From the NCBI RefSeq assembly GCF_000526395.1, contig NZ_JAFZ01000001.1, positions 558,001 through 622,000 on the forward strand: a DNA stretch of 64,000 nt. The letters are read 5' to 3'. The notes beneath the pieces were generated by a model. The model ran no database searches. It saw nothing but the letters and a program-made list of their open reading frames with translations, and was not told the origin of the DNA. The first letter of the stretch is position 1. Each line of letters starts with the position of its first letter. Made by a program: the position numbers and the translations under genes. Of this stretch, positions 1-64,000 are shown in pieces. Source of the DNA: Aminobacterium mobile DSM 12262 (GTDB lineage Bacteria > Synergistota > Synergistia > Synergistales > Aminobacteriaceae).

Positions 1-428
1 ATTCAGGGGGATGGTACGATGGATACAGTCATGACATGACGAGAACTTTTTTTGTTGGGACTCCAACAGATGAGCAGAGAAAAGTATATGAAATTGTTTT
101 AGAAGCGCAGCTTGCGGCAGAGGAGAAAGTTCAAATTGGCGCTATTCCGAGAGATATTGATAGCGTAGCTCGAGATATTATCACAAAACATGGGTATGGT
201 GAAGCTTTTAACCATCGTCTGGGGCATGGAATAGGCATGGATGGCCATGAGGCTCCTTATATATCCCAAGGAAATGATATTCCCCTTGTTGAGGGGAACT
301 GTTTCAGCATAGAGCCGGGAATTTATCTTGAAGGTACGTTTGGAGTTCGTATTGAAGATCTTATGATGCTGACAGAGTCAGGTAAAGAAATCATCACATT
401 ATTCTCTAAAGAACTTACTATCCTATAA
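1..428 (+). CDS. M24 family Xaa-Pro aminopeptidase/dipeptidase, C-terminal part (5' end outside window)
   Basis: Open frame enters from the window edge (first full codon at 3) and ends at TAA 426-428. It is the C-terminal part of a pita-bread-fold metallopeptidase that removes N-terminal residues next to proline. Visible M24 signatures are the metal-binding Asp in GYSHDMTRTFFVG, the His in HGIGMDGHEAPY, the Glu in SIEPGIYLEG and the Glu in VRIEDLMML, so four of the five usual metal ligands are present and the first Asp lies upstream. The ATG at 36 lies inside the motif and is not the start. The M20 amidohydrolase follows after 12 bp, so the two may form a peptide or acyl-amino-acid use operon. 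Family assignment is firm; the exact substrate cannot be told. Confidence 0.9.
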   Translation, partial: SGGWYDGYSHDMTRTFFVGTPTDEQRKVYEIVLEAQLAAEEKVQIGAIPRDIDSVARDIITKHGYGEAFNHRLGHGIGMDGHEAPYISQGNDIPLVEGNCFSIEPGIYLEGTFGVRIEDLMMLTESGKEIITLFSKELTIL

Positions 429-440
429 ATCAAATATGAT

Positions 441-1649
441 ATGAAGGGACGGCGATCTTTCTTGGCTTCTGAAATTCTTCAGAAATCCTTTGATTTAAAA
501 GAATATATTGTTCAAGTAAAACGTAAAATTCACCGAGAGCCAGAGCTCAGTATGCAAGAGGTTGCAACTACAGCTTTTGTTCAATCTGAGCTAAAAAAAA
601 TGGGAATAGAGATGGTTCCTCTTGGTTTAAACGTGGGAGTTTTAGGCATCATTGAGGGGAAGAAAAAAGGGAAAGGAAAGGTTACGGCTCTCCGCGCAGA
701 TATGGACGCTCTTCCTATCCAGGAGACGGCAGATGTGCCAGATAAGTCTATCGTTCCGGGTGTAATGCATGCTTGTGGCCACGATTGCCATACAGCCATG
801 CTGTTAGGCGCAGCTAAAATACTTCTAGGTATGAAAGATCACTTTTCCGGAACAGTGAAGCTCCTCTTTCAGCCGGCGGAAGAAAATCTGGACGGCTCAA
901 AATATATGATAGAGCAAGGTGTTCTTGATAACCCGAAGGTTGATTATATTTTGGGCCTTCACGGGCATTCCTTTTATAACATTGGTGAGATAGCTTTGCG
1001 AGAGGGGGCATATATGGCCTCTTCTGACTTCTTTACCGTTAAAATTACTGGAGCGAGTGGTCATGGAGCGTATCCTCACCGTACAGGTTGTGATCCTATA
1101 TTAGCTGCCTCGAATTCTGTAATGGCCATTCAAAGTATCATCACTCGGCAAATTGATGCCCTCGATAATGTTGTGATCTCTGTTTGTGAAATTCACGGCG
1201 GTACAGCAAAGAATATTATTCCTGAAACAGTAGAATTTTCGGGATCCGTCAGATGCCAGAATATGGAGACGAGAAATACGATAGAAGAACGTATTCGTGA
1301 TGTTGTTCAGGGAGTGGCTTCTAGCTACAAATGTGAAGCGAAACTAGATTATCATTATGGAGTTCCACCTCTGACGAACTCTCCAGAAGTAGCAAAAATT
1401 GTTCGAGAGAGTGCACAGAAACTAATTGGAGAACAGAGCGTAAAGTATATTGATATTCCAGCAATGGGCTCTGAAGATTTTTCTAGATACTTAGAAGTTG
1501 TCCCAGAGGGTGTTTTTGCACGTTTAGGCCTATGTGATCCTCAAAAGGGTGCGCCTGTTTTTCATAATGGCAGCTTTGTTTTCCCAGAAGAGGCCCTTCC
1601 ATATGGCACAGCTTTGTTTGTTCAGTTTGTTCTTGAGGCAAATCAGTAG
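441..1649 (+). CDS. M20 family amidohydrolase (N-acyl-amino acid / hippurate hydrolase type)
   Basis: Cytoplasmic di-metal hydrolase of the M20D group (aminoacylase, hippurate hydrolase, N-acetyl-diaminopimelate deacetylase relatives), which cuts amide bonds of N-acylated amino acids. Seen: ADMDALPIQE, the metal-binding MHACGHDCHTAM, the catalytic and metal Glu pair in FQPAEENLDG, GLHGH, and a late FHNGSF His. Length of about 400 aa is normal. Start choice is uncertain: ATG 441 has no clear ribosome site, while an aaggga at 444-449 would fit a TTG start at 462, giving 395 aa. The gene follows an M24 peptidase closely, so the pair probably serves peptide or acyl-amino-acid catabolism. The substrate cannot be fixed from sequence. 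Confidence 0.88.
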   Translation: MKGRRSFLASEILQKSFDLKEYIVQVKRKIHREPELSMQEVATTAFVQSELKKMGIEMVPLGLNVGVLGIIEGKKKGKGKVTALRADMDALPIQETADVPDKSIVPGVMHACGHDCHTAMLLGAAKILLGMKDHFSGTVKLLFQPAEENLDGSKYMIEQGVLDNPKVDYILGLHGHSFYNIGEIALREGAYMASSDFFTVKITGASGHGAYPHRTGCDPILAASNSVMAIQSIITRQIDALDNVVISVCEIHGGTAKNIIPETVEFSGSVRCQNMETRNTIEERIRDVVQGVASSYKCEAKLDYHYGVPPLTNSPEVAKIVRESAQKLIGEQSVKYIDIPAMGSEDFSRYLEVVPEGVFARLGLCDPQKGAPVFHNGSFVFPEEALPYGTALFVQFVLEANQ

Positions 1650-1795
1650 AATAAATACGTTACGGAGAAAAATTCTTTTATTGAAATATTCTTATAACCT
1701 ATAATTATATCATGAAAACTGTTATTTATTCGTAATAAAGGTATCAATATGACTTTTTAGGTTGACCAGTGTCCTTTTAGATGGTAAATTTCATT

Positions 1796-1807
1796 TTGGT
1801 CGACCAA
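1796..1807. promoter_or_regulatory. Candidate GntR/FCD operator
   Basis: Perfect 12-bp palindrome TTGGTCGACCAA, 28 bp before the likely start of the GntR-type regulator. A related half site (TTGACCA) lies about 35 bp further upstream. FadR-subfamily regulators typically bind TGGTN-NACCA-like palindromes, so autoregulation is a reasonable inference. Confidence 0.5.
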
Positions 1808-1835
1808 TTAATCGGCCAAGATGGGGGAAATGCGT

Positions 1836-2540
1836 ATGCCAGAAGAGCAGAGGCACAATACCAATCTTCAAGGAAAATTAAAAGACCTTGTTATTCGTCA
1901 TATTCGAGAGCAGGTTTTTGAGAAAAAATCGTTGCGCTGTGGAGATCAAATTAATGAAAGAGAGCTTTCTCGTACTTTAGGTGTGAGCAGGTCCCCTGTT
2001 CGCGAAGCTTTGAATGAGCTGGAAGAACAGGGGTTAATCTACTCAATCAGATATAAAGGCTGGTTTGTTTCGACTTTCCGAGAAGAAGATTTTTTTGAGA
2101 TCAATAAGTTGCGTGTCCTTTTGGAACACACTCTTCTGGAATCTGTTATTGTTGAAGGAGGACCAAGCAAGAAAGATATAGAGCAGCTCGAAGTTCTCAA
2201 TAAAGAACTGTACGAGATTATGAACAGTCCTGATTTGGGAGATAAAAAGGCATTCGAGTTTGCTGAGAAGGAGATGACGTTTCACTCCTATCTTTGCTCT
2301 CTTGCTCAAAGCGATTGTTTTTGGACTAAAAAGATGCTCAGAAATCTTTTCTATCAAATTCGTTGTTCTTTCGACAGATGGCTTTATAAGGACTGGCAGA
2401 TGAAGGCTAGCGTTGCAACCCACGACATGATTATTCAATGTCTGAAAAGAAAAGAGTTAGAAAAACTGCGAGCCTTACTATTTCGAAGGTTAGGAAGAGA
2501 GGCTGTTATTTCTCCAGGCAATCAACGTAATACAGAGTGA
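1836..2540 (+). CDS. GntR family (FadR/FCD subfamily) transcriptional regulator
   Basis: DNA-binding regulator, about 234 aa. The N-terminal winged helix-turn-helix contains INERELSRTLGVSRSPVREALNELEEQGL, the GntR signature split here by normal variation; the C-terminal all-helical domain resembles FCD, which binds small carboxylic acids. Three ATGs are close together (1821, 1830, 1836); the GGGGGAA run at 1824-1829 fits best with 1836. A palindrome that could be its operator lies just upstream. The gene comes after the M24/M20 hydrolase pair in the same direction and is followed by a terminator, so it may control those genes or itself. The effector is unknown. Confidence 0.88.
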   Translation: MPEEQRHNTNLQGKLKDLVIRHIREQVFEKKSLRCGDQINERELSRTLGVSRSPVREALNELEEQGLIYSIRYKGWFVSTFREEDFFEINKLRVLLEHTLLESVIVEGGPSKKDIEQLEVLNKELYEIMNSPDLGDKKAFEFAEKEMTFHSYLCSLAQSDCFWTKKMLRNLFYQIRCSFDRWLYKDWQMKASVATHDMIIQCLKRKELEKLRALLFRRLGREAVISPGNQRNTE

Positions 2541-2624
2541 TAAAATCCCATATCATGGTTGTTTCTCTTTTTTCCACAGCTTCACGTAGTGGTAGAGAGG
2601 GGCCAAGAATAAAGAAGAGATGGC

Positions 2625-2668
2625 AATGGGAGAGATTATTAAGAGAAATCTCTCCCATTTTCTTTTTT
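2625..2668. terminator. Bidirectional terminator between the convergent GntR and lpd genes
   Basis: Perfect 13-bp inverted repeat AATGGGAGAGATT (2625-2637) with AATCTCTCCCATT (2647-2659), followed by a T-rich run (2658-2668) on the plus strand. It serves the GntR gene and probably also the end of the minus-strand glycine cleavage operon. Confidence 0.85.
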
Positions 2669-2674
2669 CTATTT

Positions 2675-4024
2675 TTATTCTTCCAGACGGAAAAGAGCGT
2701 CTTTAAAGCATTCAGTAAGGGTTGGATGTGGATGTATGGTTCGGGCTACATCCCGTGCCGTCATCCCTTGTGCTACTGCTAAGGCTGCCTCGCCAATGAG
2801 AGAGGAAGCTTCAGGTCCCGCAATGTGAACACCGAGAATCTGCCCATTTTCTTTAGAGGCTATGACTTTGATAAACCCGTCTGTCTCATTAAGAGCTTGG
2901 GCCATTCCATTTCCTAAGAAATAGGCGCGGGCCGTTTTTATAGGGATATTACGTGCCTCAGCTTCATCCTCGGTAATGCCAGCTACAGCAATCTCGGGGT
3001 CTGTAAAAACACACCATGGAACGTGATCTGGATTAATAATATATTCTCGGCCAAGAATGTGCTCTATGGCAGCTAAAGCATGATATTCTGCCAGATGGGC
3101 CAGCATCATTCCACCGGTTACATCACCGATGGCATAAACATCAGGTATGTTTGTCTGCATATGTTTATCCACGGTAATCCCTTTTTTGGAATAGTTTATG
3201 CCACTTGTCTCAAGGCCGTACCCATCAAGAATAGGAACCATACTTGAGGCGAGGAGAAAACGGTCACAGATAATCTTTTCAGCTCCTTTAGGAGTTGTTC
3301 CATAAAGAGCTATATGTCCTTCTTCTCGAACGGCTTTTTCTGGGGTGAAGTAATCAACCATTTTGATCTTCATCTTTTTGAGAGACTGGATAAGCTTTTT
3401 CTTTATGTCTTTATCTGAACGACGCAAAACTTGATCAGAATGTTTCAATATCGTCACTTCTCGTCCCATTCGACGAAGAAGAACAGCGAGTTCTACTGCG
3501 ATAACGCCAGCTCCTATTACTGCCACCGATTTAATATTCCCGCATTCAGGATATTTCCAAAGTTCAGGATACATTACAGCATAATCTCCAGTAATAGCTT
3601 CCGGTAAATCGCTGCCCTCGAAGGCCATAGCCAGAGATCTGGCTCCGGTAGCTATAATAAGATGTTTCCCTTCTATAAGGCGTTCCCCATCTGATGTCTG
3701 AACCTTTACGACCTTTGTTCCTTCAACGTGCTGTAGCGTACCTGTTCCGTGGACTACATCCACGCCAGACATACGCATAAGGGTAGAGATCCCTTCCTGC
3801 AACTTCCCTACAATCTGTTCTTTATGAGCCCACATGTCTTCAACAGATCCGTGCCCACCAACAATGCGAGCATAATAGGCTTTTGTGGGTATGCAGCCTC
3901 TGTTGAGGCATGTTCCACCAAGTCGATCTTTTTCGATCATAGCTGTTTTCAAACCGTTTTTGGCAGCGAGCTCGGCGGCCTTATTTCCTCCAGGACCCCC
4001 ACCAAGGACGATTACATCGTACAT
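2675..4024 (-). CDS. lpdA: Dihydrolipoyl dehydrogenase (glycine cleavage L-protein)
   Basis: FAD-dependent disulfide oxidoreductase that reoxidises the dihydrolipoyl arm of GcvH and makes NADH. Start ATG 4024 follows a strong AGGAGGTGG; the open frame extends further upstream but without support. Visible: FAD-binding GGGPGGNKAAE near residue 8, redox disulfide Cys39/Cys44 in GGTCLNRGCIPTK, NAD-binding GAGVIAVELAVLLRRMG, FAD-binding AIGDVTGGMML, and the C-terminal catalytic HPHPTLTE. About 449 aa, normal for the family. It is the last gene of the lplA-gcvT-gcvH-gcvPA-gcvPB-lpd run, which supports the L-protein role rather than a 2-oxoacid dehydrogenase role. Confidence 0.95.
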   Translation of the reverse strand: MYDVIVLGGGPGGNKAAELAAKNGLKTAMIEKDRLGGTCLNRGCIPTKAYYARIVGGHGSVEDMWAHKEQIVGKLQEGISTLMRMSGVDVVHGTGTLQHVEGTKVVKVQTSDGERLIEGKHLIIATGARSLAMAFEGSDLPEAITGDYAVMYPELWKYPECGNIKSVAVIGAGVIAVELAVLLRRMGREVTILKHSDQVLRRSDKDIKKKLIQSLKKMKIKMVDYFTPEKAVREEGHIALYGTTPKGAEKIICDRFLLASSMVPILDGYGLETSGINYSKKGITVDKHMQTNIPDVYAIGDVTGGMMLAHLAEYHALAAIEHILGREYIINPDHVPWCVFTDPEIAVAGITEDEAEARNIPIKTARAYFLGNGMAQALNETDGFIKVIASKENGQILGVHIAGPEASSLIGEAALAVAQGMTARDVARTIHPHPTLTECFKDALFRLEE

Positions 4025-4053
4025 AAATCCACCTCCTGCTATTTCCCATGAAA

Positions 4054-4094
4054 GAAAGGGACCCGGTAGAGAAATATTCCTCCGGGCCCCTTTC
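4054..4094 (-). terminator. Intergenic stem-loop between gcvPB and lpd
   Basis: Thirteen-position stem (4054-4066 with 4082-4094; GAAAGGGACCCGG against CCGGGCCCCTTTC, one mismatch). On the minus strand only a short T run follows, so it is better read as a leaky terminator or RNA-stability element lowering lpd output than as a full stop. Confidence 0.5.
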
Positions 4095-4109
4095 GCTTCG
4101 TGTCTCTTA

Positions 4110-5579
4110 TTATTCTTCTTCAGGCTGCCAGCGGAGCACGGGCTTTCTGGCAGCTTGCGTTTCGTCAAGCCTGGAAACGATAGTGCAGTACGGAGCATCC
4201 TTGAAGCATTCAGGTTTCTCTTCAGCTTCCTTAGCTATAGCTAGGAGAGCTTGTATGAATGCATCAATTTCTTCTTTGCTTTCTGTTTCTGGTGGTTCTA
4301 TCATTATGGCTTCTTCCACGAGATGTGGGAAGTAGACTGTGGATGGGTGGAATCCATAATCCATCAGTCTCTTTGCCATATCAAGAGTAGACACTCCAAA
4401 TTCATTATGCTGCTTTTTCCCCGATAAAACAAACTCATGTTTGCATATCCTATCGAAATCAAGAACAAAATCTTTTTTGAGCATCGCCTGTGCGTAATTC
4501 GCATTAAGAACGGCATTTTCTGCCACTGCTCTTAATCCATCTGGCCCCATAGTTCGAATATACGTGTAGGCTCTGACCAACACTCCAAAATTGCCGTAGA
4601 AAGAACGTACTTTCCCTATAGAAAGAGGTCGGTCGTAATCGAAGTCATACGTATTATCGTTGTTCTTCACCACTAATGGAGAGGGTAAGAAAGGAACGAG
4701 TTTCTCGCAAACGCCAACTGGACCTGAGCCAGGCCCCCCTCCGCCGTGAGGTGTACTGAAAGATTTATGGAGGTTGAGGTGTATAACATCGAATCCCATA
4801 TCGCCAGGTCGAGCTTTTCCGAGAATAGCGTTCGCATTTGCTCCATCATAGTAAAGAAGGCCACCTGCGTCGTGAATGATCTTCGCAATTTCTAGGATAT
4901 CTTCTTCAAAGAGCCCCAATGTGTTGGGGTTGGTGAGCATAATGCCGGCGATTTCGTCAGACATAAGGGCTTTTAGAGCTTCAATATCTACATTGCCCCG
5001 TTCGTTGGATTTTACTTCAACGACTTCGAATCCGGCCACAGCAGCTGATGCAGGGTTTGTCCCATGAGCCGTATCAGGTACGATCATCTTCGTTCTCTTC
5101 GTATCGCCGCGATGCTGGTGATAGGCTTTGATGATCATATTCCCTGTGAGTTCTCCATGAGCTCCTGCTGCGGGCTGTAGGGAGACGGCTTTCATTCCGG
5201 TGATTTCTGCCAGCATCTCAGAAAGCTCGTATATGAGAGCCAATGCCCCCTGAACGGTTTTCGTATCCTGCAATGGATGTATCTCAGAGAACCCTGTAAG
5301 TTTGGCCATGTCCTCGTTTAGTTTGGGGTTGTACTTCATAGTACAGGAACCAAGAGGATAGAGCCCCTCGTCTACAGCGTAATTTAACTGAGAAAGACGA
5401 GTAAAGTGACGTACCACGTCGACCTCGCTTACCTCGGGAAGATCTGCTTCCTCTTTCCTCAACATGGCGTGAGGAATAATGCTCTCGACGTCTTTTTTAG
5501 GTACATCTAGCTTTGGAAGAGAGTATCCTTTACGCCCCGGCACGCTTTTCTCAAAAATGGGCGGTACAAGCCTAATCAT
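4110..5579 (-). CDS. gcvPB: Glycine dehydrogenase (decarboxylating) subunit 2
   Basis: C-terminal half of the two-subunit P-protein. It decarboxylates glycine with pyridoxal phosphate and passes the methylamine to lipoyl-GcvH. The PLP lysine is Lys272 in [30 protein letters not shown] and [13 protein letters not shown] are also typical. Length 489 aa is normal. Its ATG lies 3 bp after the gcvPA stop, and the GGGGGGAATAAGG at the end of gcvPA acts as ribosome site, so the two are translationally coupled. Confidence 0.97.
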
Positions 5580-5582
5580 GCC

Positions 5583-6923
5583 TTATTCCCCCCTTGCGAT
5601 CCGGGCAAACCGGTCAATTTCATCACGAGTTCGTTTCTCTGTGACTGCAACAAGCCAAGAGTTTTCGAGCTCAGGATATTCTCGGGACAAGGAGTATCCG
5701 CCAATGAACCCTTGCTCGAAAAGACGCTTGTTGAGAGCCTCTGGTGTTTCCGGGCAAATTACGGCAAATTCCCGGAAGAAAGGTGCATCGAAAAGAGGCT
5801 TGAATTTTTTATCTTCAATAAGAAGATCGCGAGTGTAAGCAGCTTTTTGCAGACACGCTTCTGCTACTTCTCGAAGTCCTTTTTTGCCCATGAGACTCAT
5901 ATAAATTGTCGCCATAACAATATTTAAGTTGTGGTTAGAGCAGATATTTGAAGTGGCCTTTTCGCGCCGAATGTGTTGTTCTCGAGCCTGAAGGGTCAAG
6001 ACGTAACCTGTTTTCCCATTTCTGTCCAGAGTTTGTCCTACAACACGTCCGGGGATTTTTCGCATGTATTTTTTGGTAACAGCAAGGAAACCAAATCCAG
6101 GGCCACCAAAAGACATAGCATTCCCCATGGGCTGTCCATCACCAATAACTGCATCTGCTCCAAAAGTTACAGGAGGTTCTAAAAGGCTAAGAGCCATAAG
6201 GTCCGTAGCTACAGCAAAGAGAGCGCCAGCATTTTTTACAATCTCCCCAATACCTTTCAGGTCTTCAAGAGCTCCGAAGAAATTAGGAGTTTGAACGAAG
6301 ACAGCTGCAATGTTATCAGAAAGATGTTTTTTTAGATCGTCCACATCAAGCTGCCCATTTTTGAAACCTATTTCCGTTACTTTGATATGTTGATATGGAG
6401 CATATGTTTCAAGTACTTTTTTACTTTCAGGATTTGCGGAACGAGCTACGAGCACTTCGCTTCGTTTTGTAGATGCAGCAGCCATAAAAGCTACCTCAGC
6501 CATGGCTGTAGCTCCATCATACATGGAAGCATTTGCCACATCCATACCCGTAAGTTCACATATCATAGTCTGATATTCGAATATGGTTTGTAGAGTTCCC
6601 TGGCTTACCTCTGGCTGATAAGGAGTGTAGCTGGTTAAAAACTCCTGTCTGCCAGCCAGATGATTTACCACTGTGGGTATAAAGTGGTCATAAACCCCGG
6701 CTCCAAGAAAACAAGCGTAGTCCTGAGCATTCGCATTTTGCGCAGCCATAGAAGATATCTGGCGAGAGAGCTCCAGCTCAGAAAGGGCTGAGGGAATATT
6801 AAGATTTTTACCCAACCGAATCGACTCTGGTATATCGGCAAAGAGACTATCTATAGAAGACACTCCGACAGTTCGAAGCATCTCTTGCCGCTGTTCTTCT
6901 GTATTTGGGATAAACCGTGCCAT
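5583..6923 (-). CDS. gcvPA: Glycine dehydrogenase (decarboxylating) subunit 1
   Basis: N-terminal half of the split P-protein, which pairs with GcvPB. It begins MARFIPNTEEQRQEML at ATG 6923, preceded by GAGGGGGCG; an in-frame extension upstream lacks a ribosome site. Typical features are FLGAGVYDHFIP, TSYTPYQPEVSQGTLQ and the glycine-rich FGGPGFGFLA. 446 aa, normal length. Tightly packed between gcvH (4 bp gap) and gcvPB (3 bp gap). The split form is common in anaerobes and archaea, in contrast to the single-chain P-protein of E. coli. Confidence 0.96.
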   Translation of the reverse strand: MARFIPNTEEQRQEMLRTVGVSSIDSLFADIPESIRLGKNLNIPSALSELELSRQISSMAAQNANAQDYACFLGAGVYDHFIPTVVNHLAGRQEFLTSYTPYQPEVSQGTLQTIFEYQTMICELTGMDVANASMYDGATAMAEVAFMAAASTKRSEVLVARSANPESKKVLETYAPYQHIKVTEIGFKNGQLDVDDLKKHLSDNIAAVFVQTPNFFGALEDLKGIGEIVKNAGALFAVATDLMALSLLEPPVTFGADAVIGDGQPMGNAMSFGGPGFGFLAVTKKYMRKIPGRVVGQTLDRNGKTGYVLTLQAREQHIRREKATSNICSNHNLNIVMATIYMSLMGKKGLREVAEACLQKAAYTRDLLIEDKKFKPLFDAPFFREFAVICPETPEALNKRLFEQGFIGGYSLSREYPELENSWLVAVTEKRTRDEIDRFARIARGE

Positions 6924-6927
6924 ATAT

Positions 6928-7329
6928 TTACGCCCCCTCTTGGGTTTCGAGGCTGTCACACAGCTTCTTATAGGCCTCCCAGTCTAAAAGGTTATCAAGT
7001 TCGGACGGATCAGACATTTCCAAAACAGCAATCCAACTTGCATAGGGATCTTCATTCACAAGTTCAGGAGAGTCTTCCAGTTCAGAGTTGCTTTCAACAA
7101 TAGTTCCGCTTACTGGAGAGTAGACATCGTTCGCGCCCTTAACAGACTCGACTACGCAGAAGTCGCTTCCAGCAGATACCTCTGCTCCTTCTTCAGGAAG
7201 CTCTACATAAACAATGTCGCCCATAGCGTGCTGAGCATAATCTGTAATACCAATTCGAGCCTTACCGTCTTCTACTTTTACCCATTCGTGAGTCTCTGTG
7301 TACTTCAGTTCTTTAAGCACCTTTGCCAT
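6928..7329 (-). CDS. gcvH: Glycine cleavage H protein
   Basis: Lipoyl carrier shuttling the aminomethyl group between P-, T- and L-proteins. 133 aa, with the lipoylated lysine at Lys64 in VVESVKGANDVYSP and the family-typical EHTHEW-like TETHEWVKVE at the N-terminus, then GITDYAQHAMGDIVYVELPE. The two lipoate ligase genes in this window (at 8465 and 13797) are the likely source of its modification. Confidence 0.97.
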   Translation of the reverse strand: MAKVLKELKYTETHEWVKVEDGKARIGITDYAQHAMGDIVYVELPEEGAEVSAGSDFCVVESVKGANDVYSPVSGTIVESNSELEDSPELVNEDPYASWIAVLEMSDPSELDNLLDWEAYKKLCDSLETQEGA

Positions 7330-7352
7330 TATTCTAGACCTCCTTTTCTCTT

Positions 7353-8444
7353 TTACCGTTTGTAGTGTTTTTGATAAAAAGGTTTTTTTACCTTTTTTGC
7401 TTTTTTCTCTTTACCGTGAATAACGATAAGCATCTCTTCTTCATTAGCTGCATCGGCTTCCACTAGAGCAAGGGCGATACTTTTCTCAAGACTTGGGGAA
7501 TAACCACCAGTAGTAACCCTTCCAATGGTCTGCCCTTTCGCTCTGACTTCATAATGTTCCCGGGGAATTCCCTTGTCTACCATTTCAAGAGCTACTGTTT
7601 TACGAGGAACTCCCTTTTCTTTCATCGCAGCGAGACAATCTCTCCCTATGAAAGCGGTATCAAGTTTTACAAAGAATCCTAATCCTGCTTCAAGAGGAGT
7701 AATATGAGCCCCGAGCTCATGTCCGTAAAGAGGCAGTCCAGCTTCGAAGCGAAGACTATCTCTGCAACCAAGTCCTGCCGGAAGAATTCCGAACTCTTTT
7801 CCTGCTTCCATGATGGCATCCCACACCTTAGGGCCATCATTCCACGGTACGTAAATTTCGAAACCATCTTCTCCTGTGTAGCCTGTTCGGGAGACAAGGG
7901 CCTTGGCTCCCGCTACGTCCACATTTTCTACAAAGCGAAAGAAACCGAGATCCTTGGGATCGAACTTCGCAATTTTCGCAAGGATTGCTTCTGCTTTGGG
8001 GCCCTGAAGAGCAACCTCGCTATATTGCGGAGAAAGGTCTTCCACAGAAGCTCCCTCTCTTACATGGTCTTGTAGCCACATAACATCCTTTTCTGTGTTG
8101 GAAGCGTTGATAACGAGGAAATAATTCTCTTTGGAAACTTTGTAGATCAAAAGGTCGTCTACAACTCCTCCGTTGGGGTAGCACATGAAAGTATAGATGA
8201 CCTGTCCTTCTTCCATAGCGGTAACATCGTTGCTCATCATGTACTGAAGCCATTCCTCAGCCTTAGGACCCGTAACCCGTACCTCTCCCATGTGTGAAAC
8301 ATCGAAAATACCGGCTGCAGATCGCACTCTCCGATGCTCTTCGACTATTCCTGCCTCGTAATGGACAGGAAGTTCCCAGCCGCCAAAATCGACCATTTTC
8401 CCATTATGGGCTAGGTGCTTTTCATATAGCGCTGTTTGTCTCAC
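7353..8444 (-). CDS. gcvT: Glycine cleavage T protein (aminomethyltransferase)
   Basis: Transfers the methylene group from aminomethyl-lipoyl-GcvH to tetrahydrofolate, giving 5,10-methylene-THF and ammonia. 363 aa; conserved N-terminus (LYEKHLAHNGKMVDFGGWELP), FDVSHMGEVRVTG, the folate-site YTGEDGFEIYVP and the DSLRFEAGLPLYGHE region are all visible. First of the gcv genes proper; it lies 20 bp downstream of lplA. Its product feeds FolD and Fhs, whose genes lie at 47-49 kb and 57 kb. Confidence 0.97.
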   Translation of the reverse strand: MRQTALYEKHLAHNGKMVDFGGWELPVHYEAGIVEEHRRVRSAAGIFDVSHMGEVRVTGPKAEEWLQYMMSNDVTAMEEGQVIYTFMCYPNGGVVDDLLIYKVSKENYFLVINASNTEKDVMWLQDHVREGASVEDLSPQYSEVALQGPKAEAILAKIAKFDPKDLGFFRFVENVDVAGAKALVSRTGYTGEDGFEIYVPWNDGPKVWDAIMEAGKEFGILPAGLGCRDSLRFEAGLPLYGHELGAHITPLEAGLGFFVKLDTAFIGRDCLAAMKEKGVPRKTVALEMVDKGIPREHYEVRAKGQTIGRVTTGGYSPSLEKSIALALVEADAANEEEMLIVIHGKEKKAKKVKKPFYQKHYKR

Positions 8445-8464
8445 AACCTCACCTCCATGTCATG

Positions 8465-9472
8465 TTAAAACATCTTGGCCCACTCTGTTTCAAGCCAAGT
8501 TGCCAAATCGTCTACTTCTTGGGGAATAGAACCTTTATAGTCTCTTCGCAATGCCTGTGCTAAATCAGTTCCATTAAGAGGAATGCCCTGGAAACAGGGA
8601 GCCAAATTGGCAATAAGCTCTGCATCCATCGCATCGGAATAGACGACACTGCGACTCACGTTTCCTCCCTGAACGTGAAAACCTACTTGTACGTGCCCCC
8701 ACTCAAAACGATGTTCCAATTCCACATCAAAGTCGGGAGTACGACCATAAATCCATGATGCGCTTTGATATTTTTCATAAAGCTTCTGCATGGGGAGTGT
8801 ATGACTGAGTTCTTCCAGTGATAATTCGTCGCCTTTCCCGCCATATTCTGCAAGAAAAGCTGTTTGTAAGGCTTCTTTGAGTTTCGGAATTGTTAAAGAA
8901 GAATTTATCTCTTTTAAGTTAATGACGCGAGAACGCACTGAATCTATCCCTTTAGCCTGGAGTTTCGCGGTAGGTGGCTGAAGATAACGAGCCATTCTCT
9001 CTATGTCCACATCAACTAAGAGTGTTCCATGATGGTAGCGACCAGCTTTCCCCATATAGAAAGCATTTCCTGAAAACTTTCGTTCGTCCACGAAAATATC
9101 GTTTCTACCACCGAAATACGCAGGTATATTCAGTAACCGAAGCCCCGCGATAATAACCTTAATTTGTCGAATAAAGTCATAAGTAAGGGGAGATGCAAGA
9201 AAGGTAAAGTTCAGATTCCCAAGATCATGATAAACAGCACCCCCACCGGAGAGGCGCCGAGCTAATTTCCCATTTTCCGCTGATAGGAGAGTTGTTCTAC
9301 ATTCCTTCCACGCATTCTGATTCCGTCCTATTACCACAGTATGCTGGTTTTGCCAAAGATACAACATCACTCCACGGTCAGCTACTTGGGAGAGGAGATA
9401 TTCCTCAAGGGCTAGGTTCATCCATGGGTCGAAAAAAGGAGATTCGGCGAGAAAAGTTTTCACGTTCGACAC
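8465..9472 (-). CDS. lplA: Lipoate-protein ligase A (first copy)
   Basis: Uses ATP and free lipoate to lipoylate proteins, here most likely GcvH encoded downstream. GTG start at 9472 with AGGGGGTG 8-9 bp upstream. Seen: FDPWMNLALEEYLL near the N-terminus, the lipoyl-AMP-binding RRLSGGGAVYHDLGNLNFTF, and KFSGNAFYMG with the lysine corresponding to the catalytic one, then HHGTLL. 335 aa with the C-terminal accessory domain. First gene of the glycine cleavage operon, consistent with needing scavenged lipoate. A paralogue lies at 13797-14789. Confidence 0.93.
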   Translation of the reverse strand: MSNVKTFLAESPFFDPWMNLALEEYLLSQVADRGVMLYLWQNQHTVVIGRNQNAWKECRTTLLSAENGKLARRLSGGGAVYHDLGNLNFTFLASPLTYDFIRQIKVIIAGLRLLNIPAYFGGRNDIFVDERKFSGNAFYMGKAGRYHHGTLLVDVDIERMARYLQPPTAKLQAKGIDSVRSRVINLKEINSSLTIPKLKEALQTAFLAEYGGKGDELSLEELSHTLPMQKLYEKYQSASWIYGRTPDFDVELEHRFEWGHVQVGFHVQGGNVSRSVVYSDAMDAELIANLAPCFQGIPLNGTDLAQALRRDYKGSIPQEVDDLATWLETEWAKMF

Positions 9473-9475
9473 GTT

Positions 9476-9600
9476 CTACGGCACCCCCTGAAACAAAAAG
9501 CCCCAGCTTATTTCCTTTTTTGAGGCCACGCTTTGAAGCTCCCGACCACTCAACCAGGACTCGCTTTTTTGCGACATTTTGGGGCTCAAGGTATTATGTT
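9476..9600 (-). promoter_or_regulatory. Structured leader before lplA-gcv with possible attenuator
   Basis: On the minus strand AGCCCCA (9580-9586) can pair with TGGGGCT (9499-9505), which is followed by a T run, giving a terminator-like end with a 74-nt loop that holds further small hairpins (for example TCGC/GCGA around A6). The same stretch holds a 33-codon reading frame from ATG 9577 to TAG 9476, in frame with lplA. It lacks a good ribosome site. It does not match the glycine riboswitch core I know. No convincing promoter was found upstream. Confidence 0.35.
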
Positions 9601-9739
9601 ATTTAAGATACAAACTACTTAGTGCAATGAATAACTTAAGTCTATCGAATATTGAGTTAAAGTCAACGTGCAGAACAGTAGAAAATAAATTCAGAATTAA
9701 CGGGCAATTCATGGAACGTATCCTATGATGATTATATGC

Positions 9740-9766
9740 TATAGTGAAACTATATGGTCATATGAC
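9740..9766. promoter_or_regulatory. Inverted repeats upstream of the ferric-type ABC importer
   Basis: TATAG-N5-CTATA (9740-9754) next to the perfect palindrome GTCATATGAC (9757-9766), about 70 bp before the binding-protein gene. They could be operator sites for a metal regulator. They are not a clear Fur or DtxR consensus, so this is only a suggestion. The rest of 9601-9835 is AT-rich and shows no gene. Confidence 0.3.
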
Positions 9767-9835
9767 AAGCTATTTTCATGAATGTTAATTATACTACAAA
9801 TACATGAGGTACAGTAAAAAGGAGGAACGTGCTAT

Positions 9836-10843
9836 ATGAACAGGAAGTTAGGGTTGTTTATTTCAGTGCTTCTTCTATCGTTGGTCTGCATTTTGCCCTT
9901 GCAGGCTTGGGGCGGAGACCTTGTTGTCTATTCAAGCGTCGATGAGGAAAACGCTCGTCACCTTCTTGAGTCGTTTTCACAAGATACTGGTGTGAAGGTC
10001 CAGATGGTTTTTCTGTCTTCAGGGCCAGCTTTGAGCCGTATCGAGGCAGAAAAAGCGAACCCTCAGGCTGATGTTTGGTTTGGAGCCCCTAATGAGAACC
10101 ATATTGTGGCTAAAGATCGAGGTTTGACTCAGTCATACCTTTCTCCCGAGGCAGCAAATCTGGCTTCTAATTTTAAAGATGAGGAAGGGTATTGGCATGC
10201 TTTTTATATGAATCCTATAGGGATTGGTGTTTTGCCGGATGCTCTGGAAGAAGAGGGAATTTCTATTCCGAGTTCATGGGAAGATCTTAAAAACACAAAG
10301 TTAAAGGGAATGATCCAGATGCCTTCTCCGCAGGCTTCTGGAACGGCATTTGCCATTATGATGAATCTTATATCTATTTACGGTGAAGATGGTGCCTTTG
10401 AGTATATGAAAGCTCTTAATCCTAACATTCAGACCTACACCCAGAGTGGCACAGGCCCCAGCAAGAACTTAGCCATAAAAGAAGCAAAAGTAGCCATTCA
10501 GTTTACTCCTGCTTTCTTGAAACTTGTGGATGAAGGCTTCCCAGCAAAAGTAATATTCCCTGAAGAAGGGGTTGGGTATGAGGCTGCGGCTCTTTCCATT
10601 TTGCAAGGAGCTAAAAACATAGACGAAGCGAAGAAACTTGTAGATTGGATTCTGTCGAAACAGGGACAACAGGCTTTAAGTGAGAACAAAACTTATTTCT
10701 TCCCTGTGCGAAGCGATGTATCGGCAGGTGCAGGTTTGCCGGCTCTCGCAGAGATCAAATTGGTGGACTACGATAGAGAAGCTGCGGCTAAAGATAAGGA
10801 TCGCCTGATTGAACGTTGGGTAACAGAGGTCCTTGGACAATAG
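9836..10843 (+). CDS. Fe3+-type ABC transporter, periplasmic substrate-binding protein
   Basis: Exported binding protein of the FbpA/FutA/AfuA class (335 aa). Signal peptide: basic MNRK then a hydrophobic stretch ending LPLQAWG. Mature part starts GDLVVYSSVDEENARHLL, as in ferric and related (thiamine, 2-aminoethylphosphonate, putrescine) binding proteins. ATG 9836 has AAAGGAGG upstream. The permease and ATPase genes follow, with a terminator hairpin directly after this gene that would let the binding protein be made in excess. Iron is the likeliest ligand, but the Tyr ligands cannot be confirmed by eye, and sulfate- or phosphonate-type ligands remain possible. Confidence 0.85.
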   Translation: MNRKLGLFISVLLLSLVCILPLQAWGGDLVVYSSVDEENARHLLESFSQDTGVKVQMVFLSSGPALSRIEAEKANPQADVWFGAPNENHIVAKDRGLTQSYLSPEAANLASNFKDEEGYWHAFYMNPIGIGVLPDALEEEGISIPSSWEDLKNTKLKGMIQMPSPQASGTAFAIMMNLISIYGEDGAFEYMKALNPNIQTYTQSGTGPSKNLAIKEAKVAIQFTPAFLKLVDEGFPAKVIFPEEGVGYEAAALSILQGAKNIDEAKKLVDWILSKQGQQALSENKTYFFPVRSDVSAGAGLPALAEIKLVDYDREAAAKDKDRLIERWVTEVLGQ

Positions 10844-10860
10844 TCTTTGTTAAAAATTAC

Positions 10861-10892
10861 AGGGGTCGGGAGCTTTCTCCCGCCCCTTTTTT
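10861..10892 (+). terminator. Internal (partial) terminator after the binding-protein gene
   Basis: GC-rich hairpin: AGGGG-T-CGGGAG (10861-10872) pairs with CTCCCGCCCCT (10877-10887) around a CTTT loop with one bulged T, followed by six T. It lies 15 bp before the permease start, so it should reduce permease/ATPase transcription relative to the binding protein. Confidence 0.8.
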
Positions 10893-10906
10893 CAGGAGGT
10901 CCTTTT

Positions 10907-12601
10907 ATGGTGCCTTTTCGACGAGCTCGGCGTGAATTGCAGTTGCTCTGGCGAGATCCTCTACTCGCTTTCCTCGTTGCTCTTGTTGCAATTTCCTTGC
11001 TTATATTTGTGTTGTATCCTCTCATTTCTGTCCTTTTAAAAAGTTTCCAAACTCAGGCGGGTGTTTTTTCTTTCGCTAATTACCGACGTTTTTTTACGTT
11101 CCGTTATTTGCGGAGCGCTCTTGTAAATAGCCTTTTAGTGGGTTTCTTTACAGGAATTATAGGAGTTTTCATTGGGTATATAGCTGCTTTTACTGTTACT
11201 CGTACGGCTATCCCTTGTAAACGGCTTCTTCATGTCCTTTTTATTCTTCCTATTATTTCCCCTCCTTTTACCAGTTCTCTATCCATTCTTATGTTATTCG
11301 GTGCCAATGGACTGGTCACGAAGGGTGTTTTGGGGTTGAAAAATTTTAGCATCTATGGCTTTAAGGGAGTATTGTTATCTCAGGTCTTTACTTTTGCTCC
11401 AGTCGCATACCTTACTCTTCGTGGTGTATTAGAATCTCTCAATCCTACCTTGGAGGATGCAGCGATGAATGTCGGGGCTTCTCGATGGCAGACTTTTATT
11501 AAAGTTACTTTTCCATTAAGTTTGCCGGGGATTGCGAGCGCTTTTCTCGTTGTTCTTATTGAATCCCTCGCAGATTTTGGGAACCCTCTGGTTCTTGCTG
11601 GGAGCAGATTTCCCATGCTCTCCACTCAGGCCTATCTCGAAATTACAGGCTCCTTCAATCTGCCTTTAGGAGCTGCACTTGCTGTAGTGTTGCTTATCCC
11701 GTCTATTACTGCTTTTGCTGTTCAGCGTTATTACCTTGAAAAACGACAATATACCACGGTTACTGGCAAGCCTGTCTCTTCCTCGTCCAAATTAGTGAGC
11801 CGTGGGGCAAGAAAATGCCTTCAGTCTTTTGTGATTGTTTTTGCCTCTCTCGTCTTGCTTTTTTACGGTACTATCTTCTTGGGAGCTGTAACGCAGGTGT
11901 GGGGATATGATTTCTCCCTTACTTTTAAACATTTTGCCTATGCTTTAGGTGTAGGCTTCGGTGCCATTAAAGATACTCTTGTTGTAGCTGCTTTAGCTAC
12001 ACCTGTCTCTGGATTGTTGGGGATGCTCATAGCCTTCATGGTTGTTCGCTTGACCTTTCCCGGAAAGGGAGCATTGGAATTCCTTTCTATTTTGAATTTT
12101 GCAGTACCTGGGACGGTGGTGGGCATTGGGTATATTTTAGCCTTCAACAAAAAACCAATTCTTCTTATTGGTACCCTCGCCATTCTTGTTTTAAATTTTA
12201 TTTTTCGATATATTCCAGTTGGGATCCAGTCTGGAGTTGCTGTCTTGAGACAAATTGATCCCACTATAGAAGAAGCGGCGCGAAATTTAGGCGCAGACGG
12301 TGTTACGACATTTAGAAAAATTACTCTTCCCCTCATAGCACCGGCTTTTTTCTCCGGGCTTGTCTTTGCCTTTGTAAGAGCGATGACAGCTATTAGTGCT
12401 GCTATTTTCCTTGTTTCTGCTCGATGGAATCTCTTGACAGTTCAAATACTTAACGAAGTGGGATCGGGGAGATTGGGAGTGGCAGCAGCCTTTAGCGTTA
12501 TTTTGGTCGCGATTGTGCTTTGTGCCATTGTCGTGATTAGCCGGCTGGTGCTTGGCCGATCTGGCGGTATTAAAGCGATGGAAATTTCGAAGGAGCTGTA
12601 A
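10907..12601 (+). CDS. Fe3+-type ABC transporter permease (fused, two BPD_transp_1 domains)
   Basis: Inner-membrane permease, about 564 aa, with two tandem permease halves of roughly six helices. Each half carries the EAA loop that contacts the ATPase: EDAAMNVGASRWQTFIKVTF (first) and EEAARNLGADGVTTFRKITL (second). Such fused permeases (FbpB, ThiP, AfuB) are typical for this importer class. Start ATG 10907 is supported by AGGAGG just upstream; a TTG-initiated extension would read through the terminator stem and is rejected. Confidence 0.92.
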   Translation: MVPFRRARRELQLLWRDPLLAFLVALVAISLLIFVLYPLISVLLKSFQTQAGVFSFANYRRFFTFRYLRSALVNSLLVGFFTGIIGVFIGYIAAFTVTRTAIPCKRLLHVLFILPIISPPFTSSLSILMLFGANGLVTKGVLGLKNFSIYGFKGVLLSQVFTFAPVAYLTLRGVLESLNPTLEDAAMNVGASRWQTFIKVTFPLSLPGIASAFLVVLIESLADFGNPLVLAGSRFPMLSTQAYLEITGSFNLPLGAALAVVLLIPSITAFAVQRYYLEKRQYTTVTGKPVSSSSKLVSRGARKCLQSFVIVFASLVLLFYGTIFLGAVTQVWGYDFSLTFKHFAYALGVGFGAIKDTLVVAALATPVSGLLGMLIAFMVVRLTFPGKGALEFLSILNFAVPGTVVGIGYILAFNKKPILLIGTLAILVLNFIFRYIPVGIQSGVAVLRQIDPTIEEAARNLGADGVTTFRKITLPLIAPAFFSGLVFAFVRAMTAISAAIFLVSARWNLLTVQILNEVGSGRLGVAAAFSVILVAIVLCAIVVISRLVLGRSGGIKAMEISKEL

Positions 12602-12604
12602 ATC

Positions 12605-13681
12605 ATGGAACTTCGCATAGAGAATCTGGTGAAGGAATTTGGTAGTTACGATGATCCGGCTAGCCGTTTCTTAGCGGTGAATCATGTCTCTCTTCATGTT
12701 AAAGAAGGAGAGCTTGTAACGTTATTAGGTCCTAGCGGTTGTGGCAAAACTACGTTACTTCGAATGATCGCTGGTTTTGAAGATCCTACAGAGGGAGATA
12801 TTTTTTTCGGAACGAAAAGAGTTAATGATGTAGCGCCTAATCATAGGAATGCCACTATGGTCTTTCAATCGTACGCTATTTTCCCCCACCTCAATGTATA
12901 TGAAAATATAGCCTTTGGGCTTCGTCTCAAAGGACAGTCTGACCAAGAGGTGGAGAAGAGAATGAGGCAGGTGCTGGATCTAGTAGGACTAGCTGAGTTA
13001 GAGCGCCGCCAGCCTAATCAATTGTCAGGGGGGCAACAACAACGAGTAGCTTTGGCGAGGGCTATTATTATGGAGCCACAGCTTCTGCTTTTCGATGAGC
13101 CCCTTTCCAATCTTGATGCGAAGTTGCGAGAGCAGATGCGTATCGAAATTCGAAGTCTCCAGAAGCGCCTAGGTATTACGAGTGTTTATGTTACTCATGA
13201 CCAGGCTGAAGCAATGAGCATCTCGGATCGTGTTGTGGTCATGAACCAAGGGAAAATTGAACAGGTGGGAACTCCTCAGGATCTTTATGCAAAACCAGCC
13301 AATATATTTGTGGCAGCTTTTATTGGCAAGGTCAATTTTATCCCAGCTACTGTTCTAGACGAAAATACAGTTCAGATCGGAAATTCTGCAGTGCATATAA
13401 AAAGCGTACCCCCTCAAAGCAGGCAGGGGGAAAAAGTTTTGGCAACAGTTCGGCCAGAAGGTATCTTTCTTCGTCGTGATACTGCGGGGGACGGGAACGG
13501 AGTGGTTGTTCGGCGTACGTTCTTAGGAACCATTATTGAATATGAAATAAAAACGAATAGTATGAAAGATTCTATGATCGTTCATATGGTGAATCCTCTT
13601 ACTAACGACTTCTTCCAAGTAGGAGAATCAGTAGCGTATCTTTTCAAAGAAGGAGCTCTTCATTTGCTGAGATCGGAATAA
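12605..13681 (+). CDS. Fe3+-type ABC transporter ATP-binding protein
   Basis: 358-aa ATPase of the FbpC/PotA/UgpC class. Walker A GPSGCGKTTLL, Q-loop VFQSYAIFPH, signature LSGGQQQRVALARA, Walker B LLLFDEPLSNLDAKLR and the H-loop VTHDQAEAMS are all intact, followed by a C-terminal TOBE region. It starts 3 bp after the permease stop, so the genes are co-transcribed. The 115 bp after this gene show no clear terminator before the convergent lplA2 gene. Confidence 0.93.
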   Translation: MELRIENLVKEFGSYDDPASRFLAVNHVSLHVKEGELVTLLGPSGCGKTTLLRMIAGFEDPTEGDIFFGTKRVNDVAPNHRNATMVFQSYAIFPHLNVYENIAFGLRLKGQSDQEVEKRMRQVLDLVGLAELERRQPNQLSGGQQQRVALARAIIMEPQLLLFDEPLSNLDAKLREQMRIEIRSLQKRLGITSVYVTHDQAEAMSISDRVVVMNQGKIEQVGTPQDLYAKPANIFVAAFIGKVNFIPATVLDENTVQIGNSAVHIKSVPPQSRQGEKVLATVRPEGIFLRRDTAGDGNGVVVRRTFLGTIIEYEIKTNSMKDSMIVHMVNPLTNDFFQVGESVAYLFKEGALHLLRSE

Positions 13682-13796
13682 TAAATGGTTCACGGTTACT
13701 CTTTTTGATTAATTTAATATCTGGCAAGAAATGGCGGCGTATTTTTCATAGCAATAATGTAGTTCCCTTGTATTTCCCCTTATATGTGCTAGAAAT

Positions 13797-14789
13797 TTAC
13801 CTTGCACATATTAAATTCAGAAGTTCTTCTGAAGGAATAGCTACAAAGTATTTGTTTAAGGGAATGGGGGCCAAACGTTTTTTAAGAGACGCTTCTTCAT
13901 ACTGGCAATTTTCAAGTTTTTTTTCGAGTTCCCCGATATTTTCATCACCGAAAAAGTCGCCATATATTTTACATGAAATGATAATGCCGTCTTTCACGTT
14001 GAAATAGATTTCTACTTTGCCAGCCTTGAAGCGGTGGCTTTTTTTTTCTGTAAATTGAGGGGACTTTCCCCAGTTCCATGCCCAAGTACTATATTTTTGA
14101 GTCGCAAGGTCTTCTATGTTTTTAAAATCTTCATCAGAAAGCTCGTATTTTTCAATTCTTTGAGTTTTGCTCATTTCTTCAATAACAGATAATTTAAACT
14201 CCTCCATAGTCATTGATATAGGAAGCCATGGTTTTATGTTTGTCACTCTGCTTCTTACAGACTTGGCAGCCTTTGATTGAAATTTGCTCTCGTCTACCTG
14301 CAAAGCGCGGGAAAGAACCTCCAGGTCCGAGTTGAAAAGTAGCGTTCCATGATGTAGCAATCGATGATTATCCATGTGCTGTGCGTTTCCTGAAAATTTT
14401 TTCCCACAAATTGTAAGGTCATTTCTGCTGTTAAATTCTGCATCAACTCCCAATCCTTTCAAAACATGAATAATAGGGAGGGTGTATTTATGAAAGTTAA
14501 AAGAAAAATCCGTATCATTAGGAACAATCAAAGAATAATTAAGATTCCCCAGATCGTGATAGACGGCACCTCCTCCTGTAATCCGTCGCACTACATGGAT
14601 CCCTTGTTTTTCAACGAACTCGGCATTAATCTCTGCTGCTGTATTTTGGAACCGTCCAATTATAATTGCAGGTTTATTTTGCCAAAGAAGCATGAACTGT
14701 TCCTTGTAGCGGTTTAAAAGAGAATAAATATATTCCTCAAAGGCCAGATTGAAAAAAGGGTTCGTATTGTTATTTTCTATATAAAACAT
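13797..14789 (-). CDS. lplA: Lipoate-protein ligase A (second copy)
   Basis: Second lipoate ligase, 330 aa, related to the protein at 8465-9472 but clearly diverged. Motifs: NPFFNLAFEEYIYSLL, RRITGGGAVYHDLGNLNYSL, KKFSGNAQHMDNHRLLHHGT with the catalytic-type lysine, and a complete C-terminal domain. ATG 14789 has GGAGG 7 bp upstream. More AT-rich codon use than its paralogue. It stands alone, convergent with the iron-type importer. It could serve a different lipoyl protein or lipoate analogue. Confidence 0.92.
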   Translation of the reverse strand: MFYIENNNTNPFFNLAFEEYIYSLLNRYKEQFMLLWQNKPAIIIGRFQNTAAEINAEFVEKQGIHVVRRITGGGAVYHDLGNLNYSLIVPNDTDFSFNFHKYTLPIIHVLKGLGVDAEFNSRNDLTICGKKFSGNAQHMDNHRLLHHGTLLFNSDLEVLSRALQVDESKFQSKAAKSVRSRVTNIKPWLPISMTMEEFKLSVIEEMSKTQRIEKYELSDEDFKNIEDLATQKYSTWAWNWGKSPQFTEKKSHRFKAGKVEIYFNVKDGIIISCKIYGDFFGDENIGELEKKLENCQYEEASLKKRLAPIPLNKYFVAIPSEELLNLICAR

Positions 14790-14846
14790 AAGGTTCCTCC
14801 ATTATATAGGCCCAAACGAGTATAAAAAAATTGTCTTTATCTGACC

Positions 14847-15635
14847 TTAAAGGGGCATGTTCAGTCCCTCATAATGTTCTATTATTTTTTTTAACTCTGT
14901 CCCGTATTCTGCCTGGTGACAGACATGTGCCAAGGCTTGAGCGAACAAAAGACCTTTGATTACAAAAGGATCGGGTGTTAAAGGAGAAGGAGTGACATAA
15001 TCTTCTTTTTTAGGAGCATAGTAGCGATTTCTATAATGTCGAAAAGAGACTAATTCCGGGCATGAAGCCCAGACCCGAGTGAAGATGCCATAAAGTTCGA
15101 AACAATCACTAAGAGAATAATGCCCCATTTCTTTGGGCAGCTTCTCTTCCATTTCTTTTAAAAGAGCGGGAGTTTTAAGGTGAGCGACAGCTTTTATTTT
15201 GGCTTCATTCAGTCTAGGCCATTTGAAAAGAGAAGAGTTTTTGGGATTGGGGATAGCACACCAATTTGTTAATCCAAGCATAGAACACCACCATTTCCAC
15301 TTTCGTACTGTTTCTGGAGGAAGGAAAGAGGTATCGAAAGCGAGATTATGCACAACCACGCCTGTTATATGCCATCGCTCCCAAAAAGAGTACAAGCTGA
15401 GCAAATCGTCGAGAAAGTAAGGGGGATAAGATCCTGTTTGACGAAACCAGTATATTCGATCAATGGTAAGGCCATGTATGCGTTCGGTAGCAGGGTCAGG
15501 TTTTTCGGTCGGGTAATAGAATCGATTGAAGAAGTCCAGTATTTGCCCCCTATCATCAAAAATGATAGACGATGTGGAAACTACCGAGCTTCCCTTCATT
15601 CCATTTGTTTCAAGGTCGAACACGGCAAAGTTCAT
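14847..15635 (-). CDS. DEDDh-type 3'-5' exonuclease (DnaQ-like)
   Basis: Single-domain exonuclease of about 262 aa. The four acidic residues expected for the fold are visible: Asp and Glu in FAVFDLETNG, Asp in VVHNLAFDTSFL, and a final His-x4-Asp in HYSLSDCFEL, which marks the DEDDh subclass. ATG 15635 is preceded at the correct distance by AAGGAG; an in-frame TTG six bases upstream sits too close to it. It is divergent from the uracil-DNA glycosylase gene, so both could be part of DNA maintenance. Whether it degrades DNA or RNA is not shown. Confidence 0.8.
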   Translation of the reverse strand: MNFAVFDLETNGMKGSSVVSTSSIIFDDRGQILDFFNRFYYPTEKPDPATERIHGLTIDRIYWFRQTGSYPPYFLDDLLSLYSFWERWHITGVVVHNLAFDTSFLPPETVRKWKWWCSMLGLTNWCAIPNPKNSSLFKWPRLNEAKIKAVAHLKTPALLKEMEEKLPKEMGHYSLSDCFELYGIFTRVWASCPELVSFRHYRNRYYAPKKEDYVTPSPLTPDPFVIKGLLFAQALAHVCHQAEYGTELKKIIEHYEGLNMPL

Positions 15636-15783
15636 AGGCAACGCTCCTTTGAAAGGGTAGTTGTAAATTTTACCATTTCTTTTACCTTATAGTAAGAGAT
15701 GCCATATTTAAGAAAATGAAATCTCGAATGAGATGATAGAATTACTTTGATTCAACTATCTATCAGGGGGTTTACGAAATTCT

Positions 15784-16359
15784 ATGGCAGATATTTTTAC
15801 TTTAGAGCAGCGTGTAGATAAGTGTCGCCTCTGTTCTTTATGGGAAGAGCGTCATCGCATAGTAGTAGGAGAAGGTTCCCCTTGTAGTAAGGCTATGCTG
15901 GTAGGGGAAGCGCCAGGAGCCAGGGAGGATGAGATGGGGCGACCTTTTGTGGGCAGGTCTGGAAAATTTCTTAGTGAACTCATGAAAGAGGCAGGGGTAT
16001 CTCGGGATTCTTTCTATATTACTAATATGGTTAAGTGTCGGCCCCCAGAGAATAGGAAACCTAAGGAATGTGAAATAGAAGCATGCCGAGCTTTTCTGGA
16101 AGAGCAGATTCTTTTTTTTGCTCCTGATCTTATCCTTACGGTGGGGAATACACCAACCCAGTGGTTCCTTAATACAAAAAAAGGAATGACTGCTCTTCGT
16201 GGTCAATTCTATCCATGGAAATTTCAGGGACGATCTCTCTTGATCCGCCCTCTCTTCCATCCCAGCTATCTTTTAAGGAATCGATCCAGAGAGGAAGGAC
16301 ATCCTCTTGCCCAAACTCTTTTAGATTTGCAGGAAGTAAAAAAGTTCTTTGAAAAGTAG
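15784..16359 (+). CDS. Family 4 uracil-DNA glycosylase (Fe-S type)
   Basis: 191 aa. Removes uracil from DNA. The [4Fe-4S] cluster ligands typical of family 4/5 are Cys14, Cys17, Cys85 and Cys101 (CRLC, MVKCRPP, EACRAF). Active-site motif 1 is GEAPGAREDEMGRPFVG and motif 2 is HPSYLLRN with His159. Length and motifs are complete. The upstream purine-rich CAGGGGG is 13 bp from the ATG, a little long. A terminator shared with the convergent nucleotidase operon follows. Confidence 0.93.
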   Translation: MADIFTLEQRVDKCRLCSLWEERHRIVVGEGSPCSKAMLVGEAPGAREDEMGRPFVGRSGKFLSELMKEAGVSRDSFYITNMVKCRPPENRKPKECEIEACRAFLEEQILFFAPDLILTVGNTPTQWFLNTKKGMTALRGQFYPWKFQGRSLLIRPLFHPSYLLRNRSREEGHPLAQTLLDLQEVKKFFEK

Positions 16360-16404
16360 CCTCTTTTTTGCTTTATGAAAGGTTGTAAGCTGGAAAATTT
16401 TATG

Positions 16405-16457
16405 AAAAGGAGCTGATAGGCGAAACACTCCCAAATGTCCTGTCAGCTCCTTTTTTT
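16405..16457. terminator. Shared terminator between the UDG gene and the nucleotidase operon
   Basis: AAAAGGAGCTGATAGG (16405-16420) pairs with CCTGTCAGCTCCTTTT (16439-16454; one wobble), with T7 on the plus strand and A-rich flank giving a T run on the minus strand. Works in both directions. Confidence 0.85.
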
Positions 16458-16460
16458 GCT

Positions 16461-18107
16461 TTATTTATTCTCGATAACGATACGTCCTTCTTCTTGAAAG
16501 GTTACACCACCCATATGGCGAATGTATTGAGCTAAACTTTCTACATCCCCAAGGTGGGTATCATAGGCTGTTGGGGCGGCCATTTTAAACACGTAATATT
16601 TATCTCCTCCAAGTCCGACCCAGTCGTTTGTAGTGATAGTATAGATAGAAGCACTTTCCAAGGGAGACCAGGTCCCATCAGAGTTCTCTACCTGTACATC
16701 CACTACTCGTTCTCCTACAGAAATGCGTTCTCCATCGTTATTTATAATAGCTGGTTTGCGACTTAAATCGTATGTAACTTTCAAACCAGAAACCTGGAGG
16801 AACCCGCCAGAAGGCGTACGGAGGTTCCCATCGTACTCTTCTCCTTCTTTAATGAGGGCTGAACCGGAAATCTCGAGGATATCTCGAATCTGTTCACCAG
16901 TGAGAGTAAATCGAATGAGAGTATTCCCATAGGGTAAGAGTTCGTACAAGGTTTTGTAAGAAACTTCTCCTGCAGGGTATACCTTATCTCCTCGAATACT
17001 TCCACCGTTCATAAGACCTATTTGAGTTTGTCCGTTCCACCGTAACGCATCGGCTATGAAGTTTCCTATGCCAGCTTCTCTCTGACGAACTGCCGCTTTT
17101 GTAGCATCAGCATCTTGGTTCATCATGCCGATAGGTTCTGAAAGTTGTTCGTCAAGTTTTTGCTGGAAGGGGTTTACGAGAATGGATATCCGGCGATCCA
17201 GGGGGATAGATGCAACAAGTTCTCGAGCCTCCCATTTGGAGTTATCTGTATCGAGGGCTCCATTTTTTACGGAAACATTTGCCACCCCAATGTATCGACC
17301 CATAGATCCTGCTTGTGTGATCATGGTTTTCCAGCCGTCAGGTCCAGTAACAATTTCCGGCGTTTCCAGTAGTGTATGAGTATGTCCACCTGTAATGATA
17401 TGAATGCCCTTTACAGATTCTGCTATAGCTCGATCGGCATATATTCCAGTGTGGGTCATGGCTACAATAACGTCACAATCCTCTTTTTGCAGAAGGGAGA
17501 CCATCCGCTTTGCTTCAGCAACTAAATCTTGTCCTACAGTGAAGTCCCGGCTTCCACTTGTTACAGAGGCGAGTTCTGGAGCGATAAGGCCGAAGAAACC
17601 TACTCTCAACCCGTTAGCGGCTTCCTTGATAACGTAGGGATGATATAGATTTTGGAAAATCGATAATTTTGTGTGAAGGTTTGCCACTGTAAATGGGAAA
17701 CGAGCGTAACGCATGACATCCTCCAATACGGAGGGACCTAAGTCAAACTCATGGTTCCCCAATGTACCCACATCTATGCCGGCTAGATTGAGAGCTCGTA
17801 TTTCTGCCAGGCCTTTAAAGAAGAAGAAAAGGGGGCCCTCGTTAATATCTCCCATTTCAAGAGCAAATACGTTGCCAGGGTCTTGCCCTTTCTCTTTGTG
17901 TATAACAGTAGATGCCCGTGCTAATCCACCAACTTCAACTTTTACTTTTTCCCCATTCACAGTTTGACTGATAGTGTATGGATATATGTGGCTGTGAATG
18001 TCGTTAAGAGTCAAAAGAGTGACGGAACCATCTGCCGCAAAGGCCCCAACAGCGAGGATAAGGACGAGACAGAATGCGAGCAAACCTCTGCTAAACCGTT
18101 TCTTCAT
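16461..18107 (-). CDS. Exported 5'-nucleotidase / 2',3'-cyclic phosphodiesterase
   Basis: 548 aa. A classical signal peptide (MKKRFSRGLLAFCLVLILAV, cut near AFA-ADG) sends it out of the cytoplasm. The N-terminal metallophosphatase domain shows the di-metal motifs LNDIHSH, GDINEGP, GNHEFD and GGHTHT; the C-terminal 5_nucleotid_C domain shows GIGNFIADALRW and MNGGSIRGD. UshA/YfkN family: hydrolyses external nucleotides to nucleosides and phosphate. It is the last gene after a BMP-type nucleoside importer in the same direction, so it probably supplies that importer. Confidence 0.93.
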   Translation of the reverse strand: MKKRFSRGLLAFCLVLILAVGAFAADGSVTLLTLNDIHSHIYPYTISQTVNGEKVKVEVGGLARASTVIHKEKGQDPGNVFALEMGDINEGPLFFFFKGLAEIRALNLAGIDVGTLGNHEFDLGPSVLEDVMRYARFPFTVANLHTKLSIFQNLYHPYVIKEAANGLRVGFFGLIAPELASVTSGSRDFTVGQDLVAEAKRMVSLLQKEDCDVIVAMTHTGIYADRAIAESVKGIHIITGGHTHTLLETPEIVTGPDGWKTMITQAGSMGRYIGVANVSVKNGALDTDNSKWEARELVASIPLDRRISILVNPFQQKLDEQLSEPIGMMNQDADATKAAVRQREAGIGNFIADALRWNGQTQIGLMNGGSIRGDKVYPAGEVSYKTLYELLPYGNTLIRFTLTGEQIRDILEISGSALIKEGEEYDGNLRTPSGGFLQVSGLKVTYDLSRKPAIINNDGERISVGERVVDVQVENSDGTWSPLESASIYTITTNDWVGLGGDKYYVFKMAAPTAYDTHLGDVESLAQYIRHMGGVTFQEEGRIVIENK

Positions 18108-18182
18108 ATTCCCTACCTCCCTTTATTTTAGTATTTAAGGCAAGAATAATGAAATATTTATAAAACAGAACTGTGGATAGCT

Positions 18183-19187
18183 TTATTTATATTCTTCTAC
18201 AACTACTTTTCCTTCGATGATCTCTTTCGTGACCTCGTCAAGTCGGTCTCGTACATCTTGTGGAACCAGCTTTAGAGCACTTTCAGGCCAATTTAACCCA
18301 ACGCCGTTATTTTTCAGGTCATAAGAGACAACCTGGCCGCGAGGGTAGTTGTTGTCAAGTTTTGCTTTGATAAGGTCGAAAGCAGCGTTGTCAAGACGTT
18401 TTAACATGGAGGTCAGGACAACTTCAGGAGCCAGATGTTCTTGCGGAGAATCTACTCCTATCGCATAGAATCCAGCCTCTTTAGCAGCGGCTATGACACC
18501 TTCTCCTGTCCCACCAGCAACCTGGAAGATAACATCGGCTCCGTTATGGTATTGGTTGAGAGCCATTTCCTTCCCTTTGGCTGGATCTGACCAGCTACCC
18601 ACAAAACCTGTCAAGACTTTACAATCGGGATTTACATATTTGGCACCTTGTTCATAACCTACAAAGAAATTGTGGATGACGGGGATATCTTCTCCACCTA
18701 CAGCACCAATAATGGCTTCTTTATTCACATGGGGATCATTTTCTCTGGTAGTCATTAAGGCGGCCAGAGCCCCAGCGAGGAAGCTTCCTTCATTTTCCTT
18801 AAAGTCTACATAAGTTACGTGAGCTGTTTCTCCTGATACATCAAAATAAGCGAAGTCAGTATTGGGGAATTCAGGAGCGACCTGTTCAATGGCATCCATG
18901 AATTCAAAGCCCACTACAAAAACAAGATCAAAATTCTTTGCTGCTGTTGCTAAATAAGGAACGTAGTTTGCAGGGTCAAAATTACACTCTACGACCTTTC
19001 CGATAATGCCTAATTCTTTTTTAGCCCGTTCCAATCCAGCATTAGCGGAATCGTAGAAAGAAGCGTCTCCCAGCTTGTTAGCAATAACCAAAGCTACTTT
19101 CAACGTATCAGCCGCAGCTGCAACGCCGGCAAGACTGCTAAAAAGAAGCACCCCTGCCAATAGTAAACACCACACCTTTTTGTTCAT
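18183..19187 (-). CDS. BMP family ABC transporter substrate-binding protein (nucleoside)
   Basis: 334 aa, signal peptide MNKKVWCLLLAGVLLFSSLA with a likely type I cleavage after AAA; no lipobox cysteine, unlike many BmpA/Med-type lipoproteins. Mature domain follows the PnrA/BmpA pattern: VALVIANKLGDASFYDSANAG, FVVGFEFMDA, DVIFQVAGGTGEGV, YAIGVDSPQE. Family members bind purine and pyrimidine nucleosides. Encoded after the two permeases and ATPase and before the 5'-nucleotidase, which fits nucleoside uptake. Confidence 0.92.
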   Translation of the reverse strand: MNKKVWCLLLAGVLLFSSLAGVAAAADTLKVALVIANKLGDASFYDSANAGLERAKKELGIIGKVVECNFDPANYVPYLATAAKNFDLVFVVGFEFMDAIEQVAPEFPNTDFAYFDVSGETAHVTYVDFKENEGSFLAGALAALMTTRENDPHVNKEAIIGAVGGEDIPVIHNFFVGYEQGAKYVNPDCKVLTGFVGSWSDPAKGKEMALNQYHNGADVIFQVAGGTGEGVIAAAKEAGFYAIGVDSPQEHLAPEVVLTSMLKRLDNAAFDLIKAKLDNNYPRGQVVSYDLKNNGVGLNWPESALKLVPQDVRDRLDEVTKEIIEGKVVVEEYK

Positions 19188-19217
19188 TTCCCATCACCTC
19201 ATCTGTTTATGTTTTGA

Positions 19218-20078
19218 TCAGGCTTCCTGTGCCTGTTTCATCCGTTTCCAATTCTTAAAAATTAAGGCAACAATAACCAGTATATAAGGAAGCATAAGGG
19301 CCAAATGGCTGGAAAAACCGAAGGATTGAAGTTCAATGCCGAGTGTCTGGGCCGCCCCGAAAAGGAGAACCCCAACAGTGGTCCAAAGTAGATTCCCATC
19401 CCCAAAAATAACAGCTGCCACTGCTAGCCAGCCTCGCTCAGCGCTCATTCCGCTTACGAAAGCTACTAAATAGGAAGTGGAGAGAAAGGCTCCTGCTAGA
19501 CCTACCATAAGACCATTGATGGCGAGGGCTTTGAAACGGATCTGGATAGGAGAGATGCCAGCCGCAGAAAGAGCCTCTTCATTCTCTCCTGTGGCTTTGA
19601 GCCTCAGCCCAAAAACAGTTTTTGAGTCTATAAACCAGAAAATGAAAAAGAGCATGAGCGCAACAACGATAATAAGAGAGAGATCACCAAGCCAAGGAAC
19701 ATTAATGTCGGGAATACGTACCATGCTGGGATCTCTAAATCCACCTTTGACGTGAAAAATACTTTTCATCAAAAGGATAGAAAGGCTGTCGGCTAAAATG
19801 TTTAGAGTCATGCCTACAACCCATATGTTAGCACGTAGAAAAACACAGAGAAGAGCAAAAATCATGTTGAAGAGGAGACCAGCGGCCATGCCAAAAAGGA
19901 TTCCTATGATCCAGCTTTGAAAAAAATAGTTACCAAGGACTGCAAAAAAAGCCGAGATAAGCATGGCTCCTTCTTGGCTTATATTGAGCACTCCTGTTTG
20001 TTGTGTCCATGTCCCTCCAAGAGCGGTGAGAAGAAGGGGAGTGGACATCCTAATAGTAGCCCTGATAAAGTCTATCAT
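19218..20078 (-). CDS. Nucleoside-type ABC transporter permease (second)
   Basis: 286-aa inner-membrane permease of the BPD_transp_2 class (YufQ/NupC type), with about eight hydrophobic segments. N-terminus FIRATIRMSTPLLLTALGGTWTQQ-like, containing the glycine-rich QQTGVLNISQEGAML found in this family. Its start lies 2 bp after the end of the preceding permease, so translation is coupled. Confidence 0.92.
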   Translation of the reverse strand: MIDFIRATIRMSTPLLLTALGGTWTQQTGVLNISQEGAMLISAFFAVLGNYFFQSWIIGILFGMAAGLLFNMIFALLCVFLRANIWVVGMTLNILADSLSILLMKSIFHVKGGFRDPSMVRIPDINVPWLGDLSLIIVVALMLFFIFWFIDSKTVFGLRLKATGENEEALSAAGISPIQIRFKALAINGLMVGLAGAFLSTSYLVAFVSGMSAERGWLAVAAVIFGDGNLLWTTVGVLLFGAAQTLGIELQSFGFSSHLALMLPYILVIVALIFKNWKRMKQAQEA

Positions 20079-20080
20079 CT

Positions 20081-21145
20081 CTAGTCCTCCCTGATTCTGT
20101 TGGCCAATCTATTCGCTATTGATATTCCTGCAGTGACAAAGAGGACAGCGCAACAGACAATAACGGAAACCAGCTCTTGGGGAATGTCTGTGATAATTTC
20201 CATTTGAAGAGCACCTGAACTCATAACAGAATAAACGAGAGCAGCGATAATTCCTCCAACTGGAGAGTAGGTCACCATCATAGCCAAAATCATTCCAGTC
20301 CACGTATAGCCTGGAGAAATGTTAATAAGGAATCGATAATGGTCGCCCATAACGAGCAGGCTTCCAGCAAGTCCGGCTAAAGCGCCACTTAGAAGCATAG
20401 CTGACATTTGTCTTTTCCGAACATCTATCCCCCCGTACCGAGCAAAACGCGTATTCATGCGAGAACATCTCCAGTCGTATCCCCAAACGGAAAAAACCAT
20501 AAGTACTGTTACGATAAGTATGGCAGCTATAGCAATGTAGGCTCCGGTGTTAAGGGTTCCAAATAGCTGGAAGTGGGTTAATCTCATGGCTTCAGCTATT
20601 TTATCGGTGCTGCCAGAACTGGTTCGAACTCCGGCGTAAGGCCCTGTCGCCATAAAAGTTGTGAAGAGAATGGCAATAGAATTAAGCATGATTGTAAGGA
20701 CTACGATGTTAAGGTCTCGATCAAGGCTAAGCTTAGCGGGCATCCACGCCCAGAATGTAGCAGCTCCGACTCCGGCGAGGAGCCCGAGAGGGATAAGAAG
20801 GAGCCCAGGTAAAGCGCCTAATTCGATGCCAATCAAAGCAGCAGTAAAAGCTCCGAGATAAAGTTGCCCTTCAGCCCCTATATTCCACATACCTCCATAA
20901 AAAGCTATAGATATGCTCATGGTAGAAAGGACAAGAGGTACAGCTCTTGCTAATGTGGCTAAAATAGCATCAGTATCGCCTAATGCTCCCGAAACCATTT
21001 GGGCGTAGGCTTCAATAGGATTTGCTCCATACAAAGTAATGAGAATAGCCCCAATAAGGAGGCTCAAAAAGAAAGATACGAGAATAATGCACTGGTCGCG
21101 ATAGCGTACCAGCCAGTCTCTGGAAAAGAGACTCACAATCATCAC
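20081..21145 (-). CDS. Nucleoside-type ABC transporter permease (first)
   Basis: 354-aa permease (YufP/NupB type, BPD_transp_2) with about ten predicted membrane segments. Family motif FYGGMWNIGAEGQLYLGAF is visible in the first half. ATG overlaps the end of the ATPase gene by 4 bp and the next permease starts 2 bp after its stop. Partner of the other permease in a heterodimeric channel. Confidence 0.92.
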   Translation of the reverse strand: MMIVSLFSRDWLVRYRDQCIILVSFFLSLLIGAILITLYGANPIEAYAQMVSGALGDTDAILATLARAVPLVLSTMSISIAFYGGMWNIGAEGQLYLGAFTAALIGIELGALPGLLLIPLGLLAGVGAATFWAWMPAKLSLDRDLNIVVLTIMLNSIAILFTTFMATGPYAGVRTSSGSTDKIAEAMRLTHFQLFGTLNTGAYIAIAAILIVTVLMVFSVWGYDWRCSRMNTRFARYGGIDVRKRQMSAMLLSGALAGLAGSLLVMGDHYRFLINISPGYTWTGMILAMMVTYSPVGGIIAALVYSVMSSGALQMEIITDIPQELVSVIVCCAVLFVTAGISIANRLANRIRED

Positions 21146-22671
21146 TCCTCCTTGGCAGTAGGTACGGTTCCCTCAAGCATGAGACGACCTACAAGATTCC
21201 GTGTGGCTTCTTGGCGATCTAAAACTGCTACGATGTGCCCTCGATGCATAACAGCAATTCTATCGCTCAGAGAAAGAATTTCGTCGAGATCGGCTGAGAT
21301 GAGTAGAATAGCTTTACCATTTCTACGCAGAGACAATAAGCGATCGTGAATGAAGGAAATTCCTCCTATATCTACTCCACGAGTAGGCTGGGATACCAGT
21401 AAGAAACACGGGTCCTGTTCTAGTTCGCGTGCCATGACTAAACGTTGCATGTTCCCGCCTGAAAGTGTCCCTGCCTGTATATTTTCACTGGCGGCTGCGA
21501 CACCGTACTTTCTCATAAGCTCTGTGGTAAAAAGCCGGATAGCTTGGAAGTTTTGGAAGAATTGCCCACGAAGATAAGGCTGTTTGTATTGATAGCCAAG
21601 AAGAGCATTGTCTTTCAAAGAGGCCAGGGGAGCCAAACCAGTTTTTATGCGGTCTTCAGGTATATATGATAGGCCTAAATGTCGTCGCTTCAAAGAAGCT
21701 TCCCGTGTAATGTCTATGCCTTTCATACGAATGGCCCCTTTAAATACAGGTCGAAGACCGGAGAGAGCCTCTTCCAGTTCACTTTGCCCGTTACCGGTGA
21801 TACCTGCAATCCCCAATATTTCACTACCATGTACAGAGAAAGAAACGTTTTTTACGGCTTCTTCTCCCCGGTCACCAATGACAGAAAGATTTTGTATTTC
21901 TATGACGGCTTCTCCTTGGGATACGGAGGCTTCTGACAGTACGGGCATATGGACACTGTGTCCTACCATTAACGTTGCAAGTTCCTCTTTTGTCGCTTTT
22001 TCTCGAGGAAGTGTAGCTATATGTTTCCCCTTGCGCATAACAGTTATAATGTCAGAAATAGCGAGGACTTCAGAAAGGTTATGAGCTATGAAAATAATAG
22101 TTTTACCGGCCTTTTTAAAACTTCGAATAATGGAAAAGAGCCCTTTTATTTCTTGTGGAGAAAGAACGGCCGTTGGCTCGTCGAAAATAAGGATTTCCGC
22201 TTTTCGGTAGAGTATCTTTAATATCTCTACCCGTTGTTGTATCCCTACAGGTAAGGAGTGCACAGGGGCAAGAGGATCGATTTTAAGATCATATTGTTCA
22301 GACAGTTTTGTAACGGTTTCGATAGCAGTTTCATGATCGAAAATAAAACCGCGGCGAGGTTCATCGCCAAGAACAACATTTCGGTATACGGGCAAAGATG
22401 GAACGAGCATGAAGTGTTGATGAACCATTCCGATTCCTCGTTTCATTGCGTCGCGAGGGGTTTTGATGACGACAGGCTGACCGTCGAGGGCAAAAGATCC
22501 TGCAGTTGGACTATAAAGACCATAAATGCATTTTACTACGGTAGATTTTCCGGCGCCGTTTTCGCCTACGAGGGAATGAACTGTTCCGCTGGCGACTTCA
22601 AGAGAGAAATCGTCTACGGCCTTGAATTTCCCAAAGGTTTTAGTGAGGCCGGAAATCGACAGAGACGGCAT
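21142..22671 (-). CDS. Nucleoside-type ABC transporter ATP-binding protein (two ATPase domains)
   Basis: About 509 aa with two tandem ATPase domains, as in NupA/YufO and sugar importers. First domain: Walker A GENGAGKSTVV, signature LPVGIQQRVEILK, Walker B LIFDEPTAVL. The second is the usual degenerate copy, with GITGNGQSELEEA, signature LSGGNMQRLVMARE and a Walker-B-like LLVSQPTRGVD lacking the acidic residues. Start ATG 22671 has GGAGGGAGAG upstream; a longer in-frame extension has no ribosome site and runs into the promoter. First gene of the nucleoside operon. Confidence 0.93.
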   Translation of the reverse strand: MPSLSISGLTKTFGKFKAVDDFSLEVASGTVHSLVGENGAGKSTVVKCIYGLYSPTAGSFALDGQPVVIKTPRDAMKRGIGMVHQHFMLVPSLPVYRNVVLGDEPRRGFIFDHETAIETVTKLSEQYDLKIDPLAPVHSLPVGIQQRVEILKILYRKAEILIFDEPTAVLSPQEIKGLFSIIRSFKKAGKTIIFIAHNLSEVLAISDIITVMRKGKHIATLPREKATKEELATLMVGHSVHMPVLSEASVSQGEAVIEIQNLSVIGDRGEEAVKNVSFSVHGSEILGIAGITGNGQSELEEALSGLRPVFKGAIRMKGIDITREASLKRRHLGLSYIPEDRIKTGLAPLASLKDNALLGYQYKQPYLRGQFFQNFQAIRLFTTELMRKYGVAAASENIQAGTLSGGNMQRLVMARELEQDPCFLLVSQPTRGVDIGGISFIHDRLLSLRRNGKAILLISADLDEILSLSDRIAVMHRGHIVAVLDRQEATRNLVGRLMLEGTVPTAKEE

Positions 22672-22717
22672 AGTCTCTCCCTCCAATTCGGGTGGGAAGT
22701 ATTTTTTAAACAACTTT

Positions 22718-22726
22718 ATTGTAGCA
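22718..22726 (-). promoter_or_regulatory. Extended -10 promoter element for the nucleoside operon
   Basis: On the minus strand TGCTACAAT, a TGn-extended -10 box, 47 bp before the ATPase start and downstream of the terminator of the nrd operon. No good -35 is visible, as is common with extended -10 promoters. Confidence 0.4.
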
Positions 22727-22750
22727 TGATTTAAAAAAACGTTAGAAAGG

Positions 22751-22781
22751 AAAAGGCATCTGTTGTGCAACAGATGCCTTT
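22751..22781 (-). terminator. Terminator of the nrdD-nrdG operon
   Basis: Perfect 14-bp inverted repeat AAAGGCATCTGTTG / CAACAGATGCCTTT (22752-22765 with 22768-22781). On the minus strand it runs into TTTTCCTTTC and then a T7 run, so it ends the nrd transcript 32 bp after the small glycyl-radical gene and confirms that this gene is part of the nrd transcript. Confidence 0.85.
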
Positions 22782-22812
22782 GAGTGCAAATCCCTCTGCA
22801 AGAGAGTCCACT

Positions 22813-22965
22813 TTATTTTGTAGGTTCAGATTGATGAATGACTTTATCAAAAGTTTTTCTATCGCGAAACTCTTCCTTTTTACCCTTATTCCATTGCGAT
22901 ATCGGTGTTAAAAAGCCCACAACTCGGGAATATACTTCACATCGTGTTCGTTTTTTGTTTTCCAT
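22813..22965 (-). CDS. Free-standing glycyl-radical domain of class III ribonucleotide reductase (50 aa)
   Basis: Short gene: ATG 22965, 50 codons, TAA 22813-22815. AAGGGGGTC lies 10 bp upstream. The peptide begins MENKKRTRCEVYSRVVGFL and continues TPISQWNKGKKEEFRDRK. This matches the C-terminal radical loop of NrdD (RVCGYLG, then N-x-GKxEE-xxxR in E. coli-type enzymes), with Gly17 as the candidate radical glycine. The large NrdD encoded upstream ends after its zinc ribbon and has no such motif. The gene lies 37 bp after nrdG and before the operon terminator. Likely role: supplies the glycyl radical in trans after activation by NrdG, in the way GrcA/YfiD does for pyruvate formate-lyase. The trans role is inference. 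Confidence 0.8.
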   Translation of the reverse strand: MENKKRTRCEVYSRVVGFLTPISQWNKGKKEEFRDRKTFDKVIHQSEPTK

Positions 22966-23002
22966 GATCTGTTTTGACCCCCTTGTTTACGTTATGAAAT
23001 CG

Positions 23003-23698
23003 TTAAGGCCGTAAAGTAACATTTTTTACATATTCCCTGGCAATGTCCTGAAATTCCTTGAGTTCCTGAAGAGAGAAGCTTCGACAGGAAGAGAAGGTTG
23101 GAGAAAGAGTGCGAGTGCCCCTGAAATTTTGAATTACATAGGTCTGGGCTCCTCGTATCATTCGGCAAAGGCCCTCCATTTCCTTATTGCTTGTTAGCCC
23201 TGGAACTACGGTAGTTCTAAACTCGTAAAGGATCGGGCCTTGTGCTATTAAGGAAATACTTTCCATAATAGGCTCCAAAGATCCAGGGTACCCCGCCGTT
23301 TTCAAATAGCCTTCAGGAGAAGCCTTTATATCCATAGCTATAAAATCAACAAGATGTTCGCTATAAAGAAAACGTATTACTTCTGGATGACTTCCATTCG
23401 TATCAAGTTTTACTAAGAATCCCATCTCTTTAATCTGACGTAAAAAAGCAGGGAGCTCTTTATAATAAAGGGTAGGTTCTCCCCCAGTAACAACTACACC
23501 GTCAAGGAGACCAAATCTTTTATTTAGAAATCCGAAAAAATCTTTTTCCTCAAGAAAATCTACGTTATCCAGGGTGTTTACAAGTTCGGGATTATGACAA
23601 TAAGGACACCTGAAATTGCACCCTTTTGTGAAAACGACGGCTGCTATTTTCTCTGGATAATCGATCAAACTTGAAGGGATAAGACCAGCTATTTTCAA
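23003..23698 (-). CDS. nrdG: Anaerobic ribonucleotide reductase activating protein (radical SAM)
   Basis: 231-aa radical-SAM activase. The cluster motif is CNFRCPYC near residue 27, followed by GGEPTLY (SAM binding). The N-terminus MKIAGLIPSSLIDYPEKIAAVVFT is typical of the NrdG type found beside NrdD in thermophiles and anaerobes. Its ATG overlaps the nrdD stop by 4 bp. It should abstract hydrogen from the radical glycine; here that glycine seems to lie on the separate 50-aa product. Confidence 0.93.
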   Translation of the reverse strand: MKIAGLIPSSLIDYPEKIAAVVFTKGCNFRCPYCHNPELVNTLDNVDFLEEKDFFGFLNKRFGLLDGVVVTGGEPTLYYKELPAFLRQIKEMGFLVKLDTNGSHPEVIRFLYSEHLVDFIAMDIKASPEGYLKTAGYPGSLEPIMESISLIAQGPILYEFRTTVVPGLTSNKEMEGLCRMIRGAQTYVIQNFRGTRTLSPTFSSCRSFSLQELKEFQDIAREYVKNVTLRP

Positions 23699-25746
23699 TG
23701 TTCTACCACTTCTTCGATTGTTTCCTCTGTAATACCGTTCTCGGCATCACAATAGGGACAATACTCGTGCGCCCCTGGAATGTAGCCGTGGATGGGGCAA
23801 ATGCTGAACGTAGGCGTGATAGTAAAATAGGGGAGATGGAAATGTTCAGCTATTTTCCGGACGAGTCTTTTTGTGCTCTCTCCACTGGGCATGCTCTCCC
23901 CAAGGAAGCCGTGAAATACAGTCCCTCCTGTATAGAGAGTTTGAAGGCTGTCTTGAAGTTCAAGGGCCTCAAAAATATCATCAGTGTAGCCTACAGGCAG
24001 TTGGGTAGAATTCGTATAATATGGTTCTGCTCCCCATTGCCGGACATGTTCTTCGTTTGCCGCTATAATGCTATTTCCAAACCGATCTTTATCAAGCCTG
24101 GCAAAACGGTAACTTGTCCCTTCTGCGGGGGTGGCTTCCAGATTGTAAAGATTGCCAGTCTCCTCCTGGAAATCGGCAAGGCGATTTCGCATGGCGTCCA
24201 TAATCCGAATGGCAAAAGTCATCCCTTCTTCATGAGCGATAGTCTTTCCCATGAAATTTAATAGCGCTTCATTCATCCCGTTGATGCCGATGGTGTTGAA
24301 GTGATTGTTCCAGTACGAACCACTCTCTTCTTTGATGGATCGAAGATAGAATTTTGAGTAAGGGTACAGGTTGGCGTCAGTGAGCCTCTCTAACACTTTT
24401 CGTTTTGTTTCAAGGCTTTCTTTCGCTATCTCCATGAGCTCAAAAATCTTACCTAGAAAATCCTCTTCGCTTGTGGCTAAATATCCGATACGCGGCAAAT
24501 TCAGTGTTACGACTCCTATAGATCCTGTCATGGGGTTGGAGCCAAAAAGGCCTCCCCCTCTTTTACGGAGCTCTCGATTATCGAGTCGAAGTCGGCAACA
24601 CATGGAACGAGCATCATCTGGTTTCATATCTGAATTGACGAAGTTTGAAAAATAAGGGATGCCATAGCGAGCCGTCATTTCCCACACAGTATTAAGAACC
24701 TCGTTGTTCCAATCGAAATCTTTCGTAATGTTGTAAGTGGGGATGGGGAAGGGGAATACCTTTCCAGTAGCATCTCCTTCTAGCATTATTTCAGCAAACG
24801 CCCTGTTGAGCATGTCCATTTCATTCTGGAACTCCCCGTATGTTTTATCCATGGGCTTGCCTCCGACTATGGCGGGAAGGCCGGCGAGTATGCGAGGAGG
24901 AACGAGATCCATGGTAATATTCGTAAAGGGGGTTTGAAAGCCAACTCTTGTTGGTACATTCAGGTTAAAGATAAATTCCTGTAGAGCCTGTTTCACATCC
25001 CGGTAATTCAATGTATCGTAATAAATAAAAGGGGCTAAATATGTGTCGAAGTTTGAGAAGGCCTGGGCTCCAGCCGACTCCCCCTGCATAGTGTAAAAAA
25101 AGTTAACGATTTGTCCTAAAAGGCTGCGGAAATGTTTAGCTGGTTTGCTGCTGATTTTAGTCTGTACCCCAGTGAAGCCACTGACAAGCAAATCGTAAAG
25201 ATCCCATCCGCAACAATATACCGAGAGGTTGCTAAGGTCATGGATATGCAAATCACCAGAGACATGTTTTTCCCGTATCTCGGGGGGATATATTTCCTGA
25301 AGCCAGTATTGAGCTGTTATCTCTGATGCGATATAGTTGTTCAGCCCTTGGAGAGAGTAGCTCATATTACTATTTTCGTTTACTTTCCAGTCGAGCTTTT
25401 GTAGATATTTGTCGATCATATCGGCAGCGTTTCCAAGAAGCTTGCGAGTATCCCTCATCTTGGCATGTTGTTCTCTGTAGAGAATATACGCTTTGGCTAC
25501 AGTGGCGTACCCTTTTTCAATAAGAATCTTTTCTACAAGATCTTGTACTTGCTCTACTGTAGGTATCCCCTCTTTGTTAAAAAATATCTCCAGAAGGGAT
25601 ACGATTTGGCGGGTTACTTCCTGGCCTACTGCTAGAGGGTCTTCGTGTCCGACGGCCCGAGCTGCTTTCATGACAGCTGTGGTGATTTTCTTTTCATCAA
25701 ACGGCACTTCATGACCGTCTCTTTTACGAATCTGACGTATCACCAT
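23695..25746 (-). CDS. nrdD: Anaerobic ribonucleoside-triphosphate reductase, large chain lacking the glycyl-radical tail
   Basis: 683 aa from ATG 25746 (GAGGAGG upstream); an in-frame TTG upstream overlaps that ribosome site and is rejected. Makes deoxynucleotides without oxygen. The N-terminal ATP-cone (IRKRDGHEVPFDEKKITTA) is present. The barrel has NVPTRVGFQTPFTNITMDL and DLHIHDLSNLSVYCCGWDL. The C-terminal zinc ribbon is CPIHGYIPGAHEYCPYC, and the protein stops 13 residues later with EETIEEVVEH. The RVxGY(L) glycyl-radical motif that normally follows the ribbon is absent, but it occurs in the 50-aa gene downstream. No frameshift is needed, because nrdG overlaps the stop in a normal way. 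Confidence 0.93.
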   Translation of the reverse strand: MVIRQIRKRDGHEVPFDEKKITTAVMKAARAVGHEDPLAVGQEVTRQIVSLLEIFFNKEGIPTVEQVQDLVEKILIEKGYATVAKAYILYREQHAKMRDTRKLLGNAADMIDKYLQKLDWKVNENSNMSYSLQGLNNYIASEITAQYWLQEIYPPEIREKHVSGDLHIHDLSNLSVYCCGWDLYDLLVSGFTGVQTKISSKPAKHFRSLLGQIVNFFYTMQGESAGAQAFSNFDTYLAPFIYYDTLNYRDVKQALQEFIFNLNVPTRVGFQTPFTNITMDLVPPRILAGLPAIVGGKPMDKTYGEFQNEMDMLNRAFAEIMLEGDATGKVFPFPIPTYNITKDFDWNNEVLNTVWEMTARYGIPYFSNFVNSDMKPDDARSMCCRLRLDNRELRKRGGGLFGSNPMTGSIGVVTLNLPRIGYLATSEEDFLGKIFELMEIAKESLETKRKVLERLTDANLYPYSKFYLRSIKEESGSYWNNHFNTIGINGMNEALLNFMGKTIAHEEGMTFAIRIMDAMRNRLADFQEETGNLYNLEATPAEGTSYRFARLDKDRFGNSIIAANEEHVRQWGAEPYYTNSTQLPVGYTDDIFEALELQDSLQTLYTGGTVFHGFLGESMPSGESTKRLVRKIAEHFHLPYFTITPTFSICPIHGYIPGAHEYCPYCDAENGITEETIEEVVEH

Positions 25747-25836
25747 GAGAAACCTCCTCAATGCGTGTGCTATTGTTTTGGGGCCTGATTATACATCCCA
25801 TGAAGAAAAAATCCAAACCGGCGTGTATGCTATAGG

Positions 25837-25883
25837 ACACTATATAAGCCAATGTTTCTTTATTATAACTCTATATATATGGT
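25837..25883. promoter_or_regulatory. Tandem NrdR-like boxes upstream of nrdD
   Basis: ACACTATATAAGCCAA (25837-25852) and ACTCTATATATATGGT (25868-25883) both resemble the NrdR box acaCWATATATWGtgt. Their starts are exactly 31 bp apart, which is the three-turn spacing typical of NrdR operators. They lie 91-138 bp before the nrdD start in the 324-bp divergent region shared with pckA. NrdR would repress the operon when dATP is high. No nrdR gene is in the window. Confidence 0.6.
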
Positions 25884-26020
25884 TATTCGGCTTTTTTATT
25901 TAAAAATCATTATTCTTATGGTCGGATCTTCTTGCTTATTGTAAGATTGATAAACTATCGGGAGAAAGAGAGCGGAAGATGCTAGAAGCGAACTAACTCT
26001 TCACCCTTTACGAAATAAGA

Positions 26021-26045
26021 AAACATATGTTTGATTAAACATATG
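26021..26045. promoter_or_regulatory. AAACATATG repeat upstream of pckA
   Basis: A palindrome AAACATATGTTT (26021-26032) followed by a second AAACATATG (26037-26045), 16 bp apart, ending 25 bp before the pckA start. The position over the expected promoter/5' UTR suggests an operator; the binding protein is unknown. Confidence 0.35.
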
Positions 26046-26070
26046 CGGAGACGAGAAAAGGAGAGTCCTT

Positions 26071-27732
26071 ATGGCCACATATGAAAAGTTTGTTGATCGA
26101 GAGTCTTTCGGAAAGATAGTCTCGAGGATTCGGACGACTGTCGAGACAGCATTTTGGGGAAATAATGTATTTCCCATCTCGTCGCCTCGTGAAGCTTATG
26201 AGCTTGCTAGGCGGAGTTCTGGCACAGTGGAGTTAACAGGAATGCCAGTATATGAACCAGAAGGTCAGGGATTACCTAAGGGAAGCCATGTCCTTCTTTT
26301 CAATGATGGCGCTGTGGTAGGTCGATGTGCCGCTGCTCGACGGATTATAGGCGACCCTGGGGTTTTTGTGGATGAAATGGCTTCTTTGTTGAGAGAGGCC
26401 GTTTATCAAACTCGGTACAGACATCTTTATGCTGCAGAAGCTGTCATTGGCTTGGAAAAAGACTTTATGGTGAAAGCTCACCTCCTGATTCCTGAAGGCC
26501 ATGAAAATATGCTCTATAACTGGCTACTGAATTTTCAGTATACAAATAAGATTTATAACGACATGTATAAAGAATCTCGTCAGTATCCTGATGGAGATAT
26601 CTATATTTTTGTCGACCCTGAATGGAAGCACCCAGATTATCCTCTGGGCCTTGCTCTCTTCGATCCAGAACATAACTGTGCTGCTATATTAGGGATGCGT
26701 TATTTTGGTGAATTGAAGAAAGGAACCCTTACTTTAGCTTGGGGGACTGCTGTCCGTAACGGTTTTGCCTCGTGCCACGGAGGGCTTAAACGGTATAATC
26801 TTCAAGGAAATCGCTCTTTTGTGATGGCTGTTTTTGGATTGTCTGGCTCTGGGAAATCCACTATAACCCATGCTCGCCACGGAAATCGTTATGATATCAC
26901 AGTTCTTCACGATGATGCCTTCGTTATCAACCTGAAAGACAGATTTTCCATAGCCCTTGAGCCAGCTTATTTTGATAAAGTTCAAGATTATCCGATGGAC
27001 TGCGAGGACAATAAATTTATTGTTACTTTACAAAATTGCGGGGCTATACAAAAAGAGAACGGATTTATCTATGCAGTAACGGAAGATCTTCGAAACGGGA
27101 ATGGGCGGGCTATTAAATCCAAGTTATGGTCGCCTACGCGAGTGGATCGTATTGACGAGCCTATCAATGCTGTTTTCTGGCTGATGAAGGATCCTACTAT
27201 CCCTCCAGTGCTCAAAATTTCCGATCCTATTCTCGGTGCCACTATGGGGGCGACCTTGGCTACTCGTAGGACTACAGCGGAACGCCTGGCGCCTGGAGTG
27301 GACCCTAATGCCCTGGTTTTTGAGCCCTACGCTAATCCTTTCCGTACGTATCCTCTCAGTGTGGATTACGAGTGCTTTAAAACACTGTTGTCAGGAGGAG
27401 TCGACTGCTATATTCTTAATACAGGTGATTTCATGGGGAAGAAAGTAAAACCTCATCATACGCTCCAGATTATAGAGTCTATTGTGGAGGGACGAGCTCG
27501 GTTTTCTCCTCTTCTGCCGTTGTCGAAATTGGAATTTATGGAGCTCGAAGAGTTTCCAGTAGACTTAAAAGATGTTCAATACAAAAAAGAGATTTTCGCC
27601 AGGATGAAAGATCGCATTGCTTTCATTAAATCTAGGGAATCAGAACGAGGTGGGACAGATAGACTTCCTCGTGAAACGCTGGAAGCACTGCAAAATGTAA
27701 CGAAAGATTTGGGGTATCCAAGCGAAGCTTAG
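26071..27732 (+). CDS. pckA: Phosphoenolpyruvate carboxykinase (ATP)-family protein
   Basis: 553 aa. Interconverts oxaloacetate plus ATP and PEP plus CO2. Visible: YFGELKKGTLTL (the YxGEMKKG metal/substrate region), P-loop GLSGSGKST at residues 256-264, kinase-2 type HDDAF at about 280, and PMDCEDNKFIVTLQN. It is somewhat divergent from E. coli PckA (HDD instead of GDD), but the core is intact. ATG has GGAGAG upstream. Divergent from the nrd operon. In an amino-acid fermenter it may run toward oxaloacetate with ATP gain, which is inference. Confidence 0.85.
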   Translation: MATYEKFVDRESFGKIVSRIRTTVETAFWGNNVFPISSPREAYELARRSSGTVELTGMPVYEPEGQGLPKGSHVLLFNDGAVVGRCAAARRIIGDPGVFVDEMASLLREAVYQTRYRHLYAAEAVIGLEKDFMVKAHLLIPEGHENMLYNWLLNFQYTNKIYNDMYKESRQYPDGDIYIFVDPEWKHPDYPLGLALFDPEHNCAAILGMRYFGELKKGTLTLAWGTAVRNGFASCHGGLKRYNLQGNRSFVMAVFGLSGSGKSTITHARHGNRYDITVLHDDAFVINLKDRFSIALEPAYFDKVQDYPMDCEDNKFIVTLQNCGAIQKENGFIYAVTEDLRNGNGRAIKSKLWSPTRVDRIDEPINAVFWLMKDPTIPPVLKISDPILGATMGATLATRRTTAERLAPGVDPNALVFEPYANPFRTYPLSVDYECFKTLLSGGVDCYILNTGDFMGKKVKPHHTLQIIESIVEGRARFSPLLPLSKLEFMELEEFPVDLKDVQYKKEIFARMKDRIAFIKSRESERGGTDRLPRETLEALQNVTKDLGYPSEA

Positions 27733-27747
27733 TAAGCAGGTGAAAAA

Positions 27748-29136
27748 ATGGATATGTTTCGTAGGATGGGGGAGGAATCGATCCCCCGTCTTCTTTTTCA
27801 TTTCTCTGCTCCGGCAATTACGGGGCTTGTTGCTAATGCGCTCTATAATATTGTAGATCGCATTTTTGTGGGGCATGCTGTAGGCCCAACGGGAATTGCG
27901 GCCATAGCGGTAGCTTTCCCTTTTATGGTAGCTGGAGTAGCGGTAGGGCTTCTTGTTGGAGTAGGTTCTTCTGCTCTTATCTCTATATCTTTAGGGCAAA
28001 AGAAGCATCGACATGCTGAAAATATTATGGGTAATGCTATCTGTTTGCTAGGATTAGCAAGTATTTTTGCCATGATATTAGGATGGTTTTTTCTCGATGT
28101 TGTTTTGCGTTTAGGAGGAGCCACAGAAACGTTGCTTCCTTATGGCAGGAGCTATTTGCAAATTATATTAATAGGGATGCCGTTCTCTCTTTTGAGCTTC
28201 GGATTCAACTATTTCATTAGAGCAGAAGGGTTCCCCCATTTTGCCATGATGACCCTTTTATTAGGAGCTGGAAGTAATATTCTCCTTGACGCGTTAATGA
28301 TACTCGTCTTTAACATGGGGCTTGAAGGTGCTGCTTTAGCTACCATTATTTCCCAAATGCTTGCTGCTCTTTGGGCTCTTTCTTTCTATGTGAGGAAAAA
28401 GGGGACTCTGCGTATCCGCTTTAAATATATGTGTCTTCGAAAAGATATTGTAAAGCGTATTGTCTCTATTGGTATGGCTCCCTTTATATTAGAGTCTACT
28501 TTTACTTTTATCTTGGGGCTTCTCAATCAGAGATTGAAAGTTTATGGGGGAGAGGTTGCCATTTCGGCTCTTGGTGTTTTTTTCAGTCTTGACTCCATGC
28601 TTTTTTTACCGGTTCTTGGGGTGGGGGAAGGGGCTCAGCCCATAATTGGATATAATTTTGGAGCGAGAAATATCGATAGAGTCAAATCTACTATTAAGTT
28701 CGCCCTTGGCGGAGCTATAGCTTTTTTTGCCTTAAGCTGCATTGTTGTCTATGCTTTCCCTCAATGTCTTGTGAAAGTTTTTAATTCTACAAGCCCAGAG
28801 CTTATTTCCATGGCAGCCAGAGGCCTTGTTATCTCTTATAGTTGTGTCGTCTTTGCGGGCATAACCATTGTCGCGTCTTATACCTTTCAAGCCCTTGGAT
28901 TAGGACGTCAAAGCCTGCTGCTTAATATTTGTCGCCAGGTACTGTTTTTTATCCCTCCTCTTCTTTTCCTGCCTCCTCTCTTAGGTACGGATGGGGTCTG
29001 GATGGCTTTCCCCATATCCGACGTAGGGGGAGGTTTACTTGCAGCCTTTCTCCTGAAGAGACAATTCCAATATTTGGAAAGATATAGGATAGAGACAGTT
29101 TCCGAAGAGAGACAGGACGTGCAAACGACTGCATAG
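27748..29136 (+). CDS. MATE family multidrug/cation antiporter
   Basis: 462 aa, about 12 membrane helices. N-terminus PRLLFHFSAPAITGLVANALYN followed by IVDRIFVGHAVGP is typical of MATE exporters of the NorM/MepA group. The second half repeats the pattern with PVLGVGEGAQPIIGYNFGAR. It starts 15 bp after pckA with GCAGGTG upstream, so it may be co-transcribed. Substrate unknown. Confidence 0.9.
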   Translation: MDMFRRMGEESIPRLLFHFSAPAITGLVANALYNIVDRIFVGHAVGPTGIAAIAVAFPFMVAGVAVGLLVGVGSSALISISLGQKKHRHAENIMGNAICLLGLASIFAMILGWFFLDVVLRLGGATETLLPYGRSYLQIILIGMPFSLLSFGFNYFIRAEGFPHFAMMTLLLGAGSNILLDALMILVFNMGLEGAALATIISQMLAALWALSFYVRKKGTLRIRFKYMCLRKDIVKRIVSIGMAPFILESTFTFILGLLNQRLKVYGGEVAISALGVFFSLDSMLFLPVLGVGEGAQPIIGYNFGARNIDRVKSTIKFALGGAIAFFALSCIVVYAFPQCLVKVFNSTSPELISMAARGLVISYSCVVFAGITIVASYTFQALGLGRQSLLLNICRQVLFFIPPLLFLPPLLGTDGVWMAFPISDVGGGLLAAFLLKRQFQYLERYRIETVSEERQDVQTTA

Positions 29137-29463
29137 CTTGAAATATGGCAGTATAATGCTCTCGATAAGGAGGACGACGCCTGTGTGAATAAAGGAGCAA
29201 GACGGAATTTGGTATTTTTGTCGTTACATCTCTAACGTAGTAAAACTCCGGAAATTCAGCGTTTCTTGCAAAAAGATGAATTTGGAAACTGGCATCCTGC
29301 TAGATTAGGTTCCCTCTCTTCTCTGCATGTTTGCGCCCCAACAGGGCGAGTTCCCTGAGAGAATTTTTTAGAAAAACATACATTGCTTTTAAATTAACGG
29401 TATGATACCCTCCCCATAGGTGTACATATGGGGATTTTTATATTGGAGAGGGGGTATATTAAT
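29137..29463 (+). promoter_or_regulatory. Leader region before tupABC with two terminator-like hairpins
   Basis: 327 bp without a recognised gene. Hairpin 1: TTCTCT (29319-29324) with AGAGAA (29358-29363), an inner CGCCC/GGGCG, then T6. Hairpin 2: TCCCCATA (29411-29418) with TATGGGGA (29427-29434), then T5, ending just before the tupA ribosome site. Hairpin 1 may end the MATE transcript; hairpin 2 may be an attenuator or operator. A 16-codon frame starting at GTG 29183 behind AAGGAGGA could be a leader peptide. I could not match the known molybdenum/tungsten-cofactor riboswitch. Confidence 0.4.
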
Positions 29464-30309
29464 ATGTGTATATACTATAAGAAGTATCGCAAAGGCATTC
29501 TCGCCTTACTCCTTGCGATGTTTTTCATATGGGTAGGGTCACCTCTCTTTGCTGCTGACAATGTACTGCGAATGGCTACAACTACGAGCACTGATAATAC
29601 AGGGTTGCTTGATTATCTTGCGCCGCTTTTTAAAGAAGACACGGGGATTGAGTTACAGTGGGTGGCTGTTGGCACTGGAAAGGCTTTAGAATTAGGGAAA
29701 AATTGCGATGTGGACGTATTACTTGTGCATGCTCCTGACACGGAAAAAAAATATGTACAGGATGGTTATGGAGTCAATCGTCGCCAGGTAATGTATAACG
29801 ATTTTATTATTATCGGTCCTAAGGACGATCCGGCAAAGATAAAAGGGATGTCAGTGTTGGATGCGTTGAAACAGATTGCGGCTTCTGGTTCTCCTTTCGT
29901 CAGTCGCGGAGATAAATCTGGGACTCATATCTTGGAAATGGATTTGTGGGAAGAGGTCGGTATGGCTCCTGATAAAGAGTCGTGGTACATTCAGACTGGT
30001 CAAGGGATGATGAATACTATCAATATTGCAGCAGAACGTTCTGGTTACACTATGACAGATCGGGGCACATATATTAAGTACGAAGATGTGAATAAGGGAA
30101 AATCTCTTTTTGATATAGCGGTAGAAGGGGATGTGGCTTTAAGAAACCAATACAGCGTCATAGCCGTGAACCCGACTCGTTGTGATAATGTAAAGTACGA
30201 TCTGGCGTTGCAGTTTATTGACTGGATGGTCTCTCCTGTAGTTCAAGAAAAGGTAGGACAATACACCCTCCTGGGGAAGACATTATTCTTCCCCAACGCT
30301 CAGCAATAG
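29464..30309 (+). CDS. tupA: Tungstate ABC transporter substrate-binding protein
   Basis: 281 aa from ATG 29464 (GGAGAGGGGG upstream). A basic N-terminus (YYKKYRKG) and hydrophobic signal segment end at SPLFAAD. Mature part LRMATTTSTDNTGLLDYLAP is the TupA signature, and GDKSGTH and DRGTYI also fit. Binds tungstate in the periplasm for import. Tungsten-dependent ferredoxin oxidoreductases or formate dehydrogenases are likely users in an amino-acid fermenter, but none is in the window. Confidence 0.93.
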   Translation: MCIYYKKYRKGILALLLAMFFIWVGSPLFAADNVLRMATTTSTDNTGLLDYLAPLFKEDTGIELQWVAVGTGKALELGKNCDVDVLLVHAPDTEKKYVQDGYGVNRRQVMYNDFIIIGPKDDPAKIKGMSVLDALKQIAASGSPFVSRGDKSGTHILEMDLWEEVGMAPDKESWYIQTGQGMMNTINIAAERSGYTMTDRGTYIKYEDVNKGKSLFDIAVEGDVALRNQYSVIAVNPTRCDNVKYDLALQFIDWMVSPVVQEKVGQYTLLGKTLFFPNAQQ

Positions 30310-30349
30310 CGCTAATACTCAATAGTGGAATAGATTGAGATTGTGAAAA

Positions 30350-30387
30350 AATAAGCGCTGTCTTCAATAAGGAAGACAGCGCTTATT
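30350..30387 (+). terminator. Stem-loop between tupA and tupB
   Basis: Perfect 16-bp stem AATAAGCGCTGTCTTC / GAAGACAGCGCTTATT (30350-30365 with 30372-30387), 6-nt loop. It lacks a T run after it, so it is more likely an RNA-stabilising or processing hairpin that raises tupA mRNA over tupBC than a true terminator. Confidence 0.6.
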
Positions 30388-30410
30388 AAAAGTTGAAGAG
30401 GAGATATATC

Positions 30411-31106
30411 GTGGGATACATCTCACAAGGTTTCACAACAGCGATAGACTTGCTTTTTTCAGGTGACCCTGAAACCTGGTCCGCTATTATTACGACCCTT
30501 AAAATTTCATCTATATCTGTTTTAGCCACTATACTTATAGGCATTCCCTTAGGTTTTATGCTTGGTACCGTTTCTTTTCCTGGGCGCTCTATTATCCGCA
30601 CAGGTGTAGATACCCTTTTGGCCCTTCCCACAGTAGTTGTGGGCCTGATTGTGTACTCTTTTATTTCCAGGCGAGGACCTTTGGGCAGTGCTGGTCTTCT
30701 TTTTACTCTAGAGGGAGTAGTAGTGGGACAGGTTTTCCTGGGCCTTCCAATTGTTATTGCCCTTACTGCGTCCGCCGTGGAAGGGCTTGAAGTACAGCTT
30801 CGTCATACTCTTCTCACTTTGGGCGCTACAAGAAAACAGCTGATTTTAAGTACTCTTTGGGAGGCACGATATGCCGTTATAGTGGCTGGAATTGCGGCCT
30901 ATAGTCGAATTATTTCTGAGGTAGGCGTTTCTATGATGTTGGGTGGTAACATCAAATGGCATACTCGAACTATTACTACGGCTATCGCTCTGGAAACAGG
31001 AAAAGGGGAATTTGCCATGGGGATAGCTCTTGGTCTCGTCTTACTACTTCTTGTATTAATAGTCAATTTACTCCTTTCTGAGTTTAAACGGAGAAGCGCC
31101 ATATGA
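30411..31106 (+). CDS. tupB: Tungstate ABC transporter permease
   Basis: 231 aa starting at GTG 30411 with GAGGAGA upstream. Five or so membrane segments; the EAA loop HTLLTLGATRKQLILSTLWE is visible. N-terminus GYISQGFTTAIDLLFSGDPE is typical of TupB. Its stop overlaps the tupC start by 4 bp. Confidence 0.92.
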   Translation: MGYISQGFTTAIDLLFSGDPETWSAIITTLKISSISVLATILIGIPLGFMLGTVSFPGRSIIRTGVDTLLALPTVVVGLIVYSFISRRGPLGSAGLLFTLEGVVVGQVFLGLPIVIALTASAVEGLEVQLRHTLLTLGATRKQLILSTLWEARYAVIVAGIAAYSRIISEVGVSMMLGGNIKWHTRTITTAIALETGKGEFAMGIALGLVLLLLVLIVNLLLSEFKRRSAI

Positions 31107-31771
31107 AGACGTTATATTCCCTCCAAAAAATAAGACATTATTATAAAAATCATTGCGTTCTGGATATTCAAGGGCTAGAAATATATTCTCGCGAAATTGT
31201 GGGAATTTTGGGGCCTAACGGCAGTGGAAAAAGCACGTTGCTTCGCATTTTAGCTTTTTTGGAAACCCCGGTAGAAGGACACATTTCTTTTAAAGGACAG
31301 TTAGTTTCGGATTTGACAGTTGAGTTAAGACGGTCAGTAACTCTTTTATTACAAGATGCGTATTTGTTAAAAAGAAGCGTGCGTGAGAATGTTGGCTTTG
31401 GTTTGAAAGTGCGGGGTATAATAAAAAAAGAGCGAGAACAAAGAATAGCTGAGGCCCTTTCGGTTGTAGGCTTAGACCCTGTGATTTTTGCTTCTCGCAA
31501 GTGGTTTGAGCTTTCTGGAGGAGAGGCGCAGAGAGTGGCTTTGGCCAGTCGTTTGGTTTTAAAGCCAGAAGTTCTTTTACTCGATGAACCTACGGCCAGT
31601 GTGGATAAAGAGAGCGCTGATCTTATACAACATGCAATAAAAATGTGTCGAGAGAGGTGGGGAACAACCTTATTACTCGTAAGTCACAATGCAGAGTGGG
31701 TAAAGAATGTATCTGATAGGCTGATCTTCCTTTCTGAGGGGTGTATTGAAAAAGATATAAAAAAATCCTAA
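31103..31771 (+). CDS. tupC: Tungstate ABC transporter ATP-binding protein
   Basis: 222-aa ATPase. Walker A GPNGSGKSTLL, signature LSGGEAQRVALAS, Walker B LLLDEPTASVD and H-loop LVSHNAEW are present. Lacks the long C-terminal regulatory domain of ModC, as expected for TupC. Overlaps tupB by 4 bp. The 404 bp after it contain no gene I can support. Confidence 0.92.
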   Translation: MKTLYSLQKIRHYYKNHCVLDIQGLEIYSREIVGILGPNGSGKSTLLRILAFLETPVEGHISFKGQLVSDLTVELRRSVTLLLQDAYLLKRSVRENVGFGLKVRGIIKKEREQRIAEALSVVGLDPVIFASRKWFELSGGEAQRVALASRLVLKPEVLLLDEPTASVDKESADLIQHAIKMCRERWGTTLLLVSHNAEWVKNVSDRLIFLSEGCIEKDIKKS

Positions 31772-32175
31772 TTTTATGCCCTCTTACGTTCCCATCATTT
31801 ATTTCTGTACAGATTGTTTTCTCTTCCGCTGTTTCTATCTCTTTATGAGGTATCTTTTTTATTCCAATCAGATATTTCGCAATTTTTGAATAATGGACGC
31901 AATATACACTCTTTCATCGGGTTGTACAGTTGTAGTTCATGTGATAGCATGAACATAGTTTTTGAATATTCCTTTTCTTCAAAAATTATTACCTCTACTG
32001 GAAAAGCACGAGGGGGCTCTTGGTTGATGGTGAAAAGAAGAAATAAACAAACCCCTCTGTAAAAAGAAAAAAGGGGTCGCTTTCCAAGGGGAGGCGGCCT
32101 TTTGTCTATTTAAAGTCTTGCAGAAAGAGGTCCTTTTCCCAGATTTTCTGGGAATTCACGACAAGGAGGGGAATC
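31772..32175 (+). promoter_or_regulatory. Leader region of the hydrogenase operon with alternative hairpins
   Basis: Gene-free 404 bp. ACCCCT (32051-32056) can pair with AGGGGT (32072-32077). The latter can instead be part of an imperfect AAAAGGGGTCGC / GCGGCCTTTT stem (about 32068-32103) ending in T-rich sequence, so the two structures exclude each other as in attenuators. A third hairpin TTCCCAGA/TCTGGGAA (32136-32154) sits directly before the ribosome site of the first gene. The upstream 200 bp are AT-rich and probably hold the promoter. An 82-codon frame here (31814-32062) has no ribosome site or family resemblance and is not called. Confidence 0.4.
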
Positions 32176-32646
32176 ATGGCACAGGTGGAATTGGAAAGGA
32201 TCCAGAAAACGCGGGATATGGTGGCTCCGTGGAAGAATCAGAAGGGTGGTCTCATCCCGATTCTTCAGGAAGCTCAGAAGGAGTTCGGGTACCTGCCTCC
32301 CGAAGTGATGGAAACAATTTCCAGGGAATTAAAAATCCCCAAGGCAGAAATATATGGGGTGGCGACTTTTTATGCACAGTTCCATTTGAAGCCCCGAGGA
32401 CGACATGTTATTCGAGTTTGCCGTGGTACAGCCTGCCACGTTCGAGGAAGCCTCAAGATTTTGGAAAAAGTAAAAGAGCTTACTGGCGTGAGCGAAAATG
32501 AGACCACTGACGATCTCAGGTTTACCATTGAGCCGGTTGCCTGCCTTGGAGCATGTGGACTTGCCCCTGTCATGGTGGTAGACAACCAAACTTTTGGGCG
32601 TCTAGCCCCCGATATGGTGGCCGGAATGCTTGCTAAGTTTGAATAA
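32176..32646 (+). CDS. hydC: NAD-linked [NiFe] hydrogenase, NuoE-like [2Fe-2S] subunit (HydC)
   Basis: 156 aa, thioredoxin-like [2Fe-2S] protein of the NuoE/HoxE/HndA family. The four Cys ligands are in CRGTAC and CLGACG, in the usual C-x4-C...C-x3-C pattern. AAGGAGGGG lies before the ATG. First gene of a run with NuoF-like, NuoG-like and [NiFe] small and large subunits, so it passes electrons within the flavin module. Assignment to the HydABCSL type rests on gene order and the domain make-up of the partners. Confidence 0.92.
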   Translation: MAQVELERIQKTRDMVAPWKNQKGGLIPILQEAQKEFGYLPPEVMETISRELKIPKAEIYGVATFYAQFHLKPRGRHVIRVCRGTACHVRGSLKILEKVKELTGVSENETTDDLRFTIEPVACLGACGLAPVMVVDNQTFGRLAPDMVAGMLAKFE

Positions 32647-32663
32647 CGACGAGGAGGACGGCT

Positions 32664-33032
32664 ATGGCAAAGATCAGCAATCTTGACGAACTTAAAAAGA
32701 TACGGGAATCTTCAAAGGATCTGACTTCGGCACGAGCCGAAGGAAAAATTGTCATTATTGTTGGCATGGGAACTTGTGGGATAGCGGCTGGAGCTAGAGA
32801 AGTAATGACGGCTATTATGGATGAAGTGGAAAAGAGGAAACTTACGGAAGTACACGTTCAGACCACTGGTTGTATTGGGATGTGCCAAAATGAGCCCCTT
32901 GTTGATGTAATACGGGACGGGCAACGTATTACTTACGGTAACGTAACACCGAGCGATGTGCCTACTATTATTGCTGAACACGTTGTTAATGGCCATATAG
33001 TAGAAAAAATGGCTATTGGCAGAGCAGATTAA
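32664..33032 (+). CDS. HndB-like thioredoxin-fold [2Fe-2S] ferredoxin
   Basis: 122 aa. Related to HndB of NADP-reducing hydrogenases and to the N-terminal [2Fe-2S] domain of NuoF-like bifurcation subunits. Cys ligands are in IIVGMGTCGIAAGA and TTGCIGMCQNEP: one Cys in the first segment and two in the second; the first segment lacks the usual second Cys (MGTCGIAAGA has Ala/Gly there), so the cluster may be absent or altered. It starts 17 bp after hydC behind GAGGAGG. Probably an extra electron-transfer or assembly subunit. Confidence 0.85.
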   Translation: MAKISNLDELKKIRESSKDLTSARAEGKIVIIVGMGTCGIAAGAREVMTAIMDEVEKRKLTEVHVQTTGCIGMCQNEPLVDVIRDGQRITYGNVTPSDVPTIIAEHVVNGHIVEKMAIGRAD

Positions 33033-33047
33033 GGGGGGAAAAAGGGG

Positions 33048-34841
33048 ATGCCAATCTATCGTTCCCATGTCCTTATCTGTGGAGGAACCGGATGTACCTC
33101 CAACGGATCTCACGAAGTGATGGACACATTTCGCGATGAGCTGCGGAAGCAGAAACTCGATAGAGAAGTTCTTATTGTCCCGACGGGCTGTCATGGAATG
33201 TGTGAGATGGGGCCAATTGTGGTGGTTTATCCTGAAGGGACCTTTTATTGTCAAGTTAAAGCGAGCGATGTTTCAGAGATTGTAGAAGAACATTTGTTGA
33301 AAGGTCGCATTGTCTCTCGTCTTCTTTATACCGTCTCTGAAGAAGCTCCTAGAGTCCCTCATTATAAAGAAATTCCTTTTTACGGCAAACAGCATCGTAT
33401 CGCTCTGGAAAACTGTGGCTATATCAACCCAGATAATATAGAAGAGTACATTGTTCGCCACGGGTATGAAGCCCTCGGCAAAGCTCTGATAGAAATGACT
33501 CGCGAACAGGTTATCGATGAAATTAAAACCTCTGGGTTGCGAGGGCGTGGAGGCGGTGGCTTCCCTACAGGGTTGAAGTGGAGTTTTTGCGCCAAAGCTC
33601 CTGGAGATAAAAAATACGTAATTTGTAACGCAGATGAAGGAGACCCAGGTGCTTTCATGGACCGTTCTATATTGGAAGGGGATCCTCATTGTGTTCTTGA
33701 AGGCATGATGATAGGGGCTTACGCTATAGGTGCAAATGAAGGATATATTTATTGTCGAGCGGAGTATCCTTTAGCAATACTTCGTTTAAAAACCGCCATC
33801 GCCAAAGCAGAGGAGTATGGGTTGCTTGGCGATCACATTATGGGAACCGATTTTTCCTTCCGTGTTCATATTAAGGAGGGGGCCGGAGCTTTTGTGTGTG
33901 GAGAAGAAACAGCTCTGATGGCCTCTATCGAGGGACAGCGAGGCATGCCTCGTCCCCGCCCGCCTTTCCCCGCAAATAAAGGTCTATGGGGGAAACCTAC
34001 TAACATCAATAACGTTGAGACGTGGGCCAATGTTGCTTATATTATTCGTCACGGTGGTGCTCATTATGCGGCCATGGGAACTGCTAAATCTAAGGGGACC
34101 AAGGTTTTTGCCCTTACAGGAAAGGTGAAACATACTGGTCTTGTAGAAGTTCCTATGGGTATAACCTTGAGAGAAATTATTTTCGATATAGGCGGCGGTA
34201 TTCTGAACGATAAAAAGTTTAAAGCTGTCCAGATTGGAGGCCCCAGTGGAGGGTGCCTTACGGAAGAACATCTCGACATTCCCGTAAGCTATGAATCTCT
34301 TGCAGAAGTCGGAGCCATTATGGGATCTGGCGGCATGGTCGTTATGGACGAAGATAACTGTATGGTTGACGTTGCTAAGTTCTTCCTTGAATTTACACAG
34401 CGTGAATCATGCGGGAAGTGCACTCCTTGCCGAGAAGGAACAAAACAAATGTTGTTGCTTCTTAACAAAATTACTGAAGGTAAGGGCACGCTTGAAGATC
34501 TCGAAAAATTGGAGAACCTTGCCCTTATGGTTAAGGAAATGTCTCTGTGCGGATTAGGGCAGACTGCTCCTAACCCTATACTTACAACTCTTCGTTACTT
34601 TAAAGATGAGTATATTGCTCACGTACGAGATAAAAAGTGTCCGGCAGGTGTCTGCCCTGCACTTATTGAATTCTCTATCGACCAGGACCTTTGTAAGCGC
34701 TGTGGCCTTTGTGCTCGAAACTGCCCGGTACACTGTATCCCTGGGGATAGAGCGTTGGGGTACACTATCGACACAGAGAGATGTATCCGTTGCGGCACCT
34801 GTTATGATAAGTGCCCCTTCGGAGCCATTCATAAAGGCTAG
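33048..34841 (+). CDS. hydB: NAD-linked [NiFe] hydrogenase, NuoF-like flavin subunit with C-terminal ferredoxin domain (HydB)
   Basis: 597 aa with four parts. An N-terminal thioredoxin-like [2Fe-2S] domain has Cys in ICGGTGCTSNG and TGCHGMCEMGP. The FMN/NADH-binding core has RGRGGGGFPTGLKW and the NADEGDPGAFMDR motif, followed by SLBB. The NuoF [4Fe-4S] region is ESCGKCTPCREG. A C-terminal 2x[4Fe-4S] ferredoxin has CKRCGLCARNCPV and CIRCGTCYDKCPF. This architecture is the one seen in electron-bifurcating HydB subunits, not in the shorter HoxF/NuoF. It would couple NAD(H), ferredoxin and H2. Confidence 0.93.
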   Translation: MPIYRSHVLICGGTGCTSNGSHEVMDTFRDELRKQKLDREVLIVPTGCHGMCEMGPIVVVYPEGTFYCQVKASDVSEIVEEHLLKGRIVSRLLYTVSEEAPRVPHYKEIPFYGKQHRIALENCGYINPDNIEEYIVRHGYEALGKALIEMTREQVIDEIKTSGLRGRGGGGFPTGLKWSFCAKAPGDKKYVICNADEGDPGAFMDRSILEGDPHCVLEGMMIGAYAIGANEGYIYCRAEYPLAILRLKTAIAKAEEYGLLGDHIMGTDFSFRVHIKEGAGAFVCGEETALMASIEGQRGMPRPRPPFPANKGLWGKPTNINNVETWANVAYIIRHGGAHYAAMGTAKSKGTKVFALTGKVKHTGLVEVPMGITLREIIFDIGGGILNDKKFKAVQIGGPSGGCLTEEHLDIPVSYESLAEVGAIMGSGGMVVMDEDNCMVDVAKFFLEFTQRESCGKCTPCREGTKQMLLLLNKITEGKGTLEDLEKLENLALMVKEMSLCGLGQTAPNPILTTLRYFKDEYIAHVRDKKCPAGVCPALIEFSIDQDLCKRCGLCARNCPVHCIPGDRALGYTIDTERCIRCGTCYDKCPFGAIHKG

Positions 34842-34862
34842 AGTGGCAGGGAGGATGCGAAT

Positions 34863-36884
34863 ATGAGCGAAATTACTCTAAATATTGACGGGAAAACCTG
34901 TAAAGGCGTTCATGGAGATACAATTCTAGATATTGCTCGTAAGAATGATGTCTATATTCCAACCCTTTGCTTTTTAGAAGGAATTTCAGCAATAGGCTCT
35001 TGCAGAATGTGTGTAGTGGAAGTAGAGGGGAACAATAAGCTTTTAACCGCCTGCACGACCCCTGCTTCTGATGGTATGGTTGTTCACACTAAAACGGAGA
35101 AATTAACAGAATATAGAAGACAGATTCTTGAACTCCTTTTTGCAGGGAGAAACCATTTTTGCATGTTTTGTTCTCAGAGTGGAGATTGCGAACTGCAGCG
35201 TCTTGCAATCGAACATGGAATGGATAAGGTTCGTTATCCTTATCTGTATGCAGATTTTCATAATGATGCTACAGATGAAGATTTGCAGATGGACCATAAT
35301 CGATGCATCCTTTGTTTGCGGTGCATTCGTGTGTGCGATGAGAAAGTCGGAGCTCATACTTTAGATCTTGAAAAACGAGGCTGGAATGCCAGCGTTGTTT
35401 CAGATCTCGGTAAAGTTCTTGGTGAAAGTGATACGTGTATTTCCTGTGGGGCCTGTGCTCAGGTATGCCCTACTGGTACCATTACCATTCGTGACTTCGT
35501 CTACCGTGGGCGTCGTAATGATTGCGACGACATTGTGGAAAGTATTTGCCCTCTCTGTCCGTTAGGTTGCAAAATAAAAGCATATGTGCGGACAGGAAGT
35601 GTAGCTCGAGTAGAGGGGGCGGCTGTTAATAGTCCTGATGGAGGACAATTGTGCCATAAAGGTCGCTGGTGGCTTCCCGAATCTACGGAACGGACGCGCC
35701 TTTCCGTTCCCATGGTGCGGTCAGGTTCATCTTTCCACGAAGCTTCTTGGGATGAGGCTTTGGAAGTTGTGGCAGACAAGTTAACTTCAGCCAGAGTTGA
35801 AGGGAAGGCCGGGGCGTTAGTTTCGGGGCTTTCCACAGATGAGGAATTAACAGTGATATCTGATTTCTTCCGTGGTGCTTTGAAGCTCGAGAAAATAGAT
35901 TGTTTTAATGGGGATGTACTTCGAGGGTTTAATGAGGGATTCCGTCCCTTTATGAGCCAAGGAATTCGCCCTTTTACGGCCGCTCATAATATCCTTAATA
36001 GCGATGCTATTATAGTCATAGGTGGTAATCCCCAGGAAGAAGCTCCCGTGGTGGCGAGTTATATTCGTGTTGCAACTGTTAAAAATGGAGCCAAACTTAT
36101 TAATTTCTCGGCGAAAGACAATCCATTTGAGTCCATTAGCGATGTGGATATTCGTATTTCTGCAGAAGTTTTGCATGGGGCTCTTGTCTCTCTCACCGAG
36201 GCTGTAGCAGGACGAGAGGATGCTGAGAACCGGATTTCCTCTGTAGCGGACTTAGCCGGAATAGAGCCAGAAGAGGTGGCGAAGGCTGTAAAGTATCTTT
36301 CTGAAGCCCAGCACCCAATTGTCATTCTGGGTTCGAGGTTGGCAAAATATCCTCAAATTGTCATCGAAGCTGTCAACATGGCTATTACAGCTCAGGGTAT
36401 TTTTGAAGATGGATTAGGTCTTGTCCCCATGGTACTCAGTGGCAATAGCCTTGGTGCCTGGAATACGGTACTCGGGGAAAAGCCCTGGCTGGAAAGTGTT
36501 GACATGGATTTCCTTTATGTGAATTCCACAGGCATGGTTCCGGAAGATCCCAAATCCCTTGAAGCTGTGAATAAAGCCCGGTTTGTAGTTGTACAAACGC
36601 CGTACATGGTGAGTCCTCTTGTGAATATGGCAGACGTTCTTCTCCCAATGCCGGCATGGTACGAACGAAGTGGGCACTTCTGTACTTTGGAAGGGGAGCG
36701 ACGTCGAGTTAATATGATTGTTCCTCCTAAGGAAGGGCTCCGTGGGCTTTCAAAGGTTTTTCAGGATCTCGCGTCAAAAATGGGCATTTCACTTGTCTCT
36801 TCTTCTGCTTCGCCCTGTGAAAACATTTTTAAGTCGAGATTTTCTCCTGATAAGGCCCAAGTGGTCTCCTCTGAGGAGGTGTAG
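34863..36884 (+). CDS. hydA: NAD-linked [NiFe] hydrogenase, NuoG-like iron-sulfur subunit (HydA-type)
   Basis: 673 aa. The N-terminal [2Fe-2S] domain has CFLEGISAIGSCRMCVVEVE and a later Cys. The NuoG His-Cys cluster region follows (HFCMFCSQSGDCELQ), then 2x[4Fe-4S] (CILCLRCIRVC, CISCGACAQVCP) and a molybdopterin-oxidoreductase-like region with its own [4Fe-4S] motif (CPLCPLGC ... LCHKGRWW). The C-terminal half looks like NuoG, with no [FeFe] H-cluster motifs. HoxU of simple bidirectional hydrogenases has only the first third, so the long form places this enzyme in the HydABCSL group known from Acetomicrobium mobile. Confidence 0.9.
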   Translation: MSEITLNIDGKTCKGVHGDTILDIARKNDVYIPTLCFLEGISAIGSCRMCVVEVEGNNKLLTACTTPASDGMVVHTKTEKLTEYRRQILELLFAGRNHFCMFCSQSGDCELQRLAIEHGMDKVRYPYLYADFHNDATDEDLQMDHNRCILCLRCIRVCDEKVGAHTLDLEKRGWNASVVSDLGKVLGESDTCISCGACAQVCPTGTITIRDFVYRGRRNDCDDIVESICPLCPLGCKIKAYVRTGSVARVEGAAVNSPDGGQLCHKGRWWLPESTERTRLSVPMVRSGSSFHEASWDEALEVVADKLTSARVEGKAGALVSGLSTDEELTVISDFFRGALKLEKIDCFNGDVLRGFNEGFRPFMSQGIRPFTAAHNILNSDAIIVIGGNPQEEAPVVASYIRVATVKNGAKLINFSAKDNPFESISDVDIRISAEVLHGALVSLTEAVAGREDAENRISSVADLAGIEPEEVAKAVKYLSEAQHPIVILGSRLAKYPQIVIEAVNMAITAQGIFEDGLGLVPMVLSGNSLGAWNTVLGEKPWLESVDMDFLYVNSTGMVPEDPKSLEAVNKARFVVVQTPYMVSPLVNMADVLLPMPAWYERSGHFCTLEGERRRVNMIVPPKEGLRGLSKVFQDLASKMGISLVSSSASPCENIFKSRFSPDKAQVVSSEEV

Positions 36885-36887
36885 AGA

Positions 36888-37427
36888 ATGTCGAAACCAA
36901 AAGTCGCTACTGTATGGCTTGAAGCCTGTGCCGGATGCCATATGTCCTTTCTCGATATCGATGAGCGGATTATCGACCTCCTGGATAAGGTGGATCTTAC
37001 AGCTACACCGATAACGGATATTAAGGAGTTTCCTGAGGTGGAAGTAGGAGTTATAGAAGGGGCCTTGGGTAACGAGGAAGAGCTTCACCTTGCTAAGGAG
37101 TTACGTAAGAAGTGTAAAATACTCATTGCTTGGGGCGATTGTGCTGTCTTCGGTGGCATTAACTGTATGAGAAATTTCATGAAACCTGAAGATGTCCTCA
37201 AGGAAGGGTACGTGAATACTGTCTCTACGGTGAACCCCACGGCTGTGATTCCAGGAGAAAATATCCCCCATCTTTTGCCCCATGCCATTCCGGTAGACTA
37301 TGAAGTAAAGGTGGATGTTTATGTTCCTGGATGCCCTCCGGATGCGGATACTATCTATTACGTTTTCCAGGAGATCCTTCAGGGTCGAATTCCTAAGGTC
37401 CCTGTGGATATGATGAGGTATGACTAG
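36888..37427 (+). CDS. hydS: [NiFe] hydrogenase small subunit (HoxY/HydS type)
   Basis: 179 aa. Holds the proximal [4Fe-4S] cluster: Cys14 and Cys17 in LEACAGCHMSF, a third in AWGDCAVFGG and a fourth in VPGCPPDAD. Short, with no Tat signal and no extra clusters, so it is a cytoplasmic group 3 type subunit. ATG lies 3 bp after the previous stop. Confidence 0.94.
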   Translation: MSKPKVATVWLEACAGCHMSFLDIDERIIDLLDKVDLTATPITDIKEFPEVEVGVIEGALGNEEELHLAKELRKKCKILIAWGDCAVFGGINCMRNFMKPEDVLKEGYVNTVSTVNPTAVIPGENIPHLLPHAIPVDYEVKVDVYVPGCPPDADTIYYVFQEILQGRIPKVPVDMMRYD

Positions 37428-37448
37428 GGAGCAGGGAGGGGACTTAAA

Positions 37449-38882
37449 ATGAGTGCAGAGAAAGCAAAAACAATCGTTGTCAATCCTGTCTCCCGTATCG
37501 AGGGACATGGAAAAATTACGGTAATGTTGAATGGTAAGGGCGAGGTAGAGGGGGCTCGTTTTCACGTCACTCAGTTCAGAGGGTTTGAAGCCTTTACCAA
37601 GGGGCGAGATTTCAGGGAAATGCCGGTTATTACCCCTAGAATTTGCGGCATTTGTCCTGTCAGCCATCATCTTGCTTCGGCCAAGGCGTGTGACGCAGTC
37701 CTTGGAGTTACCATTACTCCTACGGCTCATAAATTGCGAGAGTTAATGCATATGGGACAGTTTGTTCAGTCTCATGCTCTCTCTTTTTTCCACTTATCAA
37801 GTCCGGACTTGCTTTTCGGGTTTGATGCTGATCCGGCAAAGAGAAATGTGGCAGGGCTAGTGCAGGAATTTCCAGACCTTGCCGTTATGGGTGTGACAAT
37901 ACGAAAGTTCGGACAGGAAGTAATTAGAACGCTCGGAGGTAAAAAAATTCATCCATGGCACAGCATTCCAGGTGGTGTGAACAGGAGCCTGAAGGTAGAG
38001 GAACGAGATGAACTATTGGGAAGGCTTCCTAAAATAAAAGAAGACCTTCGAAAAGCCTTGGACTTAATCAAAAACTATCTCGCAGAACATGGAAGAGAAG
38101 CCAAAGAGTTTGCAACTCTTGAAACATCTTATCTCGGTCTTGTTCGTGAAGGGGACTTAGAGCTTTACGATGGACGTATTCGTCTTCGAAGTCCACGAGG
38201 TAGAATTACCGATGAATTCGACAGCAAAGAATATGTTTCTTTTATCGGAGAGCATGTGGAACCGTGGAGCTATTTAAAATTCCCCTTCTATAGACCGTTG
38301 GGTTTCCCTCATGGTAGTTATCGAGTTGGGCCATTAGGGCGTCTCAACGCTTGTGATGGAATTTCTACTCCAGAAGCTTCAGCAGAGTTGATAGCCTTTA
38401 GAAAACTGACAAATGATGGTGTGGTGCACTATACTATGTACTATCACTATGCGCGACTTATTGAAGCTTTATATGCTGCGGAGCGTATGGAAGAACTGCT
38501 TCATGATCCAGATATCACCGGAAGCGAACTCAGAATTACATCAAGCGAACTTCAGCCGGAGGGCATAGGAGTCATAGAAGCTCCCCGCGGAACATTGATC
38601 CACCATTACCAGGTGGACGAAAAGGGTGCTATAACAAAAGTAAACCTTATTGTTGCTACCGGTCATAATAATTATGCCATGAATAAAGGCGTTGAAATGG
38701 TGGCTCGGCAGTATGTTCATGGCGGTACTGTCAAAGAGGGAGCCCTGAACCGGATGGAACATGTGATTCGGTGTTATGACCCTTGCCTCTCCTGCTCTAC
38801 CCACGCTGTAGGACGAATGCCGCTGAAGATGACAATAGTGGATGAGAATGGGCGAGAGATTCGAACTGTAGAAAAGAATTAA
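37449..38882 (+). CDS. hydL: [NiFe] hydrogenase large subunit (HoxH/HydL type)
   Basis: 477 aa; carries the Ni-Fe(CN)2CO site. The four Cys ligands are visible: Cys66 and Cys69 in RICGICPVSHH, and Cys446 and Cys449 in DPCLSCSTHA. About 25 residues follow the expected cleavage point after His452, so it is a precursor that needs the protease encoded next. The GxIEGH-type N-terminal motif (PVSRIEGHGKI) is also present. Closest in appearance to group 3d HoxH. Confidence 0.95.
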   Translation: MSAEKAKTIVVNPVSRIEGHGKITVMLNGKGEVEGARFHVTQFRGFEAFTKGRDFREMPVITPRICGICPVSHHLASAKACDAVLGVTITPTAHKLRELMHMGQFVQSHALSFFHLSSPDLLFGFDADPAKRNVAGLVQEFPDLAVMGVTIRKFGQEVIRTLGGKKIHPWHSIPGGVNRSLKVEERDELLGRLPKIKEDLRKALDLIKNYLAEHGREAKEFATLETSYLGLVREGDLELYDGRIRLRSPRGRITDEFDSKEYVSFIGEHVEPWSYLKFPFYRPLGFPHGSYRVGPLGRLNACDGISTPEASAELIAFRKLTNDGVVHYTMYYHYARLIEALYAAERMEELLHDPDITGSELRITSSELQPEGIGVIEAPRGTLIHHYQVDEKGAITKVNLIVATGHNNYAMNKGVEMVARQYVHGGTVKEGALNRMEHVIRCYDPCLSCSTHAVGRMPLKMTIVDENGREIRTVEKN

Positions 38883-38896
38883 TTTGTTGTATTATG

Positions 38897-38930
38897 GCAA
38901 GGTCGGTGTTGTTTTCCCGGCCTTGCTTTT
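38897..38930 (+). terminator. Stem-loop/terminator between large subunit and protease
   Basis: GCAAGGTCGG (38897-38906) pairs with CCGGCCTTGC (38917-38926; one T-G wobble), followed by TTTTCT. It probably lowers expression of the protease and small gene relative to the structural subunits. Confidence 0.65.
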
Positions 38931-38944
38931 CTAAAGGAGCTTGT

Positions 38945-39415
38945 ATGAAAGTCTTTATAGCTGGATTTGGAAATCCTTATCGTGAAGATGATAGTGTCGG
39001 TTTATATGTGGCTCCATTAGTGGCAAGTTGGTTGGAAGAGCAGGGAGTTTCTGTGAGTATATGGAGTGGTCAACAGCTTCTTCCAGAGCTAGTTTACGAT
39101 TTGGAAGACATGGATGTTGTCGTTTTTGTTGACGCCGATGCAAGACAATTCCCAGAAGGATATGCGCTAGAAGAGTTAGATGCGAATCCTCTCCTTGAAG
39201 GGTTAAATATCCATTCTATGGGTCCAGCATGGCTCTTGTCTCTTATGGAGAGGCTGGGAATGGTGAAGCCGAAAACATTGCTTCTTTCTATCTCTGGTTT
39301 TTCTTTTAATTTCAGTGAAATAATAACCTCCCAATGTATGGATGGAGCGAAGAAGGCGGAGGAAGCCTTTCGGAAGTGGTGGAAAGAATTTATATCTTTA
39401 CAAGAAGGAGAATAA
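38945..39415 (+). CDS. [NiFe] hydrogenase maturation endopeptidase (HoxW/HycI type)
   Basis: 156 aa from ATG 38945 (AAAGGAGC upstream); a longer frame starting at 38894 runs through the terminator stem and is rejected. M52 family signature GFGNPYREDDSVG at the N-terminus contains the first Ni-binding acidic residue, then VFVDADARQ and NIHSMGP with the His ligand. It removes the C-terminal extension of the large subunit after nickel insertion. Position right after hydL fits a dedicated protease. Confidence 0.9.
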   Translation: MKVFIAGFGNPYREDDSVGLYVAPLVASWLEEQGVSVSIWSGQQLLPELVYDLEDMDVVVFVDADARQFPEGYALEELDANPLLEGLNIHSMGPAWLLSLMERLGMVKPKTLLLSISGFSFNFSEIITSQCMDGAKKAEEAFRKWWKEFISLQEGE

Positions 39416-39418
39416 ACC

Positions 39419-39706
39419 ATGTGCAAAGTTATTACGCCAGAAGCAACTGAAGGTCATGTCCATGTACACGGGGCTCTGGAAGAAGCGGAACTTTTAAGAG
39501 AAACTATTTCTGAAGAGCTGGATTCTATAACGAGTTTAGTGGCCAGATGGCACGCAGTAGAGAGTGTCGAAGGCAAAAATACCTTCTTTCAGGCTATTAA
39601 AGCCAAAAGGACAGTGCTTAAAAGGCTATGGGAAGCTCTAACGGAGATGGAAGGAAGTTTTCTCTTAGAGGGATGTGAGGAGGCTCATTGCCATCATCAC
39701 CACTAG
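39419..39706 (+). CDS. Small hydrogenase-operon protein with His/Cys-rich ends (unknown)
   Basis: 95 aa, starts 3 bp after the protease stop behind AAGGAGAA, so clearly part of the operon. I do not recognise a family. The N-terminus has MCKVITPEATEGHVHVHG; the middle is a charged helix with coiled-coil character; the C-terminus ends GCEEAHCHHHH. The histidine and cysteine clusters at both ends suggest metal binding, most simply nickel delivery or storage for this hydrogenase. No hypA-hypF genes are in the window. Function is inference from composition and place. Confidence 0.75.
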   Translation: MCKVITPEATEGHVHVHGALEEAELLRETISEELDSITSLVARWHAVESVEGKNTFFQAIKAKRTVLKRLWEALTEMEGSFLLEGCEEAHCHHHH

Positions 39707-39746
39707 AATATAAAATTATGTCTCAAATCTGAAGTTTTATTCTACA

Positions 39747-39781
39747 ACGGGAGGTAGAATTTTTTGCCTCCCGTATTTTTT
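39747..39781 (+). terminator. Terminator of the hydrogenase operon
   Basis: ACGGGAGG (39747-39754) with CCTCCCGT (39767-39774), followed by ATTTTTT. Lies 40 bp after the last gene. Confidence 0.85.
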
Positions 39782-39839
39782 ATAAAGACGAAGAGGGGCG
39801 GGGATTATTACGGTTACTAGTAATAAAAGAGATGGAATT

Positions 39840-40751
39840 ATGTTTGTCCTCGTTGCAAGTTTTTTATGGGGAACTTTGAGTCCGGTTGGAAAAATTCTAG
39901 CTGCTTTGAAAACTGATATGCTTCTTGTGGCACTTGTACGGGCTGGGTGCGTGTTCCTCGGCGGAGGACTTTTTTTGTTATGGAGAGATCCTTCCCTCTT
40001 CCGTATTTCGTTTAAACAGTTTATTTTAGTGGGTTTTTTTAGCATATTCGGAGTGGTAGGAATTTACGTGGGGTATTTTATGGCGCTTCAAGATCTTACA
40101 GTAGCTACAGCCGTGGTTGTTTTATACACATACCCTTTATTGACCCTTATAGGATCTGCTCTCATTATGAAAGAACCTCCATCCCCCACTCTTATTTTAG
40201 CGGCTTTTCTAGGGTTAATAGGGGTAGGAGTGACAGCTTGGGGTTCAGGCACATCCCTCCTTATCAGGGAGTCTGTCCGAGGTTTTTTGTGGATATTTAT
40301 ATCAGTACTGGGAATGGTTGCGTATTCTTTGTTTGGCCGTTGGGTTGCTAAGAATCAATTTATTGCTCAGGAGAGCCTCTTTGTCTATGCTCATTTCCTT
40401 GGCTTTTTCTGGATTGCTCTCTTTTATGGTGTTTTTCACAGCGTCTCTTTAACAGGGTGGGTACAAGCTCTGCGTTCCCTGTCCCCTGCTCAATGGGGGT
40501 GGATTTTATATGTAGGATTTGGGGTTAGTCTTTTTGGTTATTCATCGTATTTTTTAGCCTTGCGTACCATTGAGGCTTCTACGGCGAGTACTATCGCTAC
40601 CATTGAAATTGTCATAGCCATTACGCTGACGTCTCTTTTTATGAAACAGCTCCCTACAGCAGGGGAGCTGTTAGGGAGCTTATTAATCACGATAGCTGTA
40701 GTTCTCGCTACAGGAAAAATCTCTAGCAAATTTTCCATTTTTCAACAGTAG
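39840..40751 (+). CDS. EamA/DMT family transporter
   Basis: 303 aa, ten hydrophobic segments in two EamA repeats (FLWGTLSPVGKILAAL in the first). Drug/metabolite exporter superfamily; substrate unknown. Start is unclear: ATG 39840 has no ribosome site and falls inside what would be helix 1. A GAGGGGCGGGG at 39791-39803 would better serve an ATT codon at 39804 or 39807, which adds about 11-12 residues and would be a rare start. The 3' end overlaps the convergent gene by 29 bp. Confidence 0.85.
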   Translation: MFVLVASFLWGTLSPVGKILAALKTDMLLVALVRAGCVFLGGGLFLLWRDPSLFRISFKQFILVGFFSIFGVVGIYVGYFMALQDLTVATAVVVLYTYPLLTLIGSALIMKEPPSPTLILAAFLGLIGVGVTAWGSGTSLLIRESVRGFLWIFISVLGMVAYSLFGRWVAKNQFIAQESLFVYAHFLGFFWIALFYGVFHSVSLTGWVQALRSLSPAQWGWILYVGFGVSLFGYSSYFLALRTIEASTASTIATIEIVIAITLTSLFMKQLPTAGELLGSLLITIAVVLATGKISSKFSIFQQ

Positions 40752-42141
40752 GAAAAATCTGCTTAAAAACTTTATGTGTTTCTCGAGGAAGGACTCGATA
40801 CCCCTTACACTCCTTGACTATCCACGTATAGTAATCTTTGTAAAAAGATTGACTGAGGGAAATTACAGACTTTTTCCTGTTTTCTTTAATCAGTTCATAA
40901 CTGTTTTTTATAGCCCGATCTTCATCGCTATCCCACCGAAAGGTACCTAAGGCGTAAGCGACATTTTTTTCATGGCTATGAGCCGAAGCCAAAGGGATAA
41001 GAAAGGTATTATCGCTCCAGTCATATGTTCCATATCCCTGCCCAGGAACCATAATAACTGTAGGGAGCCCATACATTCGTATACGAGAGACCCGCAATAA
41101 GTCTAAATCCCGACTAACCATCCCCTCTATTTGAGAGGCTATCTGCTTCAAAGAAAGAGGCTGCATATGTCTCCCACGAGAGAGAAGGGGCGTTTTGTCC
41201 AGCCTGGCACTTTTAGCAGTAAGAGATATATACTCTTGTTTTACGGCTAAGATATTACGTATCTCTCTTTTGAGAAAAGGAGGGGTTTCTTTTTCATACT
41301 TTTCTTGAAATCGCTCTTTTTTCTGCCGCCATTTCTCTTTTTCCATTTCAAAATAGCACAAGGACATAGCAATATATTGAGTTTGTTGGTGTAGATGGAG
41401 TACCCGGCTCAACTCTTCCTCAGAAAGGGGGGAGTCAGACGCAGTATATGTATCTTTTAGAAGGCGAAGCATCATCTTTTCAGCTTCGTTATAAGCGTAA
41501 TGACCTGATGCCATGACCTGCCTCTCATCATCGGAACTCTCTCGATATTTCCGAGTCCTGTAATGTACTTCAGTGTAAAGTCCTAAATTCTTTTCAAGGC
41601 TGGAAAGAAGAGATATTATATTGAGCTCTGGAGATGAGAGCCCCATATCAAAAATAACTTGCAAGAGAAGGTGAAGTCTTTTCTTAAGAGACTCGAGCTG
41701 GCGTTCCATCTGTCCTTGCCGTTCTTCTAGAGAAGGGCCTTTTAAAGGGCCGGCGTAGTCTTTTTGGAAGACGAGGGAATATAGTTCATTAAAATAATCT
41801 GTCATGTGGAAGTACTGAAATAAACCGACGGGGGCCTCTTCATCGCTGTAAGACGGAGATTCTTCAAGAAGATCTGGCAATATCCCGTAATCAATAAAAG
41901 CCCTTTCTACCTCATCAAAGAATAATTGTTCGGGTTCTTCTTCTATTTGGGCAGAGACGAGACTCCACACTAATTGCCAGTAAACATCACCAATTTTTTG
42001 CCATAGCTTTCGGGCTTCTATATGATCCGAAGTATCATCTGAAGCAGCCCTTTTCGTGTATTCTCGCCATAAATCAAGAAAAGCGTTGTATACTTGTAGC
42101 AATTCTTGGTTATTTTCCCATCGTGTAAAAGGACAACTCAC
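40723..42141 (-). CDS. Unrecognised 472-aa protein
   Basis: GTG start at 42141 with AGGAG 8 bp upstream, 4 bp after the stop of the DUF362 gene, so the two are co-translated; an in-frame extension lies inside the upstream gene and lacks support. No signal peptide or membrane segment. The chain is rich in Glu, Lys, Leu and aromatic residues, and the middle is largely helical with charged stretches (EMEKEKWRQKKERFQEKYEK). The C-terminal 130 residues are more globular (VPGQGYGTYDWSDNTFLIPL). I see no known catalytic motif. The coupling suggests it works with the ferredoxin-like partner. Confidence 0.8.
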   Translation of the reverse strand: MSCPFTRWENNQELLQVYNAFLDLWREYTKRAASDDTSDHIEARKLWQKIGDVYWQLVWSLVSAQIEEEPEQLFFDEVERAFIDYGILPDLLEESPSYSDEEAPVGLFQYFHMTDYFNELYSLVFQKDYAGPLKGPSLEERQGQMERQLESLKKRLHLLLQVIFDMGLSSPELNIISLLSSLEKNLGLYTEVHYRTRKYRESSDDERQVMASGHYAYNEAEKMMLRLLKDTYTASDSPLSEEELSRVLHLHQQTQYIAMSLCYFEMEKEKWRQKKERFQEKYEKETPPFLKREIRNILAVKQEYISLTAKSARLDKTPLLSRGRHMQPLSLKQIASQIEGMVSRDLDLLRVSRIRMYGLPTVIMVPGQGYGTYDWSDNTFLIPLASAHSHEKNVAYALGTFRWDSDEDRAIKNSYELIKENRKKSVISLSQSFYKDYYTWIVKECKGYRVLPRETHKVFKQIFPTVEKWKIC

Positions 42142-42145
42142 TTCA

Positions 42146-43285
42146 TCAACTCCTGCTCTTAAATAAATCAAGTATTTTGAGGATAATTCCTTTTTGAAAT
42201 TCAATGGCATTATTGGGGCAGACTTCCTGACAGCAGAAGCATCGAATACATTTATTGTAGTCGAAAGAAAGATTGCCATATGAGTCCAAAGTTATAGCCT
42301 TAGCAGCGCAAATTGTTTCACATTTTCTGCATCGAATACATAGCTTTCTGTTTTGTATAGGTCTTGACACAAGAAAACGCTTAGAAATTCCATCGAGAAA
42401 GGAGGGAAGAAGATGAAGAGAGTCTAAGTTGGGAATAAAGACTTTCTCGAAGGAAAAGGCCTGGGGCATCTCTCTGTTAAAATGAGCATCCTCTATTTCT
42501 ATGTTCATTCCCCGTCGCATTGCGGCTCGGTATAGAGGAAAGTGCCCAAGGTTTACGCCAAGAAGGGTGCAAATGGTAAAATCTAAAGCGAGAGTATCGC
42601 TAGAAGCTCCCAACAATCCAAAGAAGCGGGGAGTGCCATTCCCAGGTCCGTGCCCTTCCATACCCCATATGCCATCTAATATAGTAAGAGCAGGATGAAG
42701 CGCTTCGTAAATATCGAGATGAAGCTCGGCAAAAAGATCCCGATTTAACCCTACATTATAATGCCACGAAGCTTTTTGCTGCCCTACTACTGTTCCAAAC
42801 AAATTTTTAACGCCTAAAGTAAGAAGCATTTGGGCATGTGTTTTTAATTTGGGTATGTTGATAATCATATGAGATTCCAATGCTAGGCGAGCTAATTCGA
42901 TGCGGTGAAATTTAGCCTGAGGGCCGGGGTTCACTGGAATAGGGTCTGTAAGTTCTACCAATGGTATTTGGAGTTGACGGGCTATATCGTTCATTTTTGT
43001 TTTTTCTGCAACTGATGCAAATCGGTCAAGGCCAGGGCTATCACCTATTATTGGACGGCCGTACCGATCAAGAACTGCTTCAGCAACGGATTTAACCAGA
43101 GCAGGATCAGTTGTAATACGTTTATCTAGCGAAGAAGCAGAGAGTAAATTAGGTTTTAGAAGTATGGAATCTCCAGGCCGTATAGGTGTTTGTGCGTCTA
43201 TAAAACATGAAAAGATATCTTCTACAGCTTTTCGTAGTGATTTTTCTTCGTAGTTTTCTTGCTTTAATAACATGATAACAGCCAT
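42146..43285 (-). CDS. DUF362 domain protein with C-terminal 2x[4Fe-4S] ferredoxin
   Basis: About 379 aa from ATG 43285 (GAAGAGGCG upstream). The DUF362 region shows PGDSILLKPNLL, IGDSPG and LGVKNLFGT. The C-terminus binds two [4Fe-4S] clusters through CIRCRKCETIC and CIRCFCCQEVCP. Family members are thought to be iron-sulfur proteins of unknown redox role. It overlaps into translational coupling with the following unknown gene. Divergent from the Mn2+ riboswitch transcript. Confidence 0.9.
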   Translation of the reverse strand: MAVIMLLKQENYEEKSLRKAVEDIFSCFIDAQTPIRPGDSILLKPNLLSASSLDKRITTDPALVKSVAEAVLDRYGRPIIGDSPGLDRFASVAEKTKMNDIARQLQIPLVELTDPIPVNPGPQAKFHRIELARLALESHMIINIPKLKTHAQMLLTLGVKNLFGTVVGQQKASWHYNVGLNRDLFAELHLDIYEALHPALTILDGIWGMEGHGPGNGTPRFFGLLGASSDTLALDFTICTLLGVNLGHFPLYRAAMRRGMNIEIEDAHFNREMPQAFSFEKVFIPNLDSLHLLPSFLDGISKRFLVSRPIQNRKLCIRCRKCETICAAKAITLDSYGNLSFDYNKCIRCFCCQEVCPNNAIEFQKGIILKILDLFKSRS

Positions 43286-43327
43286 TTTTATCGCCTCTTC
43301 TAACAACGAATGAAAATTTCTTTTATA

Positions 43328-43355
43328 TTGACTTTCAATAAGCTTAAGCTAAAAT
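43328..43355 (+). promoter_or_regulatory. Promoter of the Mn2+ riboswitch/OadB transcript
   Basis: TTGACT (43328-43333), 16-bp spacer, TAAAAT (43350-43355), placing transcription start a few bases to about 20 bases before the aptamer. Confidence 0.6.
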
Positions 43356-43379
43356 AAATACAATATCAAGGAAGTTCCT

Positions 43380-43467
43380 GAAGGGGAGTAGCTTGAGAGG
43401 CAGTGTCAACATCATGGCGTTAAGCCTGGCACTGTCGTTGGTTTTAGAGCCAATAAGCGAGACCTTC
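43380..43467 (+). ncRNA. yybP-ykoY (manganese) riboswitch aptamer
   Basis: Contains the conserved GAAGGGGAGTAGC at the 5' side and AGCGAGACCTTC at the 3' side. P1 forms between GAAGG (43380-43384) and CCTTC (43463-43467). An internal stem GGCAGTG/CACTGTC and the TGTCAACA stretch also fit the class. Known members sense Mn2+ through the two loops and turn on metal exporters. The 3' strand of P1 is also the 5' strand of the terminator that follows, which is the usual ON-switch design. Confidence 0.88.
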
Positions 43468-43507
43468 GAGTGTGACGTAAGTCATGCTGGAGGTCTCGCT
43501 TTTTATT
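43457..43507 (+). terminator. Riboswitch-controlled terminator
   Basis: GCGAGACCTTC (43457-43467) pairs with GGAGGTCTCGC (43489-43499), followed by TTTTTATTT. It overlaps aptamer P1, so Mn2+-bound aptamer and terminator exclude each other. Confidence 0.88.
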
Positions 43508-43577
43508 TAGACTGTCGTAGCTATTATTTTTATTAATATTAGTATAGAACAGAAATGATGGGAGAGTGAACTGTAAA

Positions 43578-44699
43578 ATGGGAAATTTTGTGGAAGGGGT
43601 TATGGCCCTGTCTTTTCAGCAGATCACCATGATCGGGATTGGGTCTTTCCTTATCTATCTTGCTGTAGTAAAGGAATATGAGCCAACATTGTTGTTACCC
43701 ATGGGTTTTGGAACGATTCTTGTCAATATTCCACTTACATCAGCTTTAACTCAAATGGTGGCTGGTAAAGTTCATGTAGGTGCACTCACCCTCCTTTTCG
43801 ACGTGGGTATTGCTACAGAACTATTTCCTCTCCTTATCTTTATAGCTATAGGGGCAATGATTGATTTCTCTCCGCTTTTGCAATCTCCTCTTACAGCAGT
43901 TTTCGGTTTAGTAGCCCAAGCTGGAATTTTTCTCACACTAGGGTTAGCTCTCCTGATGGGCTTCGATCTAAACGAAGCTGCTGCTATAGGGATTATTGGC
44001 GCGGCTGACGGCCCCACTTCAATTTATGTGGCCTCTCGTTTCGCCCCTCATCTTTTAGGGCCTGTTTCTGTGGCAGCGTACTCGTATATGGCTCTAGTTC
44101 CCCTCATACAGCCTCCTATTATTCGTTTACTCACTACGACGCGGGAGCGAAAAATACCCATGACGTATTTAGAAAAGCCGGTTTCTAGAGGGGCAAAGAT
44201 TCTTTTCCCCGTAATCGTTACTATTGTAGCTGGTATATTGGTGCCAGCCTCTGTATCTCTTATTGGTTTCCTTATGTTCGGCAACCTTTTGCGAGAGAGC
44301 GGCGTGGTAGATCGTTTGGCCCAAGGAGCTCAGAATGAACTTGCTAATATTGTAACTATCCTGTTGGGTCTAGCTATCTCAGCAACGCTTACCGCTGATC
44401 GTTTCCTTCAGCCATCGACTCTCTTGATTTTAGGTATGGGACTCGTTGCTTTTGTTCTTGATACAGCAGTAGGCGTGCTGTCGGCTCGATTATTGAACTG
44501 CTTTCTCAAAACTAAGCTTAATCCTATAATTGGAGCGGCGGGCATTTCTGCTTTTCCTATGGCAGCCAGAGTGGCACAAAAGATAGCAAATAAAGAGGAC
44601 AAAACTTGTTTTATTCTTATGCCTGCGGTAGCTGCCAATGTTTCTGGACAAATTGGTTCTGTTTTAGCAGGTGGACTTTTAATTGCCATGTTAAGTTAA
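43578..44699 (+). CDS. Stand-alone OadB/GcdB-type Na+-translocating decarboxylase beta-subunit homologue
   Basis: 373 aa from ATG 43578 (GGGAGAG 11 bp upstream), about ten to eleven membrane helices. Strong OadB features: LFDVGIATELFPLLIFIAIGAMIDF, and GIIGAADGPTSIYVAS with the Asp that is essential for Na+ transport in oxaloacetate decarboxylase. Normally this subunit is encoded with the carboxyltransferase alpha and biotin-carrier subunits; here neither is nearby. Instead it lies directly behind a Mn2+ riboswitch, whose other targets are mostly Mn2+ exporters. It may be a beta subunit expressed apart from its partners, or a repurposed Na+-coupled Mn2+ transporter; the latter is inference. 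Confidence 0.88.
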   Translation: MGNFVEGVMALSFQQITMIGIGSFLIYLAVVKEYEPTLLLPMGFGTILVNIPLTSALTQMVAGKVHVGALTLLFDVGIATELFPLLIFIAIGAMIDFSPLLQSPLTAVFGLVAQAGIFLTLGLALLMGFDLNEAAAIGIIGAADGPTSIYVASRFAPHLLGPVSVAAYSYMALVPLIQPPIIRLLTTTRERKIPMTYLEKPVSRGAKILFPVIVTIVAGILVPASVSLIGFLMFGNLLRESGVVDRLAQGAQNELANIVTILLGLAISATLTADRFLQPSTLLILGMGLVAFVLDTAVGVLSARLLNCFLKTKLNPIIGAAGISAFPMAARVAQKIANKEDKTCFILMPAVAANVSGQIGSVLAGGLLIAMLS

Positions 44700-44717
44700 T
44701 TCGAACGGGCAAGGTAC

Positions 44718-44742
44718 GATGAAGTCGAGGGTAAATAATATT
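44718..44742 (+). repeat. Direct repeat, copy 1
   Basis: GATGAAGTCGAGGGTAAATAATATT-like 25-mer (first 20: GATGAAGTCGAGGGTAAATA); matches 44780-44804 at 22 of 25 positions. A hairpin AGCGC/GCGCT (44747-44764) lies between the two copies. Confidence 0.7.
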
Positions 44743-44779
44743 GCTAAGCGCCAAAAACTGCGCTGGGTTGGTTCAGTAT

Positions 44780-44804
44780 GATGAAGTTGGGGATAAATAA
44801 TATT
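44780..44804 (+). repeat. Direct repeat, copy 2
   Basis: Starts GATGAAGTTGGGGATAAATA; three differences from copy 1 at 44718. Both copies lie in the 275-bp gap before the archease gene. Confidence 0.7.
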
Positions 44805-44859
44805 TCTCTTGAAGGTATGTGGTAAGATAAAAATAGAATTATAAAGAGGATAAATTAAA

Positions 44860-44953
44860 GCAGGAACTGTCGGACGAGGCGAATAATATGCCCGACTGTT
44901 TCTTTTCGATTCTAACTTTTAGGGGCGACTCCTGCAAAGGGCGCTCCTTTTTT
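44860..44953 (+). promoter_or_regulatory. Attenuator-like leader before archease-rtcB
   Basis: GCAGGA (44860-44865) pairs with TCCTGC (44930-44935), enclosing a GTCGG/CCGAC hairpin (44869-44896). TCCTGC also lies in the loop of a terminator stem GGGGCG (44922-44927) / CGCTCC (44942-44947) followed by T7. The two folds compete, as in a riboswitch or attenuator. The frame through this region is open and in phase with archease, but the conserved archease N-terminus begins at 44975. Confidence 0.5.
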
Positions 44954-44974
44954 ATTGTAGAGGGATGTGATCAA

Positions 44975-45388
44975 ATGCCTTGGAAAGAAATAGAACACAC
45001 AGCAGATGTAGGTTTTGAAGTGAAAGCCGCTTCTCTTGACGAACTTTTTTTAGAAGCAGCTCTTGCTTTGTATGCATTAGGTTATGGAGAGACGGAGGAA
45101 CTGAGGGAAAACTATGAGAAAAGGAAGGAAATTTTACAAATAGAGGGTATAGATCTTGAAGAGTTAGTGGTTTCGTGGCTCAATGAGCTTATTTTCATAG
45201 TGGAAACACGTCATGTTCTCTTTGTGCCCACATCTGTTCATGTTATAGCAGAGCCCCTTCATATCACAGTAGAAGGAGTTTTGTCTGAGAGACACGGAGT
45301 ACGTCTTCCTGTGAAATCTGCTACATATGGAGGGTTGGTTATCCGAAGATACCCCGATCCCTTTCTTCGGATTTTTTTGGATGTATAG
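44975..45388 (+). CDS. Archease
   Basis: 137 aa from ATG 44975 (GAGGGA upstream). Activates the RNA ligase RtcB by speeding up guanylylation and multiple turnover. N-terminal MPWKEIEHTADVGFEV is the family signature, with the metal-binding Asp in HTADVG; the C-terminal Asp (FLDV) is also typical. It sits 15 bp before rtcB, the usual partner. An N-terminal extension from ATG 44888 is possible in frame but would run through a terminator stem. Confidence 0.92.
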   Translation: MPWKEIEHTADVGFEVKAASLDELFLEAALALYALGYGETEELRENYEKRKEILQIEGIDLEELVVSWLNELIFIVETRHVLFVPTSVHVIAEPLHITVEGVLSERHGVRLPVKSATYGGLVIRRYPDPFLRIFLDV

Positions 45389-45403
45389 CGAGAGGTGAAG
45401 AAT

Positions 45404-46798
45404 ATGAAAGGATCCTTGACGAGAATGGATGACGTCCGTCTCCTTCTCGGACGCGAGGCGCAAGATGGGATGAGGGTGCCAGGGCTTATTTACGCTGATA
45501 AATATATAGAATCCATGCTTGAAGAGGAAAATGCTCTTCTACAAGTTGCCAATGTTGCATGTCTTCCAGGTATTATCGGATATAGTTTCGCTATGCCTGA
45601 TATCCATTGGGGATATGGTTTCCCAATTGGCGGGGTTGCTGCTTTCGACGTGGATGAAGGAATTATTTCTCCCGGTGGTGTCGGCTACGATATTTCCTGT
45701 GGAGTTCGTCTTCTCAGCTCTAGTCTCGTTGTGACAGATGTTACGAACGTAATGGATCAATTGTTGCCTGCTCTTTTCTCCGCAGTACCTTGTGGAGTGG
45801 GGTCTAGCAGCAGGCAGAAGCTGTCAGATAGAGATTTGGAAAAGGTCCTTACAGACGGTGCCCGTTGGGCTGTGAAGGCTGGATATGGGATTGAGAGCGA
45901 TCTGGACCACACAGAGGAGAATGGCTGTTTAGAAGGAGCTCTTCCTTCAGTAGTATCGAATCGAGCCAAAGAACGAGGTCGAACTCAGTTGGGGACTTTA
46001 GGATCTGGGAACCATTTTTTAGAAATTCAAGTAGTAGACGAAGTTTTTGACGAGAGAGAGGCTTCAAAATTAGGTTTAAAAACAGGGTGTATTACGGTGA
46101 TGATTCACTGCGGAAGTAGAGGATTGGGGCATCAGGTATGTGATGACTATCTTAAGGTTATGAGGCGTGCCATGGAGCGTTACCATATAATTGTCCCTGA
46201 CCGCCAACTCTGTTGCGCTCCTATAAAGTCGGAGGAGGGGGAAAAATATTTGGGAGCTATGAAAGCGGCGGCTAATTTTGCTTTGGTAAATCGCCATATG
46301 ATAGCAGATGCGGTGCGTCATGTTTTTACAGCATTTTTCCCCAAAGTACCTCTTCACACTGTTTATGATGTAAGTCATAACATAGCCCACATTGAAACTC
46401 ATGAATGGGAAGGGCATCGAAAAGAACTTTGCGTTCATCGTAAGGGGGCTACAAGAGCTTTTCAAGGACAACCGGTTCTTATTCCGGGAAGTATGGGGAC
46501 AGCAAGCTACGTCCTTGTGGGAACTCGACAAGCAGAGATAGAGACTTTTGCATCTACATGCCATGGTGCTGGAAGGGTCTTGAGTAGAAATGAAGCAGTG
46601 AAAAGAGCACGAGGGCAAGATCTTTTCAAAGTCTTATCAGAACGGGGAATATCCGTAATGGCTGAAAGTCCTCGAACCCTAGGGGAAGAGATGCCGGAAG
46701 CATATAAAGATGTGTCGAATGTTGTAGATGTTGTTCAAGAAGCTGGCATCAGTTTAAAGGTGGCAAAACTTCGCCCCCTAGCTGTGATAAAAGGATAG
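45404..46798 (+). CDS. rtcB: RNA-splicing ligase RtcB
   Basis: 464 aa from ATG 45404 (GAGAGGTGAAG upstream). Joins 2',3'-cyclic phosphate or 3'-phosphate RNA ends to 5'-OH ends with GTP and Mn2+. Seen: PDIHWGYGFPIGGVAAFD, the Mn-binding GGVGYDISCGVR, LGSGNHFLE, IHCGSRGLGHQ, and the guanylylated His387 in STCHGAGRVLSR. Full length. In bacteria it acts in RNA repair or tRNA repair after damage. The attenuator upstream of archease suggests regulated expression. Note that the enzyme uses Mn2+ and that the neighbouring transcript is controlled by a Mn2+ riboswitch. Confidence 0.96.
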   Translation: MKGSLTRMDDVRLLLGREAQDGMRVPGLIYADKYIESMLEEENALLQVANVACLPGIIGYSFAMPDIHWGYGFPIGGVAAFDVDEGIISPGGVGYDISCGVRLLSSSLVVTDVTNVMDQLLPALFSAVPCGVGSSSRQKLSDRDLEKVLTDGARWAVKAGYGIESDLDHTEENGCLEGALPSVVSNRAKERGRTQLGTLGSGNHFLEIQVVDEVFDEREASKLGLKTGCITVMIHCGSRGLGHQVCDDYLKVMRRAMERYHIIVPDRQLCCAPIKSEEGEKYLGAMKAAANFALVNRHMIADAVRHVFTAFFPKVPLHTVYDVSHNIAHIETHEWEGHRKELCVHRKGATRAFQGQPVLIPGSMGTASYVLVGTRQAEIETFASTCHGAGRVLSRNEAVKRARGQDLFKVLSERGISVMAESPRTLGEEMPEAYKDVSNVVDVVQEAGISLKVAKLRPLAVIKG

Positions 46799-46831
46799 GT
46801 TCTAATTTCATAAGGTTTTTGCTTTAGACAC

Positions 46832-46868
46832 AAACCCCCGAATTTTTATAAAAATTCGGGGGTTTCTA
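46832..46868 (+). terminator. Terminator after rtcB
   Basis: Long perfect inverted repeat AAACCCCCGAATTTTT / AAAAATTCGGGGGTTT (46832-46865) ending in a short T run. Confidence 0.8.
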
Positions 46869-46947
46869 TGTCTGTTAATGAAAAATGTAACAAAACAAGT
46901 TCAGATTTTAAATACATCTCAGACAACATAAAAAAATAAAAACATAT

Positions 46948-46953
46948 TATAAT
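46948..46953 (+). promoter_or_regulatory. -10 element for fhs1-folD
   Basis: Consensus TATAAT in an AT-rich stretch 79 bp before the fhs1 start; no clear -35 at the right distance. Confidence 0.4.
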
Positions 46954-47012
46954 AGAATCTTTGGGAAATATGGGCATTGATAAAAGAGTTCCAGAACAGA
47001 CGTATTTTAAGA

Positions 47013-48701
47013 GTAGAGGAGGTTTTACAGAATGATGCTGAGTGATATAGAGATAGCACGAAGCGCAAAGCTGAAGCCCATAGTTGAAGTAGCATCGCAG
47101 CTGGGGATAGGAGAAGACGAGCTGGAGTTGTATGGGAAGTACAAGGCGAAGGTGACGTACAGTCTCTGGGATCGAATCAAGGATTGTCAGGATGGGAAGC
47201 TCATCTTGGTAACAGCCATCACTCCTACGCCAGCAGGAGAAGGGAAGACGACCACAACGGTGGGGTTGGGTCAGGGATTGGCGAAGCTTGGCAAGCGAGT
47301 GAGCATAGCTCTCCGGGAACCGTCGCTTGGTCCGAGTTTTGGAGTGAAGGGAGGAGCGGCAGGAGGAGGTTACTCTCAAGTAGTTCCCATGGAAGAGATC
47401 AACCTTCATTTCACGGGAGATCTTCATGCCATTACAGCGGCTCATAACCTTCTGGCAGCGCTTCTGGACAACCATATCCAGCAGGGCAACGTTCTGAACA
47501 TAGATCCTCGTCGAATAGTGTTTCGTCGTGTAATGGATCTGAACGAACGAGCTCTTCGGAACGTGATCATCGGCCTAGGAGGGAAGGCGAACGGAGTTCC
47601 CCGTGAGTCTGGATTCGACATAACGGTGGCCTCAGAAGTGATGGCGATTTTATGTTTATCAGGGAGCATTCGAGAGCTGAAGGAGCGTCTTTCCCAGATA
47701 GTTGTAGGGTATACATACGAAGGGATGGCAGTGACGGCAGGGGATCTGAACGCCCAAGGCTCCATGGCAGTGCTGTTGAAGGATGCGTTGAAGCCGAATT
47801 TGGTTCAGACCCTAGAGCATGTTCCGGCCTTTGTTCACGGCGGTCCTTTCGCGAACATCGCTCATGGTTGTAACAGCCTTCAGGCGACGAAATATGGCTT
47901 GAAACTCTCAGACTACTTTATTACCGAGGCAGGTTTTGGAGCGGATCTTGGGGCAGAGAAGTTTTTCGACATTAAGTGTCGCATCGGAGGTTTGCGTCCG
48001 TCGGCGGTTGTGATAGTAGCGACGGTACGAGCGTTGAAGATGCACGGTGGCGTGGCGAAGAGCGAACTGACGAAAGAGAACGTCGAAGCTTTGGGGAAGG
48101 GTATACCGAACCTGGAGAAGCATATAGAAAACATGCAGAGTTTTGGCTTGCCGGTAGTGGTTGCGATCAACCGTTTTCCCACCGATACAGAGTTGGAACT
48201 TGCGTTGGTGGAAGAGCGTTGCAGTGCTCTTGGAGTCTCAGTCTCGCTGTCGGAGATTTGGGCGAAGGGTGGGGAGGGGGGCCTTGATCTTGCGAAACGA
48301 GTCATGGAGGCGACAGAGAAGCCGAATACGTTCCATTACCTGTATAAAGAGACAGAGAGCCCGAAGGTGAAGATCGAGAAGATAGCGAAGGAGATGTACG
48401 GAGCGAAGAGCGTAGCGTACACCGCTCAGGCTGAGAAAGACCTGGAGGAGATTCATCGATTGGGGAAGGACGAACTGCTGGTGTGCATGGCAAAGACCCA
48501 GGCGTCCATATCGGACAACCCATCTCTTATCGGTCGTCCGGAAGGTTTCGAGTTGACGGTCCGGGAGGTTCGTCTTTCTGCCGGAGCAGGCTTTATGATC
48601 CCCATAACGGGTTCAATTATGACCATGCCAGGCTTGCCGAAGGTGCCGGCAGCCATGAAGATAGACGTAGACGACGAGGGAAATATTACTGGTTTGTTCT
48701 A
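47013..48701 (+). repeat. 1.69-kb direct repeat, copy 1 (fhs1 with its ribosome site)
   Basis: Begins at GTAGAGGAGGTTTTACAG before fhs1 and ends within the stop codon. By eye I find only eight base differences from 57258-58946, six of them within about 50 bp near 47185-47240. The flanks are unrelated. Confidence 0.95.
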
Positions 48702-48702
48702 G
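47032..48702 (+). CDS. fhs: Formate-tetrahydrofolate ligase (copy 1)
   Basis: 556 aa. Couples formate, THF and ATP to 10-formyl-THF; in fermenters it often runs backward to gain ATP. P-loop-like [20 protein letters not shown] near residue 65-80, [22 protein letters not shown], and [20 protein letters not shown] at the C-terminus are typical. Differs from copy 2 only at residues 52 (Cys here, Arg there) and 67 (Pro here, Ala there). Followed after 18 bp by folD. Codons end in G far more often than in the neighbouring genes, which may reflect high expression. Confidence 0.97.
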
Positions 48703-48720
48703 AGGCGAGGAGGCTGCTAA

Positions 48721-49572
48721 ATGAAAGCTCAGATATTGGATGGGAAAAAAGTAGCAGAGGAAGTACGGGCTGCCATAAAAAAGGAAGTAGATGAAATAAA
48801 ATCAAAGGGAGGGCACATTCCCGGCTTAGCCGTGGTTCTTGTAGGCGAGAATCCAGCTTCGAAGGTTTATGTGGGTCAGAAAGAAAAAAAATGTAAAGAA
48901 GTGGGATTCAACTCTTTTCTTCATAAGCTTCCGGTAAGCACTACAGAAGGAGAGCTCTTGAAGCTCATCGAAACCCTTAACAATGATAAGGCTGTAGATG
49001 GTATTCTTGTTCAACTTCCCTTGCCTCAGCAGATCGATAGCGATAAGGTTCTCAAAACCATTGACCCGTCGAAGGATGTAGATGGTTTCCACCCCATGAA
49101 TATGGGGTATCTTGTCACCGGACTTCCTGCAGTGCATCCCTGTACGCCGAAAGGCATTATGTATCTCCTTGATGCTTATGGAATCGAAATAGAAGGGAAA
49201 CATGCTGTAGTGGTAGGGCGAAGCAATATTGTAGGCAAACCCATCGCTCATCTCCTTCTTGACCGAAACGCTACAGTGACTATCTGTCATAGCAGAACGA
49301 AAGATCTGGGAGCTATTACTCGTCAGGCAGATATTATTGTAGCAGCCGTAGGTCGTCCTCGTATGATTACAGGCTCTATGGTGAAAGAAGGAGCTGTAGT
49401 TGTGGACGTGGGCATTAATCGTCTTGAGGAAGGATTGGTAGGAGACGTAGATTTTAAAACTGTAGGAGATGTGGCTTCTTGGATTACGCCAGTTCCGGGT
49501 GGTGTTGGGCCTCTTACCATCGCGATGTTGCTTAAGAATACATTGGAAGCTGGCCGAAAAAGCGAGAGGTAG
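48721..49572 (+). CDS. folD: Bifunctional methylene-THF dehydrogenase / methenyl-THF cyclohydrolase
   Basis: 283 aa. Interconverts 5,10-methylene-, 5,10-methenyl- and 10-formyl-THF with NAD(P). Seen: the catalytic-lysine region [14 protein letters not shown] (YVxxKxKxC), [14 protein letters not shown], the Rossmann motif [11 protein letters not shown] and [18 protein letters not shown]. Co-transcribed with fhs1. It links the Gcv and FchA products to Fhs. Confidence 0.97.
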
Positions 49573-49597
49573 AGACATAACATCTTGCTTTTGAATA

Positions 49598-49615
49598 AAT
49601 AAATACGTATTTATT
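49598..49615. promoter_or_regulatory. 18-bp palindrome between folD and the PucR gene
   Basis: AATAAATACGTATTTATT, perfect, directly before the folD terminator stem and 79 bp before the regulator start. Candidate operator; the binding protein is unknown. Confidence 0.35.
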
Positions 49616-49644
49616 AAAGGGGCTGGTAAAAACCAGCTCCTTTT
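49616..49644 (+). terminator. Terminator after folD
   Basis: AAAGGGGCTGGT / ACCAGCTCCTTT stem (12 pairs, one wobble) with AAAA loop and trailing T; 44 bp after folD. Confidence 0.8.
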
Positions 49645-49693
49645 CTACATGATACAATATATAAACTTTGTTTCAAGGAGTGGATTTTTTATT

Positions 49694-51241
49694 TTGCCTG
49701 CCATACGTACACTTCAAACATTGTCAAGTTTCTCTCTTCTTGCTGGAAATTCTGCCCTCGATAAGGAGGTTGGAAGAGTTGTACTTCTTGATGATGTTAT
49801 AGTCGGGGGGTTTTTTTGCTCTTCTGATTCTCTTGTTGTTGGAGTGTGGCCCAGCGAGTCACGTTTTTCAGGTCTTTGTTTGTCTTCCGTTCTTGCTATT
49901 ATTCAAAATGGCGTCGGGGGAATTGTTTTTCAAGGAGAGATTCCTTCAGAGCTTGAAGAAGCAGCAAATACTTTTTCTACGCCTTTATTTTCTATTCCCC
50001 AAAACCATACGTTATTAAACGTTCTTTTTGCTCTCGAGACAGAGTTTCGAAAAGCTGAAACGCTTCACTCTTCCTTTTCACCCTTTGCCGATATCCTTCT
50101 CAATGACGGCGATTTTGAAAGAATTCTTTGGGCTTTGCGAGAGCAGATACATTGTGGTGTTGCCTATAAAGATCTTATCCATAAACAGCTTTTCGTAGCA
50201 TCTTTTTCGGAAGAATTTAAAGAACATGTAAAAATATATCCCTTAAAAGAGATAATTCGCCTTCACCAACATATGGAGGTCCGTGTTGGTGGCGTGCTGA
50301 GCGGCTATCTTGTTCTTAACCGTTCAAGCCGTTCCGACAGGAAAATTTCTTTTTTAGAAATGTCTGCTCTAGAGAATGCCGTTATAGCAGTAAAGCTTTC
50401 TATAGAGAAACAACTTTCTGCTCAAAGGGTGGAGCGAAACTATATTGATGAGTTTGTACGAGATCTTATTTATAACAAAATACAGAGGAAGGAAGAACTT
50501 GAAAGTCGGGCTCGCACTTTTTCTTGGAATCCTGTCAATGGTGTTGTTGTAGTGGTGGTAGAAGTAGAAGCTCTTGATGGAGCGGCTGGAGAACGTGAGT
50601 TTCAGGTCTTTTTTTCCACTATTAGGTCGAAGTTTCAGGCTTTTTTCCCAAAATCGATTTATACCATGTTGACAAAGTCTGTTGTTTTCCTTATCTCCCC
50701 TCCAGATCCAGATAACGAGGAAAAAACCCTACAAACAAATATAGTAAAAGTAGCGGAACACCTTAATGAAGAAGCAGCTAAAGAGTTACGTTGCGAAATT
50801 ACTGTCGCCGTTGGCGGATACAAAACTGACCCTCTTAGTATCCACGATAGTTATCGCGAAGCAGTTCGAGCCCTTCGTGTGGCTAGGTTAGCTACGTTTT
50901 CCCAAGAAGTTGTTTTTTGGGAAAACCTGGGCGGGATGAAGCTCCTTTCCATGGTGTCTCAGAGTCAGGAGGCAGAGACCTTTTGTCAGAGCATACTAAG
51001 AGACCTTATCGAATATGATAAATCTACGAATGGAGAGCTTCTTCAAACGCTTAGGGTCCTTAACAAGAATAATTGGAACGTGAAACGCGCTTCGGAAGTT
51101 ATGAAGTTTCACTATAACACCATAAAATATCGAAACAAAAAAATATGTGAACTTCTCAATTTTAATCCTGATAACAGTGATCAACGTTTTGATATTGCCC
51201 TTGCGTTAAAACTTTATGATCTCGGATCTTTTAACGAATAG
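49694..51241 (+). CDS. PucR/CdaR family transcriptional regulator
   Basis: About 515 aa. N-terminal PucR-type sensory domain (LSSFSLLAGNSALDKEVGRVVLLDD), middle GGDEF-like CdaR region, and C-terminal PucR helix-turn-helix (LRVLNKNNWNVKRASEVMKF then HYNTIKYRNKKICELL). Family members regulate purine, sugar-acid or amino-acid catabolism. AAGGAG at 49675-49680 points to TTG 49694 or ATT 49691 as start; the ATG at 49649 lies within the terminator tail and upstream of that ribosome site. It precedes the M20-TRAP-ftcD-fchA genes in the same direction, so it is the best candidate for their control. Confidence 0.85.
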   Translation: MPAIRTLQTLSSFSLLAGNSALDKEVGRVVLLDDVIVGGFFCSSDSLVVGVWPSESRFSGLCLSSVLAIIQNGVGGIVFQGEIPSELEEAANTFSTPLFSIPQNHTLLNVLFALETEFRKAETLHSSFSPFADILLNDGDFERILWALREQIHCGVAYKDLIHKQLFVASFSEEFKEHVKIYPLKEIIRLHQHMEVRVGGVLSGYLVLNRSSRSDRKISFLEMSALENAVIAVKLSIEKQLSAQRVERNYIDEFVRDLIYNKIQRKEELESRARTFSWNPVNGVVVVVVEVEALDGAAGEREFQVFFSTIRSKFQAFFPKSIYTMLTKSVVFLISPPDPDNEEKTLQTNIVKVAEHLNEEAAKELRCEITVAVGGYKTDPLSIHDSYREAVRALRVARLATFSQEVVFWENLGGMKLLSMVSQSQEAETFCQSILRDLIEYDKSTNGELLQTLRVLNKNNWNVKRASEVMKFHYNTIKYRNKKICELLNFNPDNSDQRFDIALALKLYDLGSFNE

Positions 51242-51346
51242 ATTTGTCAAGTTTTGACAATATAACCGGGGAAATCTTATCCACAGAAGCTAATGTCTGA
51301 ATCTCCTCCCTCCAGTACTCTTATATTGGTGAAAGGGGGGAATAAA

Positions 51347-52510
51347 ATGACGCAAAGGCAAGATGATGCTTATAGTAGGGCGATAGAAATACTTCAGCAG
51401 TTGATTCGCATCCGTACTTTCCAGCCTTCTGGAGATGAAAAGGACGCAGCTCTTTTTGTCTCTTCTTTGTTCCCTGACAATAAAGTTGAAAAGAAAATAA
51501 TCAGCCATGGAAATAACCGAGCCTCGTTGGTGATTACCATCCCTGGAGCAGATCGGAATCGCGGTATTGCCATTACAGGACATTTAGACACGATTCCGGC
51601 CGGAGATGTGCGAGATTGGACCTATTCTCCTTTTGGCGCGGTCGTAGTGGATGGCTGTGTTTATGGTCGGGGAGCTGCGGATATGAAAGGCGGAGTCACG
51701 TCCATGATTTTAGCGGCCCTGACCCTTTTAAAGGAAAACATAACGCCGAAAGTAGACGTTGTGTTCTGTTTTACAGCAGATGAAGAGGTAGGGGGTATGG
51801 GGGCCAACGCCCTGTTAGGGGGCGGATTCCTCAATAAGGTAGAAGAAGTTCTGATCATTAAGCCTACAGATGAAAGAGTTGGCCTAGCAGAGAGGGGCGC
51901 TATTTGGCTTCGGATAAGAACGTGGGGGACCTCTTCCCATGCTGCTATGGCAGATGCCCAGACGAATGCTCTCTCTACATTTAACAAGATTACAAATCTC
52001 ATATCAGAACTTTTTAGTGGCGAGAAAAAACACGACCTTCTCGGCCGTTCTACATGTGTAGTTACCTCACTACAAGCTGAAAGTGATTTGTTTAATGTTG
52101 TTCCTCATTATGTAGAAGGGACGCTAGATATCAGAACCCTCCCGAGTGTGGATCATTCCCTGTTATTGCAGAAAATTTATAAAGCGACGGAATCTATGGA
52201 AAAGGACAATAGTCCCATCCATGTTTCTGTAGAGGTGGTAAACAATAGACCTCCTGTAGGGATGGATGAAAGTGCTCCGTTAGTGCAATCTCTACAAAAA
52301 ATTTATTCTGAATTGGAAATGCCATGGGAAAAGACTGGTATCAATTATTTTACAGATGCCTCGATCCTCATCCCTTCTTTAGGAGTACCTTTTGCTATTT
52401 TGGGGCCTGGCGATGACATGTTCTTTCACCAGCCAGACGAATATGTTCGAATGGACTCTGTCATACGTATGGCACACGTTTTGGCGCATTACGCGAAGAG
52501 TAGAAGATAG
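51347..52510 (+). CDS. M20 family metallohydrolase (ArgE/DapE/ACY1 type)
   Basis: 387 aa from ATG 51347 (GGGGGG upstream). Di-metal deacylase or peptidase. Metal and catalytic motifs: AITGHLDTIPAGD, GRGAADMKGG, FTADEEVGGMG, and a late FHQPDEY with a His ligand. Similar in overall form to succinyl-diaminopimelate desuccinylase and acetylornithine deacetylase, but it is encoded directly before a TRAP transporter, so it probably processes an imported N-acylated or N-carbamoylated amino acid. Substrate not determinable. Confidence 0.88.
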   Translation: MTQRQDDAYSRAIEILQQLIRIRTFQPSGDEKDAALFVSSLFPDNKVEKKIISHGNNRASLVITIPGADRNRGIAITGHLDTIPAGDVRDWTYSPFGAVVVDGCVYGRGAADMKGGVTSMILAALTLLKENITPKVDVVFCFTADEEVGGMGANALLGGGFLNKVEEVLIIKPTDERVGLAERGAIWLRIRTWGTSSHAAMADAQTNALSTFNKITNLISELFSGEKKHDLLGRSTCVVTSLQAESDLFNVVPHYVEGTLDIRTLPSVDHSLLLQKIYKATESMEKDNSPIHVSVEVVNNRPPVGMDESAPLVQSLQKIYSELEMPWEKTGINYFTDASILIPSLGVPFAILGPGDDMFFHQPDEYVRMDSVIRMAHVLAHYAKSRR

Positions 52511-52528
52511 AAAAGTGGGGGATCATAG

Positions 52529-53071
52529 GTGAGTTTTTTTAATATGCTAGATAGTCTTTGTGAGCGTTTTGAGAAGTTTGTCGTATCGTGGAGCATTATC
52601 ATAATGGCTCTTGTTGCCATTATCAACGTGATCGGAAGAAACCTTTTTCAACATAGCCTTACTTGGGCAGAAGAAGTAACACAGTTCACCATCGTATGGG
52701 TTACTTTTGTGGGAACCAGTTATGCTGCCAGAATAGGAGCCCACATTAGGATGTCAGCTTTATCGGATGTTCTTGGGCCGAGAGGGCGAAAAATTTTGAT
52801 GATTATTATTTCAGCTGGCACAGCCGTCCTGATGTTCTATCTCAGTTGGTATGCCTACCTCTATGTGGCTAAACTTGCTGAAATTAAGAAGCAGACCTTG
52901 GGGCTTCATATCCCGCTTTACTTAATTATGTTATGGGTTCCCGTAGGTTTTGTAATGACCGGGATTCAATATGTGTTGGCCGTTATTAAAAATCTGAAAT
53001 CTGAAGATGTTTATCTCTCTGCTTCAGTGCTCGAAGGCCACGCTGAGGACGAACAGTCCTTCGACTTTTAG
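52529..53071 (+). CDS. dctQ: TRAP transporter small permease
   Basis: 180 aa, GTG start 52529 behind GTGGGGGA. Four membrane helices, as in DctQ; the conserved NVIGRNLFQHSLTWAEEVTQ motif lies after helix 1. Forms the membrane complex with the large subunit encoded 14 bp downstream. Confidence 0.92.
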   Translation: MSFFNMLDSLCERFEKFVVSWSIIIMALVAIINVIGRNLFQHSLTWAEEVTQFTIVWVTFVGTSYAARIGAHIRMSALSDVLGPRGRKILMIIISAGTAVLMFYLSWYAYLYVAKLAEIKKQTLGLHIPLYLIMLWVPVGFVMTGIQYVLAVIKNLKSEDVYLSASVLEGHAEDEQSFDF

Positions 53072-53085
53072 GAGGGGTAAACACA

Positions 53086-54363
53086 ATGTTACTTACTCTC
53101 GTAGGAACAATGGTTATATTGTTGTTGCTAGGTTTCCCGATGATGGTTCCCTTGGCGGCAGGAGCTTTTTTAACACTTGTGACGCAGTTCCCAGGGGTAA
53201 ATCCGTCAATGCTAATTCAACAGCTTATCGGAGGAGTACAGCCTATTTCTCTTACAGCTGTTCCTATGTTTATCTTTGCTGCGGACATTATGACATCAGG
53301 GCAAATTGCTGATCGTCTCGTCAATGTTGTTGTAAAGTTTGTAGGCCACAAAAGGGGAGGTCTCCCTATCGCGACAGCAACTGCATGTACCCTGTTCGGA
53401 GCAGTGTCAGGGTCAACGCAGGCAACGGTTGTAGCTATCGGCGGCCCTCTACGCCCCATGTTACTTGATGCCGGATACTCTTCTACATTTTCCACTGCTT
53501 TGATTATTAATGCGGCAGAAATAGCCCTTCTTATACCACCGAGCATTTACATGATTGTTTACGGTGTCGTAGGAGGAGCGTCTGTTGGAGAACTTTTTAT
53601 TGCAGGTGTGGGCCCTGGCCTTTTGATCCTCCTCTTTTTTTCGGTATACTGTTGGTTTATCTCGAAGAAAGAAAATGGAATGCCCCGTGCTACATGGCAT
53701 GAACGTTGGGTAGCTTTCAAGGAAGCTATTTTAGGCTTTACCTTTCCCGTTATTATTTTCGGAGGAATTTACTCTGGCGTTTTCAGCCCGACAGAAGCCG
53801 CTGCAGTTTCAGTCCTTTATGCTTTCGTGCTGGAATTTTTTATCTATAAATCCATTAAGTTGTCGGATATTCCTCGACTAGCGCTAAGAACTGGTGTCGT
53901 GACGGCGATCGTTTTTATTCTTATCGCAGTTGGGCAGGCTTTTTCGTGGACTGTTTCCTTCGCGAGAATCCCGAATCTTATACTACCACCTCTTCTGGGA
54001 GAAACACCTTCTGTTGTCCGGATCCTTTCTGTCTTAAGTATTGCTTACTTTATAGGGTGTATGTTTGTTGATCCTATAGTTGTCATTATGATACTTACTC
54101 CTATTTTCAAGCCTGCCATTATGGCTTCAGGATTGGATAACGTACTTGTAGGAACCATCGTAACATTACAGGCTGCCATTGGTTCTTCTACGCCACCTTT
54201 CGGCTGCAATATTTTTACGGCAATTGCTATTTTTAAGCAAAAATACACAGATGTTGTTCGTGGAGTTCCACCCTTCATATTTATGTTGATACTCGTGTCT
54301 ATTCTGCTCGTATTATTCCCTCAGATAGCTCTCTTCTTGAGGGATCTGGCGGTGGCTCAGTAA
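53086..54363 (+). CDS. dctM: TRAP transporter large permease
   Basis: 425 aa, about 12 membrane helices, DctM type; LLLLGFPMMVPLAAGAFLTL, GAVSGSTQATVVAIGGPLRP and GVFSPTEAAAVSVLYAF are family motifs. Catalyses Na+- or H+-coupled uptake of the solute delivered by the binding protein. AGGAGGGG upstream. Confidence 0.94.
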   Translation: MLLTLVGTMVILLLLGFPMMVPLAAGAFLTLVTQFPGVNPSMLIQQLIGGVQPISLTAVPMFIFAADIMTSGQIADRLVNVVVKFVGHKRGGLPIATATACTLFGAVSGSTQATVVAIGGPLRPMLLDAGYSSTFSTALIINAAEIALLIPPSIYMIVYGVVGGASVGELFIAGVGPGLLILLFFSVYCWFISKKENGMPRATWHERWVAFKEAILGFTFPVIIFGGIYSGVFSPTEAAAVSVLYAFVLEFFIYKSIKLSDIPRLALRTGVVTAIVFILIAVGQAFSWTVSFARIPNLILPPLLGETPSVVRILSVLSIAYFIGCMFVDPIVVIMILTPIFKPAIMASGLDNVLVGTIVTLQAAIGSSTPPFGCNIFTAIAIFKQKYTDVVRGVPPFIFMLILVSILLVLFPQIALFLRDLAVAQ

Positions 54364-54473
54364 AAAGGAAGGAGGGCAGTTCTCGGTATCAAAAAGACGC
54401 AAGAGGACTTTATGTTGAGATTTAGATTGAGATGAAATGTCTTAAATTCAAATTCTAGAGGAGGTTTACATCT

Positions 54474-55505
54474 ATGAAAAAGCTTCATGTTTTTGCTTTA
54501 GTACTGGCCCTTGTTCTTGCTTTTTCCGGAATAGCTGTAGCGGCAGAGTATAATTGGCGTTTAGCAGAGGAAGAGATAGTAGGAAGTGTCTGTGACGTTT
54601 ATGCAAACGAATTTGCTCGACTTCTTGCAGATAAATCAAATGGCAGAATCAAACTCGATGTATATCCTCAAGGGACGCTCGGTACTCCTACAGAAATGTT
54701 TGAGCTGTGCTTGAATGGAGCGATAGAGTTTGCTCTTGTCGGTCCCGGACAGTGCGGTGCCATCGTTCCAGAAAATCAGATATTCTCTCTTCAGTTTCTT
54801 TTCTCCGATGACGATATGGTAAACGAGAAAGTCCTTGCTTCCAGTAAGGCTCTCAATGAGATGTTGGCTGGTGTGTACGAGAAAAAAAGCCTGAAGGTTT
54901 TGTCTTACTTTAGCGAGGGTGCCATGTATTGGACAGCAAACAAGCCCATATTGACTCCTGAGGATTTCAAGGGGCTTAAAATGCGAGTTATGCCTTCGGA
55001 GATGCTTGTAGAGACCTATAAGGCTTATGGAGCCAATCCCACACCCCTCTCCTTTACTGAACTTTACAGCTCTCTTCAGCTGAACATGGTTGAGGGGCAG
55101 GAAAATGCCCCCTACATTATTCAGGAAATGAAGTTTATGGAAGTTCAGAAGTATCTTATTGAATCTAAGCATAATATCTATGTTATGCATACCCTTGCCA
55201 ATGCCGACTTTTTCAATGGATTGCCAGAAGATATTCAGAAGATTGTTCTTGAGTGTATAGAAGAGCTTCGGCCTTTTGTTTATAAGGTACAGCAGGAGCT
55301 GAATGATAAACGCCTCGATATGATGGTAAAGGCTTTCAAACCCGACCAGAAGCTTCTGAAGCTTGAGCACGATCAGAGAATGCGCTTCCGTGAAATTGCT
55401 AAAAATGCAGACGAGAAGTATTTTGAGCTTTCGGGCAATCCGGAATTTGCGAAAGAGCTTCTTAAAACCTTCAGATCTGAAATGGCAGAAGCAGAGAAGA
55501 ACTAA
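54474..55505 (+). CDS. dctP: TRAP transporter solute-binding protein (DctP family)
   Basis: 343 aa with signal peptide (MKKLHVFALVLALVLAFSGI, cut near VAA-AEY). Mature domain: LADKSNGRIKLDVYPQGTLG, then the ligand-carboxylate binding strand LKMRVMPSEM with the conserved Arg, and ALPFTELYSSLQ-like TPLSFTELYSSLQLNMVEGQ. Binds an organic-acid or amino-acid-like ligand. Its gene follows the permeases after 110 bp with its own strong GAGGAGG. The neighbouring hydrolase and formimino genes point to an amino-acid derivative. Confidence 0.93.
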   Translation: MKKLHVFALVLALVLAFSGIAVAAEYNWRLAEEEIVGSVCDVYANEFARLLADKSNGRIKLDVYPQGTLGTPTEMFELCLNGAIEFALVGPGQCGAIVPENQIFSLQFLFSDDDMVNEKVLASSKALNEMLAGVYEKKSLKVLSYFSEGAMYWTANKPILTPEDFKGLKMRVMPSEMLVETYKAYGANPTPLSFTELYSSLQLNMVEGQENAPYIIQEMKFMEVQKYLIESKHNIYVMHTLANADFFNGLPEDIQKIVLECIEELRPFVYKVQQELNDKRLDMMVKAFKPDQKLLKLEHDQRMRFREIAKNADEKYFELSGNPEFAKELLKTFRSEMAEAEKN

Positions 55506-55529
55506 GTTTTTCAATCTCGGTTAGTAAGG

Positions 55530-55558
55530 GAGCAGCTCTTTTTTGCGAAGAGCTGCTC
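55530..55558 (+). terminator. Stem-loop between dctP and ftcD
   Basis: Perfect 11-bp stem GAGCAGCTCTT / AAGAGCTGCTC, followed by TAAAAAAG, so there is no T run; more likely mRNA processing or partial termination. Confidence 0.5.
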
Positions 55559-55615
55559 TAAAAAAGTAAATTAAATAAAACTTTTGATTTCAGCACGTGA
55601 TTGGAGGAACCACAA

Positions 55616-56536
55616 TTGGCTAAGAAACAGTATGTTCATGCAGTTCCCAACTTTAGTAATGGAAAAGATAAGGAAGTTATTGAAGCCGTTGTTGATGAAA
55701 TTCGTAAGGCTAAAGGAGTTAAGCTGATCGGCTATTTCCCCGATGCTGACTTTAATAGAACGGTTATAGAATGCCTTGGAGAGCCAGAGCCTTTGAAAAA
55801 AGCCTTATTGAATATGGCAGGCAAAGCTTACGAGCTCATCGATATGGAGAAACAGAAAGGGAAGCACCCTCGCATTGGAGCTCAGGATACGATCCCGGTT
55901 TTCCCTCTTCGCAATATCTCTCTTGAGGAGTGTACGGAGCTTGCAGAGGAGATAGGAAAAGAAATTTGGGAGCGCTATCAAGTCCCAGTCTATTTTAGTG
56001 GAGAAAATGCCAGGACTCCTGAACGCAAAGAATTAGCGTATATCCGAAAGGGCCAATATGAAGGGCTGAAGGAAGTTGCTCATACACCAGAGCGCCGTCC
56101 TGATCTTGGACCGGCTAAACTTCATCCAACTGCTGGTGCTACTATAGTAAGCGCTGCTACTCATAACCTCGTAGCTGTGAATATGATCCTCAATACGACA
56201 GACATGGAGATTGGAAAACGGATCGCTAAAATGATGCGTGGACCTAGTGGTGGATTTAGTACTATTCGTGCAGTTGCATTTAAACCGGATGGTTATGATA
56301 ATGTAGCTGTCTCCATGAATATGTTTGATACGGTCAATACTCCAATCTATAGGGTGTTTCAGGTTGTGGAGAACGAAGCTAAACGTTATGGCCTTACCAT
56401 AATAGGCACACAGATTTGTGGCACTTTACCTCAGGACGCGCTCTTGAACTGCGCTGAATACTTCCTTCGCATAGTAGATTTTGACCGGAATCAGATTCTG
56501 GAGAACAATATTCTGGCACTAGACGAAGAGGAGTAG
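55616..56536 (+). CDS. ftcD: Glutamate formimidoyltransferase (single-domain FtcD)
   Basis: 306 aa from TTG 55616 with GGAGG 8 bp upstream. Transfers the formimino group from formiminoglutamate to THF, giving 5-formimino-THF and glutamate; the last step of histidine breakdown in many bacteria. Seen: HAVPNFSNGKDKEV, HPRIGAQDTIPVFPL and the later GPSGGFSTIRAVAF. The cyclodeaminase half of the mammalian fusion is a separate gene here, immediately downstream. A formiminoglycine substrate from purine fermentation is an alternative. No hut genes are in the window. Confidence 0.93.
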   Translation: MAKKQYVHAVPNFSNGKDKEVIEAVVDEIRKAKGVKLIGYFPDADFNRTVIECLGEPEPLKKALLNMAGKAYELIDMEKQKGKHPRIGAQDTIPVFPLRNISLEECTELAEEIGKEIWERYQVPVYFSGENARTPERKELAYIRKGQYEGLKEVAHTPERRPDLGPAKLHPTAGATIVSAATHNLVAVNMILNTTDMEIGKRIAKMMRGPSGGFSTIRAVAFKPDGYDNVAVSMNMFDTVNTPIYRVFQVVENEAKRYGLTIIGTQICGTLPQDALLNCAEYFLRIVDFDRNQILENNILALDEEE

Positions 56537-56542
56537 ATGTGT

Positions 56543-57166
56543 ATGCTAGTTGATCTGAATTTAAGGCAATTTGTAGGGGAACTGGCCTCAGATTCTCCAG
56601 CTCCGGGAGGTGGAAGTGTAGCCGCCCTTTCCGGTGCTCTCGGTGCAGGGCTGATTTCCATGGTTTGCAATCTTACCATTGGTAAAAACGGCTACGAAGC
56701 CCATGAAGCCGAAATGAAAGAGGTCAGAGGGGAAGCAGAAAATCTCTATAACAGTTTATTAGAGCGAATTGATCGTGATACGGAAGCTTTTAACAAAGTT
56801 ATGGCTGCTTTTAAAATGAAGAAAGATACAGAAGAAGAAAAAGCAGTTCGTAAGGAAGCAATTCAGAAAGCTTTTAAGGAAGCTTGCGATTCACCTTTCG
56901 CTATAGCGGAGGAATGCCTGGCGGTAATTCGTCTCGCTGATAGGATTGTGGATAAGGGTAATACCAACGCTATGAGTGATATGGGCGTGGCTGCTGCTCA
57001 GGCTTTGGCTGGACTTGAGGGTGCCATTATGAACGTTCGTATTAACATTCCTTCAATCAAAGATGCTGCCTATGTATCTGAAAAAGAGAGTGCGGTACAA
57101 AAAATACTGGCAGAAGGAAAATCCCTTCGAGACACCATCCAGAAGAAAGTTGATGCTAAACTTTAG
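56543..57166 (+). CDS. fchA: Formimidoyl-THF cyclodeaminase
   Basis: About 207 aa; ATG 56543 is preferred over ATG 56537 because GAAGAGGAG is then 9 bp upstream. Converts 5-formimino-THF to 5,10-methenyl-THF plus ammonia. Conserved DSPAPGGGSVAALSGALGA lies near the N-terminus, and the all-helical chain is rich in Ala and Glu. Couples directly to FtcD and supplies FolD and Fhs. Confidence 0.95.
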   Translation: MLVDLNLRQFVGELASDSPAPGGGSVAALSGALGAGLISMVCNLTIGKNGYEAHEAEMKEVRGEAENLYNSLLERIDRDTEAFNKVMAAFKMKKDTEEEKAVRKEAIQKAFKEACDSPFAIAEECLAVIRLADRIVDKGNTNAMSDMGVAAAQALAGLEGAIMNVRINIPSIKDAAYVSEKESAVQKILAEGKSLRDTIQKKVDAKL

Positions 57167-57195
57167 AGTTAATAATTGAATAAAAGATGTATAGT

Positions 57196-57229
57196 AAAAA
57201 GGAGCGGACACAGTCCTGCTCCTTTTTCT
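57196..57229 (+). terminator. Terminator after fchA
   Basis: AAAAAGGAGC-GGAC (57196-57209) pairs with GTCC-T-GCTCCTTTTT (57213-57227, one bulge), T-rich tail. It lies only 48 bp before fhs2, with no obvious promoter between, so fhs2 may depend on read-through. Confidence 0.8.
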
Positions 57230-57257
57230 TCCTTGTTTTTGAGAAGAGAGAGTTGCT

Positions 57258-58946
57258 GTAGAGGAGGTTTTACAGAATGATGCTGAGTGATATAGAGATA
57301 GCACGAAGCGCAAAGCTGAAGCCCATAGTTGAAGTAGCATCGCAGCTGGGGATAGGAGAAGACGAGCTGGAGTTGTATGGGAAGTACAAGGCGAAGGTGA
57401 CGTACAGTCTCTGGGATCGAATCAAGGATCGTCAGGACGGGAAGCTCATCTTGGTGACAGCCATCACTCCTACGGCTGCAGGGGAAGGGAAGACGACCAC
57501 AACGGTGGGGTTGGGTCAGGGATTGGCGAAGCTTGGCAAGCGAGTGAGCATAGCTCTCCGGGAACCGTCGCTTGGTCCGAGTTTTGGAGTGAAGGGAGGA
57601 GCGGCAGGAGGAGGTTACTCTCAAGTAGTTCCCATGGAAGAGATCAACCTTCATTTCACGGGAGATCTTCATGCCATTACAGCGGCTCATAACCTTCTGG
57701 CAGCGCTTCTGGACAACCATATCCAGCAGGGCAACGTTCTGAACATAGATCCTCGTCGAATAGTGTTTCGTCGTGTAATGGATCTGAACGAACGAGCTCT
57801 TCGGAACGTGATCATCGGCCTAGGAGGGAAGGCGAACGGAGTTCCCCGTGAGTCTGGATTCGACATAACGGTGGCCTCAGAAGTGATGGCGATTTTATGT
57901 TTATCAGGGAGCATTCGAGAGCTGAAGGAGCGTCTTTCCCAGATAGTTGTAGGGTATACATACGAAGGGATGGCAGTGACGGCAGGGGATCTGAACGCCC
58001 AAGGCTCCATGGCAGTGCTGTTGAAGGATGCGTTGAAGCCGAATTTGGTTCAGACCCTAGAGCATGTTCCGGCCTTTGTTCACGGCGGTCCTTTCGCGAA
58101 CATCGCTCATGGTTGTAACAGCCTTCAGGCGACGAAATATGGCTTGAAACTCTCAGACTACTTTATTACCGAGGCAGGTTTTGGAGCGGATCTTGGGGCA
58201 GAGAAGTTTTTCGACATTAAGTGTCGCATCGGAGGTTTGCGTCCGTCGGCGGTTGTGATAGTAGCGACGGTACGAGCGTTGAAGATGCACGGTGGCGTGG
58301 CGAAGAGCGAACTGACGAAAGAGAACGTCGAAGCTTTGGGGAAGGGTATACCGAACCTTGAGAAGCATATAGAAAACATGCAGAGTTTTGGCTTGCCGGT
58401 AGTGGTTGCGATCAACCGTTTTCCCACCGATACAGAGTTGGAACTTGCGTTGGTGGAAGAGCGTTGCAGTGCTCTTGGAGTCTCAGTCTCGCTGTCGGAG
58501 ATTTGGGCGAAGGGTGGGGAGGGGGGCCTTGATCTTGCGAAACGAGTCATGGAGGCGACAGAGAAGCCGAATACGTTCCATTACCTGTATAAAGAGACAG
58601 AGAGCCCGAAGGTGAAGATCGAGAAGATAGCGAAGGAGATGTACGGAGCGAAGAGCGTAGCGTACACCGCTCAGGCTGAGAAAGACCTGGAGGAGATTCA
58701 TCGATTGGGGAAGGACGAACTGCTGGTGTGCATGGCAAAGACCCAGGCGTCCATATCGGACAACCCATCTCTTATCGGTCGTCCGGAAGGTTTCGAGTTG
58801 ACAGTCCGGGAGGTTCGTCTTTCTGCCGGAGCAGGCTTTATGATCCCCATAACGGGTTCAATTATGACCATGCCAGGCTTGCCGAAGGTGCCGGCAGCCA
58901 TGAAGATAGACGTAGACGACGAGGGAAATATTACTGGTTTGTTCTA
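57258..58946 (+). repeat. 1.69-kb direct repeat, copy 2 (fhs2)
   Basis: Same orientation as 47013-48701, 10,245 bp apart; only about eight differences seen. Confidence 0.95.
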
Positions 58947-58947
58947 A
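57277..58947 (+). CDS. fhs: Formate-tetrahydrofolate ligase (copy 2)
   Basis: 556 aa, identical to copy 1 apart from Arg52 and Ala67. The identity covers silent positions and the ribosome site, so it reflects recent duplication or continuing gene conversion and not only selection on the protein. It follows ftcD-fchA, which supply methenyl-THF, whereas copy 1 goes with folD. Terminator follows 33 bp after the stop. Confidence 0.97.
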
Positions 58948-58980
58948 AAGAGTAACCGTGGTGTTCGCGTATATATTTGG

Positions 58981-59016
58981 AAGAGCTGCAAGAATCTTTC
59001 TTGCAGCTCTTTTTTC
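58981..59016 (+). terminator. Terminator after fhs2
   Basis: AAGAGCTGCAAGAA / TTCTTGCAGCTCTT perfect 14-bp stem (58981-58994, 58998-59011), 3-nt loop, then TTTTTTC. Confidence 0.9.
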
Positions 59017-59022
59017 TAAAAA

Positions 59023-59115
59023 TGGTGATGGGGCAAAGGGGTGGACATCCAGAAACACGACTCGTGCCATAACTGATTTCAAATCAGCCGTCATCGACCA
59101 TCCGATTCATCCTCC
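59023..59115 (-). pseudogene. Degenerate tRNA-Ser(UGA)-like relic
   Basis: On the minus strand from 59115: GGAGGAT, a D-arm-like GGATGGTCGATGACG, then a complete anticodon arm GCTGA-TTTGAAA-TCAGT with anticodon TGA. This matches the intact tRNA-Ser at 59841-59928 over its 5' half. The 3' half (T-arm, acceptor partner) is not recognisable, although an ACCA occurs at the expected length (about 93 nt). Best read as a decayed tRNA-Ser copy. Remaining sequence up to lepB (59116-59237) is AT-rich and probably its promoter. Confidence 0.55.
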
Positions 59116-59237
59116 ATTAGCGCTATTTTAAAAATGGCAACGAAAAATAAAATATTTATTATATCGGGGAAAAACCATTCAAAGTCTTCAAAAAGGGATA
59201 AAATAATAAAGAGAAAACAAAAAGTGGAGGTAATTGT

Positions 59238-59756
59238 ATGGCTGTTAAACCATGGTGGCGCGAGACCCTGGAAACCATTTTATGGGCAGTGGCTCTTGCT
59301 CTCATACTTCGGACTTTCGTTGTGCAATCCTATTGGATCCCAAGTGGCTCCATGATTCCTACCTTAGAAATAGGGGATCGTGTTATGGCTGCTAAATTTT
59401 GGTACCTTTTTTCGGAGCCGAAACGGGGACAGGTGGTAGTTTTTAAGTTTCCAGATGACCCCAAGAAAGATTTTGTCAAAAGGATTATCGCTTTACCAGG
59501 AGAAAAAGTGGAGATACAAGACGGAGTGGTGTATGTGGATGGATCAGCACTCGAAGAATCTTATGTGAAGAATCAAGATTCTGTTTCTATGCTTCCTTTG
59601 GTCGTTCCAGAAGGACATTACTTTATGATGGGTGATAACAGGCCTCATTCGTGGGATGGACGCTATTGGGATCATCATTTTGTCCCTAAAAAAGCCATGC
59701 GCGGACCTGCTTTTTTTCGCTTTTGGCCCCTTAGTCGAATTGGCATCCCGCGCTAA
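59238..59756 (+). CDS. lepB: Signal peptidase I
   Basis: 172 aa; one N-terminal membrane anchor (LWAVALALILRTFVV), the rest outside. Catalytic Ser38 in WIPSGSMIPTL and Lys81 in DFVKRIIALPGE; box E GDNRPHSWDGRYW. Cleaves signal peptides of exported proteins, such as the binding proteins in this window. AGTGGAGG upstream. Gene lies between the tRNA-Ser relic and the intact tRNA-Ser. Confidence 0.96.
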   Translation: MAVKPWWRETLETILWAVALALILRTFVVQSYWIPSGSMIPTLEIGDRVMAAKFWYLFSEPKRGQVVVFKFPDDPKKDFVKRIIALPGEKVEIQDGVVYVDGSALEESYVKNQDSVSMLPLVVPEGHYFMMGDNRPHSWDGRYWDHHFVPKKAMRGPAFFRFWPLSRIGIPR

Positions 59757-59782
59757 TTATTTTCTCAAATAAGCAAAAATAA

Positions 59783-59826
59783 AAGAGAGGGAAGAGATTC
59801 CTTATTGTCTCTTCCCTCTCTTGTTT
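59783..59826. terminator. Terminator between lepB and tRNA-Ser
   Basis: AAGAGAGGGAAGAGA / TCTCTTCCCTCTCTT perfect 15-bp stem (59783-59797, 59808-59822), T-rich on the plus strand and A-rich flank at the other side, so it can serve both lepB and the minus-strand tRNA. Confidence 0.85.
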
Positions 59827-59840
59827 AAAATCCACAAAAA

Positions 59841-59928
59841 TGGCGGAGGACAGAGGATTCGAACCCCTGAAGGCTCTCGCCTTAACTGATTTCAAGTCAG
59901 CCGCCTTCGACCACTCGGCCAGTCCTCC
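59841..59928 (-). tRNA. tRNA-Ser(UGA)
   Basis: Minus-strand class II tRNA, 88 nt with encoded CCA. Acceptor GGAGGAC/GTCCTCC, discriminator G, D-arm GGCCGAGTGGTCGAAGGC, anticodon loop CTTGAAA with TGA, long variable arm AGGCGAGAGCCTT, T-arm GGGGTTCGAATCCCT. All arms intact. Confidence 0.97.
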
Positions 59929-60025
59929 ATCAGAGCCATATCCGAGCATGTATTATACACATTGGTTAGGTTACCGACAAGCCTTACGCTATAATTAAAA
60001 AAAGAGAAAGGAGAGATGATTCATT

Positions 60026-60514
60026 ATGGAGGAAAAAGAGATAAAAAAGCGTATTCTTTGTACTTCATCTTCAATAGTGATAATCGGAGCTTCTTCTCGA
60101 GAAGAGCGACCGGTTTTTTCAGTTATGAAGTATCTAGCCGCTGTGGGGCATTCACTTTATCCAGTAAATCCTACATATGCCGGAGAAAAAATTCTTGGAT
60201 TCTCGTGTGTTTCTTCGATTAAGGATCTCTCTGTTCCTGCAGATATAGTGGCTCTTTTTATCTCTCCTTCTCTTCAAAAAGATGTTGTAGAAGACCTCAT
60301 ATTATTTAAAGAACGCCTACGTGCTAAAAGAGGACCTGCGTTGGTTGACTCAATGGAAGATCCGATATTATTAAAAGAACATACTGTTATTTGGTTCCAG
60401 CCTGGATCTGAAAACCCATATTTTGAAGGTCTTCTTCAAGAAAAAGGGTTCCATGTAATAAGCCATGCTTGTATGATGATGGACCATAGACGGAACTGTT
60501 CGCAAATACGATAA
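60026..60514 (+). CDS. CoA-binding domain protein (YccU-like)
   Basis: 162 aa. Rossmann-like CoA_binding_2 domain: SIVIIGASSREERPVFSVMKYL near the N-terminus, then HSLYPVNPTYAGEKILG, and a C-terminal ISHACMMMDHR (CMMxxH motif). Similar to the CoA-binding domain of acyl-CoA synthetases without the catalytic part. Biological role of the family is not known. GGAGAG 11 bp before the ATG. Divergent from the tRNA. Confidence 0.88.
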   Translation: MEEKEIKKRILCTSSSIVIIGASSREERPVFSVMKYLAAVGHSLYPVNPTYAGEKILGFSCVSSIKDLSVPADIVALFISPSLQKDVVEDLILFKERLRAKRGPALVDSMEDPILLKEHTVIWFQPGSENPYFEGLLQEKGFHVISHACMMMDHRRNCSQIR

Positions 60515-60572
60515 AAAGAAGTATATTTTTTTTGAGAGAGTTTAATTTGCTGTTCTTTTTTTATCTATGGTA

Positions 60573-60578
60573 TATAAT
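60573..60578 (+). promoter_or_regulatory. -10 element before the thioesterase-iorAB genes
   Basis: Consensus TATAAT in GGTATATAATTC, 81 bp before the thioesterase start; no convincing -35. Confidence 0.4.
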
Positions 60579-60658
60579 TCTAAAAAGGACTCTTTCTTTG
60601 CTTCCCTTTTCAATGTATAAACATCTATCCGAAAATTTCTTTTCAAGGGGGCTTTTTT

Positions 60659-61084
60659 TTGCGTGAAGTCACGATTTCTTTACGCGTTCGATATGGAGAG
60701 ACAGACCAGATGGGGGTTGTGTATTACGCTAATTACCTCACGTGGTTTGAGATAGGACGTACCGAGTACTGCCGAGCCCTGAGTACCCCCTATGTCCTTT
60801 GGGAAGAGAGAGGGGTTTTTCTGCCAGTAGTGGAAGTGCATTGTAGATATAAGGCATCTGCGTATTACGATGATGTTATTTGTGTTTCTACCTGGGTTCA
60901 GGAATTGAAACAGTCGAGTATAAATTTTTGCTATCGTGTTTTTCGGAAAGAGGATTCTAAGCTTTTAGTAGAAGGCTGGACTCGTCATGCTTTTGTTGAT
61001 AAGGCGGGAAGGCTTCTGCGAGGAGCCCATCCTTTTTATCAATGGATTCAGAAATATGTAGAAGGGGAAGTCCATGGGGCGTAA
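60659..61084 (+). CDS. Hotdog acyl-CoA thioesterase (YbgC/FcbC family)
   Basis: 141 aa, TTG start 60659 with AAGGGGGC 7-8 bp upstream. Family motif RVRYGETDQMGVVYYANYLTW contains the catalytic Asp; TEYCRAL and the later SINFCYRVF are typical. Hydrolyses acyl- or aryl-CoA esters. It lies 50 bp before iorA, whose products are arylacetyl-CoAs, so it may release arylacetates (inference). Confidence 0.9.
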   Translation: MREVTISLRVRYGETDQMGVVYYANYLTWFEIGRTEYCRALSTPYVLWEERGVFLPVVEVHCRYKASAYYDDVICVSTWVQELKQSSINFCYRVFRKEDSKLLVEGWTRHAFVDKAGRLLRGAHPFYQWIQKYVEGEVHGA

Positions 61085-61134
61085 GCTGGAGTTTAAAGTA
61101 TTGCCCAGCGATGAATATGGAGGTGGCGTGTACG

Positions 61135-62985
61135 GTGAGCAAAAAAGCGATACTCTTAGGTAATGAAGCGATCGCTCGCGGTATAGTAGAGGCTGGATGT
61201 GCGGTTGCTACAGCATATCCAGGCACCCCTTCGTCTGAAATTTTGCCGGCAATTGCAAGTTTTGCAGATGAGTTGGGAACGTCTACAGCTGTAGAGTGGG
61301 GAGTCAACGAAAAGGTAGCTTTTGAAATGGCTACCGCGGCAGCTTTTACAGGGCTTCGCTCTTGCGCCGTAATGAAGCAAGTAGGGTTGAATGTAGCCGC
61401 AGACCCTTTTATGAGTGCTGCTCATTTTGATATGAAAGGTGGCATGTTGCTTGTTGTCGCCGATGATCCAGGTCCTCATAGTTCCCAGACAGAACAGGAT
61501 AGCCGGTTTTTCGCTTATTTCGCTAAAGTCCCATGTTTTGATCCGGCCTCAGCAGAAGAAGCCAAGAAAATGGTTTTCGATGCGTATGAACTTTCTGAAA
61601 GACATCATATTATTGCCATGCTACGACCAAGTGTTCGAGTTGACCACTGTCGGCAAGATGTAGAATTGAGGGAAGTCCTTCCTGTTGCAGCAGATATTAA
61701 GTTTGAAAAAGACCCGGCACGGTGGGTTTGCCTCCCTGCTAGCGTGCGCATTAATCACCCCAAATTAAACAAGAAAAATGATGCCATTCGAGAGGAGTTT
61801 GAAACGCTCTATCCTCATTATAATTATGAGATTCCAGCAAAGGGCAAAGCTTCATTGGGGATTATCGCATCGGGAGTTTCTTTCTCTATAGTTATGGATA
61901 TTATAAAATCTTGGGGGCGCACTGATATTTCTGTGCTTAAAATAGGCACTCCTGTCCCTCTCCCGGTTAAGATGGTGACTAATTTTATAGACCGGCATGA
62001 GAATGTTTTAGTTCTTGAAGAGCCCTATCCCGTTGTGGAAATGCAGCTTTTAGATCGCAGCAAGGTCAAAGGACGATGGAATGGTTTTGTTCCTAGAGCC
62101 GGAGAGCTTTTGCCTGAACTCATCGAAGAGATTGTATTAAAAGCTTTGGGTGAAGAGGTAGAGAACGCTGTCGATAGCGATTTAAAATCTGCCCTTGAAG
62201 ATTTAAAGATTACCCCTCGAAAGCCCATGCTATGTCCTGGATGTCCGCATCGAGCAAGTGTTTTTTCTATACGACAAGCCATTCCTAATGCTATTAACCC
62301 TTCGGATATAGGGTGTTATACCCTTACGGTTAATCAAAAAGGCGCAGATGCTGTTATGGATATGGGAGCAGCTATAACTATGAGTTCGGGGCTTTTCCTG
62401 GCCCATAAAGTGGCGGGAAAGGAGCAGCCGATTGTAGCGACTATTGGTGATTCCACATTTTTCCATATGGGAATACCGGGCTTAGTTAGTGCTGTCTATA
62501 ATAGGCACGCCTTCGTTTTGGGTATTTTGGACAACCGTACTACAGCTATGACGGGAGCTCAATCTAATCCATCTGTGGGAGATAAACTGCGCAAGGGCGA
62601 TGAGGGGCAGGTTGTAGAAATTGAACACGTAGTGCGGGGATGTGGCGTTTCTTATGTGAAAACTCTTGAGGCTTATGACATTCAAAGTGGTAAGGAATTA
62701 GTGAAAGAAGCGTGGGAGCACGCTAGAACTCACAGGGAACCAGCTGTTCTTATTTTTAAACATCCATGTATGCTCCTTCGGGAAAAACAGGACAAAATTC
62801 CTGTTAACGTAGATCAAGATAAATGCATTGGATGTAAGTTCTGTATTAACTTCTTTAATTGTCCAGGACTTGTTTTTGATGAAGAGACCAAAAGAGCTTA
62901 TATTGACGAGCGATTCTGTGTATCCTGCGGTGTTTGTACTCAAGTATGCCCTCACGGGGCTATAGTTCCGGTAGAGGAGGCGTAA
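61135..62985 (+). CDS. iorA: Indolepyruvate:ferredoxin oxidoreductase, alpha subunit
   Basis: 616 aa from GTG 61135 behind GGAGGTGG; a longer frame from 61042 has no ribosome site and overlaps the thioesterase. Oxidatively decarboxylates aryl pyruvates (from Trp, Phe, Tyr) to aryl-acetyl-CoA with ferredoxin. The N-terminal pyrimidine domain has AYPGTPSSEI and the conserved Glu of AVEWGVNEKVAFE. The TPP domain has CPGCPHRASVF and ATIGDSTFFHMGIPGL. The C-terminal 2x[4Fe-4S] ferredoxin has CIGCKFCINFFNCP and CVSCGVCTQVCP. Reduced ferredoxin could feed the hydrogenase at 32-39 kb. Confidence 0.95.
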   Translation: MSKKAILLGNEAIARGIVEAGCAVATAYPGTPSSEILPAIASFADELGTSTAVEWGVNEKVAFEMATAAAFTGLRSCAVMKQVGLNVAADPFMSAAHFDMKGGMLLVVADDPGPHSSQTEQDSRFFAYFAKVPCFDPASAEEAKKMVFDAYELSERHHIIAMLRPSVRVDHCRQDVELREVLPVAADIKFEKDPARWVCLPASVRINHPKLNKKNDAIREEFETLYPHYNYEIPAKGKASLGIIASGVSFSIVMDIIKSWGRTDISVLKIGTPVPLPVKMVTNFIDRHENVLVLEEPYPVVEMQLLDRSKVKGRWNGFVPRAGELLPELIEEIVLKALGEEVENAVDSDLKSALEDLKITPRKPMLCPGCPHRASVFSIRQAIPNAINPSDIGCYTLTVNQKGADAVMDMGAAITMSSGLFLAHKVAGKEQPIVATIGDSTFFHMGIPGLVSAVYNRHAFVLGILDNRTTAMTGAQSNPSVGDKLRKGDEGQVVEIEHVVRGCGVSYVKTLEAYDIQSGKELVKEAWEHARTHREPAVLIFKHPCMLLREKQDKIPVNVDQDKCIGCKFCINFFNCPGLVFDEETKRAYIDERFCVSCGVCTQVCPHGAIVPVEEA

Positions 62986-62989
62986 TCTT

Positions 62990-63544
62990 ATGCAGTATGT
63001 CATCGTTGGAATAGGTGGGCAAGGGATTCTTTTTTCCACAAAAGTTTTAGGGCACATTGCTATGACTCGTGGCGAAAACGTTATGGGGAGCGAAGTCCAC
63101 GGGATGGCACAGAGGGGGGGCTCTGTAATAAGTCATTTTAAGGTGGGAGACTATAAGAGCCCATTGGTAAAAGCAGGTGAAGCAGATGTGCTTCTCGCTT
63201 TTGATCAGAATGAGGCGATACGTAATCTTCAGTTTCTTCGTAAGGAGGGCAGTTTGGTCGTAAATGTTTTTGATGAAGCGGCTTTCCATAATGATCATCT
63301 TCAAGCATATTTAGAAAAAAGGAAAATCAAGTTATTTAAGATTAAAGGGTACGATATACTCAAAAACCATATGGGGGGCAATTTTCTGTTCTTAAATGTT
63401 TTGATTCTCGGAGCTCTTTGCGCGTCCGATGTAGCTAACGTGGAGATTGGGGAAGTTCGGGAAGCTATTAAACAGCTTTCACCTGGAAAGTTTGCGGAGG
63501 CTAACCTCAAGGTTTTGAACCTCGGATATGATGCACTGCTGTAA
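62990..63544 (+). CDS. iorB: Indolepyruvate:ferredoxin oxidoreductase, beta subunit
   Basis: 184 aa, starts 4 bp after iorA behind GAGGAGG. POR gamma-type domain: YVIVGIGGQGILFSTKVLG, then SEVHGMAQRGGSVISHFKVG, which are the family hallmarks. Partner of IorA in the heterodimer. Its stop is followed by a terminator. Confidence 0.95.
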   Translation: MQYVIVGIGGQGILFSTKVLGHIAMTRGENVMGSEVHGMAQRGGSVISHFKVGDYKSPLVKAGEADVLLAFDQNEAIRNLQFLRKEGSLVVNVFDEAAFHNDHLQAYLEKRKIKLFKIKGYDILKNHMGGNFLFLNVLILGALCASDVANVEIGEVREAIKQLSPGKFAEANLKVLNLGYDALL

Positions 63545-64000
63545 ATGGAACAAAAGGTATTATCGAGGGAGCTCCCAAGGGCTCCCTCTTTTCGTTGGAC
63601 GTGGGACTATTTTTGTTGAATTGCTCGTGGTCATTGCCATTTTTTCCATTATTTCCGGTTCTTTACTTTTTTCTATTAAATATCCCTCTATATCACGATT
63701 GAAAGAAGTGGGAGCTCGTAGAGAAGCAGAACGCCTTGCCCTTTGGCTGGAATCCAGAATTGTTAGAGCACATTTTCTTCAGGAAGATTTCTCGATTCGT
63801 ATATTGCCAGAGCATATTCCCATAGATATAGTGAGGGTGAAGTGGAAGTCAATAAAATTGGAGAAGTATGAAGCTCACGGGGACGCGTGGTTTTATGTAA
63901 GTGGACGAAGTACCTTATATAGGTATAATCCGTATTGGCATACCCTTTCTCCAGCTCTCGTTTTAAATGTATTATCGGCACCGTACGGGGGGAAAGCCAT
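63531..64000 (+). CDS. Type IV pilin-like / pseudopilin protein, 5' part (runs off window)
   Basis: From about 63600 the frame encodes RGTIFVELLVVIAIFSIISG, a prepilin signature: cleavage after Gly, Glu at +5, then a long hydrophobic helix. It remains open to the window end with an ordinary soluble domain (LKEVGARREAERLALWLESR). The N-terminal leader is odd. In this frame the only upstream start is ATG 63531, which overlaps iorB and forces translation through the terminator stem. Alternatively, ATG 63545, directly after the iorB stop, gives MEQKVLSRELPRAPSFR and would join the pilin frame after a one-base shift near 63593-63599. Family is clear, start is not. Confidence 0.65.
   Translation, partial: MHCCKWNKRYYRGSSQGLPLFVGRGTIFVELLVVIAIFSIISGSLLFSIKYPSISRLKEVGARREAERLALWLESRIVRAHFLQEDFSIRILPEHIPIDIVRVKWKSIKLEKYEAHGDAWFYVSGRSTLYRYNPYWHTLSPALVLNVLSAPYGGKA
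63565..63592 (+). terminator. Terminator after iorB
   Basis: GAGGGAGC (63565-63572) / GCTCCCTC (63581-63588) perfect 8-bp stem, then TTTT. It lies within the region that would encode the leader of the following pseudopilin. Confidence 0.75.

Follow-up and report, generated by a model that had tools for sequence, protein, structure and literature searches.

CooJ, a small nickel accessory protein for the CO dehydrogenase of Rhodospirillum rubrum, binds four nickel through the His-rich domain of its C-terminal region, and CooT is a nickel-binding dimer that begins with Met-Cys and binds nickel through Cys2 (excerpt of PMC6006190). In the maturation of [NiFe] hydrogenases, some HypB proteins carry a His-rich nickel-storage domain, which is supposed to feed the process, and HypC also begins with Met-Cys, its N-terminal Cys2 being essential (excerpt of PMC12134894). 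In EncFtn, an encapsulated ferritin, the ferroxidase ligands are Glu32, Glu62, His65 (of the ExxH motif) and Tyr39 (excerpt of PMC5012862). The authors who described the hydrogenase operon of Acetomicrobium mobile name three extra genes in it, HydD, HydP and HisK, and the excerpt of their paper mentions no His-tailed gene among the extra genes (PMC8880783).

The gene analysed here lies in the window, by which we mean the whole stretch of 64,000 nucleotides from Aminobacterium mobile; all features given below are on the plus strand. It occupies 39419..39706 (stop included), encodes a His/Cys-ended protein of 95 aa with a predicted EncFtn-like hairpin and is the last gene of a hydrogenase operon, which a strong intrinsic terminator closes (39747..39774, 12 pairs and a T-run). 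Upstream of it lie, in order, NuoE-like, [2Fe-2S], NuoF-like and NuoG-like subunits of the HydC, accessory, HydB and HydA type (32176..36884, from the ORF list with Pfam and NCBIfam), the [NiFe] hydrogenase small subunit (36888..37427, with Pfam and NCBIfam matches), the large subunit of NiFe-HydABCSL type (37449..38882, 801 bits to 7t2r) and a HydP-like maturation protease (38894..39415, TIGR00072 at E 3.3e-15), the true start of which may lie downstream of the listed ORF start. This gene order, together with the match of the large subunit to 7t2r, which we take to be the Acetomicrobium mobile NiFe-HydABCSL enzyme (its database label is only 'NiFe hydrogenase large subunit'), fits an electron-bifurcating NiFe-HydABCSL hydrogenase. 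An earlier, sequence-only reading had the ORF begin 3 bp after the protease gene, and we confirmed this: the protease TAA is at 39413-39415 and the ATG at 39419, and a ribosome-binding site read as GAAGGAG (39404..39410) lies within the end of the protease gene.

The same reading had pointed to two clusters of potential metal ligands, and both are present in the translation: GHVHVHG near the start (residues 12-18, with HVHVH, residues 13-17, encoded at 39455..39469) and GCEEAHCHHHH at the end (residues 85-95, 39671..39703). Its description of the ends did not include Cys2 (39422..39424). The clustering of His and Cys at the ends exceeds chance: 200,000 shuffles of the protein's own composition never gave both clusters, and of the window's 135 ORFs that start with ATG and encode 70 aa or more, one has a His-rich terminus and one has HxHxH near its start.

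The protein is present in a single copy in its genome, and a profile search (E<=0.01) detected homologues in 29 of the 185 genomes of the phylum, all 29 of which were inspected individually. A profile scan of GTDB contigs gave 14 loci, including Acetomicrobium hydrogeniformans, Thermovirga and other Synergistetes; a single-protein query of the same contigs found nothing, and no relatives were found in plasmid records. We recognised no description of this His/Cys-ended family in the open PubMed Central literature. Twenty-six homologues are tailed, that is, they begin with Met-Cys followed by one to five His before helix 1; Cys2 is kept in 26/26 of these and is the most conserved candidate metal ligand, and a His is present in the N-terminal tail of every one. 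After helix 2, at least two His are found in 18/26 and one His in 2/26, the C-terminal His being absent in all six genomes of genus g27 and nearly absent in two of g20. The sequence-only reading had held that its proposal would fall if the His/Cys tails were not conserved among homologues; the tails are conserved in homologues of 35-67% identity, so the proposal stands on this point as regards Cys2, the N-terminal His cluster and, in most cases, the C-terminal His, but not the C-terminal Cys pair, which is not conserved even in the genus's two other species. Three homologues (in G034, G174 and G175) have neither a Met-Cys start nor N-terminal His and have a Cys-containing end stretch; judged from their sequences, the Met-Cys/His start is lost in these copies. 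They are positional orthologues, upstream of ylxM-ffh (loci L046-L048).

To score co-occurrence among the 185 genomes, hydrogenase was defined as a PF00374 match (81/185), HypB as a match over its cut-off (71/185) and HypA as a match at E<=1e-4 (124/185). All three are present in 26/26 genomes with a tailed copy and absent from the three genomes with untailed homologues. Encapsulin, taken as a control trait, was detected in 85/185 genomes overall, in 20/26 tailed and in 3/3 untailed genomes; CODH was found in 21/185 overall and in 0/26 tailed genomes, and urease in 0/185. Fisher's p over genomes, which are related and not independent, is 3e-11 for hydrogenase and 5e-13 for HypB; over genera it is about 6e-4 and 3e-4, respectively. 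Since relatives are not independent, contrasts inside families were also examined. PF00374 is matched in only one of the 52 genomes of family f4, which is also the sole genome there with a tailed copy; G172, of the same family, has a HypB match, no hydrogenase match and no copy, and the sequence read as its HypB looks transporter-like. Among the four genomes of genus g23, one has HypA and HypB and only that genome has the protein, two others having weak PF00374 matches and no HypA or HypB. Combined, these contrasts give p 0.03. The protein is missing from 55 of the 81 hydrogenase genomes and is thus not essential to maturation. G126 and G183 each show a single PF00374 match, in ORFs of 427 and 423 aa as against the 484-aa frame in the window, and these shorter ORFs point to a tie with NiFe hydrogenase generally, not specifically with HydABCSL. 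No His-rich HypB was found in any of the 26 tailed genomes; nor, among the HypB N-termini read in either group (those of G010, G053 and G109 excluded), was there compensation in the sense of a His-rich HypB where the protein is absent.

The tailed protein is restricted to NiFe-hydrogenase genomes of the group, so it probably handles nickel for hydrogenase. We consider it moderately probable that it is a nickel-binding accessory protein or store for [NiFe]-hydrogenase maturation, built on a disarmed EncFtn hairpin; its nickel binding is inferred. The earlier suggestion of a dedicated nickel chaperone or store is in part supported by the conserved ends and by the co-occurrence with hydrogenase in 26/26 genomes; the argument from the place of the gene in the hydrogenase operon, which made up half of that reading's case, is weak. 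In 3/29 cases, those of genus g1 (the window and two other species), the gene directly follows the hydrogenase protease, and in each of the three it ends the hydrogenase operon. This position is a local event of the genus and, being genus-specific, cannot alone carry a functional argument. Hydrogenase loci were compared in six other genomes: L173, L174 and L176, which are clearly readable HydABCSL loci, have no His-tailed small gene after the protease, L177 and L178 show other arrangements, and L175 gave an ambiguous reading in a crude ORF list.

It is unlikely, though worth weighing, that the protein instead buffers divalent metals in general (zinc, cobalt, copper or iron) and has no role in maturation, its co-occurrence with hydrogenase having been inherited with lineage and life-style. 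His-rich tails are not metal-specific and also bind Zn, Cu and Co, 26/29 copies are found outside hydrogenase loci, near LUD or ylxM-ffh, within-family contrasts are few, and a Cys-rich end persists in the three homologues that lack the N-terminal cluster, whose genomes have no hydrogenase. A general buffer would not, however, be expected to accompany hydrogenase, HypA and HypB in 26/26 genomes when the equally common encapsulin reaches 20/26, and both the coincidence of N-terminal cluster loss with the absence of hydrogenase in g30 and the move of the gene into the hydrogenase operon in g1 also speak against it.

EncFtn forms a decameric ring of dimers; the structure model here was built from 14 sequences and predicts the monomer only. 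The helical centre noted in the sequence-only reading is borne out by two confident helices, helix 1 at residues 19-46 (39473..39556) and helix 2 at residues 50-87 (39566..39679), with a block of pLDDT 92-98 over residues 21-80 and both ends disordered. The predicted fold is a two-helix antiparallel hairpin, as seen in EncFtn and EncB. Aligned with EncFtn, Glu33 in helix 1 takes the position of Glu32, and in helix 2 Lys63 and Val66 take those of Glu62 and His65. In a PDB profile search, the most plausible match was PFC_05175, the Pyrococcus encapsulated ferritin, aligned without gaps along some 59 residues (E 0.052 and 0.026), and the same search also returned EncB (7s5k) and the Pyrococcus virus-like particle (2e0z); gp41, SOX-9 and syntaxin-type matches were rejected, being judged due to His tags or coiled coils. 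EncB_fam (NF058679) was matched by 12 of 18 family members at E<=0.1 (best 6.3e-6), the bit scores listed being 13-21 against a curated cut-off of 90. The first eight Foldseek matches were to EncC, PFC_05175 and NE0167 (E 0.1-0.34). VIA-align 2 placed unrelated hairpins above EncB (Z 9.4, rank 43), and since these superpose equally well, the fold alone proves nothing. An hhalign comparison with a profile of nine EncFtn from the phylum was weak (probability 3.4%, E 0.013, 31 columns), so support for the relation comes from the Pyrococcus/EncB type and from the order of the Foldseek matches. From the profile matches and the fold search, a distant relation of the hairpin to EncFtn/EncB is likely; in view of the high E values, the unrelated hairpins that fit and the 3.4% hhalign probability, we grade this kinship as likely and not as proven. 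The statement that the protein belongs to no known family remains correct at curated Pfam and NCBIfam cut-offs (for the 95-aa protein, Pfam gave no family at E<=1 or at E<=10 and NCBIfam none at E<=1) and gives way only to this distant relation.

In the 18 aligned members, Glu32 is kept throughout, and the other ferroxidase ligands are replaced throughout, Glu62 by Lys or Arg, His65 by non-His residues and Tyr39 by Leu, Val or Ile; on the evidence of the aligned residues, the ferroxidase centre of EncFtn cannot form in this family. The new finding is that a disarmed encapsulated-ferritin hairpin probably forms the scaffold. It shares with EncFtn, EncB, EncC (Myxococcus xanthus) and PFC_05175 (Pyrococcus furiosus) a two-helix hairpin of equal length, an ungapped alignment of 59 residues and the Glu of helix 1, but differs from EncFtn in that its candidate metal ligands sit at both ends, and no encapsulin targeting peptide was found, the C-terminus being His-rich or ending after helix 2.

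The hairpin also invites the reading that the protein is a short iron-handling cargo or partner of encapsulin, which would make it an EncB/EncC-like component of the ferritin compartment in its genome. Encapsulin is present in 23/29 homologue genomes, and the window's genome has one with its own EncFtn, a separate, normal protein with a targeting-type C-terminal peptide, encoded beside encapsulin and rubrerythrin. At locus L071 (G000:C3:60000-76000), at about 6977-9284, we observed a small heat-shock-like protein, EncFtn, encapsulin and a rubrerythrin-like protein, and this cluster is a standard ferritin compartment. A cargo role is nevertheless very improbable: the ferroxidase ligands are lost in 18/18 members, the gene is on contig C1 and thus not adjacent to encapsulin and EncFtn on C3, it lacks a targeting peptide like that of the local EncFtn, and 6/29 homologue genomes have no encapsulin match, two of them being 99% complete.

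A divergent gene, which we take from its sequence to encode a LUD-domain protein, adjoins the homologue in 20/29 loci, with ylxM-ffh nearby in most of these; four further loci lie upstream of ylxM-ffh without LUD, and two are at contig ends. Genus g1 carries its LUD gene at another place in the genome (in the window's genome at G000:C2:261637-262260). This neighbourhood would suit a protein that acts with the LUD-domain protein or the ylxM-ffh operon and has no part in metal-enzyme maturation, but such a role is likewise very improbable, since the LUD gene is apart in the three g1 genomes and also in G126, G034 and G175, and the ffh neighbourhood persists in the genomes whose copies have lost the N-terminal metal cluster. 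There was no Rfam match to a nickel riboswitch, and inspection by eye of 18 intergenic stretches on the LUD side showed no nickel-responsive operator.

If the protein is a nickel accessory protein or store for hydrogenase maturation, the hairpin would pair with a second copy in the fashion of EncFtn, with Glu33 facing Lys/Arg63 in a salt bridge, and we propose that this bridge would let the dimer assemble without iron. After removal of Met, the exposed N-terminal Cys2 and the His cluster could form a site for nickel comparable to that of Cys2 in CooT, and the C-terminal His tail may provide a weaker store, like CooJ or the His-rich domains of some HypBs. Nickel would then be passed to HypA-HypB, the HypB here being without a His-rich domain, and on to the hydrogenase large subunit; in the window's genus, the move of the gene into the HydABCSL operon would couple the supply of this protein with that of the enzyme. 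More tentatively, a protein of the ferritin superfamily may have given up iron chemistry and become a nickel chaperone. The invariant Lys/Arg in place of the di-iron ligand Glu62 would then bridge to Glu32 across the dimer interface without any metal, and metal binding would have shifted to the N-terminal Cys2-His site and the C-terminal His tail. Such a chaperone would unite the strategies of CooT and CooJ in one chain and make up for the His-rich domain missing from HypB in the phylum.

Each of the described nickel-handling proteins shares only part of this design. CooJ resembles the 95-aa protein in its small size, its His-rich C-terminal region and its link to a nickel enzyme, but that enzyme is a different one and the 95-aa protein has the extra N-terminal Cys2/His cluster; no CooJ family or chain appeared among the family, PDB and fold matches, in libraries that may lack a CooJ model. 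CooT has in common the Met-Cys start and Cys2 as the probable metal ligand, whereas it is a beta protein, the model of the 95-aa protein is all helical and no profile match was obtained. Despite the Met-Cys start shared with HypC, the Pfam and NCBIfam searches gave no HypC profile match for the 95-aa protein, and the HypC fold is unlike its helical model. The likeness to the His-rich domain of some HypBs lies in a supposed store feeding hydrogenase maturation, which here would be a protein of its own, the HypB of these organisms having no such domain.

The family is small, well-bounded and clearly tied to NiFe hydrogenase at the genome level, and would give a direct handle on nickel buffering and delivery to hydrogenases in anaerobes without a His-rich HypB, in a phylum whose electron-bifurcating NiFe-HydABCSL enzyme already has a solved structure. 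It would also exemplify an encapsulated-ferritin fold whose ferroxidase centre was lost and which gained another metal task.

Three minor observations concern other genes. The LUD-type protein (for example L065:9274-9936) has a conserved Cys-rich C-terminal motif. In the window, positions 29428-31771 contain consecutive genes for a substrate-binding protein, a permease and an ATPase, which by eye have the look of a tungstate/molybdate-type ABC transporter, and positions 44888-46798 contain, also by eye, an archease-like gene and, after it, one for an RtcB-like RNA ligase.
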